A DNA stretch of 64,000 bases from NCBI GenBank assembly GCA_018697205.1, contig JABHTG010000037.1, positions 30,283 through 94,282 on the forward strand. Reading direction: 5' to 3'. This DNA comes from Nitrospina sp. Lineage in GTDB: Bacteria; Nitrospinota; Nitrospinia; Nitrospinales; VA-1. The notes below the pieces were generated by a model that had not been told where the DNA came from, did no database searches, and saw only the letters and a list, made by a program, of their open reading frames with translations. How positions within the stretch are numbered: position 1 is the first letter of the stretch; the number at the start of each line of letters is the position of its first letter. This document shows positions 1-64,000 of the stretch, one piece after another. A program made the position numbers and the translations under genes.

Positions 1-1329
1 ACGGATGTAGTTGTGAATTCATCAGGTGTTGTTTATATAGCTGATCGGAATAATAATCGTATTCGTAAGATTGATGAATTGGGCGTTATTACAACTTTAA
101 TGGGAACCAAACTTACAGGATATAATGGTGATAATGAAATTGCAGCAGAAACTAACTTGCATCTTCCTTTTGCTTTATCTTTTAATGGAGAAAATAATTT
201 GTTGGTTGTGGATCGTAATCATTTTCGAGTTAGAGGGATTAATCTTCAAAATAACCAAGTTAATACAGTCGCGGGAAATGGAAAATTTTTATTCAAAGGA
301 GATGGGGGCCCTGGAGGAGGGGCTACTTTAGAGGCACCATCCGGAATTGCTTTAGATAGTAAAGGAAACGTGTTATTTGTTGATCGTTTACACCAACGAA
401 TACGAAAGATTGATAGCAAGGGTATTATTAAAACTATTATCGGAAATGGAAAGCAGGGGAGCGAAGGCAATGGAGGATTAGGTATTAAGGCAACGCTTCA
501 TCTCCCAGAGGTCGTAATAGTTGATCATGAGGACAACATTTTTTTAACTCAGCGTTCAGGTAACGCTTGGATTATTCGTAAACACTCAATAGATGGAGTT
601 ATTACCCATTTTGCTGGCAATGGAAGGCAAGGAAATACCGGAGATGGGGGGCTTGCTATAGATGCTTCTTTTCATACAATTTCTGATATAGCTGCTGATG
701 AAGGAGGTAATATTTATGTTGCTGATTCAATCAATAAAAATATCCGTAGGATCGATAATCGTGGAATAATTTCTACTATTGCCGAAATTTCTATAGGAAC
801 TCTGGGGTCAGAGGTTCACCCAAATGGAATTGTTATCGACAAAGCAGGTAGTATTATTTTTTCTGATTCAGGGAGCAGTAAAGTTTATAAAATAGATGAA
901 AATGGTTCTATTATATTAATCGCTGGGACGGGCGATTTTGATGATTACGGTGACGGAGGATTAGCTCTCGAGGCTGGTCTTAGATCTCCTGGAGGCATGG
1001 CACTTGGGCCAGAGGGATTTCTTTATATTGCTGAGCAGACAACACACCGGATCCGAAAAATAGATTCAAATGGTGTGATTAGTGGATATGTAGGTACCGG
1101 AAAATTTGGTTTTTCGGGAGATGGAGGGCTAGCAGTAAAAGCAAAAATTAAAACTCCGTTTCGTATAGCTTTTGATACAGAGGGCAATCTTTATTTTTCT
1201 GACCGAGATAATAACCGTATTCGTAAAGTTGATACTAGTGGAATAATAACAACTATTGCTGGACACAGTAATATAGGTTGGCTCCAAGATGGTTTAGAAG
1301 TACGTATTATGGTTCATAACTTCCCTTAA
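1..1329 (+). CDS. NHL-repeat beta-propeller protein, 5' end truncated by window edge
   Basis: Repeated NHL-type blades (GNVLFVDRLHQRIRKIDSKGIIKTIIGNGKQG..., GNLYFSDRDNNRIRKVDTSGIITTIAG). The frame is open to base 1 upstream of the called GTG. Confidence 0.85.
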   Translation, partial: TDVVVNSSGVVYIADRNNNRIRKIDELGVITTLMGTKLTGYNGDNEIAAETNLHLPFALSFNGENNLLVVDRNHFRVRGINLQNNQVNTVAGNGKFLFKGDGGPGGGATLEAPSGIALDSKGNVLFVDRLHQRIRKIDSKGIIKTIIGNGKQGSEGNGGLGIKATLHLPEVVIVDHEDNIFLTQRSGNAWIIRKHSIDGVITHFAGNGRQGNTGDGGLAIDASFHTISDIAADEGGNIYVADSINKNIRRIDNRGIISTIAEISIGTLGSEVHPNGIVIDKAGSIIFSDSGSSKVYKIDENGSIILIAGTGDFDDYGDGGLALEAGLRSPGGMALGPEGFLYIAEQTTHRIRKIDSNGVISGYVGTGKFGFSGDGGLAVKAKIKTPFRIAFDTEGNLYFSDRDNNRIRKVDTSGIITTIAGHSNIGWLQDGLEVRIMVHNFP

Positions 1330-1403
1330 TTATCTTGCTTGTTACTTGTTTGGCATGGTTTATATTTGTTTCAAAAAAATTTCTATTTTAATAATATTTA
1401 AAG

Positions 1404-1793
1404 TTATATTTTTTTTGCAATAGCGAGTTTGTAAAATTCTTTTATATATTTAGTATTTGGTTTTTCGAATTTCAAACCTAATTCATAACAACGTTTACCT
1501 AAAAGCGGATCTTCTCTAAAAATAGAGCGAGTGCACTCGCATCGTATTATGTTAGTGCCTAGGTTCTCAATTTTTGGTAGTTCTAAATCAAGGATGATGC
1601 CTATTTTAACCTGGGATTTCGCTTCTATACATAATCCCCCAGTAGATATATCTATTACCTTGACTTTTGAGGTCACTATTTTGTTGTCACCTTGCTCGAC
1701 TTTATAGGATCCACTTGACTTTATTATACTTGTTATTTTTTTTATGCCGACACGAAGAGATATTCTTTGCTCTTTATATGTGCTCATAGGCAT
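1404..1793 (-). CDS. PilZ domain protein
   Basis: RISLRVG...VIDISTGGLCIEAKSQVKIGIILDLELP pattern typical of PilZ. Confidence 0.7.
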   Translation of the reverse strand: MPMSTYKEQRISLRVGIKKITSIIKSSGSYKVEQGDNKIVTSKVKVIDISTGGLCIEAKSQVKIGIILDLELPKIENLGTNIIRCECTRSIFREDPLLGKRCYELGLKFEKPNTKYIKEFYKLAIAKKI

Positions 1794-1854
1794 ATTTTTT
1801 TTATACTTAATGTTATCGGATTATTTTCTGTCTCTTGGTAATAGATTTATTTTT

Positions 1855-2169
1855 TTAAAAATTAATAACTAACTCTTCTACAAGTAGATTATTTTGAATG
1901 TGGTTCTTTAAAATTTTATCGATATCAATTTTTGTTTTTGGTGAGTACCAGGCATCATCTGGATAAACAACCATGGCAGGGCCATGGGCGCAAGCATCAA
2001 GGCATCCTGCTTTATTGATCCTGATTTTTCCTTTTAGGCCCAATTCATGGATACGTTTTTTAGTGTATTCTAATAGAGCCTCAGAACCTCTTTCTGAGCA
2101 TGAACTCCTTGGGTCATCTTTTGTTCGTTTGTTATTACAGATAAAAAGATGCTTTTGAAATCTAGGCAT
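1855..2169 (-). CDS. Thioredoxin-like [2Fe-2S] ferredoxin
   Basis: HLFICNNKR...CSERGSEAL...INKAGCLDACAHGPAMVVYPD, the typical (2Fe-2S) ferredoxin pattern. Confidence 0.85.
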   Translation of the reverse strand: MPRFQKHLFICNNKRTKDDPRSSCSERGSEALLEYTKKRIHELGLKGKIRINKAGCLDACAHGPAMVVYPDDAWYSPKTKIDIDKILKNHIQNNLLVEELVINF

Positions 2170-2183
2170 GAGGTGGAACTTTC

Positions 2184-3200
2184 TTATACATCAGCTTTAG
2201 GTAATTTATAGGTTTGGTTTTTTTCGTAATATTCTTTGAATTTACCGAAATTTATATAACACCGATCACAACTATCAGGGAAGATTGTTACAATAACGCC
2301 TTTTTTTATCCTTCGCGCTAGTTCTAATGCTCCACAAAGGGCGGCGGCTGATGATTGCCCAGCCAGAATACCTTCCTTTTTTTCGAGGATATCCACCATG
2401 TCGTAAGCTTCTTCGGTTAGTATACTTATTTTTCCATCCAAAACTTCTTCATTATATATTCCTGGAACAATTGAACTGGCCATATGTTTTAGCCCTTCTA
2501 GGCCATGAAGTTCTTCTTTAGGTTCCATAGCAAAACCTTGAATTTCTGGATTGAATTCTTTAAGCCTCTTAGTAGTTCCCATAATGGTTCCGCCTGTACC
2601 AATCCCAGCAATGAAATGTGTTATGCGCTGGTCTGTTTGTTCCCAAATTTCTGGAGCGGTTGTTTCGTAGTGAGCTTTCCAATTTGAGTCATTATTATAC
2701 TGGTCTGGCATAAAATAAAGTTCAGGATTTTCTTGATATATTTTTTTTGCTAGAAGAATTGCACCATCAGAACCTTCAAATGGACTTGAAGTGACGATCT
2801 CAGCACCATAAAAGTCTGCCATTAGACCTTTTCTTTCTTTGCAAACATTAGCAGGCATCACCAGCTTTACTTTATAGCCCTTTATCTTCCCAATAAGAGC
2901 ATAAGCAATTCCAGTGTTTCCTGAGGTTGAGTCGAGTATAATTTTATTTTTTGTTAACTTTCCAGATTTCTCACCATCTTCAATCATCTTGAGGGCGGGG
3001 CGTGATTTAACTGATCCACCAGCATTTTTCCATTCGGCTTTTGCAAAGATGGTAACGTCTTTTAATTCACTCCCGATATTTTTTATCCTAATTAAAGGAG
3101 TGTTCCCTATTGTCTTTAGTACTGAAGTGTCAGCAATTACCGGACAAGTAGGTGTTTGAACTTCTGTTGGTAGTGATAGTTTCATATTAAATTTTGACAT
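2184..3200 (-). CDS. PLP-dependent cysteine synthase family protein (CysM/CBS-like)
   Basis: IGNTPLIRI...NAGGSVKSRPALKMI...STSGNTGIAYA...GIGTGGTIMGT...; fold type II PLP enzyme. Confidence 0.88.
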   Translation of the reverse strand: MSKFNMKLSLPTEVQTPTCPVIADTSVLKTIGNTPLIRIKNIGSELKDVTIFAKAEWKNAGGSVKSRPALKMIEDGEKSGKLTKNKIILDSTSGNTGIAYALIGKIKGYKVKLVMPANVCKERKGLMADFYGAEIVTSSPFEGSDGAILLAKKIYQENPELYFMPDQYNNDSNWKAHYETTAPEIWEQTDQRITHFIAGIGTGGTIMGTTKRLKEFNPEIQGFAMEPKEELHGLEGLKHMASSIVPGIYNEEVLDGKISILTEEAYDMVDILEKKEGILAGQSSAAALCGALELARRIKKGVIVTIFPDSCDRCYINFGKFKEYYEKNQTYKLPKADV

Positions 3201-3270
3201 TGAGAGTTAGATGCCATAAACAACAAATGGTATCAAAATTAAGTAAACAAGCTTCTGGTAAGACGCATAC

Positions 3271-4077
3271 TTATTTTTGTACCCCACAAAACTCTTCATA
3301 ATCTACTAATTCTTTAATGGTAGGTTTTTCGCCACACATTGGACAATTTATATCTTTACGTAATCGAAGGTTTCTAAACTCAGCATTGAGAGCATCGTAT
3401 ATAAGGAGCCTTCCTACTAGTGGTTTACCGATTCCAAGTACAAGTTTTAATACTTCAGCAACTTGTAGGTTTCCTATTACTCCTGCCAAAACACCTAAAA
3501 CTCCTCCCTCTTGGCAATTTGGAGACATATCTGGAGGAGGAGGTTCTGGATATAAGCATCTATAACAGGGCCCATCAACTGGCTTAAAAACAGTTACTTG
3601 ACCCTCAAACCTATAAATACTTCCATGAATAAGGGTTTTGTTTTTCATAACACAAGCATCATTAACTAAGTATCGTGTCGGGAAATTATCTGATCCGTCT
3701 ACAATATAGTCATAGCCTTCTATAAACTTCATGATATTACTTGAGTCTAATCTTTCTTCATATAGTGTGACGCTTACATCTGGATTAAGCGCTTCTATAG
3801 TTTTTTTTGCAGATTCGGTTTTTAACATACCAATTCGTTCTGTCGAATGAATGATTTGTCTTTGAAGGTTACTAAGGTCAACTCGGTCGAAGTCAACAAT
3901 CCCCAGATTACCTATACCAGCGGCAGCTAAATAATATGCAGCAGGAGAACCTAGACCTCCAGCCCCCAGAAGAAGGACTCTCGCTTCTAGCATTTTTTGT
4001 TGGCCGGAGCCACCAACTTCAGGAAGTATTATATGTCGACTGTATCGCTCTATCTGCTCATCGGTAAATTCAATCAT
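3271..4077 (-). CDS. MoeB/ThiF/HesA-family adenylyltransferase (sulfur-carrier activating)
   Basis: RYSRHIILPEVGGSGQQKMLEARVLLLGAGGLGSPAAYYLAAAGIGNLGIVDFDRVDLSNLQRQIIH; no C-terminal rhodanese domain. Confidence 0.92.
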   Translation of the reverse strand: MIEFTDEQIERYSRHIILPEVGGSGQQKMLEARVLLLGAGGLGSPAAYYLAAAGIGNLGIVDFDRVDLSNLQRQIIHSTERIGMLKTESAKKTIEALNPDVSVTLYEERLDSSNIMKFIEGYDYIVDGSDNFPTRYLVNDACVMKNKTLIHGSIYRFEGQVTVFKPVDGPCYRCLYPEPPPPDMSPNCQEGGVLGVLAGVIGNLQVAEVLKLVLGIGKPLVGRLLIYDALNAEFRNLRLRKDINCPMCGEKPTIKELVDYEEFCGVQK

Positions 4078-4361
4078 TAAGCTCTAATTCCACCTGCAAT
4101 GGCTGGGATAATCGAAATTTCGTCTCCATCTTTTACAACGGTATTTTCACCTTCGAGAAAGCGAATATCTTCTTCATTAATATATATATTTATAAAGCGT
4201 CTAGGTGTTCCGCTTTCTTCACAAATGCGATCTTTAATTCCATTAAATCTACTTTCTAGATTGTTGATAATATCAGAAATAGTTCCCCCTTCAGCCGATA
4301 CTTCAGATTGATTATCAGTGAGCTTCATCAACGGGGTAGGAATTCTTACCTTAATGGTCAT
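4077..4361 (-). CDS. MoaD/ThiS/CysO-like ubiquitin-fold sulfur carrier with C-terminal ...AGGIRA
   Basis: About 94 aa beta-grasp protein, VVKDGDEISIIPAIAGGIRA; its stop overlaps the moeB-like start (TAATG). Confidence 0.88.
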   Translation of the reverse strand: MTIKVRIPTPLMKLTDNQSEVSAEGGTISDIINNLESRFNGIKDRICEESGTPRRFINIYINEEDIRFLEGENTVVKDGDEISIIPAIAGGIRA

Positions 4362-4383
4362 ATTTTAAATCTCCTTAAAACGT

Positions 4384-5625
4384 TTATACGGTTACACTAT
4401 TAGAGTATATTTCTTCAAAACTATTTAACTTAGGTTTAATTATAATTGGATCATTGTATTGTCCATTTAAGGCTTCTACTGTTTTAAGGCCGTTGCCTGT
4501 TATACAGATTACTGTGGTCTCATCAGGCTTGATGCGCCCTTGCTGAACCAATTTTTTTGTAACCCCAAGTGTTACACCACCAGCAGTTTCGGTAAATATA
4601 CCCTCAGTCTCTGCAAGAAGTTTCATTGCCAATACAATTTCCTCGTCATTCACATCTTCGCCATAACCCCCACTAGCTTGTGTTGTTTTAACACCATAAT
4701 AGCCGTCAGCAGGATTACCAATAGCGATAGACTTTGCTATAGTATCTGGTTTTACAGGAGTAATGATATCAGTATTATTTTTTATAGCGGTAGTTACTGG
4801 GGAACATCCGGTAGCCTGTGCTGCAAAAATCTTTGACTGAACTTTTCCATCTAAAAGACCCAGACATTCAAACTCATGAAATGCTTTCCAGATTTTTGTT
4901 ATTAGTGAACTACCTGCAACAGGTACAATTACATTGTCGGGGGTTTTCCAGCCCAACTGCTCAGCTATTTCGTAGCCATACGATCTGGACCCATCGCCAT
5001 AGTAGGGACGTATATTAATATTTACAAACGCCCACTTATGATTTACTGCGATTTCACTACAAAGCCTATTTACATCATCATAAGAACCATCAACGGCAAT
5101 TAAATTGGTTCCATAAATATTTGTTCCTAAAATTTTCCCAGACTCTAACCCTACAGGGATAAATATAAAGCTTTTTAACCCAGCTTCTGCAGAGTGTGCA
5201 GCAACTGAATTAGCTAAGTTGCCTGTAGATGCGCAAGAGATTGTATCAAAACCAAGTTCTATTGCTTTAGATACAGCTACTGCGACGACTCTGTCTTTGA
5301 ATGAAAAGGTAGGATGATTAACAGAATCATTTTTGATGTAAAGATTATTGAGCCCTAGTATTTTGCCTAAATTTTTTGCACGCAACAAAGGTGTAAACCC
5401 TACATGATCACCGACTTTATTTTCTTCATCCAATGGCATTAAATCCTTATAGCGCCACATTGAAGGAGGTCCTGATAATATAGATTTACGCGTTATTTTT
5501 TTGCTAATTTTTTCGTAATCATAGTCAACCTCAAGAGGACCAAAGCAATATTCACATACATGAATAGGTTCCTTAGGGAACTCTCTTTGGCATTCTTTAC
5601 ATTTCAATCCTTTTACATTTCCCAT
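4384..5625 (-). CDS. thrC: Threonine synthase
   Basis: N-terminal CxxC..CxxC; VGFTPLLRAKNLG...HPTFSFKDRVVAVAVSKA...CASTGNLANSVAAHSA. Confidence 0.88.
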   Translation of the reverse strand: MGNVKGLKCKECQREFPKEPIHVCEYCFGPLEVDYDYEKISKKITRKSILSGPPSMWRYKDLMPLDEENKVGDHVGFTPLLRAKNLGKILGLNNLYIKNDSVNHPTFSFKDRVVAVAVSKAIELGFDTISCASTGNLANSVAAHSAEAGLKSFIFIPVGLESGKILGTNIYGTNLIAVDGSYDDVNRLCSEIAVNHKWAFVNINIRPYYGDGSRSYGYEIAEQLGWKTPDNVIVPVAGSSLITKIWKAFHEFECLGLLDGKVQSKIFAAQATGCSPVTTAIKNNTDIITPVKPDTIAKSIAIGNPADGYYGVKTTQASGGYGEDVNDEEIVLAMKLLAETEGIFTETAGGVTLGVTKKLVQQGRIKPDETTVICITGNGLKTVEALNGQYNDPIIIKPKLNSFEEIYSNSVTV

Positions 5626-5638
5626 TCAATCAACTTTC

Positions 5639-6583
5639 TTAAAAGTATTGGTAAAAACTAAAATATCTTTCAGCGGTATCAGGTATCATTACAACCACAT
5701 TTTTTTCTAGCCCTAACTCTTTAGCTACTTCGCAGGCAGCATGACAGGCAGCTCCTGCTGAAATTCCAGCTGAAATACCTTCTTCTTTTCCTAGTCTTCT
5801 TGAGCATTGGTAAGCATCATCGTCAGAGACAGGTCTAACAGAATCTAGAATATTTATATTTAAAACCTTTGGCTTAAAACCAGCTCCGATACCTTGTATT
5901 TTATGTGGACCAGGATTTTTTCCTGAAAGAATTGCAGAAGTTGCTGGCTCGACAGCAACTATTTTAATATCTTTATTATGCTGTTTAAGACACTCACCAA
6001 CTCCCGTAATGGTTCCTCCTGTACCAACTCCAGCCACAAATGCATCAATTTTTTCTCCATTCATTGCACAAAGTATCTCGGGGCCAGTAGTTTCTCTATG
6101 GATTGCAGGGTTAGCTAAGTTATTAAACTGCTGTGGCATAAAATAGTCTGGATGTTGGGCCAAAAGTTCTTCGGCTCTTTCTATAGTTCCTTCCATTCCG
6201 AATTCGGCACGACTTAATTCTGTTTTCGCTCCAAAACTTTCAAGCATCATTCTTCGTTCGGTGCTCATATTTTCTGACATGACGAGAATGACTTGATAAC
6301 CTTTAACTGCTCCGACCATAGCGAGGCCAATACCTGTATTTCCACTAGTTGCTTCAATAATTGTGGAACCCGGTTTCAATATGCCGCGACTTTCGGCATC
6401 CTCCACCATGGCTTTTGCGATCCTATCTTTGACACTACCACCGGGATTAAAGCACTCGAGCTTAGCATATATATTTGCCCCATTTTCTGGGGTGATATTA
6501 TTTAGTTTGACTAGTGGGGTTAAACCAACTAGTTGCAAACTATCATTATTCTGACCAGCTTGGGTGACCGAATTTATTGTCAT
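5639..6583 (-). CDS. cysK: Cysteine synthase A (O-acetylserine sulfhydrylase)
   Basis: VGLTPLVKLN...NPGGSVKDRIAKAM...EATSGNTGIGLAMVGAVKGY...GVGTGGTITGVGECLK...C-terminal MIPDTAERYFSFYQYF. Confidence 0.92.
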   Translation of the reverse strand: MTINSVTQAGQNNDSLQLVGLTPLVKLNNITPENGANIYAKLECFNPGGSVKDRIAKAMVEDAESRGILKPGSTIIEATSGNTGIGLAMVGAVKGYQVILVMSENMSTERRMMLESFGAKTELSRAEFGMEGTIERAEELLAQHPDYFMPQQFNNLANPAIHRETTGPEILCAMNGEKIDAFVAGVGTGGTITGVGECLKQHNKDIKIVAVEPATSAILSGKNPGPHKIQGIGAGFKPKVLNINILDSVRPVSDDDAYQCSRRLGKEEGISAGISAGAACHAACEVAKELGLEKNVVVMIPDTAERYFSFYQYF

Positions 6584-6931
6584 AGATTTTTTTAAATAAA
6601 TATTCTGGCAAACTAGTGATTATAAATGATGAATATGTCTTAAGTCAACCGTATAAGTACTTGTTGATTAGGGGGTTTCTGACTTGGTAACCTAAAGTGT
6701 GTTAAATAAAATTTTTTCAGATTAACTTTAAAAGAATTAAAATTTGAGTTCAGATTACACGTTTTCGTGATTTATTTGCCTAATTTTTTCGATTTGCTTT
6801 AAGGGTTAATTATAGGGTTCAGTATTGGGGAATGATTGTAGATTCGCTTAAAAATTTTTATATTTTTGAGATCTAGTTTTTCGGGGAGTGACTCTGCAAT
6901 ACTTCTTATATGGTCAGCTTAATGGAGTAAT

Positions 6932-9448
6932 TTAACTGCGCGGATTATGACTTTTTATACTACTTAGGCGTTTTCTTATTTCCCTAGTGGCAATACTTGA
7001 ATCTTCAACCGTTGATATAATATGTGGCGTTATAAAAATCATTAATTCGGTTTTTGTATTTGTAGTACTTTCGCTACTAAACAGCTTTCCTATGTATGGG
7101 AGATCCATCAAACCTGGAACCCCTTCTACTGTTTGAGATGAATCGGTTCGCATCAATCCTCCCATAACGAGGACTTGGTTGTCCTTAAGTACCACTTCAG
7201 TATTAACCTCACGAGTATTAAAAGATGCTGTCGTGATTCCTCCAGATGTGACATCTGCACCTTTTGAACTAATTTCTTGCCGGATTTTCATGTTTACAAA
7301 ATTATCTGAATTGATCTTCGGAAAAATATCTAATTTTACGCCAACTTTTTTGAATTCTATTGAGGTTGAGGTAACAGGTGAAGCTGAATTTGTCGTTAGA
7401 GTAGAGCTTGCCACAGGTATTTCATCAGTAACAGAAATACTGGCTGCTTTATTATCAGATGTTACTAGAATGGGGTTAGCTAGAACATCAGCTTGGGAAT
7501 CGGAAGCAAATAATTCAAGTTTTGCCTTGAGCCGACTTGCGTTTTCTAAAAGCAGACTACCACCCGGAACCAGGCTTGCAGTTGCTCCAGATAATGAAGT
7601 CCCTAGAATTGAGTTGGTTGTTGCTGATGTCGCTAATGAACCTACTTTTGGAAGATCTATATTACCCAGTGATTCTCCTTCTAAAATCCATTCAACTCCT
7701 TTACGAGTAGCTTCATCAACTTTAAGGTCAATTATCAATACCTCTATAAGTACTTGTTGAGGTAATAGATCTAGTTTTTTAATCACTTCCAGAATAGCGG
7801 GATAATTTCTGGGACTGGTTCGAATGATTAAAGCATTTGTATCCTCGTCCGGTAGTATTGTGACTTCACCTTCGATATTGTCCTTTATTCCACCAGTTAG
7901 TTTTATTTGTTTGCTTTTTGGGTCATTAGTTTTTGATTGAGTTTTGGAATTTTTAGCTTTGGAAGTTTTGTTTTCTTTAGAGGTTTCGTTTTTAACCAAA
8001 TTATCAAACTGTTTTAATTTTGATTGAGATGATTCTTGTGATTGGAACAATGTGCTGAGTAAAGCTGACATTTTCCCAGCTTCGCCATTTTGAACGTAGT
8101 AAACAAATGTACTGACATCACCTTCTGATACAGGTTGGTCAAGTTTGTTAACCCAAAATTCGATTGTAGGTAAAATTCGGTCAAATGCGTTAACCACTAA
8201 AATAGAATTAAGTCGCCCTAAGGAAAGAAAAGTTAATGATTCACCGATTTCTTCTGCATATCCCATCGAAGAAAATATTTCATTCATTTCAAGAACAACT
8301 TTGTCTGACTCTGAATTATTAAGTTTGTATAACTGGATATCGGAAGTTGCTAGTTTATCAATATCTAATGCTTCGACCACGTTTATTATGCGCCTAACAT
8401 TATTGGCCATTTCTATCATCATTAAATTATTCGTTTCAGGAATTTCTATGAAGCTCGCATTAGGTGAGAGTAGGGGAGTTATGATTTTTTTCATTGATTC
8501 AACAGAGATATGCTTGAGCGGAATGATCTGGATGATTAGTCGCTCTTTTTCTGGGATACTAGAATCGTTGCCGTAATGGATGCTTAAAGGTTTCTTCGCA
8601 GCTTCTTCAACGCCAAGAAATCTATAAAAATTACCACTTTTTGTGACTGTGACATTGTGCAAGGCTAAAATTTGTTCTAGCACAGAATATAAATCTTCGA
8701 CCTGTATTTTATTAAATGTTTGCAGGGTTACTTTGCCCTGCACGTTACCTTCAACGATATAGTCAATTTTTAATAGTTCACTAAATGTAGTGATAACGTC
8801 ATATAACTCGGTTCCCTCAAAATTTAAGGTGATATGTTTAGCTTTTGTAAGTTCTTCTGGAAGTGTTGGCTCTTGATTGATTACCGTTTTTATCTTGTTT
8901 AAGGAGAATGGCTGCCGGTTTTGAAGTGTTTTTTTTGTGACTTCAATTTCACTAATCTGTTTGTTATTTTTTTCTTTATAGGCACTTTTTGGATTAAATT
9001 CAATTAAGCTAGACGAAAGACTTGAGATAAAAAACTTATTCTTGTTTTCATCTTCTGCGAGATACCACGTTTGTTTATCGTGAATATTTTTTTGAGTTCT
9101 TAGAAGAGAGAAAGTTTGATCCTTTTTTGCTATTCCTAAACTACCATATTGACTACCGGGGCCTTTTCTAAGAGGTACATTTTCACCAGATACTTTGATC
9201 AAACGATTTGTAGGTTGATCAGGTATGTTTTTTATCCCGCTTAAATCCAACGAACTTATGGGCTGCTTTTTATTACTAGAATTTTTTTTGTTGATTTTTG
9301 TTGCTTTTGATTTTCTTTTTTCAGAAAAAATCATCCCATCTACTGGATTTTTTTCTTTGAATTTTTCAAGAGCAGTCTTTCTATTTCCTAGACAACCGGA
9401 CGATAAACATACACTTAATATCAAAATTGATAAGAAAAATTTTTTCAT
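6932..9448 (-). CDS. gspD: Type II secretion secretin GspD with lipoprotein-like signal and N-terminal SH3b-like domain
   Basis: N-domain repeats and secretin core (VLIEVLIIDLKVDEATRKGVEW...VNTEVVLKDNQVLVMGGLMRTDSSQTVEGVPGLMDLPYIGKLFSS); N-terminal LSSGC and VPLRKGPGSQYGSLG. Confidence 0.93.
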   Translation of the reverse strand: MKKFFLSILILSVCLSSGCLGNRKTALEKFKEKNPVDGMIFSEKRKSKATKINKKNSSNKKQPISSLDLSGIKNIPDQPTNRLIKVSGENVPLRKGPGSQYGSLGIAKKDQTFSLLRTQKNIHDKQTWYLAEDENKNKFFISSLSSSLIEFNPKSAYKEKNNKQISEIEVTKKTLQNRQPFSLNKIKTVINQEPTLPEELTKAKHITLNFEGTELYDVITTFSELLKIDYIVEGNVQGKVTLQTFNKIQVEDLYSVLEQILALHNVTVTKSGNFYRFLGVEEAAKKPLSIHYGNDSSIPEKERLIIQIIPLKHISVESMKKIITPLLSPNASFIEIPETNNLMMIEMANNVRRIINVVEALDIDKLATSDIQLYKLNNSESDKVVLEMNEIFSSMGYAEEIGESLTFLSLGRLNSILVVNAFDRILPTIEFWVNKLDQPVSEGDVSTFVYYVQNGEAGKMSALLSTLFQSQESSQSKLKQFDNLVKNETSKENKTSKAKNSKTQSKTNDPKSKQIKLTGGIKDNIEGEVTILPDEDTNALIIRTSPRNYPAILEVIKKLDLLPQQVLIEVLIIDLKVDEATRKGVEWILEGESLGNIDLPKVGSLATSATTNSILGTSLSGATASLVPGGSLLLENASRLKAKLELFASDSQADVLANPILVTSDNKAASISVTDEIPVASSTLTTNSASPVTSTSIEFKKVGVKLDIFPKINSDNFVNMKIRQEISSKGADVTSGGITTASFNTREVNTEVVLKDNQVLVMGGLMRTDSSQTVEGVPGLMDLPYIGKLFSSESTTNTKTELMIFITPHIISTVEDSSIATREIRKRLSSIKSHNPRS

Positions 9449-10023
9449 GAGACTTTCTTTTTTTCTATTTTCATTGTCTTAATAAATCCACTAACAGTCA
9501 TTTGAGCTTGTAGTTCTTCCAAATCCTTTTTATTTATTCTTTGAACTGACATCTCCTCGATGACCATGAACTTTTGGTTATTTTCCAGGATACGTATAAA
9601 ATTAGTCAAATTTCTAAGTTTTGAGCGGGTAGTAACTTTGGTTGATATGGTTAATAAGTTCTCTGTATATTTAGGCTTATCGACACGAAACCGTATAATG
9701 TTTACACCCGTTTGGTTTGATAGGCTCTCTATTAGGCGCTGTTGTTCTGCAGCGGCTAAGGCTGGCTTAGTTTGGTTGAAAAAACGCTGCTTAAGAATTG
9801 AGCTTGTTAATTTATTTTCCGTGCTTTTGGCTTTGTAATATGACTTTTGATTCAAAATTGCATAGCATTTTTGAATGAAAAGAATTTTGTCTTGTATTTT
9901 TTGATCCGCTCTACTGTTTTCTGTGTAGACTGGTTGTGCTACGAAGACAAAAAAGAGCCAGAGAATAATAAAAGTTCCTCCAGTAAGTACTAATTTTCTA
10001 TCTCTGGGTGCTATTTCAACCAC
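9445..10023 (-). CDS. gspM: GspM/PilO-like inner-membrane assembly protein
   Basis: One N-terminal TM then coiled coil and ferredoxin-like region; located between gspL-like and gspD. Confidence 0.7.
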   Translation of the reverse strand: MVEIAPRDRKLVLTGGTFIILWLFFVFVAQPVYTENSRADQKIQDKILFIQKCYAILNQKSYYKAKSTENKLTSSILKQRFFNQTKPALAAAEQQRLIESLSNQTGVNIIRFRVDKPKYTENLLTISTKVTTRSKLRNLTNFIRILENNQKFMVIEEMSVQRINKKDLEELQAQMTVSGFIKTMKIEKKKVS

Positions 10024-11494
10024 TATTCCCCCCTATGGCAGCATTAATTGTAAATTTTTCGCCTATTGATTCAGTTATGATCGTGCCTACAAAATGGGTG
10101 TCCCGAAAATGATTTGAGTTTTCAATTATTGGTATTAGTTGGGATGCATTAATCGAAACTCCATTAAGTTTAATATTTTTGTTCTCGAACTTGATCTTTT
10201 TTAGCCACGTATCCTTGGGGATAATCTGACTCAATTCTAGGAGTAATGGGAGCTTTGTTGGGTTTTGTTCATCTATTCTATTGAGAGTGTTTGTGTACTT
10301 TTGAAGCTCATTATACTCAAGGTCAACCTTCTCTAAAGGTCCCATATGAACTTTTATTTCGTCTAATTGTTTATCAAGAGAAGTTAAAATTATTTTATTT
10401 TGGATGCTTTGATTAATCATGAACCCAAATAAAAATAATATTGTTGCTAATGCGAGTCCTACTGAGTTTTTAACGTTTATTTTTTTTTTCTTAGTAGTGT
10501 TTAAGTTATCTGGTAATAGGTTTGTTTCAATTATATTTTGCTTTGTCTCCCGCATTGCAAGTCCAAGAGAGGTGCCCATAAAGGCTGTAGAATAATTTTT
10601 GGGTAACTCTGAATTGATGACCGATGGGAGTTGTGGTCTAAAAACCTGAACTCCTGCCGCCGACTCCAACATTGCAGTAATTTTTGGTGCTAAATGGCCA
10701 CCTCCTGAAACGAAAACCGCGTCTACGGTTTTGGAGTTATCGATATTCCTGCAAGATGAGAGAGCGTTCTTTATTTCTTCTACTAAGGTTTCAGTAATTG
10801 TTTCTATATTAATTTGATTTGTTTGTTTTTCTATATTGAGGAAAATATCTCTGTACATTGGATCCACAATTGGAATGTTTCTAGAAAACTCCAATTCTCT
10901 CTGTATAAGAATTGAAATTTCAATGTCGTTAGAACTAAGGTCTACTAAAACTGAAAGTGATTCTTGGTTTTTATCGTTTAGCCATAATATATTGAGGTTG
11001 GCGAATATAGAGACATCAAGAATTGATACGTTAAGATTGAGTTTTTTAAGTAAACTAAGGTAGTAGTTAGCGGTTTCTTTCTTAATTGCAGCGCATGCGA
11101 TGTGATACTGGTTGTCTTTTTTTGTAGTTATATGATTAGAGTAGTACAAATTATCTAAACTCGATGAAAAATGCCTCTCTAATTCAAATGCCATCATAGA
11201 ATCTACAGATTCGCGGTCGGGAGAAGGAAGTTTAAATGACTGAAATGTTATGTTAGAACGTGGAATACTGACAACCACGTTTTCTGTCCACGCATTATGT
11301 TCGATCATAAAGGCGTTTACTTTCTCTAGAAAAAGAGATTCGGCTTTTTCATTTTCTTTACTTAAAGGTTCAATAGGTATGTACTTGCTTGCTAATACAT
11401 CTAAGCGATACAGGGTTTTCCCTAATAAAGTTAGACAGACAGAGTTTTCACGGATGTCAATCCCTAGTGATTTTTCAAGATAAAATTTTTTCAT
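10016..11494 (-). CDS. gspL: GspL-like protein (PilM-like actin fold plus PilN-like region)
   Basis: LGIDIRENSVCLTLLGKTLYRLDVL...VVVSIPRSNITFQSFKLP...VDAVFVSGGGHLAPKI, TM, then PilN-like periplasmic part. Confidence 0.8.
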   Translation of the reverse strand: MKKFYLEKSLGIDIRENSVCLTLLGKTLYRLDVLASKYIPIEPLSKENEKAESLFLEKVNAFMIEHNAWTENVVVSIPRSNITFQSFKLPSPDRESVDSMMAFELERHFSSSLDNLYYSNHITTKKDNQYHIACAAIKKETANYYLSLLKKLNLNVSILDVSIFANLNILWLNDKNQESLSVLVDLSSNDIEISILIQRELEFSRNIPIVDPMYRDIFLNIEKQTNQINIETITETLVEEIKNALSSCRNIDNSKTVDAVFVSGGGHLAPKITAMLESAAGVQVFRPQLPSVINSELPKNYSTAFMGTSLGLAMRETKQNIIETNLLPDNLNTTKKKKINVKNSVGLALATILFLFGFMINQSIQNKIILTSLDKQLDEIKVHMGPLEKVDLEYNELQKYTNTLNRIDEQNPTKLPLLLELSQIIPKDTWLKKIKFENKNIKLNGVSINASQLIPIIENSNHFRDTHFVGTIITESIGEKFTINAAIGGNSG

Positions 11495-12495
11495 TGATTG
11501 CCTGTTAATTCACTTCTGTCTTGATTATTTAAAATATTATCGTTCCAGTAATGCGTTAATAATATTGGGCCTTCTTTTTTAGATATTTTTTGAATAACGG
11601 TGCTGATCGAATGATTTGTCGGGCTATCCTCGGCTTTACCTGTAGACCTAATTCTAAAATAACTAGATGTTGTCTTGTCATAGAAACCCTTTTTTTCTCT
11701 TTCTTTCATTATTGTTTTTGCCTGTGTCTCAGAAAAAATGACCGAAAGAATCTCGGGTTTAGCTGTATTGGGGTTTATCGTTTCTACATTGTAGGTAGTA
11801 AAAAAATCAATCAATCCTTTACGTTTATCAAAACCATATAAAGTTTTTTTATCAACTTCACGGACTTTTATTAATTCATCAAGGTTTTCTATGGGCGCAT
11901 TTTTGGGAAAATAAGGTGGACTTAAATTCTGATAAAAGTCATTTTCAGCCCCATTTAATCGATGGGTTTTATCTGAATCGATCCAATCAAGTATTGAGTC
12001 AGCGATAATATCCTTCTTGTCTTTTGATTCGATACCTATTTTCGTCAAAACCTTGACCAATATATCTCGAGTTGTTTTGTTGATAGGGATTTTGCTATTT
12101 TCATCTTTGATTGAATAGCTAATTACTCCTGGCCCAAATTTGATATTTTGGCGTATTGGGGAACGATATGAAACTTCTTCTGAATTTGAAGGTTTTTTAT
12201 CAGATCCTTTAGTAGTAGGACCCATGATTAGTCCAAAGTCTTGATTCAAAGCGTGAAAGCTTGCTGGTGAAAGGATTTCTGCCATTGCCATGTGGACCCC
12301 AGCCTTAGCAAGGTGGTAAGTTTGGATGTCCTCCTTAAAGTTACGGGTTGTATTAACTTCTCCTTTCATGGAGAAGGCAAATTCTGTAGCTAATCCCATT
12401 AAGAGAACCAGAACCCATAAGACTACCATCAGGGCAATTCCGTTTTGATTTGAATGAATTTTAAGTTTTTTCATCACGTTCTTCAGGTAATGCAA
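11491..12495 (-). CDS. gspK: GspK minor pseudopilin
   Basis: NQNGIALMVVLWVLVLLMGLATEFAFSMKGEVNTTRNFKED; helix-hairpin-helix-like region. Start may be the internal Met at 12474. Confidence 0.88.
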   Translation of the reverse strand: MHYLKNVMKKLKIHSNQNGIALMVVLWVLVLLMGLATEFAFSMKGEVNTTRNFKEDIQTYHLAKAGVHMAMAEILSPASFHALNQDFGLIMGPTTKGSDKKPSNSEEVSYRSPIRQNIKFGPGVISYSIKDENSKIPINKTTRDILVKVLTKIGIESKDKKDIIADSILDWIDSDKTHRLNGAENDFYQNLSPPYFPKNAPIENLDELIKVREVDKKTLYGFDKRKGLIDFFTTYNVETINPNTAKPEILSVIFSETQAKTIMKEREKKGFYDKTTSSYFRIRSTGKAEDSPTNHSISTVIQKISKKEGPILLTHYWNDNILNNQDRSELTGNQ

Positions 12496-13321
12496 ATTTC
12501 ATTCCAGAATTAAGAGGTATAATGATAGGAGGAGAGTAAATTACCCTTGATTGCCCCTTTGATTCGGGTTTAAGTGCCTCCTTCAAACCAAGTGAAACTT
12601 CCACGGCTCTAGGTAAAGTCATTTTATGATTTTTTTCAAATCTATACCTAGATTGCTGTTCTTCAGTTAGCTCGCCTACTTTTTTATTAAAAAAAGTTTG
12701 TTCAACAGAGGTTACCCAACGCCCTTCATATTTTTTTGACTTATCAAATTGGAGCTCAGTTTCGCTTGGGCTTAATTCTTTTACTTGGTAGTAGCGGAAC
12801 TTAAGGTAATCGACATCTTCAGCAAGAAGAAATAAACGATCTTGATTAGTTTTTCTAGATATATAGGTAGTCGAGTTTTTGGATGCTACAATTCGTTCTC
12901 CCATTATAATTCCAGACTTTCCTGACTCTGGATGCTCTCCGACATAAAAAGTAGTTTCATGTGTCCACGGAGATTTCCCCTGACTTGTGAGTTGTGAGGA
13001 AAAAGTTACAAACCGCAGAAAATTTTCTTTCCCTTCAAAGGAAAGTAATCTTTCAGGTTTCTCTTCTAAATTTTTTGTAGTGAAAACGTTTTTTTCCCGA
13101 AATATAAATACGGGATAAGTAGATTTTATTTTTTGTCCAAGTTGATTTTGAATTAGTCGTAATCGTTGGAACGTATCAACTTTTAATTGGCCAGTTTCTT
13201 GGGCCGAAGATCCAAGCCTTATAGCTCCTAGCGAGATAGCAACAATAAACCCTATAATTCCCAAAGAAAGAATAAGTTCTAATAAAGTGAATCCGTGGTT
13301 TGAATTGCGCAAACATTTCAT
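12461..13321 (-). CDS. gspJ: GspJ pseudopilin (start trimmed to the internal Met MKCLRNSNHGFTLLE)
   Basis: Prepilin motif GFTLLELILSLGIIGFIVAISLGAIRLG; the ORF-track start at 13429 would overlap gspI. Confidence 0.85.
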   Translation of the reverse strand: MKCLRNSNHGFTLLELILSLGIIGFIVAISLGAIRLGSSAQETGQLKVDTFQRLRLIQNQLGQKIKSTYPVFIFREKNVFTTKNLEEKPERLLSFEGKENFLRFVTFSSQLTSQGKSPWTHETTFYVGEHPESGKSGIIMGERIVASKNSTTYISRKTNQDRLFLLAEDVDYLKFRYYQVKELSPSETELQFDKSKKYEGRWVTSVEQTFFNKKVGELTEEQQSRYRFEKNHKMTLPRAVEVSLGLKEALKPESKGQSRVIYSPPIIIPLNSGMKFALPEERDEKT

Positions 13322-13325
13322 AATA

Positions 13326-13931
13326 TTAATTTCCCGAAATACGAGGAGTATATGCTCCACTGATATAGGCTTTGCCTTGCTTGCGACCAGAAATATATTG
13401 AAAAGGATCATTAGGAGGTGGCGTGTCATCCTTTTCGTTTGCCTTTATAGAGCTTGGGCCTCCGCCAAATGACTGTGCTAGTATAAAATCTGCGCCAGGA
13501 TACAATGCCCCATCCACTTTTAGGGTGTTAAGTTCAATGTCACGGGTTTTCCCGTTATCCTCCCAGAGTACATTTAATTTTACTCTTGAAAGTTGGATAT
13601 TATTCTCTGCGCTATTTAGAGGCGAAGTGTATGGTGATATTTCAAGTTGCCACCGGTATTTTTTTTCGTTAAGAAAGCTTCCTTCAAACTCAGAAGTAGG
13701 GTAGTTATTGATCTCCAGCTCTCCTAGCTTTGAATGGGCAAGAGTCGTGCCTTTAAGATATTGCTCTGAAAGGCTGACCGAACGAATGCTTCCAGAAAAT
13801 AACTGTGAAACAGTGACAAAGCCTATAGCCATTATGGCGAGGGAAACAATCACCTCAAGAAGAGAAAAGCCATCATTATTTATTTTTTTTGATTTTTGTC
13901 TGCCCGGTAATGGGGTCAACGCTGATAGCAT
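13326..13931 (-). CDS. gspI: GspI pseudopilin
   Basis: DGFSLLEVIVSLAIMAIGFVTVSQLFSGSIRSVSLSEQYLKGTTLAHSKLGELE. Start uncertain (overlaps gspH by 56 nt). Confidence 0.85.
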   Translation of the reverse strand: MLSALTPLPGRQKSKKINNDGFSLLEVIVSLAIMAIGFVTVSQLFSGSIRSVSLSEQYLKGTTLAHSKLGELEINNYPTSEFEGSFLNEKKYRWQLEISPYTSPLNSAENNIQLSRVKLNVLWEDNGKTRDIELNTLKVDGALYPGADFILAQSFGGGPSSIKANEKDDTPPPNDPFQYISGRKQGKAYISGAYTPRISGN

Positions 13932-14391
13932 AATAATTATCCAAATTTTTAGATTCTTTTATATTCATAGCAATTAAACCACCACTTGAGTTTCCCTGAG
14001 GGTAAAAAGTGACTGTGAATTCACCATCCCTAAAAAAATTATCTTCACCTTCGTATATAAAGTGAGTCAAACTAACCGGATCCGTTATAGATGTTATCTT
14101 TTTGGTTTTATTTTTATAGTCTTGAGTAACCCAGAACTGATTCCTAGTTAGATTCCCCGAAAATACGACTGGTTTTTTAGAAGCAATAGCTTCACTTCTT
14201 GCATATCGCAAAGTAGAGGCAACCTTACGCGCAGACGATTGCAGTTCCATGCGATCTAGTGTTGTCATGACAAAGGGCGTGCTCAAGCCCGCAATAAGAG
14301 CCATAAAGAACATAACAAGCGTCAGCTCAAGCAAAGTAAATCCTAAGCATCCGATCTTTTTTAAAGGAGGCATCTTTTTCATTACTTCCAA
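13876..14391 (-). CDS. gspH: GspH pseudopilin
   Basis: GFTLLELTLVMFFMALIAGLSTPFVMTTLDRMELQSSARKVASTLRYARSEAIASKKPVVF. Confidence 0.85.
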   Translation of the reverse strand: MEVMKKMPPLKKIGCLGFTLLELTLVMFFMALIAGLSTPFVMTTLDRMELQSSARKVASTLRYARSEAIASKKPVVFSGNLTRNQFWVTQDYKNKTKKITSITDPVSLTHFIYEGEDNFFRDGEFTVTFYPQGNSSGGLIAMNIKESKNLDNYYAISVDPITGQTKIKKNK

Positions 14392-14792
14392 CTGACTATA
14401 TCTTTATTATTTTCCTCACCACCTTCTACTTTATCTGCTCCGTATGAAATTAGGTCATAGTCACCATGTTCACCTGGAGATGTGTAAATGTAGCTATTGC
14501 CCCATGGATCTTTTGGGATTTCTTTTTTGAGATATGCGGAAATTGCCTTTAGGCCTTCTTCAGTGTTTGGGTATTTATGATTTTCAAGGCGGTATAAATC
14601 GAGGGCTTGACCAAGTAACTCAATTTGAGCTTGAGCATCCTGTTGCATTGCCTTATCTACATGTCCAAAAAATTTTGGAACAACTAAGGCTGCAAGAAGT
14701 CCAATGATAACCATAACAACCAGTAGTTCTATTAAAGTAAACCCTGATTGTAGATTTTTTTTGACTTGGAAAATTGTTGTTTGTCTATTCAT
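14382..14792 (-). CDS. gspG: GspG major pseudopilin
   Basis: GFTLIELLVVMVIIGLLAALVVPKFFGHVDKAMQQDAQAQIELLGQALDLYRLENHKYPNTEEGLKA...DPWGNSYIY. Confidence 0.96.
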   Translation of the reverse strand: MNRQTTIFQVKKNLQSGFTLIELLVVMVIIGLLAALVVPKFFGHVDKAMQQDAQAQIELLGQALDLYRLENHKYPNTEEGLKAISAYLKKEIPKDPWGNSYIYTSPGEHGDYDLISYGADKVEGGEENNKDIVSWK

Positions 14793-14826
14793 ACATGCCT
14801 AGCCCCTTTAAAGAAGTTGTTTTTGA

Positions 14827-16053
14827 TTAAAAGTTGATTTCGTTAATGCTAAATATTGCCAACAGCATAGAAATAACAATAAAACCAATTACCAAAGCCA
14901 TACTAAGAATCATGAAAGGTTCAATAAGTGATATAAGTTGTTTGACGGAACGATCAATTTCCCGATCATAGGTATTTGCAACTTTGGTCAGCATTTTATC
15001 AAGCATCCCAGTTTCCTCTCCAACCGTCATCATATGTATCGCAAGAGGCGGAAATATACCCGTTTCTTGAAGTGGCTTTGAAAAGCCCTTTCCTTCCTTG
15101 AGTCCTTTTCTAAGCTGACTCATAGTCGCTGCTATCATGCGGTTATTAAGGATTGCTTGAGTTATATTTAAGGCTGCTAATATAGCTACGCCACTTGATA
15201 ATAGAGTGGCCATAGTTCTACTGAAGCGAGAAACTTCGATTTTTTGGGCAAGGGGCCCAAATAGAGGAAGTCTTAATACGATTCCATCCCAATGAAGACG
15301 ACCTTTTTCTTGTTTAAGGTAAAAAATAAAACCTGCTACTAATAGAATGAATGAAATTATGATAGCCATCCAGTGATTGGTTATAAACGTACTCAGGAAT
15401 AACATTATTTTTGTTGGAAGAGGCAACGCTGCTCCCAATTCGTCAAATAGCTTAGTAAACCTTGGAATTACTACCGTAAAAAGAACCAATATTGCAAAGC
15501 CTCCTACAGAGGTAAGGATTGCGGGATAGATCATGGCAGATCTTATATTTGCTTTTAGTTCTTCATTTTTATCAAGAAAGCTAGCAACACTTGTTAGTGA
15601 AGGTGCTAGGGTTCCTCCAGCCTCACCAGCTCGAATCATATTTATGTATAACTTTGAAAAGACTTTTGGATATTCTGCCAATGCATCAGCAAACGAACTC
15701 CCGGCGTGAACTTTTTTGTGGACTTCGGTAAGAATTTCTTTGGCTTGTGGTTTTTCTGTAAGGTCCACAAGAAGTGATAGTGATTTGTCGAGGGTGATTC
15801 CTGATTCCACAAGCGTTGCAAGTTGTTCTGTAAGAGAGACCAAATCCTTTGCGGATATTTTACTTCCCAATCCATTTAGCTGAAATGGAAAATTTTTAGA
15901 AAATTTTTTATGAGATTGGTTGTTTGATAACTGAATAGGAAAGTAATTCAGTCCCCTTAATTGAGCAACAGCATTTTGGTAATCAGATGCCTCTAAGTTA
16001 CCCTCAATAGGCTTTCCTAATTGGTCTGTTGCTTTGTAGTAGAAAATATCCAT
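14827..16053 (-). CDS. gspF: GspF inner-membrane platform protein
   Basis: LATLVESGITLDKSLSLL...GEAGGTLAPSL...VGEETGMLDKMLTKVANTYDREID; T2SSF repeats and TM helices. Confidence 0.95.
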   Translation of the reverse strand: MDIFYYKATDQLGKPIEGNLEASDYQNAVAQLRGLNYFPIQLSNNQSHKKFSKNFPFQLNGLGSKISAKDLVSLTEQLATLVESGITLDKSLSLLVDLTEKPQAKEILTEVHKKVHAGSSFADALAEYPKVFSKLYINMIRAGEAGGTLAPSLTSVASFLDKNEELKANIRSAMIYPAILTSVGGFAILVLFTVVIPRFTKLFDELGAALPLPTKIMLFLSTFITNHWMAIIISFILLVAGFIFYLKQEKGRLHWDGIVLRLPLFGPLAQKIEVSRFSRTMATLLSSGVAILAALNITQAILNNRMIAATMSQLRKGLKEGKGFSKPLQETGIFPPLAIHMMTVGEETGMLDKMLTKVANTYDREIDRSVKQLISLIEPFMILSMALVIGFIVISMLLAIFSINEINF

Positions 16054-16112
16054 AATTTCAGTCAGGGGTAGAGGTTGAAACTTTCGGAGGACAATTATTA
16101 TATAACCCTAGG

Positions 16113-17816
16113 TTAAGTTTGTTCGTTTAATGTTACTCTCAATACTTCTTCTACGGTCGTTATTCCGTCTGCGACTTTCTTCCATCCATCTTCACGTAAG
16201 GTAGTCATTCCTTTATTGCGTGCTGTTTCGCGAATTATTTGAGCAGTTGATTTGTCTAGTATAAGTTGTCTTATAGCATCATCCACTACAAGTAATTCGT
16301 AGATACCTGCTCGACCACGAAAACCAGTGTGGCTACATTCTTTGCATCCTTTACCATGAAAAGTCTTCATCTCCTCTTGATCGTAGGTGCCCATTTCCGC
16401 TATTAATGTTTTGGAAACCTTGGTGGGTTCTATACATTTTTTGCAGATTACTCGAACTAGCCGCTGAGCAAGTACACCGAGAACGGCAGAAGAAATAAGA
16501 TAGTTTTCTACACCCATATCTAGTAGACGAGTAATCGCTCCTGCTGCATCGTTTGTATGAACGGTGCTAAAAACAAGGTGGCCGGTTAGAGCGGCTTGAA
16601 TTGCAACGTCTGCAGTTTGTGCATCTCGTATTTCACCAACCATGATCACATCTGGATCTTGTCGAACAATGGAACGTAAACCACTAGCAAAATCCAGACC
16701 TATTTTCGGTTTGACATGAATCTGATTAATTCCTCTTATTTGATATTCTACGGGGTCTTCGATAGTGATTATTTTTTTATCTGGGGTATTTATATTTTGT
16801 AAAGCCCCGTAAAGTGTAGTGGTTTTCCCGCTACCAGTGGGGCCTGTAACTAGTAATTTACCGTACGGCTTATGAATTAAACCTTGAAACTGTTCCAGTA
16901 CATTTTTTGGGAACCCCATTTCGCCTAAATTAACATTTAGATTACCGCGGTCAAGGATACGTATAACCACACTTTCTCCATGGAGAGTTGGTAGAGTAGA
17001 GACACGCATATCAATGTCTTTACCTTGTAACTTTAATTTTATTCGACCATCCTGAGGTAGTCTACGTTCTGAAATATCCAGATCAGCCATAATTTTTATT
17101 CTCGTGCAAATTGCAGAATTTAACCTTTTAGGTGGTGCTTCAAAGTTATGCAAAATCCCGTCTATTCGGTAACGCAGGATTAAGTCTTCTGCAAATGGTT
17201 CTAGATGAATATCACTTGCGCCCATTTCAGTGGCTTTGTTAATTATGTGATTTACTAATTTTATGACAGGCGCTTCCGAAGCCATGTCTCTAATATGTTC
17301 TGTGTCAGGATCAGTTTCAGTAAAACTATCTTCGTTATCTTTGATGCCATCTACCATTCGCCCCATTGTAGACTCGCCTGCTCCATAAAAAGTTTCTATT
17401 GCCTCGACAATGGTTTCTTCGGTGCTCAAAAGTATTTTTATTTTTTTCCCAAGTGAAACTTTGAGATTTTCTATGGTATGAAGGTCGAATGGATCATAGA
17501 CAGATATTGTTAAAGTTCCATCATTCATTTGAATAGGAAAAATAGTTTTTTCTTTTAAAAAAGCTTCAGGAATATTTAGACCTTTTATAGGCAGTTGGTT
17601 TTTTGGATAATCCTCAAAAGCGAGAAAAGGTATTTTCAGGTCTTGGCTTAGCGTTTCTAGTAAGACTTTTGCGTGAATATAACCATGATCTACAAGTGTT
17701 TTTCCAAGATAATGTCCCGCTAAAAGTTGGTTTTCTTTTATTTCGCCCAGAATTTTTTCTGTGATCTTATTGTTCCTCAGGAGGATTTGTTCGACGGGAT
17801 CTGATTTTTTAAGCAT
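16113..17816 (-). CDS. gspE: GspE secretion ATPase
   Basis: Walker A GPTGSGKTTTLYGAL; MVGEIRDAQTADVAIQAALTGHLVFSTVHTNDA; CxxC zinc-binding segment. Confidence 0.96.
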   Translation of the reverse strand: MLKKSDPVEQILLRNNKITEKILGEIKENQLLAGHYLGKTLVDHGYIHAKVLLETLSQDLKIPFLAFEDYPKNQLPIKGLNIPEAFLKEKTIFPIQMNDGTLTISVYDPFDLHTIENLKVSLGKKIKILLSTEETIVEAIETFYGAGESTMGRMVDGIKDNEDSFTETDPDTEHIRDMASEAPVIKLVNHIINKATEMGASDIHLEPFAEDLILRYRIDGILHNFEAPPKRLNSAICTRIKIMADLDISERRLPQDGRIKLKLQGKDIDMRVSTLPTLHGESVVIRILDRGNLNVNLGEMGFPKNVLEQFQGLIHKPYGKLLVTGPTGSGKTTTLYGALQNINTPDKKIITIEDPVEYQIRGINQIHVKPKIGLDFASGLRSIVRQDPDVIMVGEIRDAQTADVAIQAALTGHLVFSTVHTNDAAGAITRLLDMGVENYLISSAVLGVLAQRLVRVICKKCIEPTKVSKTLIAEMGTYDQEEMKTFHGKGCKECSHTGFRGRAGIYELLVVDDAIRQLILDKSTAQIIRETARNKGMTTLREDGWKKVADGITTVEEVLRVTLNEQT

Positions 17817-17822
17817 AAAATT

Positions 17823-18665
17823 TTATCTGCCAGAAATATGTTGACGCCTTGGTGGCGCTGAAATAGTCCCCGAAATTCGTGGTGAAAGTTGAGGATTTTT
17901 TTTTGTAATTTTCCGTGTACTTGTGAATTTTGGCTTACGTTTCTTTCGTTTTGATTTTTTATTTATACTGGCAATATCTCTTTTTAATTTTATTTCTATT
18001 ATTTTCCCTTCATCGCTGTTGAGTATGATTGCCCTTTTTCTTATTTGAGATATCTTGTAATTACCAAGTTGGTCGCCAAGGTAATACCCCTTTCGCTTAA
18101 TTGGTATGTCTTCAATTTTGTTTTCCCTTTGTATAGGATACGATCCTTCTAAAACAGCAATTTTAATGCCGTTTAGAAGTATTACGCCTCGAAGAATAAT
18201 TTTAGGCATTGGAAGCATTGATCTTGGGGTGGATCTGACCACTTTTACTATAGGTTGTTGTTGAATAGGGGGTATATACTCAATTCTTTCTTTTCTGAAC
18301 AAATTATTAGCTACTATTTTACTGACGCTTTGTGGCGTGGAACTTTGACGCTTGATTGTAAGATGCGCTATTTTGGGGGAGGAGTTTATAAAGCTTTCCC
18401 CATCTACTTTACTTGGATATTTTGGATATACCCAGGAATGAGCACCAAATGCAATTAAGGTAAGAATTGCGAGAAGAAAAATTATATTTAGGCCAAAAAA
18501 AAGTCTATACACAGGACTAGCACAAATCAGGTTTTTTATTGAAAAACTTGTCAGTTTATAAGGTTTTATGAACAATTTTGATAAGTATTGTCCAAAATAA
18601 GCGCTGTATTTAAATTCTGGGAGGTCATTTAAAGTAGATTGACCCACTTCTAGCTGATGTGCCAC
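17823..18665 (-). CDS. gspC: GspC-like inner-membrane protein
   Basis: Single TM, then SVSKIVANNLFRKER...ILRGVILLNGIKIAVLEGS...YYLGDQLGNYKISQIRKRAIIL (GspC homology-region-like); position directly upstream of gspE. Confidence 0.75.
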   Translation of the reverse strand: MAHQLEVGQSTLNDLPEFKYSAYFGQYLSKLFIKPYKLTSFSIKNLICASPVYRLFFGLNIIFLLAILTLIAFGAHSWVYPKYPSKVDGESFINSSPKIAHLTIKRQSSTPQSVSKIVANNLFRKERIEYIPPIQQQPIVKVVRSTPRSMLPMPKIILRGVILLNGIKIAVLEGSYPIQRENKIEDIPIKRKGYYLGDQLGNYKISQIRKRAIILNSDEGKIIEIKLKRDIASINKKSKRKKRKPKFTSTRKITKKNPQLSPRISGTISAPPRRQHISGR

Positions 18666-18798
18666 TTTTGATCCCCTCAGTAGTTAAAACCAACACTTTC
18701 TTTTCGGAAAAATTAGAAAAATCCTTTATAAAAAAAGGGATTTGAGAAGATTTAATTGGGCAATATTCTACGAAAAGACTAGATGTATCTCAGGAATA

Positions 18799-19245
18799 TT
18801 AATTATAGGGGGTACTTTCCACTAACCATATCTGGGAAGTTTTAGTTTGGTTAGTCCAAAGTTCAATACGGCTATAGTCTGCGATCAGTTTTTGTACTGA
18901 ACTTTTCCAGTGTTTTGCTTCTATGTCAATATTGATAAGATTTTTAGCTATCTGTGGTGATAGGCTGAAAAAAATACCCGTTTCCTCTTGTATGTTTTTT
19001 AAAATTTCACCGAGTGGATATTCTCGAAAATGAAGTTGAATACCTTTTGATGTTGTATTAATAGAGTTTTTTGAGGTTGGCTGATAAATAGTGGCGGAAG
19101 GTTTGGGAGTTATAGCGACAGAGGTGGGATTGGGCAACAAAACTTTGGAATTAGATCGAAATGCCAGCTCTGCATCAGCAGAATCAAATAGAGTTAATGT
19201 CATGGCAACGCCAATGATATATGAGGCAAATCTTTTCATTTTCAC
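18799..19245 (-). CDS. Small secreted STN-like (secretin N-terminal-like) protein
   Basis: Signal peptide; LHFREYPLGEILKNIQEETGIFFSLSPQIAKNLINIDIEAKHWKSSVQKLI. Confidence 0.55.
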   Translation of the reverse strand: MKMKRFASYIIGVAMTLTLFDSADAELAFRSNSKVLLPNPTSVAITPKPSATIYQPTSKNSINTTSKGIQLHFREYPLGEILKNIQEETGIFFSLSPQIAKNLINIDIEAKHWKSSVQKLIADYSRIELWTNQTKTSQIWLVESTPYN

Positions 19246-19248
19246 GTA

Positions 19249-19761
19249 TTAGGTTTTAATTTTTTGTTTAATAAAAGATTTTAATTTAAAACATTCACTG
19301 TTCATTTGATCTAAGCTATCTGCAAGTTTTAAAGTAAGCTGCTTCTGTATTTTTATTTGGATTGACTGCTCAAAATTATCTAGAATTGATTTTGTTATTT
19401 TTATAACCGAAACATCTTTCGATGCCGCACGGGCTGTGACATTCCTAGGTCGGTCAGTTATTAGGGAGATTTCTCCAAATATCGAACCTATTTCAATTTC
19501 TTTGACCATGATTTCTTCACTATCTTTAAGGGATATACGTCCTTCATCTAGATTATCATCAATTGACTTGTAAAGACCCACTTTCCCTTGAAGGACCACG
19601 TATAGCCAAGACTCAATAGCTCCTTGCTTTACGATAGTTTCCCCTTCCTGGTATTTTTCGAAAATTCCTTCTTTCTTCAGAAGTGAGGATTTTTCACTTT
19701 CAGTAAAATCTGCAAAAAAGGGTAGGTTCTTAATGTAATCAAGAACGGAAATTTTTTCCAT
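19249..19761 (-). CDS. Cyclic nucleotide-binding (CRP-like effector) domain protein without an HTH
   Basis: LPFFADFTESEKSSLLKKEGIFEKYQEGETIVKQGAIESWLYVVLQGKVGLYKS...IGSIFGEISLITDRPRNVTARAASKDVSVIKI. Confidence 0.88.
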   Translation of the reverse strand: MEKISVLDYIKNLPFFADFTESEKSSLLKKEGIFEKYQEGETIVKQGAIESWLYVVLQGKVGLYKSIDDNLDEGRISLKDSEEIMVKEIEIGSIFGEISLITDRPRNVTARAASKDVSVIKITKSILDNFEQSIQIKIQKQLTLKLADSLDQMNSECFKLKSFIKQKIKT

Positions 19762-20004
19762 TTAATAACCTTAAGTTAATAATACATCGTGGGCTGTTGG
19801 GTCTATATTCTAAATACTTTTTTATATTATCCTTGAAAAATATTAAAGTTCCAGAGGAATCTGTAAATTATTTATGAGGGAATTTTTTGGATATTTAATA
19901 TCCAGTGATAAAATAGTCGATTTTTTTTAGGATGTTACTGATCATATGATAGGTTAGTTGAACAGTGAATGATTCTTGGAGATTAGTCTTTATAGAGAAC
20001 TTTT

Positions 20005-20391
20005 ATGAGTGCACAGCAACTTTTAAATGATTTGTTAGAGCATCTACCATTGAGAGTTTACGGAAGAGGAGCTGTGTTGACCCTGCTTCGTGAAATGGGA
20101 TTTGTGGTGAAAAATAAAACTCCTCTGACAGTGCTTGATGTTTTTCGCGATGATGAGTCAGGGGAATTGGTATGCAAGCTTACTCCTGATGGGACGGGAG
20201 AGTTTACCGCGGCACTATCCAACCTAAAATTAGATATTGTTCATCCTCTCTACAGAAAAGTTAAAGATTATCAAATAGAAGTTTCTGAGGCCCTCGGGAA
20301 ACAGGATGTCGAAGATTCGCGGCAAACACAGATTGAAAGTGAAGATCGCGGTGGGTTACGTGTCAGCGATCTATATAAAAATAAAAAATAG
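20005..20391 (+). CDS. Hypothetical protein
   Basis: 128-aa ORF with no dense competing ORF; family not recognised. Confidence 0.55.
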   Translation: MSAQQLLNDLLEHLPLRVYGRGAVLTLLREMGFVVKNKTPLTVLDVFRDDESGELVCKLTPDGTGEFTAALSNLKLDIVHPLYRKVKDYQIEVSEALGKQDVEDSRQTQIESEDRGGLRVSDLYKNKK

Positions 20392-20445
20392 TCTTTGGGC
20401 GTATTTAGGTAAGATAGCTGGCTCAAAATTGTAAGGGGAGAGTTT

Positions 20446-21786
20446 TTACTTTTCAGAGTTAATGAATTTTTTTAGAAAAGGAAACATCGCACCTCGTTTT
20501 TCGATCATCTCTTCACGCGATTTTTTAACAACCGCTTCGTCAATAAGAGCGACATTTCTCTCTTCAGCAAACCTCTCAATTCCTTTAACGACCATCCCTC
20601 GTGCAAATGAAGGTATTCGTTCCAATCGTTCTTTAGCTTCTGGAGTCCATTGAATGTGGAATTCAACTTCTAGGCCAAGAGTATCTTCCACTTTTAGAGT
20701 AATTTCCTTACCGCCATGTTTCCCTGGCTCGTAGTCACATGAAGGGTCCCCAGCCATATAGTTTCCTGTTTCTGCAAAAGCACGAGCACGGCAACCAGAA
20801 CACATCGAAGAGAATTCGCAGGTTCCACATTTCCCTTCTAATTGTTTACGATCCCGTAACTGAATCATCAATGGGGAGTTGTCCCAAAGCTCCTTAAATG
20901 AGGTAGTTTTTAAATTACCAATAGATTCTTCAATAAATGGGCAAGGTGTCATATTTCCTTCAGGTGAAATTCTACTATAATGGGTTCCTGCCGGACAACC
21001 ACCTGAATAAGTACGCGTGTATACAGAATCAGGGTCATTTTCATAAACAACTCGTTTGTATTGGGGGGCGCATTTTGAATTTATCATTAAACGACCCTTG
21101 TATTTCATCTGCTGTTCATAGAGCATTTTGAGAGCTTCTTCGTATGCCTCGTTAGAAATATCGGTATTCCCTTGACCTCGCCCCGTACAAACTAGGAAAT
21201 ATAAATTGAAAGCAATTGCTCCTATCTTTTCTGTAAATGCGACAACATCAGGAATTTCTTTGTAGTTCATGTCTGAGACTGACATCTGAATAAGAAAATC
21301 TACGCCGACCTCATTTAATATTCTGAAGGCTTCCATCGACTGTTCCCAAGCTCCGGAAACACCTCGAAATTTGTTATGTTTCACCGCATCCATAGAATCA
21401 ATACTTATTCCTACTCCATGTGCACCTGCCTCCTTAATTTTTTGAGCGTTAGTTTTGTTGATGAGGGTTCCATTTGTGCCTAAGACGACCATAAATTTTT
21501 TGTCTGCTGCATAACGAATGACTTCATATATATCTGGGCGCAGTAGAGGTTCGCCACCAGTAAGAATAAGAAAAGCATTAGGGTTGACTTCGGCGATTTG
21601 GTCGATTACTCGTTTGCACTCATTTGTGTCTAACTCGTCTGTGCGAAACCCACCACGAAAATCAGCATCAAGGTAGCAGTGATCACAATTTAAGTTACAC
21701 CTTTTGGTAAGATTCCAGGAAATAGAGTATGCTCGAAAATCCATTTTTTCTGGTTTGATTTTAAGTGTGTCTGATGTTGTAGGCAT
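20446..21786 (-). CDS. Radical SAM/SPASM protein (AhbD/NirJ-like) with C-terminal PCP_red domain
   Basis: CNLNCDHCY; LTGGEPLLRPDIYEVIRYA; SPASM-type cysteines GGCPAGTHYSRISPEGNMTPCPF...CGTCEFSSMCSGCRARA; C-terminal WTPEAKERLERIPSFARGMVVKGIERFAEERNVALIDEAVV. Confidence 0.9.
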   Translation of the reverse strand: MPTTSDTLKIKPEKMDFRAYSISWNLTKRCNLNCDHCYLDADFRGGFRTDELDTNECKRVIDQIAEVNPNAFLILTGGEPLLRPDIYEVIRYAADKKFMVVLGTNGTLINKTNAQKIKEAGAHGVGISIDSMDAVKHNKFRGVSGAWEQSMEAFRILNEVGVDFLIQMSVSDMNYKEIPDVVAFTEKIGAIAFNLYFLVCTGRGQGNTDISNEAYEEALKMLYEQQMKYKGRLMINSKCAPQYKRVVYENDPDSVYTRTYSGGCPAGTHYSRISPEGNMTPCPFIEESIGNLKTTSFKELWDNSPLMIQLRDRKQLEGKCGTCEFSSMCSGCRARAFAETGNYMAGDPSCDYEPGKHGGKEITLKVEDTLGLEVEFHIQWTPEAKERLERIPSFARGMVVKGIERFAEERNVALIDEAVVKKSREEMIEKRGAMFPFLKKFINSEK

Positions 21787-22143
21787 TTAGTTTTTGTGTT
21801 TTTTTTCTTGAGTTCTTTTTTTTGTTTTGTTTTTTATTGCAGATTTATTATTCGTTTTTTTGTATAAAATTATTTTATCAATTTTGTTCTTTTTTCCTAG
21901 TTTTATAGTGGCAAGTGACTCTTGTTGTTCCAAGTAGTTTGAGGAAAAACTTAAGTCTATTTTATAACTGTTTAATGAAGATCCATGTTTCATCTCACCC
22001 GCTTTATGTGGGTGCGCGCTAACATTAAATGAAAAAATAAATAACGTGCATAAAACTAAAAGTAAATTTAAAAGAAAGTATCTCACTTTAGAACCCTCAT
22101 TGTAATTTGTTATTATGCATTGGTTCAAAACATTAAGAAACAT
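21787..22143 (-). CDS. Small secreted/basic hypothetical protein (start uncertain)
   Basis: Hydrophobic signal-like segment YFLLNLLLVLCTLFIFSFNVSAHPHKAG and Lys-rich C-terminus; directly upstream of the radical SAM gene. Confidence 0.5.
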   Translation of the reverse strand: MFLNVLNQCIITNYNEGSKVRYFLLNLLLVLCTLFIFSFNVSAHPHKAGEMKHGSSLNSYKIDLSFSSNYLEQQESLATIKLGKKNKIDKIILYKKTNNKSAIKNKTKKRTQEKKHKN

Positions 22144-22225
22144 TGATTCGTGATTAATTACTATTTTTACCGTGTTTTTCTTATATCATAAGAATGATGA
22201 GACCAATAACTAATTTTAGCTGAAA

Positions 22226-23074
22226 GTGGGTTTTGAATTGAGAAGATTATTTAGGTTTCCCTTACGGCCAATAAAAAGTATTACATTTGCTAGTCTAATG
22301 CTAGTTTTCCCGGCTTTTATACTGTCCTCTTGTATCAATGCGTATTTTTTTAACGGTCTTCCACTAAAACAAGATAATAAAGGGACCCTCTCAATAACCT
22401 CTGATGATCCTGTATTTGATTTGCTTGAAAAAAAATGGGTTTCTAGCTTTTATTTTGATCGAGGAATGAAATATAAGCGTACTCGACTGAAGGTGGTCTC
22501 TCTTTCTAATTTATTAAAAAGATATAATCTTGATATTAATCTTGATGCAATTCTCCTTAGGTGCGCTGATGATTATGAGGGTATAATCTCAATTAATGAT
22601 GTAAAACACTACGATATTCAAGTTGCGTTGAAAGTTGAATTGGCTGAAGAGGATATTAGACCTGATTGGTTAAAGCCATTGCTAATTGTGGTACCGAATC
22701 ACTCAAAGCCTCCTTTTTCCGAGCGTTTTTTTACAGCTAATATTAATGAATTACGTTTTGTTAGATTAGCGGATTATTATGCTCCGCTTGAGATTTTTGG
22801 GTTGAAAAATATATCCGCAAAATTTGGATTAGATATTTTTAAGAATAACTGTCTATTCTGTCATTCGATAAATAAGGTTGGGGGTAATAAAGGTAGTTCT
22901 TTGGTAAGTGCATTTAACTTAAATTTAGATAGAGAAAAACAAAGATTTAGAGATAGGTTTATAGAAAAACATGGAGCTAGCAATAGCAGTCAAAATATGA
23001 GTCAATTTTTAGTTAAAGGTCAGTTTGACTCCTTATTAGCATTTTTGCGCGAAGTGTCTATAAACAATACTTAA
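22226..23074 (+). CDS. Lipoprotein c-type cytochrome with an N-terminal molybdopterin-oxidoreductase-like region
   Basis: Lipobox-like LSSC; single heme c motif NNCLFCHSINK; upstream VSLSNLLKRYNLD...LLRCADDYEGIISINDVKHY...LKPLLIVVPN resembles the oxidoreductase molybdopterin-binding fold. Confidence 0.65.
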   Translation: MGFELRRLFRFPLRPIKSITFASLMLVFPAFILSSCINAYFFNGLPLKQDNKGTLSITSDDPVFDLLEKKWVSSFYFDRGMKYKRTRLKVVSLSNLLKRYNLDINLDAILLRCADDYEGIISINDVKHYDIQVALKVELAEEDIRPDWLKPLLIVVPNHSKPPFSERFFTANINELRFVRLADYYAPLEIFGLKNISAKFGLDIFKNNCLFCHSINKVGGNKGSSLVSAFNLNLDREKQRFRDRFIEKHGASNSSQNMSQFLVKGQFDSLLAFLREVSINNT

Positions 23075-23205
23075 TCAACCAATATAATCTGCGTTCAAGT
23101 TCAATCTATTTAGGACCTTGACAGTTTATTCGTGCGTGATATCGTTTAGTGGTTGGGTTGAAATTTATTGTTCTTGTTTTTTACTTTTTAAGAAAGTAAC
23201 TATTT

Positions 23206-23601
23206 ATGTCTTTAGCGGTAGTCTTATTTTTTGCTATTGGTACCCTTTGTGAAGTGTACCTACTAACTCTTGTGAGTGGCTACATAAGTATTATGAATAC
23301 GTTATCACTCATAATGTTTACATTCTTGGTGGGTAATATAATTGGGAGAAGTTGGGGGAAAGAATATTTTGAGAAAATGCAGTGGCATTTGAAGTCTCGA
23401 AGTGTGCCAGCAGATGATGTTCTCAACGGTTCGGTGATGGCTTTGTCAGGTATGTTTTTAGTAACCCCGGGAGTGATTACTGACGTGATTGGAGTTTTAA
23501 TACTCTTCCCAATAACTCGTAGTATCTTTAAAGATATTGCAGAAAGTCTGATTAAGAGAAAAATTATGAATGGTGAGCTCTACTACTTTTTTAAGGATTA
23601 A
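23206..23601 (+). CDS. fxsA: FxsA-family membrane protein
   Basis: GTLCEVYLLTLVSGYIS...DDVLNGSVMALSGMFLVTPGVITDVIGVLILFPITRSIF. Confidence 0.8.
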   Translation: MSLAVVLFFAIGTLCEVYLLTLVSGYISIMNTLSLIMFTFLVGNIIGRSWGKEYFEKMQWHLKSRSVPADDVLNGSVMALSGMFLVTPGVITDVIGVLILFPITRSIFKDIAESLIKRKIMNGELYYFFKD

Positions 23602-24338
23602 TGTTTCTACCTTTGAGAGTCATGTTTTTTTTATTCCCTCCTCGTAATTTAAAACCGGAACTACTTGATTTAGATGAGGCTCCATTTGAAGAGGTTAAGG
23701 ATAGCCTTGAAGATGTTCGCCTAGTCAATAGATATCTTGGTGGTTACAGAGTCCTGCTATATTACATCCGTGATTTTATAAAGGGACAGCCTTTGGGTAA
23801 AGAGTTTTTGATCTTGGACCTAGCTACTGGTTCAGCAGATCAACCTATAGCTGTGGTCGATTTGGCGCGCAAGCTTAATGTAAAAATAAAGATTATAGCT
23901 TTGGACATAAACTCTAAAATGCTGAACTATGCAGGTGAAAAAATTAGAAACTACCCGGAAATTTCTTTGATTCAGGGTGACATTCATTCTCCTCCTTTTG
24001 CCAAGAATAGCTTTGATGTGGTAATGAATTCGTTATCTTTACATCATTTTACAAGAGATCAGGCAATAAATATTTTGCGAATAGCAAACTTTATGAGCCG
24101 ATGTGGATTTATAATTAACGACTTGCATAGAAGTCGAATAGCTTATTTTTTTATTTATACCTTAACTCGCTTAGTTACAAAAAACCGTCTTACTCGTTAC
24201 GATGCCCCAGTATCAGTTATGAATGCATTTACTCCTTCTGAAATGTGTGAAATGGCTCAAGAGGCTAGTTTGAAAGACTTTAAAGTGAGTCGACACTTTC
24301 CCTATCGCATAGGGTTAGTTGGAACTAAAATGGATTAA
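23601..24338 (+). CDS. SAM-dependent class I methyltransferase
   Basis: FLILDLATGSADQPIAVVDLARK...IIALDINSKMLNYA...FDVVMNSLSLHHF. Confidence 0.85.
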   Translation: MFLPLRVMFFLFPPRNLKPELLDLDEAPFEEVKDSLEDVRLVNRYLGGYRVLLYYIRDFIKGQPLGKEFLILDLATGSADQPIAVVDLARKLNVKIKIIALDINSKMLNYAGEKIRNYPEISLIQGDIHSPPFAKNSFDVVMNSLSLHHFTRDQAINILRIANFMSRCGFIINDLHRSRIAYFFIYTLTRLVTKNRLTRYDAPVSVMNAFTPSEMCEMAQEASLKDFKVSRHFPYRIGLVGTKMD

Positions 24339-24481
24339 GTGCATGTATATTGAGGAACATTTGATTTGTTATGAAAAAGATGGCTTGCTATTCTTTACTT
24401 TTTTATAGATAGCGCATCAAAGGTTTTTTTAGTAAAATATACCTATTTAAATTTAGATTAAACAAGTCAGGAGAAAAAATT

Positions 24482-25294
24482 TTGAATATAATTACAAAGT
24501 TTAAAAATATGTTTTCAAGTACAAGTGTTAGTGTTGCTGAGCCAGTTCCTGTTGAGGAACCTGTCTCGGTTAATACTAGCAGTGAAAAAATAAATAGAAC
24601 TTCAGAGTCAGTCGAAGATAATAAGCCTTTCTCCGAACCTGAACCTGCTGTTCGTCGAGTTATAAGAGTGCCGGCAGTCGCAGATGATATTTTTCCACCT
24701 AATGATGAAAATAATATTTTAATAAAAGCTCAACCCTCATTATCAGGTGATCAATGCCTTTTTATGGTCAACCGACCTTTATTCTTAGGGCATTCTTGGT
24801 GGTTTCCCAACTTTGAAAGCGCTGAAGGGTCACCATTGGCAGAACGCTTATTTAGCTTAGAGAATGTGGAGTCAGTCCTTATCAATGAATCTACCGCTAC
24901 AATTACGAGAAAAGATAAAAGCGTACATGACTGGAAATCTTTGGGAATCGAGATAGGTAATGTTTTACGTGGACTCCTTAAAGAAGGAGGGGCGTTGATT
25001 TCTCAGAAGATAATTAGTGAGATACCCAGTCAAGATGAAATTCAATTAGGTATTCAAAAAGCGATTGACGAAGAAGTCAATCCTGGGGTTGCTGGGCATG
25101 GAGGTCTGATTACTTTGCAACATATTAAAGGTAATACGATTACCATAAAAATGGGAGGGGGTTGTCAAGGTTGTAGTTCTGCCGATTTGACATTAAAACA
25201 AGGAATTCATGGGTCGTTTCGGAAGTTTGTTCCAACTGTTGGAGCTATTTTTGATGAGACCGATCACGCTGCCGGATTAAACCCATACTTTTAA
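24482..25294 (+). CDS. nfuA: NifU/Nfu-type Fe-S scaffold (Nfu_N plus C-terminal NifU domain), TTG start
   Basis: FLGHSWWFPNFESAEGSPLAERLFSLENVESVLI (Nfu_N) and GGLITLQHIKGNTITIKMGGGCQGCSSADLTLKQGI. Confidence 0.88.
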   Translation: MNIITKFKNMFSSTSVSVAEPVPVEEPVSVNTSSEKINRTSESVEDNKPFSEPEPAVRRVIRVPAVADDIFPPNDENNILIKAQPSLSGDQCLFMVNRPLFLGHSWWFPNFESAEGSPLAERLFSLENVESVLINESTATITRKDKSVHDWKSLGIEIGNVLRGLLKEGGALISQKIISEIPSQDEIQLGIQKAIDEEVNPGVAGHGGLITLQHIKGNTITIKMGGGCQGCSSADLTLKQGIHGSFRKFVPTVGAIFDETDHAAGLNPYF

Positions 25295-25308
25295 GGAATA
25301 GAAACTTT

Positions 25309-25653
25309 ATGCCCAAATTGACAAAGTTTAGAATCCAAATAGAAACTGGAAACAAGGGAATCGAAGAGCCTGTGCGGTTTAGTTTTAATAGTCATGTATT
25401 GCCTCTTGAGGATTTGTCAGGAGGAACGAATCCTGGAGAAACTCTTGAGGGTAGTTACTCTGTTAATAGCATGGCTCATTCAATGGCATTGGTTGGTCCT
25501 GAAAAGGGAACCTGGTCTATTCAAAAAATCAAAGTTGATTTCGAATGTGAAAATACCCCACCTTATTCGGTTGAATATTCTTCAGTTGAACTAGATGAAT
25601 CCCTAGAATTAGATATCTGGAAGGATCCACCACTTTCGACCTTTGATGTTTAA
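25309..25653 (+). CDS. Hypothetical protein
   Basis: 114-aa ORF just downstream of nfuA; family not recognised. Confidence 0.55.
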   Translation: MPKLTKFRIQIETGNKGIEEPVRFSFNSHVLPLEDLSGGTNPGETLEGSYSVNSMAHSMALVGPEKGTWSIQKIKVDFECENTPPYSVEYSSVELDESLELDIWKDPPLSTFDV

Positions 25654-25754
25654 TCGTGTTCTCTTATTTTGGTTCCCAGCGGGATTAGGTGATCGAAAAT
25701 TGAAAGCAATAATTTTCTAGTTCTTTAATTATTTTTTGATTATTGGATTAAAGT

Positions 25755-26105
25755 TTGTTGTATAGGTTGAGTGATATGAATACAGAAACAATGCCAGAAG
25801 TTTTACCTGATATCGAGCATGAAAAAGATGAAGAAGGTTATACTAGTAAGACGTATCTCCCACTTTATAAAGTAATTATGTGGGATGATGATGTGACAAC
25901 TATGGAGTTTGTTATTCGTATGCTCACCAATCTTTTTAGAAAGGATTTTACAACAGCAGAACACTTAATGTATGAGATTCATTTTAAAGGCGCTGCTCAT
26001 GTAGAAACACTACCTCTTGAGCAGGCTGAGTTTAAAGTAGAACAGGTTCACTCTGCAGCTGCTATAGAGCAGTTTCCTTTTCGTTGCACTATTGAACCGG
26101 TTTAA
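25755..26105 (+). CDS. clpS: ClpS-family adaptor
   Basis: YKVIMWDDDVTTMEFVIRMLTNLFRKDFTTAEHLMYEIHFKGAAHVETLPLEQAEFKVEQVH. Confidence 0.85.
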   Translation: MLYRLSDMNTETMPEVLPDIEHEKDEEGYTSKTYLPLYKVIMWDDDVTTMEFVIRMLTNLFRKDFTTAEHLMYEIHFKGAAHVETLPLEQAEFKVEQVHSAAAIEQFPFRCTIEPV

Positions 26106-26111
26106 CCTGTA

Positions 26112-27398
26112 TTATCTGCTTTCAATAGGGATATAATCTCTGGTTTTTACACCAGTGTATATCTGCCTAGGTCGCCCAATCCGAAAATCATCGTCTTTTT
26201 GTAATTCCTTCCATTGAGCAATCCAACCAGGTAAGCGCCCCATGGCAAACATAACAGGAAACATGTTAACCGGAAAATTGATTGCTTTGTAGATTAGACC
26301 AGAATAAAAATCTACATTAGGGTAAAGTTTTTTCTCGATAAAATAATCTTCCTTGAGGGCAATTTCCTCCAACTCGAGAGCAATATCTAATAAAGGTTCG
26401 CTAGTGGAGAAATTTTTTAAAACTTTATCGGCCATTGCTTTAATGATCTTTGATCTGGGATCAAAGTTTTTGTACACCCGATGTCCAAACCCCATAAGGC
26501 GGAAGGGATCATTGGGGTCTTTTGCTTTTTTTACATATTTCTGAACATCTCCTCCATCGTCATATATTTTTTGAAGCATCTCTATGACTGCTTGGTTGGC
26601 TCCACCGTGAAGCGGCCCCCACAAAGCATAGATTGCTGCTGATATTGAAGCAAAAAGATTACACATTGAGCTACCTACTAGTCTGACAGAACTAGTAGAG
26701 CAGTTTTGTTCGTGATCGGCATGAAGAATGAGTAGTACTTCTAAGGCCTTAGCTATGACCGGGTCCACTTCATATTGTTCGCAAGGTGTCGCAAACATCA
26801 TTTTTAAAAAATTAGTTGGATAGCTCAGTGAATTATCTGGGTAGGGAAGAGGTTGCCCGATAGACTTTTTATAGCTGTATGCGGCGATAGTGGGTAATTT
26901 AGCTATAAGTCGATGAATGGCTATCTCCACTTCCTGATCATCACGAACGCTTAGTTCATTTTGATAGAAAGTTGCTAGTGATCCAACAACCGCGCTGCAT
27001 ACAGCCATAGGGTGAGAATTAATCGGAAAACCGTCATAAAATCTTTTAATCGATTCATGAACCATTGAGTGATGGGTGATATTATGATTGAAGTCTGTAA
27101 GCTGTTGGGAGTTTGGGAGTATTCCGTATATAAGTAGATATGCAGTTTCAATAAAGGTACTTTTTTCGGCTAACTGGTCAATAGGGATGCCTCTATATAA
27201 AAGAATACCTTTTTCACCATCAAGAAAAGTTATAGAGCTTTTGCAAGAACCTGTGCTCATGAACCCTGGGTCGAAGGTAATCAAGCCTGTTTCTTTTCGG
27301 AGCTTTCCAATATCGATTGCCTTCTCTCCAAAGCTTCCTTCGATAACTGGGAATTCATAAGTTTTGCCTTGATAGATGACCTTTGCTGTGTCAGCCAT
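26112..27398 (-). CDS. gltA: Citrate synthase
   Basis: ILLYRGIPIDQLAEKSTFIETAYLLIYG...LHADHEQNCSTSSVRLVGSS...LWGPLHGGANQAVIEML...GFGHRVYKNFDPR. Confidence 0.97.
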   Translation of the reverse strand: MADTAKVIYQGKTYEFPVIEGSFGEKAIDIGKLRKETGLITFDPGFMSTGSCKSSITFLDGEKGILLYRGIPIDQLAEKSTFIETAYLLIYGILPNSQQLTDFNHNITHHSMVHESIKRFYDGFPINSHPMAVCSAVVGSLATFYQNELSVRDDQEVEIAIHRLIAKLPTIAAYSYKKSIGQPLPYPDNSLSYPTNFLKMMFATPCEQYEVDPVIAKALEVLLILHADHEQNCSTSSVRLVGSSMCNLFASISAAIYALWGPLHGGANQAVIEMLQKIYDDGGDVQKYVKKAKDPNDPFRLMGFGHRVYKNFDPRSKIIKAMADKVLKNFSTSEPLLDIALELEEIALKEDYFIEKKLYPNVDFYSGLIYKAINFPVNMFPVMFAMGRLPGWIAQWKELQKDDDFRIGRPRQIYTGVKTRDYIPIESR

Positions 27399-27581
27399 AA
27401 ACCTCCTTCTCCAAGATGAAAAGTCTTATAAAATATTTCTGCTATTTTTAAGCGTGTTCATTATACTTGGTACATGTATTATAACGTTTAAGAAATCTTT
27501 GAGAACCATTGTTTTGCAGATTTTAGTCTATTTTTATTGATGGGTTCGTCACTTCAACTATAAGAGTCTTAAAAGGGTTTT

Positions 27582-28814
27582 ATGAAAAATAATAATATAT
27601 TGCTCTATTTGATGTTAATAGGTATTTCAACCGGAGGACTTTGTGGTTGGGTTTTTGGTAAAGAGATGCTAGTAGTCGATTGGATCGGCGAAATGTTTCT
27701 CGATGCTCTTAAAATGCTAGTTATCCCACTTATTGTCTCATCTATGATTGTTGGTATTACTGGCCTAGGTGATATTCGTAAAGTTGGTAAGGCTGGGACG
27801 ATTACCCTTGTATATTTTTTATCAACTTCCGGCATTGCTGTAATAGCTGGAATTATTGTAGTCAATATTATGCAACCTGGTTTAGGAGTAGAATTAACTT
27901 CAGATATTCCTGCAAAAGTAGCTGATAAAGAATCAATTGGGATGACAGATATACTTAAAAGTTTTGTCACACCCAATCTCTTTCAATCTATGGCTAAAAT
28001 GGAAATCTTACCGATTATTATGTTTTCTCTTGTATTTGGAGGAGTGCTTACTACTTTAGGTGAAAAGGGGAAATTGGTGATCTCTGTTTTTGATGGGATC
28101 AACATGGCTATTATGAAAATTGTTCATATTGTAATGTATTTTGCTCCTCTGGGAGTATTCGCTTTAGTTTCCTCTAAGTTGGGTGCTGCAGGGGGAGGAG
28201 ATTTGTTTCTTTTAGAATTACTTAAGATTGGAAAGTTTGCTGTCACAGTTATATTAGGCTTAATGATTCACGCATTGATTACCCTGCCTGCTATTTTGTA
28301 CTTTGTTGCGAAAAAAAACCCATTAACATACTTTAAAAATATGAGTAGTGCTTTAACAACAGCTCTTTCTACTGCTAGCAGTGCAGCTACTTTGCCGGTG
28401 ACTATCGAGTGTGTTGAGGAAGAAAATAGAATTTCGAGACGTACCACTCTTTTTGTAATTCCGTTGGGTGCTACGGTAAATATGAACGGAACCGCTCTTT
28501 ATGAATCGATAGCTGCGATTTTTATTGCTCAAATGATTGGTGTTCATCTTGGATTAGGAGATCAGGTCTTGATTTTTTTAACCGCCACTCTTGCAGCTAT
28601 AGGGGCGGCTGGTATTCCTGAAGCTGGTCTTGTGACAATGGTAATTGTTTTACAAGCTGTTGGTCTTCCTTTAGAGGGTATCGGTATGCTCCTTTCTATT
28701 GACTGGTTTCTGGATCGTATAAGGACATCCGTTAATGTTTGGGGTGACTCAATTGGAGCTGCGGTGGTTGATCGTTTGGAAGGGAAAGATTCTAAGAAAG
28801 GAGAGTTCTCATGA
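27582..28814 (+). CDS. Dicarboxylate/amino acid:cation symporter (DAACS family)
   Basis: LDALKMLVIPLIVSSMIVGI...STASSAATLPVTIECVEE...PLGATVNMNGTALYESIAAIFIAQ. Confidence 0.95.
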   Translation: MKNNNILLYLMLIGISTGGLCGWVFGKEMLVVDWIGEMFLDALKMLVIPLIVSSMIVGITGLGDIRKVGKAGTITLVYFLSTSGIAVIAGIIVVNIMQPGLGVELTSDIPAKVADKESIGMTDILKSFVTPNLFQSMAKMEILPIIMFSLVFGGVLTTLGEKGKLVISVFDGINMAIMKIVHIVMYFAPLGVFALVSSKLGAAGGGDLFLLELLKIGKFAVTVILGLMIHALITLPAILYFVAKKNPLTYFKNMSSALTTALSTASSAATLPVTIECVEEENRISRRTTLFVIPLGATVNMNGTALYESIAAIFIAQMIGVHLGLGDQVLIFLTATLAAIGAAGIPEAGLVTMVIVLQAVGLPLEGIGMLLSIDWFLDRIRTSVNVWGDSIGAAVVDRLEGKDSKKGEFS

Positions 28815-29170
28815 TAGTTCCAGTTGCACTCGGCATGATTATTGGTTTTTTGTCATCTGGATCTGGATTGGGGGGTGGGTTTCTAGTTGTCCCATTTCTT
28901 ATTCAGTTAGGAAAAGAAGTAAAAGTTGCTGTTGGTACTTCATTTTTGTTTATTCTCATGGTTGCTATTTCATCTTTATTTGGGCATGCAAAACTGGGTA
29001 ACGTAGACTGGAAGGCAGGTAGCCTTCTTGCAATCGGTGGAATAATTGGGGCACAAGCAGGGCCATTAATTCTAGAAAATATTTCTGATCAAAGCTTTAA
29101 ACGTTTTTTTGCAGTTGTCCTCATTGGAACTGGGGCTTGGTTATTTTATCAGTCTCGTGCGGTCTCATAA
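28811..29170 (+). CDS. Half-size TauE/SafE (TSUP)-family membrane protein
   Basis: GMIIGFLSSGSGLGGGFLVVPFLIQLGKEVKVAVGTSFLFILMVAISSLFGHAKLGNVDWKAGSLLAIGGIIGAQAGP; about 4 TM; ATGA overlap with the symporter gene. Confidence 0.85.
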   Translation: MIVPVALGMIIGFLSSGSGLGGGFLVVPFLIQLGKEVKVAVGTSFLFILMVAISSLFGHAKLGNVDWKAGSLLAIGGIIGAQAGPLILENISDQSFKRFFAVVLIGTGAWLFYQSRAVS

Positions 29171-29184
29171 GATTAAGAGTTAGT

Positions 29185-29604
29185 TTATTCCTTCCGAACT
29201 CCACGCACTAGCCTAACAGCGAAGGGTCCATCGCCAAGCTTATTAATCCAACTCGAACGTCCTTTAACTAGGCTAAACATCATTGCTCGTTCCCCATTTA
29301 CAGTGTCGGTCCAGGAGCAATCAGCGCCACCTTGTTCAAAGATTTTGTGGATGTGAATTTCATTTTTACCAAAATCTCGATTACTAAAACTTTTGTCGAA
29401 TATTGTTTTTATATCTTCGAGTTTTGGAATCCTCCAGTCATTGTACCCTCCCACTTTTGTTTCATTTTGCTCTTTTGCTAATTTTTGTGATTTTTCTAGA
29501 TGCATCCAACGTCCTGTTAGTTGCCTCGAGTCTTTTTTCTGCCATGTTAGGGCGGTTTCTATATCTGTAATGGTACCATCTTGGTTGTCATTGAATCTGG
29601 ACAT
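29185..29604 (-). CDS. DUF1566 (Lcl C-terminal-like) domain protein
   Basis: DNQDGTITDIETALTWQKKD...VGGYNDWRIPKLEDIKTIFD...FAVRLVRG. Confidence 0.85.
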   Translation of the reverse strand: MSRFNDNQDGTITDIETALTWQKKDSRQLTGRWMHLEKSQKLAKEQNETKVGGYNDWRIPKLEDIKTIFDKSFSNRDFGKNEIHIHKIFEQGGADCSWTDTVNGERAMMFSLVKGRSSWINKLGDGPFAVRLVRGVRKE

Positions 29605-29863
29605 TTTACCTCGTGGATATATTAATGATTTATTGAGGGTAATTATAGTAAAGCTTGGATAATTTTACACTATGTAATATTTAGGAAATGATGAGTCATA
29701 ATTTTCGTAATTAGGAGTTAAATAAAATTTAGGGGAGTTAATTCCTTTAATTATATATAAAAAGTGAGGACGATTTCTTGCGACTTCGTGTGATAACTTC
29801 TTAACCAGTGATATGTAAGTTGTTCAAGTTACAAATCAATAGACTATGTGATTTTGATTATTT

Positions 29864-30310
29864 TTATTTATGTTTAAGAAATTCTAAGCCTTGAAACTCA
29901 TACTGTAGTTTTTTTGGAAATTTTATAGAAAAAAAAGTTTTATCGTATGGAGGTTCAAGTGCTTTAGCGATTACCTTTCTCAAGTCGTACGGTGTCTCCT
30001 CACAAGATCGATAAAGGCATAGGTGGACCATTATCCCAATACTTGGCTTACGTTTAAATATTAACCCCAAAATATCTCTGTTATTAAAGAAAAACTGTAA
30101 GACAAAGTCTTCATGCTCGACTTTAAATACTCCTCCTCTGGATAATTTAGTTAAATCAATTTTGCTAGGAACAGTAATAATATCTTCGGCCTGTTGGTTA
30201 AAGGATATTATATCTTGGGAGTAAACGTTATCTGTCAAAGCGAATATTAGATATATTATGACTATGTATATGGCTAAGTATTTAACCTTAGTTGTTTTGA
30301 TAGAAAACAT
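29864..30310 (-). CDS. Hypothetical secreted/membrane-anchored protein
   Basis: N-terminal hydrophobic signal; no recognised family. Confidence 0.5.
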   Translation of the reverse strand: MFSIKTTKVKYLAIYIVIIYLIFALTDNVYSQDIISFNQQAEDIITVPSKIDLTKLSRGGVFKVEHEDFVLQFFFNNRDILGLIFKRKPSIGIMVHLCLYRSCEETPYDLRKVIAKALEPPYDKTFFSIKFPKKLQYEFQGLEFLKHK

Positions 30311-30423
30311 TCGTGTGGTGTGATTGTTATTTGTTATTATTAAAAATTCCGCAAAGTACGGGCTGAAATATTTAGCAAACGTTCGAGAAAGTGTAATTTT
30401 ACAGAGAAAATGCTGCGGAAGGT

Positions 30424-30456
30424 AAAAAAAAGCCGACAGGAAATTCCTGTCGGCTT
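30424..30456 (-). terminator. Rho-independent terminator of the 30488-30967 gene
   Basis: Perfect 11-bp stem aagccgacagg/cctgtcggctt, 5-nt loop, followed on the minus strand by a T tract. Confidence 0.9.
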
Positions 30457-30487
30457 TAGATTTTAAAACTTAGAGAATTAACATAGA

Positions 30488-30967
30488 TTATTGCATTGCA
30501 GGACCAGTAAGAGTTGGATGATACTCTTCACACTGAGCATTGGAAATTACTGGTTCAGATAAGAAACCTTTTCGGTTCTGATTCATTTGAGCACGGTATG
30601 CTCCAGTGGTATTCTCTCCGCCACAGTCACCAGCGACTAAACCCCGAACCTGAGCTTCCTCAACTGTTTTCGCTGCCTTCCATGACTGTTCGGTTTGAGA
30701 CTGACCCCATTGGAAGTCTGCCCCGCCACCGTTTCCAGCGTTGCTTAAGGATCGACCGGCACCAGATCTTATGTTTACCCTGCTTGTAGCGATGCGGTCT
30801 GCGGCACCAATTTGCATCTGAGTTCGAAATACAGGGCCTGAAGTTCTAGCAGACATCAAACTCTGGTCTACTTGTCCATAAGCACCCGGTACCATATCGT
30901 CAGCACTTGCTGTGCCTACCAAGGCCACCAACCCTAACGCTAGTGTAATTCCTATTAACTTTCTCAT
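30488..30967 (-). CDS. Small secreted protein, twin paralog A (unknown family)
   Basis: Signal peptide MRKLIGITLALGLVALVGTASA; GRSLSNAGNGGGADFQWGQSQ...YRAQMNQNRKGF shared with 31505-31978. Confidence 0.85.
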   Translation of the reverse strand: MRKLIGITLALGLVALVGTASADDMVPGAYGQVDQSLMSARTSGPVFRTQMQIGAADRIATSRVNIRSGAGRSLSNAGNGGGADFQWGQSQTEQSWKAAKTVEEAQVRGLVAGDCGGENTTGAYRAQMNQNRKGFLSEPVISNAQCEEYHPTLTGPAMQ

Positions 30968-31441
30968 TCTTAAGCCTCCCCTAAAAATGATTACTAATTA
31001 GCTAAGTACACGAAAAGTTTATAAAATAATACAACTTAATTAGTACCAAGCCTTTTCCACCCATTCATCAGATATATTCTGATGTATTTGTGATTTTTAA
31101 GCCGTGGCTTACTAGTAAAAGGCCACGAAACTAAGTATTTATGAGTAAAATTTATAGGCAAAAGAGGTAATTGTCAATAGATAAAATGCTTATATTTTGT
31201 AGGAATTATGCTTAATTTTTTTAAGGATGGAAAAAACTGTTAAATTGCATGGTTATTGAAAGTATATAGTCCCAAAAGGAGTTAGAGTATATATATGTTG
31301 GTGAGTATTTTTAGATGTTGGCATGTATATTGGAAGGAATTTGGGAGGGAGTTTGCTCAGTCTTATAAAAAGTTTCAAGTGGTGCCAGCTAAAAGCAAAT
31401 ATAATAAAGTGTTTTGCTATATATAATATTTGAATAAAAAA

Positions 31442-31473
31442 AAGCCGATGGGAACGGCTTGCCCCATCGGCTT
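31442..31473 (-). terminator. Rho-independent terminator of the 31505-31978 gene
   Basis: 11-bp stem aagccgatggg/cccatcggctt, 10-nt loop; T tract on the minus strand. Confidence 0.88.
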
Positions 31474-31504
31474 AATTCAATAGGATATTTCAGATAATCA
31501 ACTC

Positions 31505-31978
31505 TTACTGAAGAGTTTTATGGTTCTCGTGACACTGAGATTGTGGTACTAAAGGCTCTGTCATGAAACCTTTTCGGTTCTGATTCATTTGAGCACGGTA
31601 TTTCCCATCAGAGTTATCACCTTGACAGTCTGATGCAGTTATACCATGCGCCATAGCTTCTTCGTAGGTCTTAGCTGCTTTCCAAGAATTCTCTTGTTGA
31701 GACGAGCCCCACTGGAAGTCTGCTCCACCACCGTTACCAGAGTTACTCAATGAACGACCTGCACCAGATCTTTGATTTATATAGTTTGCATGTGCTCGGT
31801 CATTTGCGCCAATTTGTACCTGGGTGCGGAATGCCGTTCCTGAAGTTTTGCCAATATTCATTACTTGAGAAGCAGATAAATTTGTATATGCGCCTGGACG
31901 TACGTCATCAGCACTAGCGTTCATTGCGCTGAAGCTCAATAATAAAGATGCTGCTAGAATCGTCATCACTCTTTTCAT
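31505..31978 (-). CDS. Small secreted protein, twin paralog B (unknown family)
   Basis: Signal peptide MKRVMTILAASLLLSFSAMNASA; conserved GAGRSLSNSGNGGGADFQWGSSQ, SWKAAKT, YRAQMNQNRKGF, CX30C. Confidence 0.85.
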   Translation of the reverse strand: MKRVMTILAASLLLSFSAMNASADDVRPGAYTNLSASQVMNIGKTSGTAFRTQVQIGANDRAHANYINQRSGAGRSLSNSGNGGGADFQWGSSQQENSWKAAKTYEEAMAHGITASDCQGDNSDGKYRAQMNQNRKGFMTEPLVPQSQCHENHKTLQ

Positions 31979-32321
31979 AATATAAAGTCCCCTTAAAGTT
32001 TGGTTGAGGTCTAAACTAATAGAATACTAACAACTTGACTTTATTTAATGTATAGGTGTAATTCTGATTTTTTAATAAACATTATTCTTATAGATGCTAG
32101 GGGTTTTCTTATATTTTATTTAATTTATTGAATTATGTTGATTGGTAGTAAAATTTATTAATTTTTTTATAGTTTTATTTTATTGTAAAAAAATTCTTAC
32201 TTTAAACTTTAGTATTTTGATTGATGTATCTTAAGAAATTTATATGTAATTTTTTTTTAGGTTGGTTTATAATTCTATTTATCAACGATTTTTTCTTCAC
32301 AAACCACTTATTTGAGCTTGG

Positions 32322-32708
32322 GTGATGACTATTCAAAATAAATTTTTTTCGGTAGAAGAGGCCAACGCATTTATTCCTAAACTACTGATTGATATTCCAA
32401 AAATTCAAGAATTGATGAAAAGTTTAGTTAGCCAATTCCCGGACGTAAGTAAAGCAAGGGAAAAAGCCCAACTAAATGGTGGGAGCTTGCAGGGAGCTGA
32501 TTACATTAACTGTGTCCTGCAAATCAACTACTTAACTGAAGAGCTTGAAAATAAGGGTTGTATTTTAAAAGGTATTGAGCACGGCCTCGTAGATTTTCCT
32601 TCCTTAAGAGGTGGAAAAGAGGTTTATCTTTGTTGGAAAAATCCGGAAAAAAGGATTGAATATTGGCATGATATTTTGTCAGGTTTTAGTGGACGGCAAA
32701 GAATATGA
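32322..32708 (+). CDS. DUF2203-family protein
   Basis: KFFSVEEANAFIPKLLIDIPKIQ...KGIEHGLVDFPSLRGGKEVYLCWKNPEKRIEYWHDI. Confidence 0.85.
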   Translation: MMTIQNKFFSVEEANAFIPKLLIDIPKIQELMKSLVSQFPDVSKAREKAQLNGGSLQGADYINCVLQINYLTEELENKGCILKGIEHGLVDFPSLRGGKEVYLCWKNPEKRIEYWHDILSGFSGRQRI

Positions 32709-32710
32709 TC

Positions 32711-33496
32711 TTATTTTTTTTGGTTAGCTGCTCCTCGGATCATTTTTTTAACAGCTTTAACAATTTTTGGATTACCTGATATAGCGTTTCCCATATTAAT
32801 TTCCCCCTTAGTACCAGTAAAGTTGGCAAACTCCCCTCCTGCTTCTTGGACTATAATTTTGCATGGGGCAAAATCCCAAATGTAGGCCCATGGGTCGACC
32901 ATTACATCAATTGCGCCTCTAATTGCCATCAGGTGGCCAAATGCATCAGGGTAGGTTCGGACAATTTCTGCTTCGCGATGAAGCTTATTGTACAAATTGA
33001 TGCACTTTTTTTCCTTAAAGCAATATTTGTCACCTGTACCGACAAAAGCTCCTTTTAAAATATTGTGACTAGAAACATGAAGACGTTGGTTTCCTGAAAA
33101 TGCCCCCTTTCCTTTAATTGCCCAGGCAGTCTCATTCAATGCTGGTAAAGCTATAATTCCCATCACAGGATCACCTTTGTGTAGCAGTGATATGAGAGTT
33201 GCAAATAAAGGTAAACCACGTATGAAAGAACGTGTTCCGTCTATAGGGTCAATCGTCCATACCCATTCTGATTTTGGGTTTTCCCCGCCAAACTCTTCAC
33301 CAAGAATTCCATGGTTAGGATAGGCTTTAGATATTTTTTTTCTTAGAATCTCTTCTACTTTTAGATCCGCAATGGTAACAGGACTCAGATCTGACTTGGA
33401 TTCGACTTTAATATCGGTGCGAAACCAGCGAATGGCTTCTTTGCTTGAAATTTTTAAAAATGATAAAGCCGCGTTTTTAGCTTCTAGCAAGTCCAT
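32711..33496 (-). CDS. Inositol monophosphatase-family phosphatase (HisN-like)
   Basis: GILGEEFGGENPKSEWVWTIDPIDGTRSFIRGLPLFATLISLL...DPWAYIWDFAPCKIIVQEAGG. Confidence 0.9.
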   Translation of the reverse strand: MDLLEAKNAALSFLKISSKEAIRWFRTDIKVESKSDLSPVTIADLKVEEILRKKISKAYPNHGILGEEFGGENPKSEWVWTIDPIDGTRSFIRGLPLFATLISLLHKGDPVMGIIALPALNETAWAIKGKGAFSGNQRLHVSSHNILKGAFVGTGDKYCFKEKKCINLYNKLHREAEIVRTYPDAFGHLMAIRGAIDVMVDPWAYIWDFAPCKIIVQEAGGEFANFTGTKGEINMGNAISGNPKIVKAVKKMIRGAANQKK

Positions 33497-33633
33497 TTTT
33501 AGGCCTCTATATTTTTTGATGGTTATTTTAGTTTGTGTATTGACAGATATATTTTGTTCATTTGTTGTATATTATTAAGATTGCAAATAAAATCTTTTAA
33601 AATATAATTGCGATATAAATCTATAGAAAATGT

Positions 33634-34539
33634 GTGTTTATGAAAGATACAAAATTAATGTTAGCTGTCATAGGTTGTTTTGCTATTGCGGTTTTGTTTA
33701 TTCTCGTGATTGTTTGGGAGATTAAAAAGTCTATTGACTACGGGCAGAAGGTACGCCAATTATCTGCAAACGTGACCACGACTGTAGTGGATGATAACAG
33801 AGATTTTAGTATCTACGAATCAATTGTTGGCACTGACGAGCGAGAAATGATTTTGATTCCCGAAGGCGTCTTCACTAGGGGATCAGAGGCTGGAGGTTTT
33901 GATGAAAAACCAGAGCAGGAAATTTACTTGGATGCATTTTATGTAGATAAATATGAGGTTACTGTAAAGGCTTATAATGTTTTTCGAAAAAATGCGAATT
34001 ATGTTAAGCCATCTTTTCCTTTTTTGCAGGGTGACGATAAAATTCTTGAAACGCCCACTTTTCCAGTAGTAGGAGTTTCTTGGTACGATTCTGTTAATTA
34101 TTGTAAATGGGCAGGTAAAAGACTTCTAACGGAAGCTGAATGGGAAAAAGCTGCTAGGGGAACACATGGCCTTAAGTATCCTTGGTCGAATAAATTTCTC
34201 GAGAAACGCTCTAACTTAGCAGGTAAGGCGGATGGATTTGAGTTTATGGCACCAGTTGGTAGTTTTCCTATGGGTAGGAGTGTGTATGGTGTTCATGACA
34301 TGTCAGGTAATGTTTCAGAGTGGGTACTAGATCTTTACGATCAGTTTTATTACCAATTGGCGCCAATGATGAATCCAATTGGCCCTGAGAAAGGAAAAAA
34401 CAGAGTCTATCGCGGTGGGTCTTGGGACTCAAGATCTGTAGATATTCGTACGGCAAAACGTTTTGCCGCAACTGAGGGAAGAAAAGACGCTGTCCTAGGG
34501 TTTCGTTGCGGTTTACTCAAAGCTGATTTGAAAGAATAA
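33634..34539 (+). CDS. SUMF1/formylglycine-generating-enzyme-like domain protein, membrane anchored
   Basis: N-terminal TM; MILIPEGVFTRGSEAGGFDEKPEQEIYLDAFYVDKYEVT...RLLTEAEWEKAARG...VYRGGSWDSR...GFRCG. Confidence 0.88.
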   Translation: MFMKDTKLMLAVIGCFAIAVLFILVIVWEIKKSIDYGQKVRQLSANVTTTVVDDNRDFSIYESIVGTDEREMILIPEGVFTRGSEAGGFDEKPEQEIYLDAFYVDKYEVTVKAYNVFRKNANYVKPSFPFLQGDDKILETPTFPVVGVSWYDSVNYCKWAGKRLLTEAEWEKAARGTHGLKYPWSNKFLEKRSNLAGKADGFEFMAPVGSFPMGRSVYGVHDMSGNVSEWVLDLYDQFYYQLAPMMNPIGPEKGKNRVYRGGSWDSRSVDIRTAKRFAATEGRKDAVLGFRCGLLKADLKE

Positions 34540-34631
34540 ATGAAATTAATAATGATTTGGTAGTTAGTGTTCGATTGCCTTCGTTGCATAGACCCCTTAA
34601 TTAAAAAGTTTTATAAACTAGGCGGATCTCC

Positions 34632-37600
34632 TTGAATCTTCAAGCCAGGTTCTGGATATTAATTTTCTTTTTTTTCTCAGGTGCTACAGGACTTATCTAC
34701 GAAGTTGTGTGGACAAGGCTTTTAACGCGTGTCATGGGGAATACCCATTATTCCATAGCTACAGTCTTGACAATTTTTATGTCAGGTTTAGCTCTGGGTA
34801 GCTATTTAGGCGGGCGCTGGATTGATAGAAGAAAAAATACTCTGTTTTTTTATGCAGTGCTAGAGGGAACTCTTGGTATTTATTGTTTGTTTATCCCGTT
34901 TATTATTGACAGTGCTTTTCCTTTATTTGAGTGGATTTACCAATCTCAAACCGAATCATATACCAACGCAAGTTTGTTTCGATTTTTAATTTGCGGGTCG
35001 ATCCTTCTCATCCCAACCTCCTTGATGGGAGCGACACTCCCCATTTTAAGTAAGTATATATCGCGTAATCCAGCCTTTATAGGTCGAGATGTGGGGAATT
35101 TATATTCATTTAATACTTTCGGCGCAGTTTTTGGGGCTTTATCTAGTGCATTTATATTTATGCGAATATGGGGAATTCTTTATACGATTTGGTTTGCCGC
35201 TGCCTTAAATATTGTGATTGCCATTGCCGTCTACTTTTTATTTTGTAAGGACGAGGACCTGAAGAAAGATGACCTGAAGAAAGATGACCTAGGTCCAACA
35301 AAAAGGTTACCAGAGGTGCCGTCATTACATTCTAATACAGTTTTTATTTTATTGGCATTTGGTTTTTCTGGTTGGTGTGCATTAACATATCAGGTTGCAT
35401 GGAATCGCATATTATCGCTCCTTTTAGGCTCATCCATTTACGCATTCAGCCTTATTCTGACAACTTTTATTCTTGGGCTTGCTTTGGGAACAATGGTGTT
35501 TTCCCATATGGTTAACAAGTTTAAGAATCCACTAGAAGTTTTCGGATTTCTTCAAATGGGAATAGGTATATCGGCTTTGGCTATAATCCCGCTATTCGAA
35601 AAAATTCCTTTTATAAATCGTTGGGTTTATCAAAATTTAAGTATGGAATTTGTAACCATACAGTGGTCCGTTTTTCTAGTAATGTTTTGTTTTTTATTTA
35701 TACCTACATTTTTTATGGGTGGCCAATTCCCTATAGTTATTCGGCTTGTAGTTCTTAAACTAGGTGTAGTAGGGCATTCGATTGGGAAAGTTTACGCTTC
35801 TAATACCATCGGCACTATTGTCGGTTCATTTTTAGCGGGCTTTGTGCTCATCCCATGGATTGGTGTTCAAAACACAATTCTTGTTGCTATAGGGATGAAT
35901 TTATTTATTGGCGCTGCTTTGCTGTTGTTTTCTACTAGTTTTTCTCTAAATAGTAAAATCTACGCATTACCAGCGATTTTAATTCTTTGTTTTTTTTATG
36001 GGCGATCATTAGACGCATGGGATAAATCCATTATCTCAAGTGGTTCTTATATGCCTTATCGTATTGGCGATTTAAGTGAGGCAGAAAAAAAAATAAATAA
36101 AATTTTATTTTTTAAGGAGGGGACACACACAACTGTTACGACTGAACTCTCGGTATCAGGAAATATTTTTTTGCGAGTTAATGGCAAGACTGATGCTTCT
36201 TTAGCTATGGATATGCGAACACAATTACTTTCTGGCTACCTTCCCATGTTCTTACACAATAGACCTGAATCAGTATTGGTTATAGGGCAAGGTAGTGGTA
36301 TTACTCTGGGTGCAGTAGAGCAGTTTTCAATAAAGTCTGTGGACCTTGTTGAAATATCTTCAGCAGTTATTGAGGGGTCCAGGTTTTTTGATTCTTTTAA
36401 TCATAATGCTTTGAATGACCAGAGACTTAAAGTAATTCTTGCTGATGGAAGAAATCACGTGGCTTTGGCAGATAAAAAATATGATGTGATTATTTCTGAG
36501 CCTTCGAATCCTTGGATATCAGGCGTTGGTGCACTATTTACGGATGATTTCTTTAAATTGATGAAAAAACGACTTAATCGAGGTGGAGTGGCTTGTATAT
36601 GGGTTCACACGAATATGAGTCCAATGAGCTTTAAATCAGTTGCGCGCACTTTTTCTGAAAACTTCAATAAGGTAACGATGTGGGAATCGATCGTTGGTGA
36701 TGATTATTTGCTCATTGGATCTGATTCTGAATATAAACTCTCTTATACTGAGATTGATACGCTCTTATCAGATGAGGTTCGCGGTAAGGATCTTTTTAAG
36801 ATAGGCATTTCAAATGTGAGAGACTTAATGAGTTTATTAATTATGAATAGGGAAGGGCTGCTTCGATTTAGCAAGGGAGCACCAATTCATACTGATGATA
36901 ATTCACTTTTAGAGTTTAAGGCTCCTCAGTATATATACAAGGATGAAAGGGATGTTCTTGTTCGTCAGTTAACTCCATTTGTTCAGTTAGATGAGTCGAT
37001 TTTAGACTTTGGTCAATTGAAAGAATCTAAACGCCAAATTGCGTTGAAAGAAATCCAAGCAACAGAGCGATCTGAGAGCCAGATTTCCGAAATAAAGCGC
37101 AGAAACAGAATTGATGGTTTTCTCGGTCAAGCAAAAGAAGCTTATAAATTAGGCGATGCGGATCGGGCAATTGGTATTTATAGGAAAACACTTGAGCAGG
37201 ACCCAGAGAATGTGCTTGCTTGGCTAAATATGGGAAATATTTTAAAGGGTCAGAAACATTTCGAAGCGGCGGAGATTGCCTACCAAAAGACTTTGGAAAT
37301 CAACCCATTTTATCTGTATGGGAATATAGCTTTGGCACAATTATATTTAGCGTCGAATGCTCCTGAGAAAGCTTTGAATATGTTAAGATCTGTTCGTAAA
37401 TGGCATAATTTTGACAGCGAAATTAGCCTTTATATGGGGTTAGTTTTTGCTTTTCAGAAAAACACAGATCTTGCAATAAGAGAATTTCAAAATGCTATCA
37501 GAATAGATCCAGAGTTTGATTTGCCGTATTATTATATGGGAATTCAATACTTCAATTCTCATCCAAATCTTTCAAAAAAAAATCTAAAAAAGTTTTTAAT

Positions 37601-37670
37601 GTTATCGTCTAAAAAATCAGAAAATAAAAATTTAGTTTTCAAAGCTCGGCAGTTGTTGGGAAAAGTTTAG
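34632..37670 (+). CDS. Polytopic membrane protein fused to spermidine-synthase-like methyltransferase fold and C-terminal TPRs
   Basis: Multiple TM (GATGLIYEVVWTRLLTRVMGNTHYSIATVLTIFMSGLALGSYLGG), ADGRNHVALADKKYDVIISEPSNPWISGVGALFTDDFF, C-terminal TPR; TTG start. Confidence 0.87.
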   Translation: MNLQARFWILIFFFFSGATGLIYEVVWTRLLTRVMGNTHYSIATVLTIFMSGLALGSYLGGRWIDRRKNTLFFYAVLEGTLGIYCLFIPFIIDSAFPLFEWIYQSQTESYTNASLFRFLICGSILLIPTSLMGATLPILSKYISRNPAFIGRDVGNLYSFNTFGAVFGALSSAFIFMRIWGILYTIWFAAALNIVIAIAVYFLFCKDEDLKKDDLKKDDLGPTKRLPEVPSLHSNTVFILLAFGFSGWCALTYQVAWNRILSLLLGSSIYAFSLILTTFILGLALGTMVFSHMVNKFKNPLEVFGFLQMGIGISALAIIPLFEKIPFINRWVYQNLSMEFVTIQWSVFLVMFCFLFIPTFFMGGQFPIVIRLVVLKLGVVGHSIGKVYASNTIGTIVGSFLAGFVLIPWIGVQNTILVAIGMNLFIGAALLLFSTSFSLNSKIYALPAILILCFFYGRSLDAWDKSIISSGSYMPYRIGDLSEAEKKINKILFFKEGTHTTVTTELSVSGNIFLRVNGKTDASLAMDMRTQLLSGYLPMFLHNRPESVLVIGQGSGITLGAVEQFSIKSVDLVEISSAVIEGSRFFDSFNHNALNDQRLKVILADGRNHVALADKKYDVIISEPSNPWISGVGALFTDDFFKLMKKRLNRGGVACIWVHTNMSPMSFKSVARTFSENFNKVTMWESIVGDDYLLIGSDSEYKLSYTEIDTLLSDEVRGKDLFKIGISNVRDLMSLLIMNREGLLRFSKGAPIHTDDNSLLEFKAPQYIYKDERDVLVRQLTPFVQLDESILDFGQLKESKRQIALKEIQATERSESQISEIKRRNRIDGFLGQAKEAYKLGDADRAIGIYRKTLEQDPENVLAWLNMGNILKGQKHFEAAEIAYQKTLEINPFYLYGNIALAQLYLASNAPEKALNMLRSVRKWHNFDSEISLYMGLVFAFQKNTDLAIREFQNAIRIDPEFDLPYYYMGIQYFNSHPNLSKKNLKKFLMLSSKKSENKNLVFKARQLLGKV
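35256..35290 (+). repeat. In-frame 15-bp tandem repeat (about 2.3 copies)
   Basis: gacctgaagaaagat gacctgaagaaagat gacct, encoding DLKKDDLKKDDL in a loop between TM blocks. Confidence 0.9.
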
Positions 37671-37712
37671 TTATTTGATAGGTTAGGGTAATTTTATTAA
37701 AAAATAATTTGT

Positions 37713-38471
37713 GTGAGTTATATGCCTCGTAAGATAAAGTTGTTATGGATTTCGTGTATTCTAATAGTTTTTTTTAGTTTTATTTATTTTTCTATTCAAG
37801 AAGGTTTTAAAACTCATCAGGGTAAAGAAGAGGCAAGAATTAAGCAAGAATTCCGCATCAAGAAAAAACAGAAGAGGCTAAAGGAGATTGATAATAGACA
37901 GACCTTTAAAGTTGATCCTATAAAAAAAATTAAAGAGCTGAATGCTCTTGGTAAATATGAGGATGCTGTTAGATACTCAGAGGGTGCTGCTTTGCTTAAT
38001 CCAAACCATGCCAAAATATATACATGGTGGGGAATTTCATTGGTAAAGTATGGGCAGAGGGAAGAGGCTAAAGATAAATTTGTGAAAGCGACTAGCCTTG
38101 ATGCTAGCTATCCCAAAACCTACCTTTACTGGGGCCTTACTTTGGCTATGGATGGAAACCCAAAGGCTGCTATAAAAAAATATGAAAAAGTTATAGAGTT
38201 GGACCCAGAAAATAGCAATGCATATGCATATTTGGGAGCTGCTTTAGAGCAATTAGGTGAACACTCAGAAGCTGTAAAAAAAATGGAGCGCGCCCTAGAA
38301 ATCATGCCAAATAACTCTAGTGTTTTTAGTGTTTTAATAGCTGCCTTGAGTAATCAAAAAAAGTATAATGAGGCTTGGGGCGTTGTTAAAAAGGCGAAAA
38401 ATGCAAATGTAACGATTCCCGAAAAAGTATTGAGTAAATTAAATAAAGCTTTCCCTAAACCAGCCGACTAG
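37713..38471 (+). CDS. TPR-repeat protein with N-terminal TM anchor
   Basis: ALLNPNHAKIYTWWGISLVKYGQREEAKDKFVKATSLD...NSNAYAYLGAALEQLGEHSEAVKKMERALEI. Confidence 0.85.
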   Translation: MSYMPRKIKLLWISCILIVFFSFIYFSIQEGFKTHQGKEEARIKQEFRIKKKQKRLKEIDNRQTFKVDPIKKIKELNALGKYEDAVRYSEGAALLNPNHAKIYTWWGISLVKYGQREEAKDKFVKATSLDASYPKTYLYWGLTLAMDGNPKAAIKKYEKVIELDPENSNAYAYLGAALEQLGEHSEAVKKMERALEIMPNNSSVFSVLIAALSNQKKYNEAWGVVKKAKNANVTIPEKVLSKLNKAFPKPAD

Positions 38472-38617
38472 TAGTTTTTTTTATTTTTTTAGGAAATTTA
38501 CGGATGCTTTTCTTTTTTCTATAATTAAGTTGTGTTATAGTTTTTCTGTTTTTGGCTTAGAACACAGGTTTAAGATATTTGTGTTTTTTTGATTAATCCT
38601 AAAGGAGGTTTAGTAGA

Positions 38618-39676
38618 GTGAAGACAAAAACTTCTTGTGTGCAGGTGATTGGGTACCTTTATCTTTTTTTATCATTTAGCTTTACTCCTACCGCTGATGC
38701 CATTGGTTTTTCAGTTGACTCAAAGTGGTCTAATGTAAAGGTCAATCCAATTATCAGCAATGACTTGCATGCCTTTATGTCTCAGGATGCAAAAAAAGCA
38801 TCTGATCCGATACCAGTTATTTCAAAGCCATCTGCGCTGTCTTATTTGAATTGGCATGATATTGATTGGAAAGATCCTTTTGTTGAGCATGGTCAGCTAT
38901 CACAAAATAGTTTTGCACTTTCCACTAGGGCTCAAAATTCTGATGCTTTGGGGGCAGATACCTCAATGAAATTAGAATTAAAGATGCCATCGCCATCATC
39001 CACTTCCATTATAACATCAGACTCATTTGAAGACTTAGAGGATCCTTTTGCATCAAGATCAGATGCTCCTGATATGTCGGATCCATTTGAAAGTTATAAT
39101 AGGGCTATGTTTGGTTTTAATGAAGGATTTTATAACAATATTATGGAACCAATTGTTAGAGAATATCGAGACAATGTACATGAAAATGTTCGTATCGGGA
39201 TAAGTAATGTTTTTGGTAATGCTATGGCACCTCTTAAATTAGCAAGTACAATTCTCCAAGGTGATATTGATAAGTCATCCAGAGTTATTGGCAGAACAAT
39301 AATAAATACAACCATAGGCTTAGGCGGTTTGTTTGATGTTGCTGATAAGGCTTTTGGTATAAAAGATGTAAATGAGGACCTTGATCAAGTGTTAGGCTCA
39401 TATGGAATTCCTACAGGGCCGTACGTCATGTTACCTCTTTTTGGTCCTTCAAGCTTACGTAATATTGTTGGACGAGCTGGTGGTATGTTTTTAAGTCCAA
39501 CCTTTCACTTTGCCCCAGGAGTAGAAGTGGGAGGAGCTTTGACTGTGGCCGAGCAAGTCAACGATACTTCATTCATAGTTGATGACATCCAGCAACTTGA
39601 GGATAGTACTATTGATAAATACGAAAGTATCAGAGATTTTTATGGTCAATATCGAGATCGTTTGGTTAAGGAGTAA
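38618..39676 (+). CDS. mlaA: MlaA/VacJ-family protein
   Basis: DPFESYNRAMFGFNEGFYNNIMEPIVREYRDNVHENVRIGISNVFGN...LGSYGIPTGPYVMLPLFGPSSLRNIVG. Confidence 0.9.
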   Translation: MKTKTSCVQVIGYLYLFLSFSFTPTADAIGFSVDSKWSNVKVNPIISNDLHAFMSQDAKKASDPIPVISKPSALSYLNWHDIDWKDPFVEHGQLSQNSFALSTRAQNSDALGADTSMKLELKMPSPSSTSIITSDSFEDLEDPFASRSDAPDMSDPFESYNRAMFGFNEGFYNNIMEPIVREYRDNVHENVRIGISNVFGNAMAPLKLASTILQGDIDKSSRVIGRTIINTTIGLGGLFDVADKAFGIKDVNEDLDQVLGSYGIPTGPYVMLPLFGPSSLRNIVGRAGGMFLSPTFHFAPGVEVGGALTVAEQVNDTSFIVDDIQQLEDSTIDKYESIRDFYGQYRDRLVKE

Positions 39677-39775
39677 GCTTTATGGGCTCTTGCTTAAAAT
39701 GTAAACACATCAATTTAGTGAAATACTAAAAAAATTTTCTAAATTACTTCAAATAATTTTTTGGCAGCTTCTTTT

Positions 39776-40213
39776 TTAATTAATTTTGATTGTTACGGAT
39801 AAGTCAGGACTTGTTGTAAAGCTATTATCACACGCCCCGTCATCAAACCTAACCTGCATTCCACCTTCCAAACCTGGGAAAATTTTATGGCGTGATAGCT
39901 CCCACTTGTCACTTCCCCGATAAAAACCAGTTATCGAAAAAGATTGGCTCGTTAAACTTGATCCGGGTATTTCAAATGATTCACCTGCTTGTTTTATAAC
40001 TGAACCCATGCTTTTTTGGCCGACGAACCATTCAACTTTATATCTTTGCCTTGCGTCAGCATCCTGTGAAGAGGAAAAAAGAGCTTTTCGGTTTTTATAT
40101 AACGAAAAATATGCAGGGCTTAAGCTTCCGTCACAACTTGCTTGAGCCTTTGCAGGAATGATAATGCTAAATAACAAGACGAAAAAAAAACACATCACTG
40201 TAATATTTTTCAT
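39776..40213 (-). CDS. Hypothetical secreted protein
   Basis: Signal peptide ending AKAQASC; no recognised family. Confidence 0.55.
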   Translation of the reverse strand: MKNITVMCFFFVLLFSIIIPAKAQASCDGSLSPAYFSLYKNRKALFSSSQDADARQRYKVEWFVGQKSMGSVIKQAGESFEIPGSSLTSQSFSITGFYRGSDKWELSRHKIFPGLEGGMQVRFDDGACDNSFTTSPDLSVTIKIN

Positions 40214-40360
40214 AAAATAGTCGTTAATTGTTTGTGGTTGTTTATTTACAAAAATTCAAATTATAGTTAAGTACTTTTTTTGACTATAACATTAAACTAT
40301 TGTTAATTAGTTAAATTAGTAATACTTTGGATTTTATCACGAACTTTACGAGGTTTTATT

Positions 40361-42544
40361 TTGGATAAATTTAAGCATACCAATAGATTAGTAAAAGAAA
40401 CCAGCCCATATCTTTTACAACACCAGCATAACCCAGTTGATTGGTATCCATGGGGTGTCGAAGCACATGAAAGAGCTAAGACTGAGGATAAACCTATTTT
40501 TTTGAGTATAGGTTACTCTTCTTGCCATTGGTGTCATGTTATGGCTCATGAATCATTTGAATGTGAGAAAACTGCTCACATCATGAATGAGAAATTTATT
40601 AATATAAAAGTTGATAGAGAAGAGAGGCCGGATATTGATGCCGTTTATATGAAGTCAATTATTGCGCTAGTAGGACAGGGGGGGTGGCCAATCAGTCTTT
40701 TTTTAACTCCTGATTGCAAACCATATTTTGGCGGTACATATTATCCATCAACTACTAAGTATAATAGACCTGGGTTTTCTCAGGTTCTGGAGAAAGCGTT
40801 TACTCTTTACAATGAACAAAAAAATGACTTAGTAACACGTACGCAAAAAATTTTAGAAAAATTATGTCTCCCTGAATCAAGCTTTGATGCAGGATTGATT
40901 AGAGCTCATGGATTGATTGACGAGGCCGTTCACATTATGGAAGAGAGGTTTGATACGGAAGAAGGAGGGTTTGGATCAGGAATGAAATTTCCTGAACCTA
41001 TGAATTATACAATGTTATTGAGACACTGGGCTAGAACTGGATCAGATGAATCTATACAAATGCTTGATAAAACTCTCACAAAGATGGCAGGTGGAGGTAT
41101 GTATGATCAACTTGGTGGCGGGTTTCATCGTTATTCTACTGACAGGCATTGGCGAATACCTCATTTTGAAAAAATGCTCTATGATAACGCTCTTTTAGCT
41201 AAGCTTTATATTGATATGGCTCAGGCAACGAAACAAGACCTTTATAGCGAGGTACCCCAGGATATATTTAAATACATTCTTTGTGAAATGACATCACCAG
41301 AAGGTGCTTTTTATTCTAGTCAAGATGCAGACACAGATGGAGAGGAGGGGCGTTATTACTTTTGGGAGATGAAAGAACTTCTTGACCTACTTGGTCCCCG
41401 AAATGCCAAGATTATGTCGCGTTATTTTGGTGTTGTACCCTCCAAGGGAACAGCACGCAAAAATGTTCTATACATAAAAGAATCGATTGAAAACTTAGTA
41501 AAACTGGAAGAAATTGCAATATTTGAATTAGATCATATTATACGAACATCTAAAGAAACATTATTACAAGCTAGAAAAAAAAGGGCTAGACCTTTTACAG
41601 ATAAAAAAATAATTACAGGTTGGAATGCACTTATGATAACAGCTTTTGCTTCTGGTTATATGGTTTTACATGGGAAAAACTATTTAGAAGTAGCAATCCG
41701 TGCAGGGGAATTTTTATGGAATAATATGTGGACAGAAAATAATATTTTGCTTCGTATTTATAGTAATGGAGAAAGTAAAATTGATGGCTGTCTAGAAGAC
41801 TATGCATATTTTCTTGAAGCATTAATTGCACTTTATGAGGCATCTTTTGATCTATTATGGATTGAGCGTGCGAACCAAATTGCCACTAAGATGATTGATG
41901 AATTTTATGATGAAAAGGATGGTGGATTCTTTATGTCTGGTCTTTCATCAGAGGTTCTTATAGCAAGATTAAAGAATTCCGCCGATGAAGCAATTCCGTC
42001 AGCTAATGCAATTGCAGTTTTATCCCTTATTAAGCTAGGGCACCTTCTAATCAATAAACGTTATCTCGATATCGGTACAAACTCTGTGAATGCCTTTAAA
42101 CAGAAAATCGAAAAGAATCCAGCAGCGCATTCCGGAATTTTGGCAGCTGCTGATTTTGTGGCATGTTCTACTACAGAGGTTATTTTTTCTGGTGTTTTGA
42201 AAGATCCTGCTTTTAAGGATATGCAGGATGCTTTACATCAAGATTATCGCCCCAACAAGATTGTTGCATGGAATGAAAATGATCAGGCTTCAAATCTAAT
42301 CCCATTAGCGGAGGGGAAGGTCACCGTTAATGGGATCTCTTCAGTTTATGTTTGTCAGGAAGAGGCTTGCCATCCACCGGTAAGCTCGGGGAAAGCACTA
42401 ATTAGCCTACTTAAACCACCTCCAGAGATTCGGCTTAATATCTTCAATTATGATAAGCAAATCAAGGATACTGAAATCAAAGAGCAGGGAAAGTTTCTTG
42501 GAGTCATGGATCAAATTTTCAGGCAATCTGGGTTAAAAAAATGA
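40361..42544 (+). CDS. Thioredoxin-domain DUF255/YyaL (SSP411)-family protein
   Basis: [60 protein letters not shown]. Confidence 0.95.
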
Positions 42545-42798
42545 AGTTTGCTCAGGTGAGAGTTTGACGGATCTTTTGAATGCACATTACCCTACTACAA
42601 AAAATAATTAAAAAAATAACTATTTTATCCATTTTACTAACTATGGCTGTAAATAGTTTTATCGGTTTGAGGTTGGTTAGGTAGTGACTTCGAGAAATTC
42701 TATATACAGACCTATAATTTTAAAAATATTGATATATCAGAGGCTTAGGTTATAATGTATAAATTCTTAAACTGTTAAATTTTCAAGGAAAGCATACT

Positions 42799-43764
42799 AT
42801 GGCAATCGACAGCAAAGAGCTTGATGATTTTATGCCAGCTACTGAATTAGAGTGGTCTGATACCGCTATTGCGCGTATGAAAAACGTTCCTTTTTTTGTG
42901 AGAAAGAGTGTTGTGCGTGGGATTGAGCAATATGCGAAAGATAAGAGTGTTAGTCTAATTGATGATGATATTGTTTCTCGTGCTCGTCAGGAACGCGAAG
43001 GTGGTGCCATTGAAGAAGCAAGAAAAAAGAAGGCATCTAAAGTTGAGTCTGAAACTGTTGCCCCAGAAGATGAAATCAAACGGCAGTTCGTGAATTTTGC
43101 CTTTTATAAATTAGATCCTTCATTCCGTAGGTTGCCAAAAGAAAGAAAAGAAGCAGCAAAAAAAGAATTCCTTGACGTCCTAGAAGAATACGACTCTAAC
43201 AATGATATGATACTTCTTGGATATACAATGGTGGGTATTAGAGCTGACGTGGATATTATGTTTTGGCGGATAAGTTATGAAATGGAAAACTTTCAAAAAA
43301 TGACCACCCGTATGTATCAAACTGACCTTGGTAGTTTTTTAACACCTAGTTATTCATATTTATCTCAGACTAAACGGTCAATGTATCAAGATATGTTTAA
43401 TCCAGAGCATGAAGAGGATCGAACTCATATAATTCCTGGAAAGGCAAAGTACCTTTTTATTTATCCGTTTGTTAAGACTAGAGAATGGTATCTTCTTACT
43501 CAGTTCACTCGGCAAGGGATAATGGACGAGCATATTTATGTAGGAAATAAGTATCCGTCTGTAAAATTAAATACTAGCTATTCTTTTGGTATTGATGATC
43601 AAGAGTTTGTTGTGGCATTTGAGACTGACTATCCGCAGGATTTTGTAGACTTAGTTATGGATCTAAGAGAGACACAGGGAAGTCTTTATGTTGAGAGAGA
43701 CACACCCATATTTACTTGTGTGGCAAACTCTTTGGAGGATACTATTAGTAGTCTAGGGATATAA
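42799..43764 (+). CDS. N-terminal PCP_red domain fused to chlorite dismutase/HemQ-family domain
   Basis: WSDTAIARMKNVPFFVRKSVVRGIEQYAKDKSVSLIDDDIV (PCP_red-like), then YLFIYPFVKTREWYLLTQFTRQGIMDEHIYVGNKYPSVKLNTSYSFGIDDQEFVVAFETD (Cld family). Confidence 0.87.
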   Translation: MAIDSKELDDFMPATELEWSDTAIARMKNVPFFVRKSVVRGIEQYAKDKSVSLIDDDIVSRARQEREGGAIEEARKKKASKVESETVAPEDEIKRQFVNFAFYKLDPSFRRLPKERKEAAKKEFLDVLEEYDSNNDMILLGYTMVGIRADVDIMFWRISYEMENFQKMTTRMYQTDLGSFLTPSYSYLSQTKRSMYQDMFNPEHEEDRTHIIPGKAKYLFIYPFVKTREWYLLTQFTRQGIMDEHIYVGNKYPSVKLNTSYSFGIDDQEFVVAFETDYPQDFVDLVMDLRETQGSLYVERDTPIFTCVANSLEDTISSLGI

Positions 43765-43780
43765 AACCGCAAAAGATAAA

Positions 43781-43819
43781 AAAAAGGAACTGTGACATTT
43801 GTCACAGTTCCTTTTTTTA
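43781..43819. terminator. Bidirectional Rho-independent terminator between convergent genes
   Basis: aaaggaactgtgac/gtcacagttccttt 14-bp stem, 4-nt loop, A and T tracts on both sides. Confidence 0.92.
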
Positions 43820-43854
43820 TTTAAATAAATCCTTTAAGGCTATACTCTTAACTG

Positions 43855-44700
43855 TTACCAACTATTTTTACAAAGGCTTAATATGTTTGCAAGAGTTTCT
43901 TTTAAATCCTTTCTGTGAACCACATTGTCAATTAATCCATGATTTAATAGAAATTCTGCGCGTTGAAATCCCTCTGGAAGTTTTTGTTGAATCGTTTGTT
44001 CAATTACGCGAGGGCCTGCAAAGCCGATTAATGCTCCTGGTTCTGCAAGAATAATATCCCCAAGCATCGCAAAGCTTGCTGAAACCCCTCCAGTTGTTGG
44101 ATCAGCTAATATTGAGATATAAGGCAATCTTTCATTTGCTAGTTTGCTGAGAGCAGCAGAAGTTTTAGCCATCTGCATGAGGGATAAAATACCCTCCTGC
44201 ATACGTGCACCGCCAGAACAGGAGAGAATGATTAAAGAAGATTGATTTTTAATTGCCCTTTCAATAGATCTAGTTATTTTTTCTCCAACCACGACACCCA
44301 TGCTACCTCCCATAAAACTAAACTCAAAAACGCAAATTTCTACCTGATGGTTTTTAATTAAGCCTGTTCCAGAAATAATCGCATCTAAATGCGTCCCTTT
44401 TTTTAAATAGGTGCGCAATCTTTCTTTGTATTTTTTACTATCCTTAAATTTAATCGGATCGGTCGAAATTAAATCTATATCCGATTCAACAAATGTACCT
44501 TCATCTAATAGTTGATTTATTCGCTGCTTTGCGCTTATTCTGAAATGATAGCTACATTGAGTGCATACGCGGAGGTTTTTTTCGAGATCCGCAATGAATA
44601 TATTACCCTTGCAATCAGGGCATTCAACCCAGAGTTCACCATTAGTAAAGTCTGTTTTCCTAAGAGTTGTTTTGGATTTGATTTTGTCTATCCAAGACAT
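43855..44700 (-). CDS. accD: Acetyl-CoA carboxylase carboxyltransferase subunit beta
   Basis: Zinc finger CPDCKGNIFIADLEKNLRVCTQCSYHFRIS; SCSGGARMQEGILSLMQMAKTSAAL; ADPTTGGVSASFAMLGD. Confidence 0.96.
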   Translation of the reverse strand: MSWIDKIKSKTTLRKTDFTNGELWVECPDCKGNIFIADLEKNLRVCTQCSYHFRISAKQRINQLLDEGTFVESDIDLISTDPIKFKDSKKYKERLRTYLKKGTHLDAIISGTGLIKNHQVEICVFEFSFMGGSMGVVVGEKITRSIERAIKNQSSLIILSCSGGARMQEGILSLMQMAKTSAALSKLANERLPYISILADPTTGGVSASFAMLGDIILAEPGALIGFAGPRVIEQTIQQKLPEGFQRAEFLLNHGLIDNVVHRKDLKETLANILSLCKNSW

Positions 44701-44791
44701 GGCTTCATTTTCATCTAAAGGTTAAAAATATTAATAGAATTGAATGTTACTAGGTTTAGTTTTATTGATGTAGAATTTCATCTAAGCCAAT

Positions 44792-45529
44792 TTATGACTG
44801 CTTTATGTCATCCGGAACCGCATTCAGCTTAGTTTTTTGAGATGACCATTCTCCAATTGGGCCAAAAATTGTATAGCCGAAGCTTATTAGAAATAGAGCG
44901 ATTTTTGGTATGGTAGCAAGTATGTATAAAACTAGTACAACTAAAAGAAATCTTGTAAAAGATACTCTTTTGCGAAACTCAAATTTTTTAAAGGCAGGGT
45001 ACTTAATGTTACTAACCATTAGGAATGCAAGAATATAAACTACGACTACCATGAATCCAGGGTGCACTCTCGAACCGAATAAATCTTCAAATGCAATTAT
45101 AATTGATGCAATAACAGCCGCTGCAGCAGGCGTTGCTAGCCCGATAAAGTGTTGACCTTGTATGTCAGGTTTCGTTGTATTAAACCGTGCCAAGCGAAAT
45201 GCAGAACAAAGTAAATATAAAAAAGCGGCCATCCAGCCTATCCGCCCAAATGGTTTTAATACCCAGGCGTAGCAAATAAATGCGGGAGCCATTCCAAATG
45301 ATATGACATCTGCCAAGGAGTCATATTGCATTCCGAAAGCGCTTGTGGTTTTGGTCATTCGAGCAATTCTACCATCAAGGACATCGAATATTATAGCTAA
45401 TACGATTGCCCAGGCCGCAAGGTAGTATTTTTCATTAAGTGCTGCAATAAATGAATAGAATCCGCAGAACACGTTTCCTGTTGTAAAGAGGCTGGGTAGA
45501 ATGTGAATTCCTTTTCTTGGATTCATCAA
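44792..45529 (-). CDS. pssA: CDP-diacylglycerol-serine O-phosphatidyltransferase
   Basis: HILPSLFTTGNVFCGFYSF...FDVLDGRIARMTKTTSAFGMQYDSLADVISFGMAPA. Confidence 0.94.
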   Translation of the reverse strand: MMNPRKGIHILPSLFTTGNVFCGFYSFIAALNEKYYLAAWAIVLAIIFDVLDGRIARMTKTTSAFGMQYDSLADVISFGMAPAFICYAWVLKPFGRIGWMAAFLYLLCSAFRLARFNTTKPDIQGQHFIGLATPAAAAVIASIIIAFEDLFGSRVHPGFMVVVVYILAFLMVSNIKYPAFKKFEFRKRVSFTRFLLVVLVLYILATIPKIALFLISFGYTIFGPIGEWSSQKTKLNAVPDDIKQS

Positions 45530-45538
45530 TGACTCTCT

Positions 45539-46174
45539 TTAGTTTAGGTTGAGGTACCCAATAACACTTTTTCCACCACTAACACGGTCCCCAATATTTA
45601 CGGATAATTTAGTGTTTTCTGGTAGTAAAATATCTACGCGAGATCCAAATCTAATTAATCCATATCTTTGACCTAACTTATAGGTATCACCTTTTTTGGG
45701 CCAACAGACAATTCGTCGTGCGATAAGACCGGCAATTTGTTTTACAAAAATATGCGATTGCCCATTATTAATCATGATAATATTTTGTTCATTATCCAAC
45801 GATGCTTTAGGATTAAACGCTGCGAGAAATTTCCCTGGGTTGTAACGGATATCTTCAATAGTCCCTTCAATAGGTACTCTATTTATATGAACATTGAATA
45901 CAGATAGAAAAATAGTTACGCGTTTACATGACTTACCATTAATTGGTTCTCTTTCTGAGATTATTTCTGTGACTTTTCCATCAGCTGGAGAAACTATTAC
46001 ATTAGGTTCTTTTGGAATTGTACGTTCTGGATCGCGAAAAAACCAAGTAACAAATAAAAATCCCAGCCCAAAAATAATAGCTGCCCAATTAAATGAAAGT
46101 AAAAACATAAAAACAGTACTGACTAGCAGGGGTAGGATAAAAATTAAACCATCTTTGGCTAGGGGGATTTTCAT
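45539..46174 (-). CDS. psd: Phosphatidylserine decarboxylase (archaeal/short type)
   Basis: FRDPERTIPKEPNVIVSPADGKVTEI...SVFNVHINRVPIEGTI...YGLIRFGSRVDILLPE. Confidence 0.94.
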   Translation of the reverse strand: MKIPLAKDGLIFILPLLVSTVFMFLLSFNWAAIIFGLGFLFVTWFFRDPERTIPKEPNVIVSPADGKVTEIISEREPINGKSCKRVTIFLSVFNVHINRVPIEGTIEDIRYNPGKFLAAFNPKASLDNEQNIIMINNGQSHIFVKQIAGLIARRIVCWPKKGDTYKLGQRYGLIRFGSRVDILLPENTKLSVNIGDRVSGGKSVIGYLNLN

Positions 46175-46232
46175 AATAATTCAGTCAATTGCCTTTAAAT
46201 AGTTTTGGAGGTGCAATTAATTTTTTATTTTG

Positions 46233-47234
46233 CTATTTTATTTTTTTTCCTACAAAAGGCATCATCTTGCGCAATTTTTCACCAACAACTTCTATTTGAT
46301 GTTCAGAATCCTGTTTTAACCTGGCATTAAATACAGGACGGTTAGCTTGATTTTCTAAAATAAATTCTCTGGCAAAACTCCCGCTTTGAATTTCTGCGAG
46401 AACTTTTTTCATTTCATCTCGGGTAGACTGTGGAATAATTCTTGGTCCTCTAGTCACATCTCCATAGGCAGCTGTAGTGCTGATAGAGTAGCGCATATTT
46501 CCAATACCACCTTCATAGATCAAATCAACAATTAATTTTAGTTCATGCAGACATTCGAAGTAGGCTAAATCAGGATTGTAGCCTGCCTCAACTAGCGTGT
46601 CGAAACCCGCTCGAATAAGTTCCGTTACCCCACCACATAAAACTGCTTGTTCTCCAAAAAGATCTGTCTCTGTTTCTTCTCTAAACGTAGTTTCAAGAAC
46701 GCCTGCACGCGTACCACCTATTCCTTTAGCGTATGCTAGGGCTATCTTTTTTGTTTTTTTGGATACATCTTGATGAATAGCCATTAAACATGGGACACCA
46801 GCACCTTGTTCGTATGTTCTTCTGACTAAGTGTCCGGGGCCTTTTGGAGCTATCATAAAAACATCTACTGAGCTTGGAGGTACTACTTGTCCAAAATGAA
46901 TGTTAAATCCATGCCCAAAAGCAATTGCGTCGCCTTTTTTTAGGTGAGGGGCAATTTCATTGTCATACATTGCACGTTGTTTGTCGTCTGGGATAAGAAT
47001 CATTATTATGTTTGAAACTTTTGCTGCCTCAGCTACAGTCATAACCTTTAAACCATCTTTTTGGGCCCTTTTCCAAAAAATACTTTCTTTGCGCAACCCA
47101 ACTACAACCTTAAGGCCACTGTCATGTAAGTTTCTTGCATGTGCATGCCCTTGGCTTCCATAACCAATAATGGCGATAGTTTTATTTTTTAAAATCTTGA
47201 TGTCCGCTTGTCGGTCATAATAAATACTTGGCAA
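46233..47234 (-). CDS. ilvC: Ketol-acid reductoisomerase
   Basis: [29 protein letters not shown]...[24 protein letters not shown]...[17 protein letters not shown]. Confidence 0.97.
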
Positions 47235-47298
47235 TTTCGTTCTCCTTTTTCATACTTTTTAATTGTTTTTTTATATTTTGAGATTTTTTTAGATGTGA

Positions 47299-47787
47299 CT
47301 AATTTATGGATTTAGTACCTCGGCTTATAGCAATGCGCCCAGACCGAACAATTTCTTTAATCCCAAGTGGTTTAAGTAAGTCTAGAAACCCTTTAATTTT
47401 TCCCTCATCACCAGTAATTTCGACTGTGTAATTATCATGATTCACATCAATTACTTTTGCCCGAAATATATCCACAATACGTAAAATTTCCTCACGAACA
47501 CGGGCCTCAGCATTCATTTTTACTAGTATTAATTCTCGGTCAACGAAGTGCTCTTCGGTCAAATCAATGACTTTGATAACATCTACCAGTTTGTTAAGCT
47601 GTTTCGTGATTTGTTCAATTTTTTTATCATCCCCACGCGTAATAATAGTCATTCGCGAAATTCCAGACTCATTTGTTTCGGCAACGTTTAGGCTTTCGAT
47701 ATTAAAACCGCGTCCACTAAAAAGACCTGAAATTCTTGAAAGTACACCAAATTGATTTACAACGAGGACAGAGATTGTATGTTGCAT
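47299..47787 (-). CDS. ilvN: Acetolactate synthase small (regulatory) subunit
   Basis: HTISVLVVNQFGVLSRISGLFSGRGFNIESLNVAETNESGISRMTIITRGDDKKIEQITKQLNKLVDVIKV. Confidence 0.95.
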   Translation of the reverse strand: MQHTISVLVVNQFGVLSRISGLFSGRGFNIESLNVAETNESGISRMTIITRGDDKKIEQITKQLNKLVDVIKVIDLTEEHFVDRELILVKMNAEARVREEILRIVDIFRAKVIDVNHDNYTVEITGDEGKIKGFLDLLKPLGIKEIVRSGRIAISRGTKSIN

Positions 47788-47928
47788 TAATTCAAAGAGT
47801 TAGGTGGTATAATTATTATGCATGCTATATGAAAATTTAATATATCAGAAACGTTTTGTATTTACCATTATATTTCCGTCCTATTTTTAGTCTAAGTTGT
47901 TGGATTTTTTCTCTTTGGGCCTTAGTTT

Positions 47929-48582
47929 ATGAAAACAAAATACCTATCCAAAGTCCTTAGGTATCTTAGAAAATCGATTAAATCTTGGCCTATTCCCGTC
48001 TTAACATCAATAAGTTATCAGCAAAACCCTTTCATGGTATTGGTGGGTTGCCTTCTTAGTTTAAGAACCAGAGATGAAGTTACGGATGCTGCTTCTAAAA
48101 GATTATTTGCTCTTGCTAGAACCCCAAAAAAAATATTAGATTTGAGCCAGGAACAGATAGAAACTGCAATTTACCCAGTTGCTTTTTATCGTAATAAAAC
48201 CTCATGTTTGTATGAAATTTGTAGATTTATTCTTAATAAAAATAAAGGCAAAGTTCCTGATACATTGGACGAGTTAACTAAACTAAGAGGAGTTGGTCGT
48301 AAAACGGCGAATATGACTTTGGTTCTTGGTCATTGCAAACTTGGCATTTGCGTTGATATTCATGTGCATCGGATAGTGAATAGATGGGGTTACGTTCAAA
48401 CCAAGACACCAGATGAAACAGAAGCAGTACTAAGAAAAAAGCTTCCAAAGCGTTATTGGAAAGAAATTAATAATCTTTTGGTTAGCTTTGGGCAAAATAT
48501 TTGCAAGCCACAATCACCTTACTGTAGCAAATGTGGGGTTTTAGAGTATTGTAAACAGGTAGGGGTAAATCGTAATCGTTAA
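47929..48582 (+). CDS. nth: Endonuclease III
   Basis: LVGCLLSLRTRDEVTDAASKRLF...LRGVGRKTANMTLVLG; Fe-S cysteines CKPQSPYCSKCGVLEYC (CX6CX2CX5C). Confidence 0.95.
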   Translation: MKTKYLSKVLRYLRKSIKSWPIPVLTSISYQQNPFMVLVGCLLSLRTRDEVTDAASKRLFALARTPKKILDLSQEQIETAIYPVAFYRNKTSCLYEICRFILNKNKGKVPDTLDELTKLRGVGRKTANMTLVLGHCKLGICVDIHVHRIVNRWGYVQTKTPDETEAVLRKKLPKRYWKEINNLLVSFGQNICKPQSPYCSKCGVLEYCKQVGVNRNR

Positions 48583-48598
48583 GTTGTCGTGAGTTACG

Positions 48599-49321
48599 TC
48601 ATAACTTTCCAATCATTTTTTTTTGTATAGTGATAAGCTGCTTGATTCCTTTATCAGCTAAAGTAAGCATAGCTTTCATTTGTTTGTCTGTAAAGGGTTC
48701 GCGCTCAGCCGTGCCTTGTATTTCTACAAATCCACCACTCCCAGTTTTTATAATATTTAAGTCCACATCAGCTTCTGAGTCCTCGGAATAATCCAAGTCT
48801 AAAAGATTTTTTCCGTCTATTACTCCCACACTTATAGCAGCCACATAATCGCGAATAGGAATTTGATCTATAAGTTTATCCTTTCTCAACTTCTTCATTG
48901 CTAGCATTAAAGCAATAAATGACCCCGTGATAGAGGCACAGCGGGTCCCGCCATCTGCTTGGATTACATCACAATCAATCCACACTGTTCGTTCCCCTAG
49001 TTGTTCGAGATCTACAATGCTACGTAGTGAGCGCCCTATGAGTCTTTGAATTTCTTGCGTGCGACCGGAGAGCTTTCCCCTGGATGCTTCTCTAGCTGTT
49101 CTTGTGTGTGTTGATGAAGGAAGCATTGAGTATTCAGCAGTAACCCAACCTTGACCTTGACCACGAAGGAATGAAGGAACTTTATCGTCAATGGATGCTG
49201 AACAGAGGACGCGGGTACCACCCATTTGAAAAAGGACCGAACCATGGGGGTGAATGATGTAGTTTTTTGTGACTTTTATCTCTCTCACTTGATTAAAAGT
49301 ACGGCCGTTTAATCTTGGCAT
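48599..49321 (-). CDS. rph: Ribonuclease PH
   Basis: [74 protein letters not shown]. Confidence 0.97.
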
Positions 49322-49559
49322 TATTATTTTCCACTTTAAATTAGATTATTGTTAAGTAACTATTTGACTACCCAGTAATATTCAATTATTGAGCTAACGA
49401 GGTCGTGAAAATATCAGGTTGTAGATTAATTTTCAATAGTCATTCTGATTTAAGTATTTGAAAAAGTTTAAATATTAATTTAATGCATTACTTCTCTAAA
49501 CCTTGTGAATATGCGAAATATTTGATATTAATAGACTAATTAGAATAATGAGGTGACAG

Positions 49560-51593
49560 ATGGACTCGTATTTTGAAAAAGGAGTAGTTTTAACAGGAAC
49601 ACTTTGGGTGAAAGGCAATGTCCACTTTGGTGCTCATCTGACGGGTGATCTGCATTCTAATGATCATCTGGTTATAGGCCAATGGGGCTATGTGAAGGGC
49701 GATATCCATTCCTACGACCTTTCAAATGGAGGTAAAGTTGAAGGTAATATTTTTTCTGAAAATAAAACAGCTTTATTGAAAGGGGGCCAACTGACAGGTG
49801 ATATTTCTACATATCAATTAGTTGTTGATGAGGGCGCTGATTTTGGAGGGCGTTGTAAAATGGTTGATGCCCCACATGAGCAAAAGGTAAGGGAGCCTCT
49901 GATTAAGAATAGCCCAGATATTAAAAATTTCTTAAAGCAAGAAACAAAAACAAAAAAAATAGCGCAAGAAGAGCATACTGTGGCAAGCATTTTTGAGCGG
50001 TTAATACTTTTTAGTAGGTTCCCAAAATTGGCTGGAATACTCATGATAGGTTCAATATTTGTCGGGGCTTTTATTTTTTTTAAACCCAAACTGAACGATC
50101 ATCAAGATTCAATTCAAGCTGGATATACTTTGCTTGATGAAGGGCGTTACGAAGAAGCCGAGATAGAATTCAGGAGTGCTTTGAAAAAAACTCGAAATTC
50201 TTCAGAGCTTTATGCGGGGTTAGGGGAGACTTTTCTTCGCAGAAAGCTTTATGCCGATTCAATTTCCTTCTTTAAACGGTCTTCAGAGCTAAAACCATCA
50301 AATGCTAGTTATAAAATTAGCTTAGCTAGAGCCTATCAATCATTAGGACAAATGGAAGATGCTGAAAAATATTTTAAGTTAGCGATCGATACAAATCCTC
50401 CTAAAGCAGATTCCTTTTACAACTATGGCTTGTTCATGGAAAATAAAGGAGAAATTAAGAAAGCTATTAGAAGTTATCGCAAGGCTCTTGAGCTAGACAA
50501 AGAATTCGTAAAGGCTCGCATATCCTTAGCAAAACTATTCGAACAATCTGGGCAATTAAATGGTGCAATAACTCAATACACACGAGTCTTAAAATATGAT
50601 GGAGGAAATGCGGCCCTTCACTTGAGATTAGGGCGCTTGCTTTTGAATTCGAATGATTCATCCAAAGGAGTTTTTCATCTTAACAAAGCGGTTAAACTCA
50701 TGCCCCAGAATTTTCAAACACGAGTTAAGGTTGCTGAGTTAATGAGGGAGAAGGGTATGCTAGATAACTCTATTGTTTCGTATGACAAAGCGGCTTCTCT
50801 TAAACCAAATAATGCTGAGGTGCAATCTAAACTAGGAAAAGCTTACTTTGAAAAAGGAAATATAGTTGAAGCTTTGAAAGCTTATGAAAAATCTATCAAG
50901 ATAGATCCTCAAATTGCCGAAAATCAGTATCAACTAGGAAAACTACTTGTTCTAGAAAAACAATTTAAAAAAGCTCAAGAGGTGTTAAGTAAAGCTCTTT
51001 CTTTACGTAACGACCATGCCCCAACTTATTATCAACTAGGTCTTATCTTTTTAGCGGAGGCTAACTTTATTGAGGCTGAAGATGTACTGAAGAATGCAAT
51101 TATGCGAAAAGGAGATAATATTGAATATATATTAGCTCTCGCAAAAGCTGAAGTTGGGATCAAAAAATATGATATTGCACTTGGCAGACTCCTTAATCTT
51201 AAAAAAAAGTACCCTAAAAGCATAGATTTGCTTTTCTCATTATGTACGGTTTATAGCAAAAAAAGTTTTTACACATCAGCCATAGGTCATTGTGAGAAGG
51301 CATTGTTAATTGATCCTGAAGGCATTGAGGTAATGAATCGTCTTGCTTGGCTTTATGCAAAAAAAAGGACGAGGATTGATCGTGGACTGGGACTGATCAA
51401 AACAGTTAATAAAATGCAACCTAATAGTCCAAAGTATATAGATACTTTATCGGAACTATTATTCGCTAAGGGAGATGTAATAGGCGCGATAAAAACTATT
51501 AAAGACGCTATTCGCCTCGACCCTGATAATCAATACTATAAGCAGCAAATGAGGAGATTTGAGGCCTTTTCTTCAGATTCTTTTGATGATTAA
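49560..51593 (+). CDS. Bactofilin domain - TM - TPR array fusion protein
   Basis: N-terminal GVVLTGTLWVKGNVHFGAHLTGDLHSNDHLVIGQWGYVKGDIHSYDLSNGGKVEGNIFSENKTALLKGGQLTGDIST (bactofilin-like), TM LAGILMIGSIFVGAFIFF, then many TPRs. Confidence 0.87.
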   Translation: MDSYFEKGVVLTGTLWVKGNVHFGAHLTGDLHSNDHLVIGQWGYVKGDIHSYDLSNGGKVEGNIFSENKTALLKGGQLTGDISTYQLVVDEGADFGGRCKMVDAPHEQKVREPLIKNSPDIKNFLKQETKTKKIAQEEHTVASIFERLILFSRFPKLAGILMIGSIFVGAFIFFKPKLNDHQDSIQAGYTLLDEGRYEEAEIEFRSALKKTRNSSELYAGLGETFLRRKLYADSISFFKRSSELKPSNASYKISLARAYQSLGQMEDAEKYFKLAIDTNPPKADSFYNYGLFMENKGEIKKAIRSYRKALELDKEFVKARISLAKLFEQSGQLNGAITQYTRVLKYDGGNAALHLRLGRLLLNSNDSSKGVFHLNKAVKLMPQNFQTRVKVAELMREKGMLDNSIVSYDKAASLKPNNAEVQSKLGKAYFEKGNIVEALKAYEKSIKIDPQIAENQYQLGKLLVLEKQFKKAQEVLSKALSLRNDHAPTYYQLGLIFLAEANFIEAEDVLKNAIMRKGDNIEYILALAKAEVGIKKYDIALGRLLNLKKKYPKSIDLLFSLCTVYSKKSFYTSAIGHCEKALLIDPEGIEVMNRLAWLYAKKRTRIDRGLGLIKTVNKMQPNSPKYIDTLSELLFAKGDVIGAIKTIKDAIRLDPDNQYYKQQMRRFEAFSSDSFDD

Positions 51594-51596
51594 AAG

Positions 51597-52538
51597 TCAT
51601 AAGAGTCCCGTTCCTTTTAATCCAATATATGATACGTAACACAAGCATAAAATAATTCCGTCTCGTTTTCTGATACTACGTCCCATTCGAATTAGTAAAA
51701 AAAGCAAGCAGGTTAAAGATGTTGTGAAAATAAGATCGGTATCGATTCTTTCAATAATTCTAAATGGATGAATTGATGAAGCAGTGCCAATTACCATAAG
51801 GATATTAAATATATTACTACCAAACACATTTCCAATTGCCATTTCACCTTGACCTTTCTTAGCAGCGATTATAGAAGAAGTTAATTCTGGAAGACTGGTA
51901 CCTAGCGCAATAATACTTACTCCAATAAACCATTCGCTGGCACCCAACATCCGGGCAATTTCGACTGAACCGTCAATTATCCAATGTGCACCGATAATTA
52001 ACATCCCTATACCAATTAATACAAAAAAGGTATGCAATAGTGGATTTCTGTTGTTTTTATATAAATCATTATCTGATAAATCAGTTTCTATATTTTCTTT
52101 TGTTCTAAATGATCTCCACAGATAAACACATAAAAGGCAGATCATGATTAATCCTTCAACTCTGCCTAAATAGTTGTTCCATGCAAAGATAAGAATAATA
52201 AACGTGGTAATAATTAAAGGAGGAGATTCATTTCTGAATCTTTGTTTCTCAATTTTAAGAGGCACTATTAGGGCAGTTAAACCAAGGACTAGTCCAATAT
52301 TTGCTATGTTACTTCCTATGATATTACCCAAGGCCAAGTCCCCTGACCCTTGAAAAGATGCCATAAGGGAAACTGCTAATTCAGGGGTTGAAGTCCCAAA
52401 ACCTACTACGGTAGCTCCAATTATAAATGGACTTAGCTTTAAGTATTTTGCTAACTGGAGGCCACCCGTTATAAGTAACTCTCCACCATAATAAAGAAAA
52501 ATTAAGCCAATTAAAATTAACCCTGAATTAATAAGCAT
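51597..52538 (-). CDS. Calcium/sodium antiporter (CaCA family)
   Basis: LSPFIIGATVVGFGTSTPELAVSL...LGNIIGSNIANIGLVLG...GVSIIALGTSLPELTSSIIAAKKGQGEMAIGNVFGSNIFNILMVIG. Confidence 0.95.
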   Translation of the reverse strand: MLINSGLILIGLIFLYYGGELLITGGLQLAKYLKLSPFIIGATVVGFGTSTPELAVSLMASFQGSGDLALGNIIGSNIANIGLVLGLTALIVPLKIEKQRFRNESPPLIITTFIILIFAWNNYLGRVEGLIMICLLCVYLWRSFRTKENIETDLSDNDLYKNNRNPLLHTFFVLIGIGMLIIGAHWIIDGSVEIARMLGASEWFIGVSIIALGTSLPELTSSIIAAKKGQGEMAIGNVFGSNIFNILMVIGTASSIHPFRIIERIDTDLIFTTSLTCLLFLLIRMGRSIRKRDGIILCLCYVSYIGLKGTGLL

Positions 52539-52620
52539 TTGGATAGTATTTGGTAATTATTTTTAATAAATCTGACTAATGAATTTTTATAAATATATAT
52601 TATCGTTAATAGAAGGGCTA

Positions 52621-52659
52621 TACATAAAAAGACGCCATAGATGGGCGTCTTTTTATGTA
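52621..52659 (-). terminator. Rho-independent terminator
   Basis: tacataaaaagacgcc / ggcgtctttttatgta 16-bp perfect stem, 7-nt loop, downstream of the 52708-53061 gene. Confidence 0.88.
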
Positions 52660-52707
52660 TATAATTAATTAAAGTTTATTGAACTATTCACATTCCAACG
52701 GAACAGT

Positions 52708-53061
52708 TTAGTGGTTACTACTCCCTTCTTTTTGATGGTTGGAAGTACGTTTATTACTTTCATAAGATCCATGGCTCTTATCGTAGTCAGGGCTTTTTTC
52801 TTTAGTTGAACTACCGCTTCCTTCCTCTAAATTTTTGGAAAAAGATTCATTAGATTTATGATTATCATGTCCATTATAGTTCCAATGATTTTTGAGGTAT
52901 GACTTAAAGCCACTTCCTTCTTCATGTATCTTTGAATTAGAGCCTTTTGAATCACGTTCATTTTTTAAATGTTGTTCTCCATCATGAGAAAAGGTGGAGT
53001 TTGCATTAAATATAAAAAATACAAATATTATTAATGGTATGTGAAAATTTTTTTTATTCAT
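52708..53061 (-). CDS. Small secreted His/Ser/Lys/Glu-rich hypothetical protein
   Basis: Signal peptide then HDGEQHLKNERDSKGSNSKIHEEGSGFKSYLKNHWNYNGHDNHKS...; low complexity. Confidence 0.55.
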   Translation of the reverse strand: MNKKNFHIPLIIFVFFIFNANSTFSHDGEQHLKNERDSKGSNSKIHEEGSGFKSYLKNHWNYNGHDNHKSNESFSKNLEEGSGSSTKEKSPDYDKSHGSYESNKRTSNHQKEGSSNH

Positions 53062-53253
53062 AAGTTGGTTGTGAAAATTATTAATGTAAATAGTTAGACC
53101 CTAAGGTAAGCGCTAATACCTAGTTGTAAACTTTAACAATATTAATTTTTTATAAGGTTTTATTGCTTATAATCCTGCCAGATAGGGCTTGTTTTTTTTG
53201 CCTGGATTTAATAATGGATTTTTCTTAGAGTTTAAGTAAGTAAAAGTAATATT

Positions 53254-54120
53254 TTATTGAAATCGAATAAAACTATTTTTAAATCCATGATTAGTTATAT
53301 CTTTTCTGACTTGTTGAGCTTTTATTTTTGTTGCAAGTCCTTTGGAGAGGACTGTGTAGACATTTCTATCGATTTTGATTATTTTTTTATTTAATTCGTG
53401 CCCACTTTTTTTTAGTTTTTTGATAAACCTATTTGCTTCCTGTTCTCTGTTAAATAGTCCTAACGACAAATTGTAAGTTGTACCACTTTTTTTAATTGAT
53501 GGTGTGATACCGAGAGATTTAAAATTCGAGACACTTGAAATAGCATTATCTTTATTGGTAAAGTTTTCTGAGAACACTTGATGTTTTATTATTTTTATAT
53601 TTTGTGTGTATATCTTTGCTTTAATCCCTATAGAGTTAAGAGATTTTACAACCTTCTCGGCATTATTTTTGATGGAAAATGCACCTACCTGAACGAAGAA
53701 TTTTTTTCCTTTAGTTGGTGCTTGTTCTTTTTTAGATAAACCTTGAAGAGTGGGTTCATTTTTTGTTAAGTAGGAATTTGCTCGGTCTTTAGAGCTGCTT
53801 ATCTTTTTTAGTGGTGAGTTTTCATTTTTGTTTATTTTAGATTTATGGTTTTTGAGGTCAGTTTTTTCTGTGAAATACTTGAAATGTGATCCGTTTTCAG
53901 AAGTTAAGGTTGTTTGTTTAATTATAGACTGTTTGTTTTGAGTGTATATTAGGATAAGGAGTGCAATTCCTATTGAAGAAATAATAGTTATTTTGGAGTT
54001 CTTTATTCTTATTTTTTTAGTAGTCTCCATTTCATGTTTAACTTGTATTTCACCACTTAGAGTGTCTAGACGCTTATTGTATTTTTCCCAATCTTCATTT
54101 GTATCTTGCAATTCGAGCAT
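53254..54120 (-). CDS. SPOR-domain protein with N-terminal TM
   Basis: FFVQVGAFSIKNNAEKVVKSLNSIGIKAKIYTQ...YNLSLGLFNREQEANRFIKKLKK. Confidence 0.8.
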   Translation of the reverse strand: MLELQDTNEDWEKYNKRLDTLSGEIQVKHEMETTKKIRIKNSKITIISSIGIALLILIYTQNKQSIIKQTTLTSENGSHFKYFTEKTDLKNHKSKINKNENSPLKKISSSKDRANSYLTKNEPTLQGLSKKEQAPTKGKKFFVQVGAFSIKNNAEKVVKSLNSIGIKAKIYTQNIKIIKHQVFSENFTNKDNAISSVSNFKSLGITPSIKKSGTTYNLSLGLFNREQEANRFIKKLKKSGHELNKKIIKIDRNVYTVLSKGLATKIKAQQVRKDITNHGFKNSFIRFQ

Positions 54121-54324
54121 GGATTAATTTTTTTCTAAAATTATTTAGAATGGTAGTTTATCAATGGCCAGTTTTATAGGACAACAGTAAAACATGATGA
54201 TAGGATATCTCTTGTAAATGATATGAATAATGGAATAGTAAAGAACTTACTGACTATAATGACCTATTTGTCCTTATATATCAATATGTTTTGCAACTTC
54301 CTATAATTTAATTATGCCTAGATA

Positions 54325-55248
54325 ATGGACATAAATAAAGATATTGATTTGTCAGTCAAGTTGGGTCCTATGCTTTTTGCAAACCCAGTTATTGCTGCTT
54401 CAGGTACTTTTGGTTATGGTATTGAATTTGATCCCTTTGTGGATTTGAATAAATTAGGGGGTTTTTGTACTAAAGGTTTGTCCATGAAACATAAAACGGG
54501 GAATCGTTTTCCACGTATGATAGAGACTGCTTCTGGTATGTTAAATGCCATAGGACTTGAGAATATTGGTTTGGATAGATTTGTAAATGAAAAATTACCA
54601 TTATTAGATAAATCTGAAACGCGACTGATAGTTAATTTTTTTGGTGAGACAATAACTGAGTATGTGGAACTTGCTGTTGAATTATCTAAATTGAAAAGAG
54701 TTGATGCACTAGAGATGAATGTTTCATGCCCTAATGTAGAAAAAGGAGGAGCACGTTTTAGTTCAGACCCGGTGATCCTTAAACAAGTCGTAGAATCTGT
54801 TCGAAACGTAACCAGTAAGTTCTTAATTATAAAACTTTCGCCCAATGTTAAAGATATAACTGAATTGGCTTTGGCTGCTCAAGATGGTGGCGCAGACGCT
54901 CTGTCATTGATCAATACTTTTGTGGGTTTAAAGATAGATGTTGAATCAGGAAAACCGTGGCTAGCAAACACAATAGGTGGGGTTTCTGGACCAGCTATTA
55001 AACCCATGGCGCTCTCTATGGTTTGTGAGACCGTTCGCGCTGTAAAAATTCCCGTTATAGGCATTGGGGGTATCTCATCGGTAGAGGATGCATTAGAGTT
55101 TTTAATTGCAGGAGCAAGTGCGATACAAATAGGAACAGCCAATTATATAGATCCATCTATTACGATGAAAGTAATTGAAGGTCTTTATGATTATTGCAAA
55201 AAAAATAACTTAAAATCATTGGCAGGATTACCTTTATTAAATAAATGA
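54325..55248 (+). CDS. pyrD: Dihydroorotate dehydrogenase (class 1)
   Basis: LFANPVIAASGTFGYGIEF...LEMNVSCPNVEKGG...LIIKLSPNVKDI...GGVSGPAIKPMALSMV...IGIGGISSVEDALEFLIAGASAIQIGTANY. Confidence 0.95.
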   Translation: MDINKDIDLSVKLGPMLFANPVIAASGTFGYGIEFDPFVDLNKLGGFCTKGLSMKHKTGNRFPRMIETASGMLNAIGLENIGLDRFVNEKLPLLDKSETRLIVNFFGETITEYVELAVELSKLKRVDALEMNVSCPNVEKGGARFSSDPVILKQVVESVRNVTSKFLIIKLSPNVKDITELALAAQDGGADALSLINTFVGLKIDVESGKPWLANTIGGVSGPAIKPMALSMVCETVRAVKIPVIGIGGISSVEDALEFLIAGASAIQIGTANYIDPSITMKVIEGLYDYCKKNNLKSLAGLPLLNK

Positions 55249-55260
55249 TTAGTTTGATAT

Positions 55261-56436
55261 CTATTGAATAAAAATTCTGGGAACGCGTTTGCCGACTCCA
55301 CAAAGAATTTCGTAGGGAATGGTATTTGCTTTTGTCGCTAACTCTTCTACTGTTATAGCGCTATTTTTTTGATTTCCAAAGATTACAACCTCCTCCCCCA
55401 TCTCTACTCCTGGTAGATCGGTTATGTCAATTAAGCACATATCCATACAGATAGTTCCAACTTGTTTTACTCGTCTTCCTTTTACAAGTAGTTCCATATT
55501 ATTTGAAAGGTGACGGCTTAGCCCATCAGCATAACCTACAGGAATTGTCGCGATACGCGTGCCACTTTTTTTTGTTATATAACGACCGCCATAGCTTATA
55601 GGGACGCCTTTACATAATGTCTGAATTTGCATGATCTTGGTTTTCCAACTCATAACAGGACGGAGTTTGGTAGTCTTATTTTCCTTTGCTAACAAATTAA
55701 ATATTGAGGTTATAGTGGGGGATGGAAAAGAACCAAACAAACTGATACCTGGTCGGACTAAATTAAGTCTACTTTCGGGGAAGCGTATTAACCCTGCGGT
55801 GTTTGCAGTATGAAAAAGAATGTCTTTTTTTATGCTAGTCATTTTTGAAAATTTAGTCGTAGATAGTTTCTTTAATAAATTTAAAAAAAGAGATATTTGG
55901 TGGTTTGTTACTCCGGGGTCTTCTTCATCGGCGCTGGATAAATGTGTGAAAACTCCATGGATTTGTAGGTTTTTGCAAGTTATGACATTTTCCATTAGCT
56001 TTATGAATGAGTTTGGTTGCACTCCCAGTCGTCCCATACCAGTATCAATCTTTATATGAACGCCAATACTTTTATTGGCATGTTCTGCTTTTCTCGAAAT
56101 AGCGTTCGCCATAACTGTATTGGAAAGACTGGTGGAAAGATTGTACTTGATCAAATCTTCAATCTCATCTGGATAAATGCCTCCAAGAATAAGAATAGGG
56201 GAAGTAATTCCATTTTCACGCAACTCTATACCTTCTTGAATTATTCCAACGCCTATGTAGTCAACTTGTTCTTGGATGGCAGCGCGCGCGCATTGAATTG
56301 CACCGTGCCCATATGCATCTGCTTTGATTATTGCCATAGTTCTGGTATCAGGCCCTAAAAGTAATTTAATAGAATGTAGATTATGTCGAAATGAAGCGAG
56401 GTTGATTTCAGCAAAAGTAGCTCGGTTTAGAGTCAT
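55261..56436 (-). CDS. alr: Alanine racemase
   Basis: MAIIKADAYGHGAIQCARAA...KIDTGMGRLGVQP...VRPGISLFG...IPVGYADGLSRHLSN. Confidence 0.96.
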   Translation of the reverse strand: MTLNRATFAEINLASFRHNLHSIKLLLGPDTRTMAIIKADAYGHGAIQCARAAIQEQVDYIGVGIIQEGIELRENGITSPILILGGIYPDEIEDLIKYNLSTSLSNTVMANAISRKAEHANKSIGVHIKIDTGMGRLGVQPNSFIKLMENVITCKNLQIHGVFTHLSSADEEDPGVTNHQISLFLNLLKKLSTTKFSKMTSIKKDILFHTANTAGLIRFPESRLNLVRPGISLFGSFPSPTITSIFNLLAKENKTTKLRPVMSWKTKIMQIQTLCKGVPISYGGRYITKKSGTRIATIPVGYADGLSRHLSNNMELLVKGRRVKQVGTICMDMCLIDITDLPGVEMGEEVVIFGNQKNSAITVEELATKANTIPYEILCGVGKRVPRIFIQ

Positions 56437-56507
56437 TATAGAAAAAAATAGAAAAGTTATTATGGTTATAAAAATTCCTAGGGGGGAACATGAAGTTTTT
56501 TGTCAAC

Positions 56508-56990
56508 TTATTCTCTGCGACTCCTTCCAGTCTCGGAAATTCTTCCAAACTTTTTAACTTCTGGACCGGATGAACGAATAGGCCTACAAGACATAAAACT
56601 TTCATCTTTTGTTTTACGTCTTACTAGATATGCTCTATCGCTGTAAAAATTATAAACCATAGCATTGATGCCCGTTTCTTCATCGCACCAATATGTAAAG
56701 CCGCATCCTTCAGGAAACTTTAAATCAATATGTACTATATCTCCATTAAAGTCGATATTTTTACTTTCATGTTCGTATAGGTTTCGTGCCTCTGTTTTTT
56801 TTGGTAATCGCCAGTCGTCATATCCAGCAAATTTTTCTTCATTTAGTTTTTCTACAAATTTATTGGCACCTTTCCAAGTACACCATTTTCCTTTTACTTG
56901 GTAGCTGTCTCTTTTTAACCACATCACGTTGTAGCGAGTGTCTGTTAGCGTATCATCCGCATTATCAATAAAGCGTTCTTTTTGTGCCAT
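56508..56990 (-). CDS. DUF1566 domain protein
   Basis: DNADDTLTDTRYNVMWLKRDSYQVKGKWCTWKGANKFVEKLNEEKFAGYDDWRLPKKTEARNLYEHE. Confidence 0.82.
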   Translation of the reverse strand: MAQKERFIDNADDTLTDTRYNVMWLKRDSYQVKGKWCTWKGANKFVEKLNEEKFAGYDDWRLPKKTEARNLYEHESKNIDFNGDIVHIDLKFPEGCGFTYWCDEETGINAMVYNFYSDRAYLVRRKTKDESFMSCRPIRSSGPEVKKFGRISETGRSRRE

Positions 56991-57101
56991 AATTATATTT
57001 AGTTGCCTATTTTATGATTTTTAAAATTATATTTTATATGTTATCAGGTTTTTTACTAGATGAACAAATATTGGGAACTATATGCAAGATCGAATTTTTA
57101 T

Positions 57102-58427
57102 TTATGCCAATGTTCCTGCAATAGAGCCTGTTAGCAGAGTAGCTAAAAATGCTGTCCACAATCCACGTAGCCCTAGTACTGATATTTCTTTGGCCCTTGA
57201 TGGAACTATAGCAGTTAATCCTCCTACAAATATTCCTAGACTTGCGAAGTGAACAAAACCGCACAATGAATAAGTCAAAGCTGTAAATGACCGTATAGAA
57301 AAAGCTTGTGTATGAACCGATTGTACGCTAGCAAGTTGAAAATAAGCAGATACTTCTGTCTCAACAAAACGTGATCCTAAAATTTGAGATCCCATTTGCC
57401 ACTCTTCTGGTTTTAAACCAATCAATAAAGTGAAAGGCCAAACAAGCCATCCAAAAATACGATTAATGGAGATTGACTGCCCAGCTATTTGTGGAATTAG
57501 TTTAAGAATATAGTCTACAACCTCTTGAAGCCCTAGTATAACTATAAGTAATGTTGCTATTGAAATAGCAAGTTTAATTCCTAAGGAACCCCCCTCCATT
57601 AAGACAACTATCACATTTGTAGGTTTTTGAGCATTGATTTCTATTGAATCATTTGTGAATTTATCTTCTGCAATATTGCTTGGAATGGCTCCTAATGTTT
57701 GAGGGGAATCAGTTTCAGGTAACGATAGTTTGCTAATCAAAACAGCACAAGGGATAGAAATTATTGAAGCTGAAATTAAATGTCCAGCAATTTGAGGGTA
57801 AATACCCTTTAAAGCTACCACATAAACTGCCATTACCGTGGTAGCTACTGTTCCCATCATGCAAGTAATTAAAGTGAGAAGCTCAGACTGTGACATTTTA
57901 TCAATATAATTCCGGATAGTAAGGGAGGATTCAATTCCAAAAAAAATACTAGCAGCAGCTGAAAATGATTCGGCTCCAGAAAGGGCCATTGTTTTATGAA
58001 AAATTTTTGCAAAGGTATTGACGCATGCCTGTATAATTTTTAGATAATATAGCAAGCTTATTATACTTGAAAAGAAGATTACTGACGGCAGCACTTGTAA
58101 CGCAAGGACAAATCCTATCGACTTTGTCCCATCTGGTAAAAATTCGCCTGGCCCAATAGCTAAAGGACCAAATAGAAAAATTGATCCTTTCTGCGATGCT
58201 TGTAACAAAGATAAGAGGATATTGTTTATCCACTCTAAGGCTTTTCGGGTCCAAGGTAGCCAAAAGGTCATTCCACCAATAGCCCAAGCTAAAAAAATGC
58301 TACCCAAAATGGTTTTTTTGTTTATTTGGTCTCTATTTCCTGTTGCCCAGGCGATAAAGGAGATTATGAAAAATCCAGTAAAAGCTATTCCTCTATATTC
58401 TATTTCATTCATAAAACTACTTCCCAA
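57102..58427 (-). CDS. Concentrative nucleoside transporter (NupC/CNT family)
   Basis: FLPDGTKSIGFVLALQVLPSVIFFSSIISLLYYLKIIQ...LSGAESFSAAASIFFGIESSLTIRNYI...YSLCGFVHFASLGIFVGGLTAIVPSR. Confidence 0.93.
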   Translation of the reverse strand: MGSSFMNEIEYRGIAFTGFFIISFIAWATGNRDQINKKTILGSIFLAWAIGGMTFWLPWTRKALEWINNILLSLLQASQKGSIFLFGPLAIGPGEFLPDGTKSIGFVLALQVLPSVIFFSSIISLLYYLKIIQACVNTFAKIFHKTMALSGAESFSAAASIFFGIESSLTIRNYIDKMSQSELLTLITCMMGTVATTVMAVYVVALKGIYPQIAGHLISASIISIPCAVLISKLSLPETDSPQTLGAIPSNIAEDKFTNDSIEINAQKPTNVIVVLMEGGSLGIKLAISIATLLIVILGLQEVVDYILKLIPQIAGQSISINRIFGWLVWPFTLLIGLKPEEWQMGSQILGSRFVETEVSAYFQLASVQSVHTQAFSIRSFTALTYSLCGFVHFASLGIFVGGLTAIVPSRAKEISVLGLRGLWTAFLATLLTGSIAGTLA

Positions 58428-58621
58428 AAATATTAATGAGGTGATTATAGCGATATAAAAAATATAATTAAAATGAAAAAATAAGTAGATTAGAAAACTT
58501 GAAAAACATGTATTATTACTTTTCTTTAGTTAGTTATTTTTAAAGTAGATAAAAATGTGTTAACTATACGTTACTTGTTGTTAAAGTAATAATTCATTAA
58601 ATTTAAACTTTAGGAATAATT

Positions 58622-58909
58622 ATGCCAAGCATTGAAATTGAAAGTTTTTTCTATGATTTAATTCATTGTAAAAATAAAATTCTCTCAAATTTTGAAAAAT
58701 GGGATGAAAAGTATGAGGAAGATGAGCGAGGACCGCTTGTAGCAGGGATAAGAGAGTGCAAAGATGCAGAGCTTATTAATCTTTTAATTAATATTCAGCG
58801 TTTAGCTAGCGGCTATGAACAAATTAAAGAATTGATGGATGCTGCTGAACAAAAAGATGTTGACGATGCTATGTCTGATGAAGAAGATGACGACGAAGAT
58901 GATGATTGA
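58622..58909 (+). CDS. Small hypothetical protein with polyacidic C-terminus
   Basis: 95 aa ending SDEEDDDEDDD; no recognised family. Confidence 0.6.
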   Translation: MPSIEIESFFYDLIHCKNKILSNFEKWDEKYEEDERGPLVAGIRECKDAELINLLINIQRLASGYEQIKELMDAAEQKDVDDAMSDEEDDDEDDD

Positions 58910-58929
58910 ACTCTAAGCCTATTATTTTT

Positions 58930-60120
58930 TTATTCTGAATCTTGTCTTAATAAGTGACCGGATTGCATGTCGAATTTTAATCTTGTCATGCCGTGGTGTC
59001 CGCCAACCCATAGGAAGTTATCGTTGTCAAATTCGATGCTGAAAACATAATTAGAAATTAACCCATTCTTTTCTGCATTGTTTTGAAAAAAAGTGCCATC
59101 AAACATAGATAGACCTTTGTTTGATCCTATCCATAAGTTACCATCGGGTCCTTCATTAATCGCTAGTATATAGTTTCCTGGCAGTCCGTCTTTAACGGTA
59201 TAGTTTCGAAAAATCTCTGTTTCTGGGGAAAACATGCTGAGCCCTCCCCCCCATGTGCCAATCCATAATCTGTTAAGTTGGTCCAGATACATAGAGACAA
59301 TATAGTTAGGTCGATAGGCTACATTTTCAGTATTAGGTATGTTGATCACTTGATCACTGTGGTGCGATCCCTTTAACGAATCAGTAGCTAATCGATTATC
59401 ATTTAAGACTATTTCATGAGAAGCACCTAATCCATTTTTATGATTCCAGTGGGCCCATTGCTTTGTTTTTTCATTATAAAGTGAAAGGCCTCCTTCTGTG
59501 CCAAACCAAATATTACTTTTCTCGCCAAATTCAATAGCATAGACCCAATTATCTATTAGCCCACCGTTCGTGTTTTTAACTGTAAAACTGGTCCAGGATT
59601 CGCTTATTAGTGGGTCACCTTTCACTCGATTGACTCCGCTCCAAGTGGCAATCCACATAGATGTCTTGTTAAACTTAATGTCATAAACAAACGCGTCATT
59701 AAGTCCTTGAGGTGTGTTTATGTTTGTCCATTTTTTATTAGCTAAAAAACTAAGCCCACCTCCATATGTTCCAAGCCATATCTGACTCTTGGGATCTATC
59801 GAAATGCTAAAAATTCCATTACTTAAAAGAGAGTTGCGATTGTCGTAGACGATATAATTTTCGATAGAAGTTGTATCGTATTTTATGGCTCCCATGGATG
59901 TTCCCATCCAGAGGAACTTTCCTTGAGATTTTAGCACCTTTACATTTCTGGCATTTAATGAGAAATTATCCGACTTTAATATATGACTAGAGTTCTTACC
60001 CTTTGAATGTTTGGCTAGTGGTTTATTAAACGCCATTCCTTCAGTGTGAAATAGGGTAATGATAAATAGACAAAAAATAATTCTAACTAATCTAAGAGAG
60101 AGTTGAATTTGAAGGAACAT
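58930..60120 (-). CDS. Secreted two-component-regulator-propeller (Reg_prop) protein lacking a kinase domain
   Basis: Repeats IWLGTYGGGLSFLANKKWTNINTPQGLNDAFVYDIKF..., LWIGTWGGGLSMFSPETEIFRNYTVKDGLPGNYILAINEGPDGNLWIGSNKGLSMFDG. Confidence 0.88.
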   Translation of the reverse strand: MFLQIQLSLRLVRIIFCLFIITLFHTEGMAFNKPLAKHSKGKNSSHILKSDNFSLNARNVKVLKSQGKFLWMGTSMGAIKYDTTSIENYIVYDNRNSLLSNGIFSISIDPKSQIWLGTYGGGLSFLANKKWTNINTPQGLNDAFVYDIKFNKTSMWIATWSGVNRVKGDPLISESWTSFTVKNTNGGLIDNWVYAIEFGEKSNIWFGTEGGLSLYNEKTKQWAHWNHKNGLGASHEIVLNDNRLATDSLKGSHHSDQVINIPNTENVAYRPNYIVSMYLDQLNRLWIGTWGGGLSMFSPETEIFRNYTVKDGLPGNYILAINEGPDGNLWIGSNKGLSMFDGTFFQNNAEKNGLISNYVFSIEFDNDNFLWVGGHHGMTRLKFDMQSGHLLRQDSE

Positions 60121-60177
60121 AAATTGAGAACATATTGCAGGTTTAAATTCTATTATAGGGATTTAACTATAACTTTG

Positions 60178-61038
60178 ATGATAAAACTCTTTATTTTGTT
60201 TGCCTACATCGGCACACTACTTATCTCAGCTTGTGGCGATTCTTTTGATCGTAAATCAAAAAACTCAAATTTAGCAACGGTAAAAAATTCTCCAATTGAT
60301 GGTAAAAAGATGGTTCTTGTACCGGCAGGTGAGTTTGTCATGGGAACAGATAAGATTGATGACGAAAAAACTCACCTTAAAATTGGTGCAGTTAAACCAT
60401 TATATTTAGATCAACATCCCTCTAGAAAAATATTTCTTGACTCATATTATATCGATAAATATGAGGTAACCAACGAAGAATATAAACGATTTATTGATAC
60501 AACGGGTTACGATGAATTACCAGGACATTGGGATAATGGAACCTATGCTGTGGGTGAGGGTAATTTCCCAGTAACTCACGTTACATGGAGAGAAGCGTTA
60601 ACCTATGCGCTTTGGGCCCAAAAAACTCTTCCAACAGAAGCACAATGGGAAAAAGCTGCTAGAGGAGTTGACGGACGTCTCTATCCTTGGGGAAATGTTT
60701 ATGAAAAAGGAAAATCTAATATGGGTATCGATGGAGCAAAAGAATTAGTTGCAGGGGGTACGTACTCCGAAGACGTCAGTCCATATAAAGTTTATGACCT
60801 TGGAGGCAACGTTATGGAGTGGACTATGGATTGGTATCTAGCTTATCCTGGGAACACTTATAAAAATACACGTTATGGAAAAACACTTAAAGTGTTACGT
60901 GGAAATGCCTTTCAAGGTTCTGGGCACTATTTTCTTGAGGCTTATCGTTACTCATTTGCTAGAACTGAAGCTGACCCAAATGCTTACTTTGAAAATGTTG
61001 GCTTCAGATGCTTAGAGAACCTGAAATTAAAAGAATGA
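60178..61038 (+). CDS. SUMF1/formylglycine-generating-enzyme-like lipoprotein (start trimmed from 60103)
   Basis: Lipoprotein signal MIKLFILFAYIGTLLISACGDS; MVLVPAGEFVMGTDKIDDEKTH...FLDSYYIDKYEVTNEEYKRFI...LPTEAQWEKAARGVDGRLYPWG. Confidence 0.88.
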   Translation: MIKLFILFAYIGTLLISACGDSFDRKSKNSNLATVKNSPIDGKKMVLVPAGEFVMGTDKIDDEKTHLKIGAVKPLYLDQHPSRKIFLDSYYIDKYEVTNEEYKRFIDTTGYDELPGHWDNGTYAVGEGNFPVTHVTWREALTYALWAQKTLPTEAQWEKAARGVDGRLYPWGNVYEKGKSNMGIDGAKELVAGGTYSEDVSPYKVYDLGGNVMEWTMDWYLAYPGNTYKNTRYGKTLKVLRGNAFQGSGHYFLEAYRYSFARTEADPNAYFENVGFRCLENLKLKE

Positions 61039-61076
61039 ATTTTTTCTAAATCAAAGAAGAGAGGGTGTGAAAATAA

Positions 61077-61928
61077 TTACTCGAGTACGGTGTTTTCTAG
61101 ATTAGCACCCTTAGTAATTGCCTTCCCGATATTTGCGTCTACAAGATAGGCATCCGATAAATTTGCATTGGTGAAGTTAGTTCCATGTAAATTAGCCTCA
61201 AGAAAAAATGAGTTTTGAAGGTTCGAACCTTCTAGATTGGCATATGTGAGGTCGGCGCCTTCTAAATTAGCTTCATCGATTTGAACTTCAGAACAAAAAG
61301 CATCTTTTAGGTCTACACCAATTAAATTTGAATTGCTTAACTTTACTCCCTTAAATGTACAGGAATTTAAGTCTGAATATTTTAATATGGCCCCTGATAG
61401 ATCAGTTTCATTGACTTTGGAAAAACTTAGGTCAGACCCTCTAGCATTAGCGCCTTTCATTTTTGATGAATTTATTTCTACCTGTTTCATATACGTGTAC
61501 AAAAGCCTTGAAAATGAAAGATCGCATTCATCGAAAATAGCTGAATAAAAATTTGAATGGCTTAGGTTGGAGCCTCTCAACTTGCAACTTTTAAAGTGTG
61601 CTTTTGATATTTCGCAGTGTTCTGCGGTAGCATTTTTGAAATTACAATTAACAAAAATTGTTTCCTCGAAGTTGACACCTGTTAACTTTGCTCCTGTGAA
61701 GTCAATATCTGTAAGTTTAGAGTTTTTTAAGGAACAGCCTTCAAGTGATGCTTGAGAGAAGTTGATACCGGTAAGTTCTGAATTTTCTAGTTTTGCTTTA
61801 TCAAAAGTTGCATAGATAAAGCTGGCACTCTTTAGGATAGAGCCATTAAGGTCGTATTCACTGAAGTCTGCACCATCTTGTTTTGGTTCTTTTGCTAATA
61901 GAGATGTGATTTCGTCAACATTGGACAT
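61077..61928 (-). CDS. Pentapeptide-repeat protein
   Basis: A(D/N)LxX repeats: ADFSEYDLNGSILKSASFIYATFDKAKLENSELTGINFSQASLEGCSLKNSKLTDIDFTGAKLTGVNFEET. Confidence 0.92.
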   Translation of the reverse strand: MSNVDEITSLLAKEPKQDGADFSEYDLNGSILKSASFIYATFDKAKLENSELTGINFSQASLEGCSLKNSKLTDIDFTGAKLTGVNFEETIFVNCNFKNATAEHCEISKAHFKSCKLRGSNLSHSNFYSAIFDECDLSFSRLLYTYMKQVEINSSKMKGANARGSDLSFSKVNETDLSGAILKYSDLNSCTFKGVKLSNSNLIGVDLKDAFCSEVQIDEANLEGADLTYANLEGSNLQNSFFLEANLHGTNFTNANLSDAYLVDANIGKAITKGANLENTVLE

Positions 61929-61930
61929 GA

Positions 61931-62716
61931 TTATTCTTTTCGTTCATCGGGTGCAAGCAGAGCGTTCATGTTTTTTTGAATTTTTGCAGGGTTTGATTTT
62001 TCGAAAATTCCTATAACACCAATACGAATAGTTTTAATTAAATTTGCTTCGCTTTCTGTGCGCATGGCTAGTTTTGCGGTAATAGGAGTTACAATAAGGT
62101 TGGCTAGGATTAGACCATAAAATGTTGTTATCAATGCTGTAGCAAGAGCTGGCCCAATAGTTGACGGGTTATCGATATGCATGAGCATTTGAATCAGACC
62201 AATCAAGGTGCCTGCCATTCCAAATACAGGTGCTTGCACACCAGCGAAACGTAAAATTTTTTGCCCGGCATTGTGTCGTTCGTTAAGCGAATTAATTTCA
62301 TGGTCAAGAACTGCATATATCTCTCGTCCGTTATAACCATCCACTATCATTGCGATACCATTTTTTAAAAAACGATTTTCCACTTTTGCTTCTGCATTCT
62401 CTAGAACCTTCATGCCTCCTGATCGATACTTTGAAGCTAGCGCCATAATTTCATCTATATAATCCACTGGTTTCATAATTTCTGGTCTGAAAGCGTTAAT
62501 GATCACGGGGACCATTTCAAGTATCTTGCTAGATTGGAAAGCTATGAAGCAGGTTGAGGTCATTCCACCAATAACAATCAAAACGGCATTTAGGTTCACG
62601 AAAATATCTCCATCACCTCCAAGAATGATAGCGATTGTTATAAGCCCAATTCCTGCAACTACCCCAATGATGGTTCCTGTATCAAAACCAGTATCTGATT
62701 CGGAATCACTAGCCAT
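61931..62716 (-). CDS. motA: MotA-family proton channel protein
   Basis: GTIIGVVAGIGLITIAIILGGDGDIFVNLNAVLIVIGGMTSTCFIAF...FAGVQAPVFGMAGTLIGLIQMLMHIDNPSTIGPALATALITTFYGLILANLI. Confidence 0.92.
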   Translation of the reverse strand: MASDSESDTGFDTGTIIGVVAGIGLITIAIILGGDGDIFVNLNAVLIVIGGMTSTCFIAFQSSKILEMVPVIINAFRPEIMKPVDYIDEIMALASKYRSGGMKVLENAEAKVENRFLKNGIAMIVDGYNGREIYAVLDHEINSLNERHNAGQKILRFAGVQAPVFGMAGTLIGLIQMLMHIDNPSTIGPALATALITTFYGLILANLIVTPITAKLAMRTESEANLIKTIRIGVIGIFEKSNPAKIQKNMNALLAPDERKE

Positions 62717-62743
62717 TATTTAATTTTTTTATCTGAAGATTTC

Positions 62744-64000
62744 TCATATATCTACTTTAGATCTTATTTTAAGGGAACGTAATATATAACCATCCAGCCA
62801 TGGTACCTGAATTACTTCTCTTCGGTCGCAGGGGATGTAATACTTTAGAAAATTAGGTGCCTCTACTCGTTCTGGTGTCAATTGAGGGCTTAATTCAGCA
62901 AGTGTACGATCCATACAATTGAGGCCGGAGTAAGTTTTGCAGAATAGTTCTCCCCATGTGGTGATATATATAGTCGAGATACTTTGTATTCTTTCCAAAC
63001 GACTATTGAGAAACTCATTTAATTCTTTAGAGTTTTTACATTCTTTTATATCGCCTGTGGTAACTTGAATAGGTGGAGGGTTCCCAAAGTCGACTATCAT
63101 ATAAAGTTGTTTGATTTGTGCATCTGCGAGTAGATCATCATTTGATATTGCCGCTATGTTTACCGAGGCTATAAATGAAGAGATTTGATCTAACAGATGT
63201 AATAGGTCTTTGCTCCTTATTGATCCTCCCTCTGATTGAAGCAAGACTTCTGTGTTCTCATCGTCGTATTTTTCTATTTTTTTTGAATATAAATGGTTGT
63301 TTGCAGTAAATGCGATTAAGGAAGGTAATAAAGTCGTTTTTTTGATTATAAAGTCTGGGTCAACTTGATCAATGAAGGCTGGCGCTCTACCTCGAATGAG
63401 ATGCCATGCGCCAGCTTCTTCTTTAGGATTTGGTTTCTCATGAAGAAATGTTAAAAAACCCTCATTTGTTTTTCCGTCAACAAGGGCCCCTATATTTTCA
63501 ACTTTATTAGGAGCTGTTCGATAAGCACTAAACAATTTTCTCCCGAGAAGATTGGTATCTTTTTCAGTGATTAAAGTTTCACTTGCATCTAGAGTGCTAT
63601 TTTTTTCGGAAATATGTTTATAAGAACTCATAAGAATTTTGTTTATTCGGTCACCTAATTCAACCTTTTGGTTCATTTGCCAGTCAATGTAGTATTTGTT
63701 TATATGATCTACCTTTGCACCATCCCAACCCCAATCCTTAAGCATTTGTATCAGGATAATTTTTTTCCAGTGACTTGAACCATTCTCTAGTTCTTTTCCA
63801 GAAACTTGTGTGCCAACTTTGAGATAAAATGCTGCTCGCAAGGCATCTACTTCGGGGTCTTTTTTTGTATTAGAAAAAAACTCTTGCACTCGTGTAAACA
63901 TCAAAAGATATGGGTCTATTTTTTCATGAGGAGTACCATCAAAAATTCTCTGTTTTACCTGATGACAAAGTAGATTGGATTTAGTTTCGGTGAACATATA
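62744..64000 (-). CDS. cyaA: Class I adenylate cyclase, C-terminal part (5' end beyond window)
   Basis: AAFYLKVGTQVSGKELENGSSHWKKIILIQMLKDWGWDGAKVDHINKYYIDWQMNQKVELGDRINKILMSSYKHI...LLGRKLFSAYRTAPNKVENI resembles the enterobacterial CyaA C-terminal region from memory; frame open at the window edge. Confidence 0.8.
   Translation of the reverse strand, partial: YMFTETKSNLLCHQVKQRIFDGTPHEKIDPYLLMFTRVQEFFSNTKKDPEVDALRAAFYLKVGTQVSGKELENGSSHWKKIILIQMLKDWGWDGAKVDHINKYYIDWQMNQKVELGDRINKILMSSYKHISEKNSTLDASETLITEKDTNLLGRKLFSAYRTAPNKVENIGALVDGKTNEGFLTFLHEKPNPKEEAGAWHLIRGRAPAFIDQVDPDFIIKKTTLLPSLIAFTANNHLYSKKIEKYDDENTEVLLQSEGGSIRSKDLLHLLDQISSFIASVNIAAISNDDLLADAQIKQLYMIVDFGNPPPIQVTTGDIKECKNSKELNEFLNSRLERIQSISTIYITTWGELFCKTYSGLNCMDRTLAELSPQLTPERVEAPNFLKYYIPCDRREVIQVPWLDGYILRSLKIRSKVDI

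Follow-up and report, generated by a model that had tools for sequence, protein, structure and literature searches.

A radical SAM/SPASM protein with a C-terminal PCP_red domain in Nitrospina, and PCP_red fusions among heme-pathway proteins

Among marine nitrite oxidisers, the Nitrospinota are a major group, and they depend on heme-rich respiration. The PCP_red domain is best known from a chlorophyll-making enzyme. On a stretch of 64,000 nucleotides from a Nitrospina sp. (the window), this domain is carried by a radical SAM protein related to AhbD (heme b synthase, which completes heme synthesis without oxygen) and by a Cld-family protein of the HemQ/ChdC type, which raises the question of what the radical SAM protein is and what the domain does on both. 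The occurrence of one domain family on both kinds of protein in a single genome, as claimed in the initial annotation, was confirmed by Pfam. No paper on a radical SAM-PCP_red or a Cld-PCP_red protein was found in the open-access literature; the only note found there on PCP_red fusions describes Usp-PCP_red in archaea (PMC12159084).

The radical SAM gene and its relation to AhbD

The position of the radical SAM ORF and its Radical_SAM and PCP_red assignments agreed with the ORF list and with Pfam, and all three Pfam domains of the protein exceeded the Pfam cut-offs:

20446..21786 (-), radical SAM/SPASM/PCP_red protein, 446 aa, assigned below to clade A (ORF, Pfam, conservation)
21238..21714 (-), Radical_SAM domain, aa 25-183 (PF04055, 93.8 bits)
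20815..20997 (-), SPASM domain, aa 264-324 (PF13186, 37.3 bits)
20521..20649 (-), PCP_red domain, aa 380-422 (PF08369, 44.9 bits)

The CNLNCDHC motif of the Radical_SAM domain comprises C30, C34 and C37, cysteines that are invariant among 48 relatives, and the auxiliary cysteines (C239, C264, C282, C320, C323, C329, C332 and C350) lie within or around the SPASM domain. W380, A384, P392, F394 and A407 of the PCP_red domain were likewise invariant in the 48 relatives; the last 67 codons do begin at nt 20649 (W380), as had been claimed. The protein is strongly conserved, with identities of 86-96% within most of the family and of 82-85% over the order as a whole, compared to about 69-90% for the Cld fusion. 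Its closest named relatives come from Nitrospinaceae MAGs (96% identity) and Nitrospina sp., which places the host in the Nitrospinaceae.

The curated PCP_red cut-off (PF08369, 32.5 bits) was passed by both ORFs, with 44.9 bits for the radical SAM protein and 42.4 bits for the Cld fusion. An earlier hand count of 19 identities in an ungapped match of 48 residues between the C-terminus of the radical SAM protein and the N-terminus of the Cld fusion proved exact; none of 200,000 shuffles reached this number, the best yielding 13. In an AlphaFold model, the PCP_red domain of the radical SAM protein forms a confident three-helix unit (helices 382-388, 393-409 and 417-431), and solved PCP_red relatives include 2l09 and 2kru. 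The domain owes its name to BchB/ChlB of the dark-operative protochlorophyllide reductase, where it is also C-terminal (solved examples of this type are 2kru, 2xdq and 3aek); unlike BchB/ChlB, the window protein has no nitrogenase-type (Oxidored_nitro) domain according to Pfam, and no photosynthesis is implied.

The initial description of this protein as AhbD/NirJ-like holds as a statement of similarity, but not of identity. It scored 324 bits with the AhbD model (TIGR04545), 329 bits with NirJ2 (TIGR04055, the best model) and 218 bits with NirJ (TIGR04051), and was thus under all three curated cut-offs (500, 500 and 515.45 bits, respectively). When placed in a tree together with relatives of AhbD and AhbC, it fell outside the AhbD clade and into a separate one, clade A, which is sister to AhbD rather than nested in it (support 96/98). 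A C-terminal PCP_red domain was present in every clade A member seen, some 80 relatives spread over several phyla (Nitrospinota, Nitrospirota, Myxococcota/Thermodesulfobacteriota-type deltas, Acidobacteriota, Chloroflexota and Planctomycetota). The unfused AhbD and AhbC proteins of the comparison set all lack the domain at this position, and within AhbD it is confined to a second clade (clade B, below). NirJ2 and NirJ, of the same radical SAM group and also acting on heme-type tetrapyrroles, differ from clade A in the same two respects, PCP_red and scores.

Clade A and AhbD share the Radical SAM and SPASM domains, the radical SAM CX3CX2C motif and all eight auxiliary cysteines, four of which (C239, C264, C282 and C332) AhbC does not conserve. 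At five positions, N25/E and Y38/R included, clade A and AhbD each have a fixed but different residue. Score, tree and fixed residues together led us to reject the assignment of clade A to plain AhbD; it is an uncharacterised radical SAM/SPASM family, sister to AhbD, with a fixed C-terminal PCP_red domain. Since the SAM-cluster and auxiliary cysteines are common to both, its mechanism is probably AhbD-like.

The PCP_red-Cld fusion and the heme route of the Nitrospinales

The second PCP_red protein of the window combines the domain, here N-terminal, with a Cld-family domain:

42799..43764 (+), PCP_red-Cld (ChdC/HemQ-type) fusion, 321 aa (Pfam; nearest PDB chains)
42853..42987 (+), PCP_red domain, aa 19-63 (PF08369, 42.4 bits)
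43150..43722 (+), Chlor_dismutase domain, aa 118-308 (PF06778, 194 bits)

The nearest PDB chains are coproheme decarboxylases, the C. diphtheriae enzyme among them. As in ChdC/HemQ of the actinobacterial type, the catalytic Tyr (Y135) and proximal His (H158) are kept, both in the window copy and in all aligned Nitrospinales copies, and so is the Trp. Unlike that type, the fusion has the added PCP_red domain, scores 135 bits with HemQ_actino (cut-off 235) and leaves R208 unmatched: this position, an arginine that holds propionate 2 and is essential in C. diphtheriae ChdC (PMC9953210), is Ser in the window copy, with an Arg/Lys one residue off in most relatives. The distal His (H118) is alignment-dependent, as a His aligns there in the phmmer alignment and none does in MAFFT.

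In the coproporphyrin-dependent route, the last step is catalysed by ChdC/HemQ or by AhbD (PMC10548856, PMC7242693). HemH was found in most Nitrospinales, and almost all that were tested had HemY; HemF was absent from all Nitrospinota tested, and HemN gave no match above its cut-off in them, the matches of roughly 200 bits being HemW-like, to judge by their length and score. The host genome and most of its high-quality relatives thus have HemY and HemH and lack HemN and HemF, which suggests that the Nitrospinales make heme by the coproporphyrin route with the fused ChdC. The PCP_red-Cld fusion is most likely their main coproheme decarboxylase; we call this probable and no firmer because of the alignment-dependent distal His and the unmatched R208 in the window copy.

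A Nitrospirota locus (L199, 6901-12501(+)) holds AhbD, two unknown genes, HemH and HemY in one run, a coproporphyrin heme route ending in AhbD. In three MAG loci (L188, L189 and L190), AhbD directly adjoins a gene whose match to the Cld family (PF06778) is partial.

Separate fusions of one domain

True AhbD proteins with a C-terminal PCP_red domain also exist. They form clade B (L050, L064, L065, L179, L181, L182 and L183; 456-489 bits to TIGR04545), which is nested inside AhbD and was found in Nitrospirota and in another family of Nitrospinota. A single origin of both radical SAM fusions, with clades A and B joined, was rejected by an AU test that was chosen after the tree was seen (p-AU 0.0038). 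PCP_red was thus joined separately to clade A and, in different lineages, to each of the two coproheme decarboxylases known, AhbD and ChdC. The initial proposal of an accessory domain shared by both decarboxylase superfamilies was partly supported: clade B makes it stronger, but the window protein is no AhbD and the fusions form no obligate pair.

Within the Nitrospinota, the two fused decarboxylases are distributed in a complementary manner. The Nitrospinales have PCP_red-Cld and almost no AhbD (among those tested, unfused AhbD-type proteins occurred in G023 and G024 only, with a 36% relative in G049), whereas three of the six genomes of family f9 carry AhbD-PCP_red, and this family has no Cld.

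Co-occurrence of clade A and the Cld fusion was seen within the Nitrospinales but not beyond them. In 64 Nitrospinales genomes, clade A was present in 52, the Cld fusion in 51 and both in 43; for the 28 with completeness of 90% or more and contamination of 5% or less, the counts were 28, 27 and 27 (phylum-wide and class-wide queries gave the identical 77 genomes). Outside the order the picture changed: 27 of the 43 clade A genomes searched, a set almost entirely from outside Nitrospinales, had no Cld-family match (the 43 include three Nitrospinales, all with Cld). PCP_red was missing from the Cld proteins inspected in clade A genomes outside Nitrospinales, and the PCP_red-Cld fusion was found in that order only. 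The spacing of 21 kb between the two fusions, to which the initial annotation had drawn attention, carries no meaning, because the two genes lie 561 kb apart in one single-contig relative and 255 kb apart in another. Distance and distribution thus rejected a linked pair; clade A and the Cld fusion are two independent users of one module.

The module has other users as well. Family searches of the host assembly (2.48 Mb, 148 contigs, 85% complete) recovered four PCP_red proteins: the radical SAM protein, the Cld fusion, a Zn-ribbon-PCP_red protein, encoded next to a ParA protein of the Mrp/NUBPL type, and a protein that carries PCP_red three times. Relatives of the host additionally encode Usp-PCP_red, which has the same C-terminal domain as clade A, with universal stress protein domains in place of radical SAM. 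As PCP_red is found on Usp, rubredoxin-like, heme-oxygenase-like and Zn-ribbon proteins, the initial idea of a shared tetrapyrrole-binding module was not supported, and tetrapyrrole binding by PCP_red stays putative.

Gene neighbourhoods and the possible roles of clade A and PCP_red

In the window, the radical SAM gene is flanked by two genes on the opposite strand:

22226..23074 (+), c-type cytochrome, divergent neighbour (weak Cytochrom_C match, CxxCH in the translation)
20005..20391 (+), 128-aa protein, convergent neighbour (cluster c353, in many Nitrospinales)

In most Nitrospinales loci, the cytochrome (cluster c75) is retained next to the radical SAM protein; the 128-aa protein had no Pfam, NCBIfam or PHROG match. 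The clade A gene lies outside any heme operon in Nitrospinales, where the conserved neighbours are the cytochrome c and unknown or unrelated genes. Across all clade A loci, Usp-PCP_red was the commonest neighbour (17 loci, often directly upstream), and EB_dh-type cytochrome c, bd-like oxidase and small cytochromes c were each near clade A in 6 to 14 loci; these are raw counts, mostly from incomplete MAGs picked for carrying clade A. HemY lies directly upstream of clade A in L114, L118 and L130 (Acidobacteriota and a Pseudomonadota-labelled MAG), and the first of these also has a COX1/COX2/SCO1 run upstream. Elsewhere, clade A stands just upstream of ChdC-HemH-HemY (L140, 8941-14419) or between Usp-PCP_red and an adjacent AhbD (L134, 7984-11703). 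Type II DMSO-reductase-like genes and a bd-like oxidase follow clade A in L142 and L148. The shared theme of these neighbours is heme and respiration; no nir cluster was recognised among the clustered neighbours.

L124, L142 and L148 each have clade A next to a subunit of a bd-like oxidase and to a cluster resembling type II DMSO reductase (nitrite oxidoreductase-like); no NCBIfam model matched the bd-like subunit of L142.

For the chemistry and substrate of clade A, and for the role of PCP_red, we infer the following. Our preferred reading, held tentatively and at somewhat less than even probability, is that clade A is an AhbD-like enzyme acting on a heme-type tetrapyrrole and that PCP_red is a portable docking or handling module on heme-pathway enzymes. 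The radical SAM cluster would generate a 5'-deoxyadenosyl radical, which would attack the tetrapyrrole, probably at a side chain, and the auxiliary Fe-S clusters would presumably have the same cysteine ligands as those of AhbD. The substrate would more likely be heme or a late heme intermediate destined for respiratory cytochromes than coproheme alone, because clade A coexists with ChdC, AhbD and HemN. PCP_red would act as a three-helix unit for docking or cofactor handling. Against this reading count the position of clade A outside heme operons in Nitrospinales, the presence of PCP_red on Usp, rubredoxin-like and Zn-ribbon proteins, for which no link to tetrapyrroles is evident, and the nearest solved folds of the radical SAM part (PqqE and peptide maturases). 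The best reading of clade A is thus an undescribed heme-side-chain radical SAM enzyme; the Nitrospinota carry this uncharacterised AhbD-related enzyme in very well conserved form. PCP_red, by name tied only to chlorophyll synthesis, gains a concrete and testable candidate role in heme handling, because it was fused separately to AhbD, ChdC and clade A.

One alternative, which we consider somewhat unlikely, is that PCP_red has no tie to tetrapyrroles and serves as a general partner-docking module, for instance for a NifH/BchL-like P-loop ATPase (Mrp/NUBPL) or for Usp, through which Fe-S enzymes and stress proteins would receive electrons or Fe-S clusters. The adjacency of Zn-ribbon-PCP_red and the Mrp/NUBPL-type ParA gene in the host points in this direction, as does a single run (L106, 4614-10326(+)) of Usp-PCP_red, Mrp/ParA, Zn-ribbon-PCP_red, a CopD-like gene and clade A, the proteins of which are scattered in Nitrospinota. 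The frequency of Usp fusions beside clade A and their presence in archaea (PMC12159084) are consistent with it, and so is the fact that BchB of DPOR, itself a PCP_red carrier, works with the NifH-like BchL (PMC7242693). However, ChdC carries PCP_red and is no Fe-S enzyme, and separate fusions to three classes of heme-side-chain or tetrapyrrole enzymes would have to be a coincidence.

Another, the chief rival for the enzyme itself though in our view unlikely, is that clade A is an O2-independent coproheme decarboxylase, a functionally equivalent if distant AhbD that backs up ChdC at low oxygen. An aerobic/anaerobic division of this kind is documented in Haloferax volcanii, where the O2-dependent PitA and the O2-independent AhbD occur in one cell and AhbD backs up PitA (PMC5746218), a precedent that also suits the preferred reading. 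The auxiliary cysteine set shared with AhbD and the position of clade A just upstream of ChdC-HemH-HemY in L140 would fit, and in three genomes (G075, G100 and G116) HemY and HemH were found, HemN, HemF, Cld and true AhbD were not, so that no candidate for the last step other than clade A was found there; these surveys covered genomes mostly picked for carrying clade A, and the absences, resting on mostly incomplete MAGs, may be gaps. On the other hand, at least 19 genomes have an AhbD-type protein together with clade A, adjacent to it in L134, and the five fixed differences from AhbD argue against a common function. Four clade A genomes (G084, G088, G099 and G109) have a true HemN, which bypasses coproheme. 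As a general account, in which clade A would supply the missing coproheme decarboxylase in every genome, this view is weakened by the AhbD-type proteins in so many of the same genomes, and we keep it as a rival only.

That clade A is instead a peptide or protein maturase, found near heme genes only by way of a matured respiratory protein, is improbable. In its favour, a fold search recovered only radical SAM cores, the nearest being PqqE, SkfB, SuiB and anSME, which makes a peptide or protein substrate possible; most SPASM proteins mature peptides, and genes for cytochrome c, bd-like oxidase, COX1 and molybdopterin oxidoreductase lie near clade A. Against it, the AhbD and NirJ2 models match the sequence better than any model of a peptide maturase does, and no short precursor-like gene consistently adjoins clade A among the clustered neighbours (ORFs of 90 aa or more).

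An extension of the preferred reading, speculative and distinctly unlikely as a whole, is that PCP_red marks an undescribed heme-handling system, in which Usp-PCP_red, Mrp and Zn-ribbon-PCP_red would form a scaffold with a new class of radical SAM enzymes, which would provide respiratory complexes with a modified heme or load heme for them, the AhbD or ChdC of the host being repeatedly recruited by PCP_red fusion.

Two further observations concern another carrier of the domain and a gene like one that neighbours a carrier. One protein (L066, 2195-3625(-)) joins three PCP_red domains to a rubredoxin-like domain and a heme-oxygenase-like iron enzyme domain (Haem_oxygenas_2/TENA). In the window, 34632-37670(+) encodes a protein of 1012 aa with membrane, spermidine-synthase-like and TPR parts, as judged by eye from the translation, and a gene similar to it adjoins that of the triple-PCP_red protein (L002, 2187-3128).
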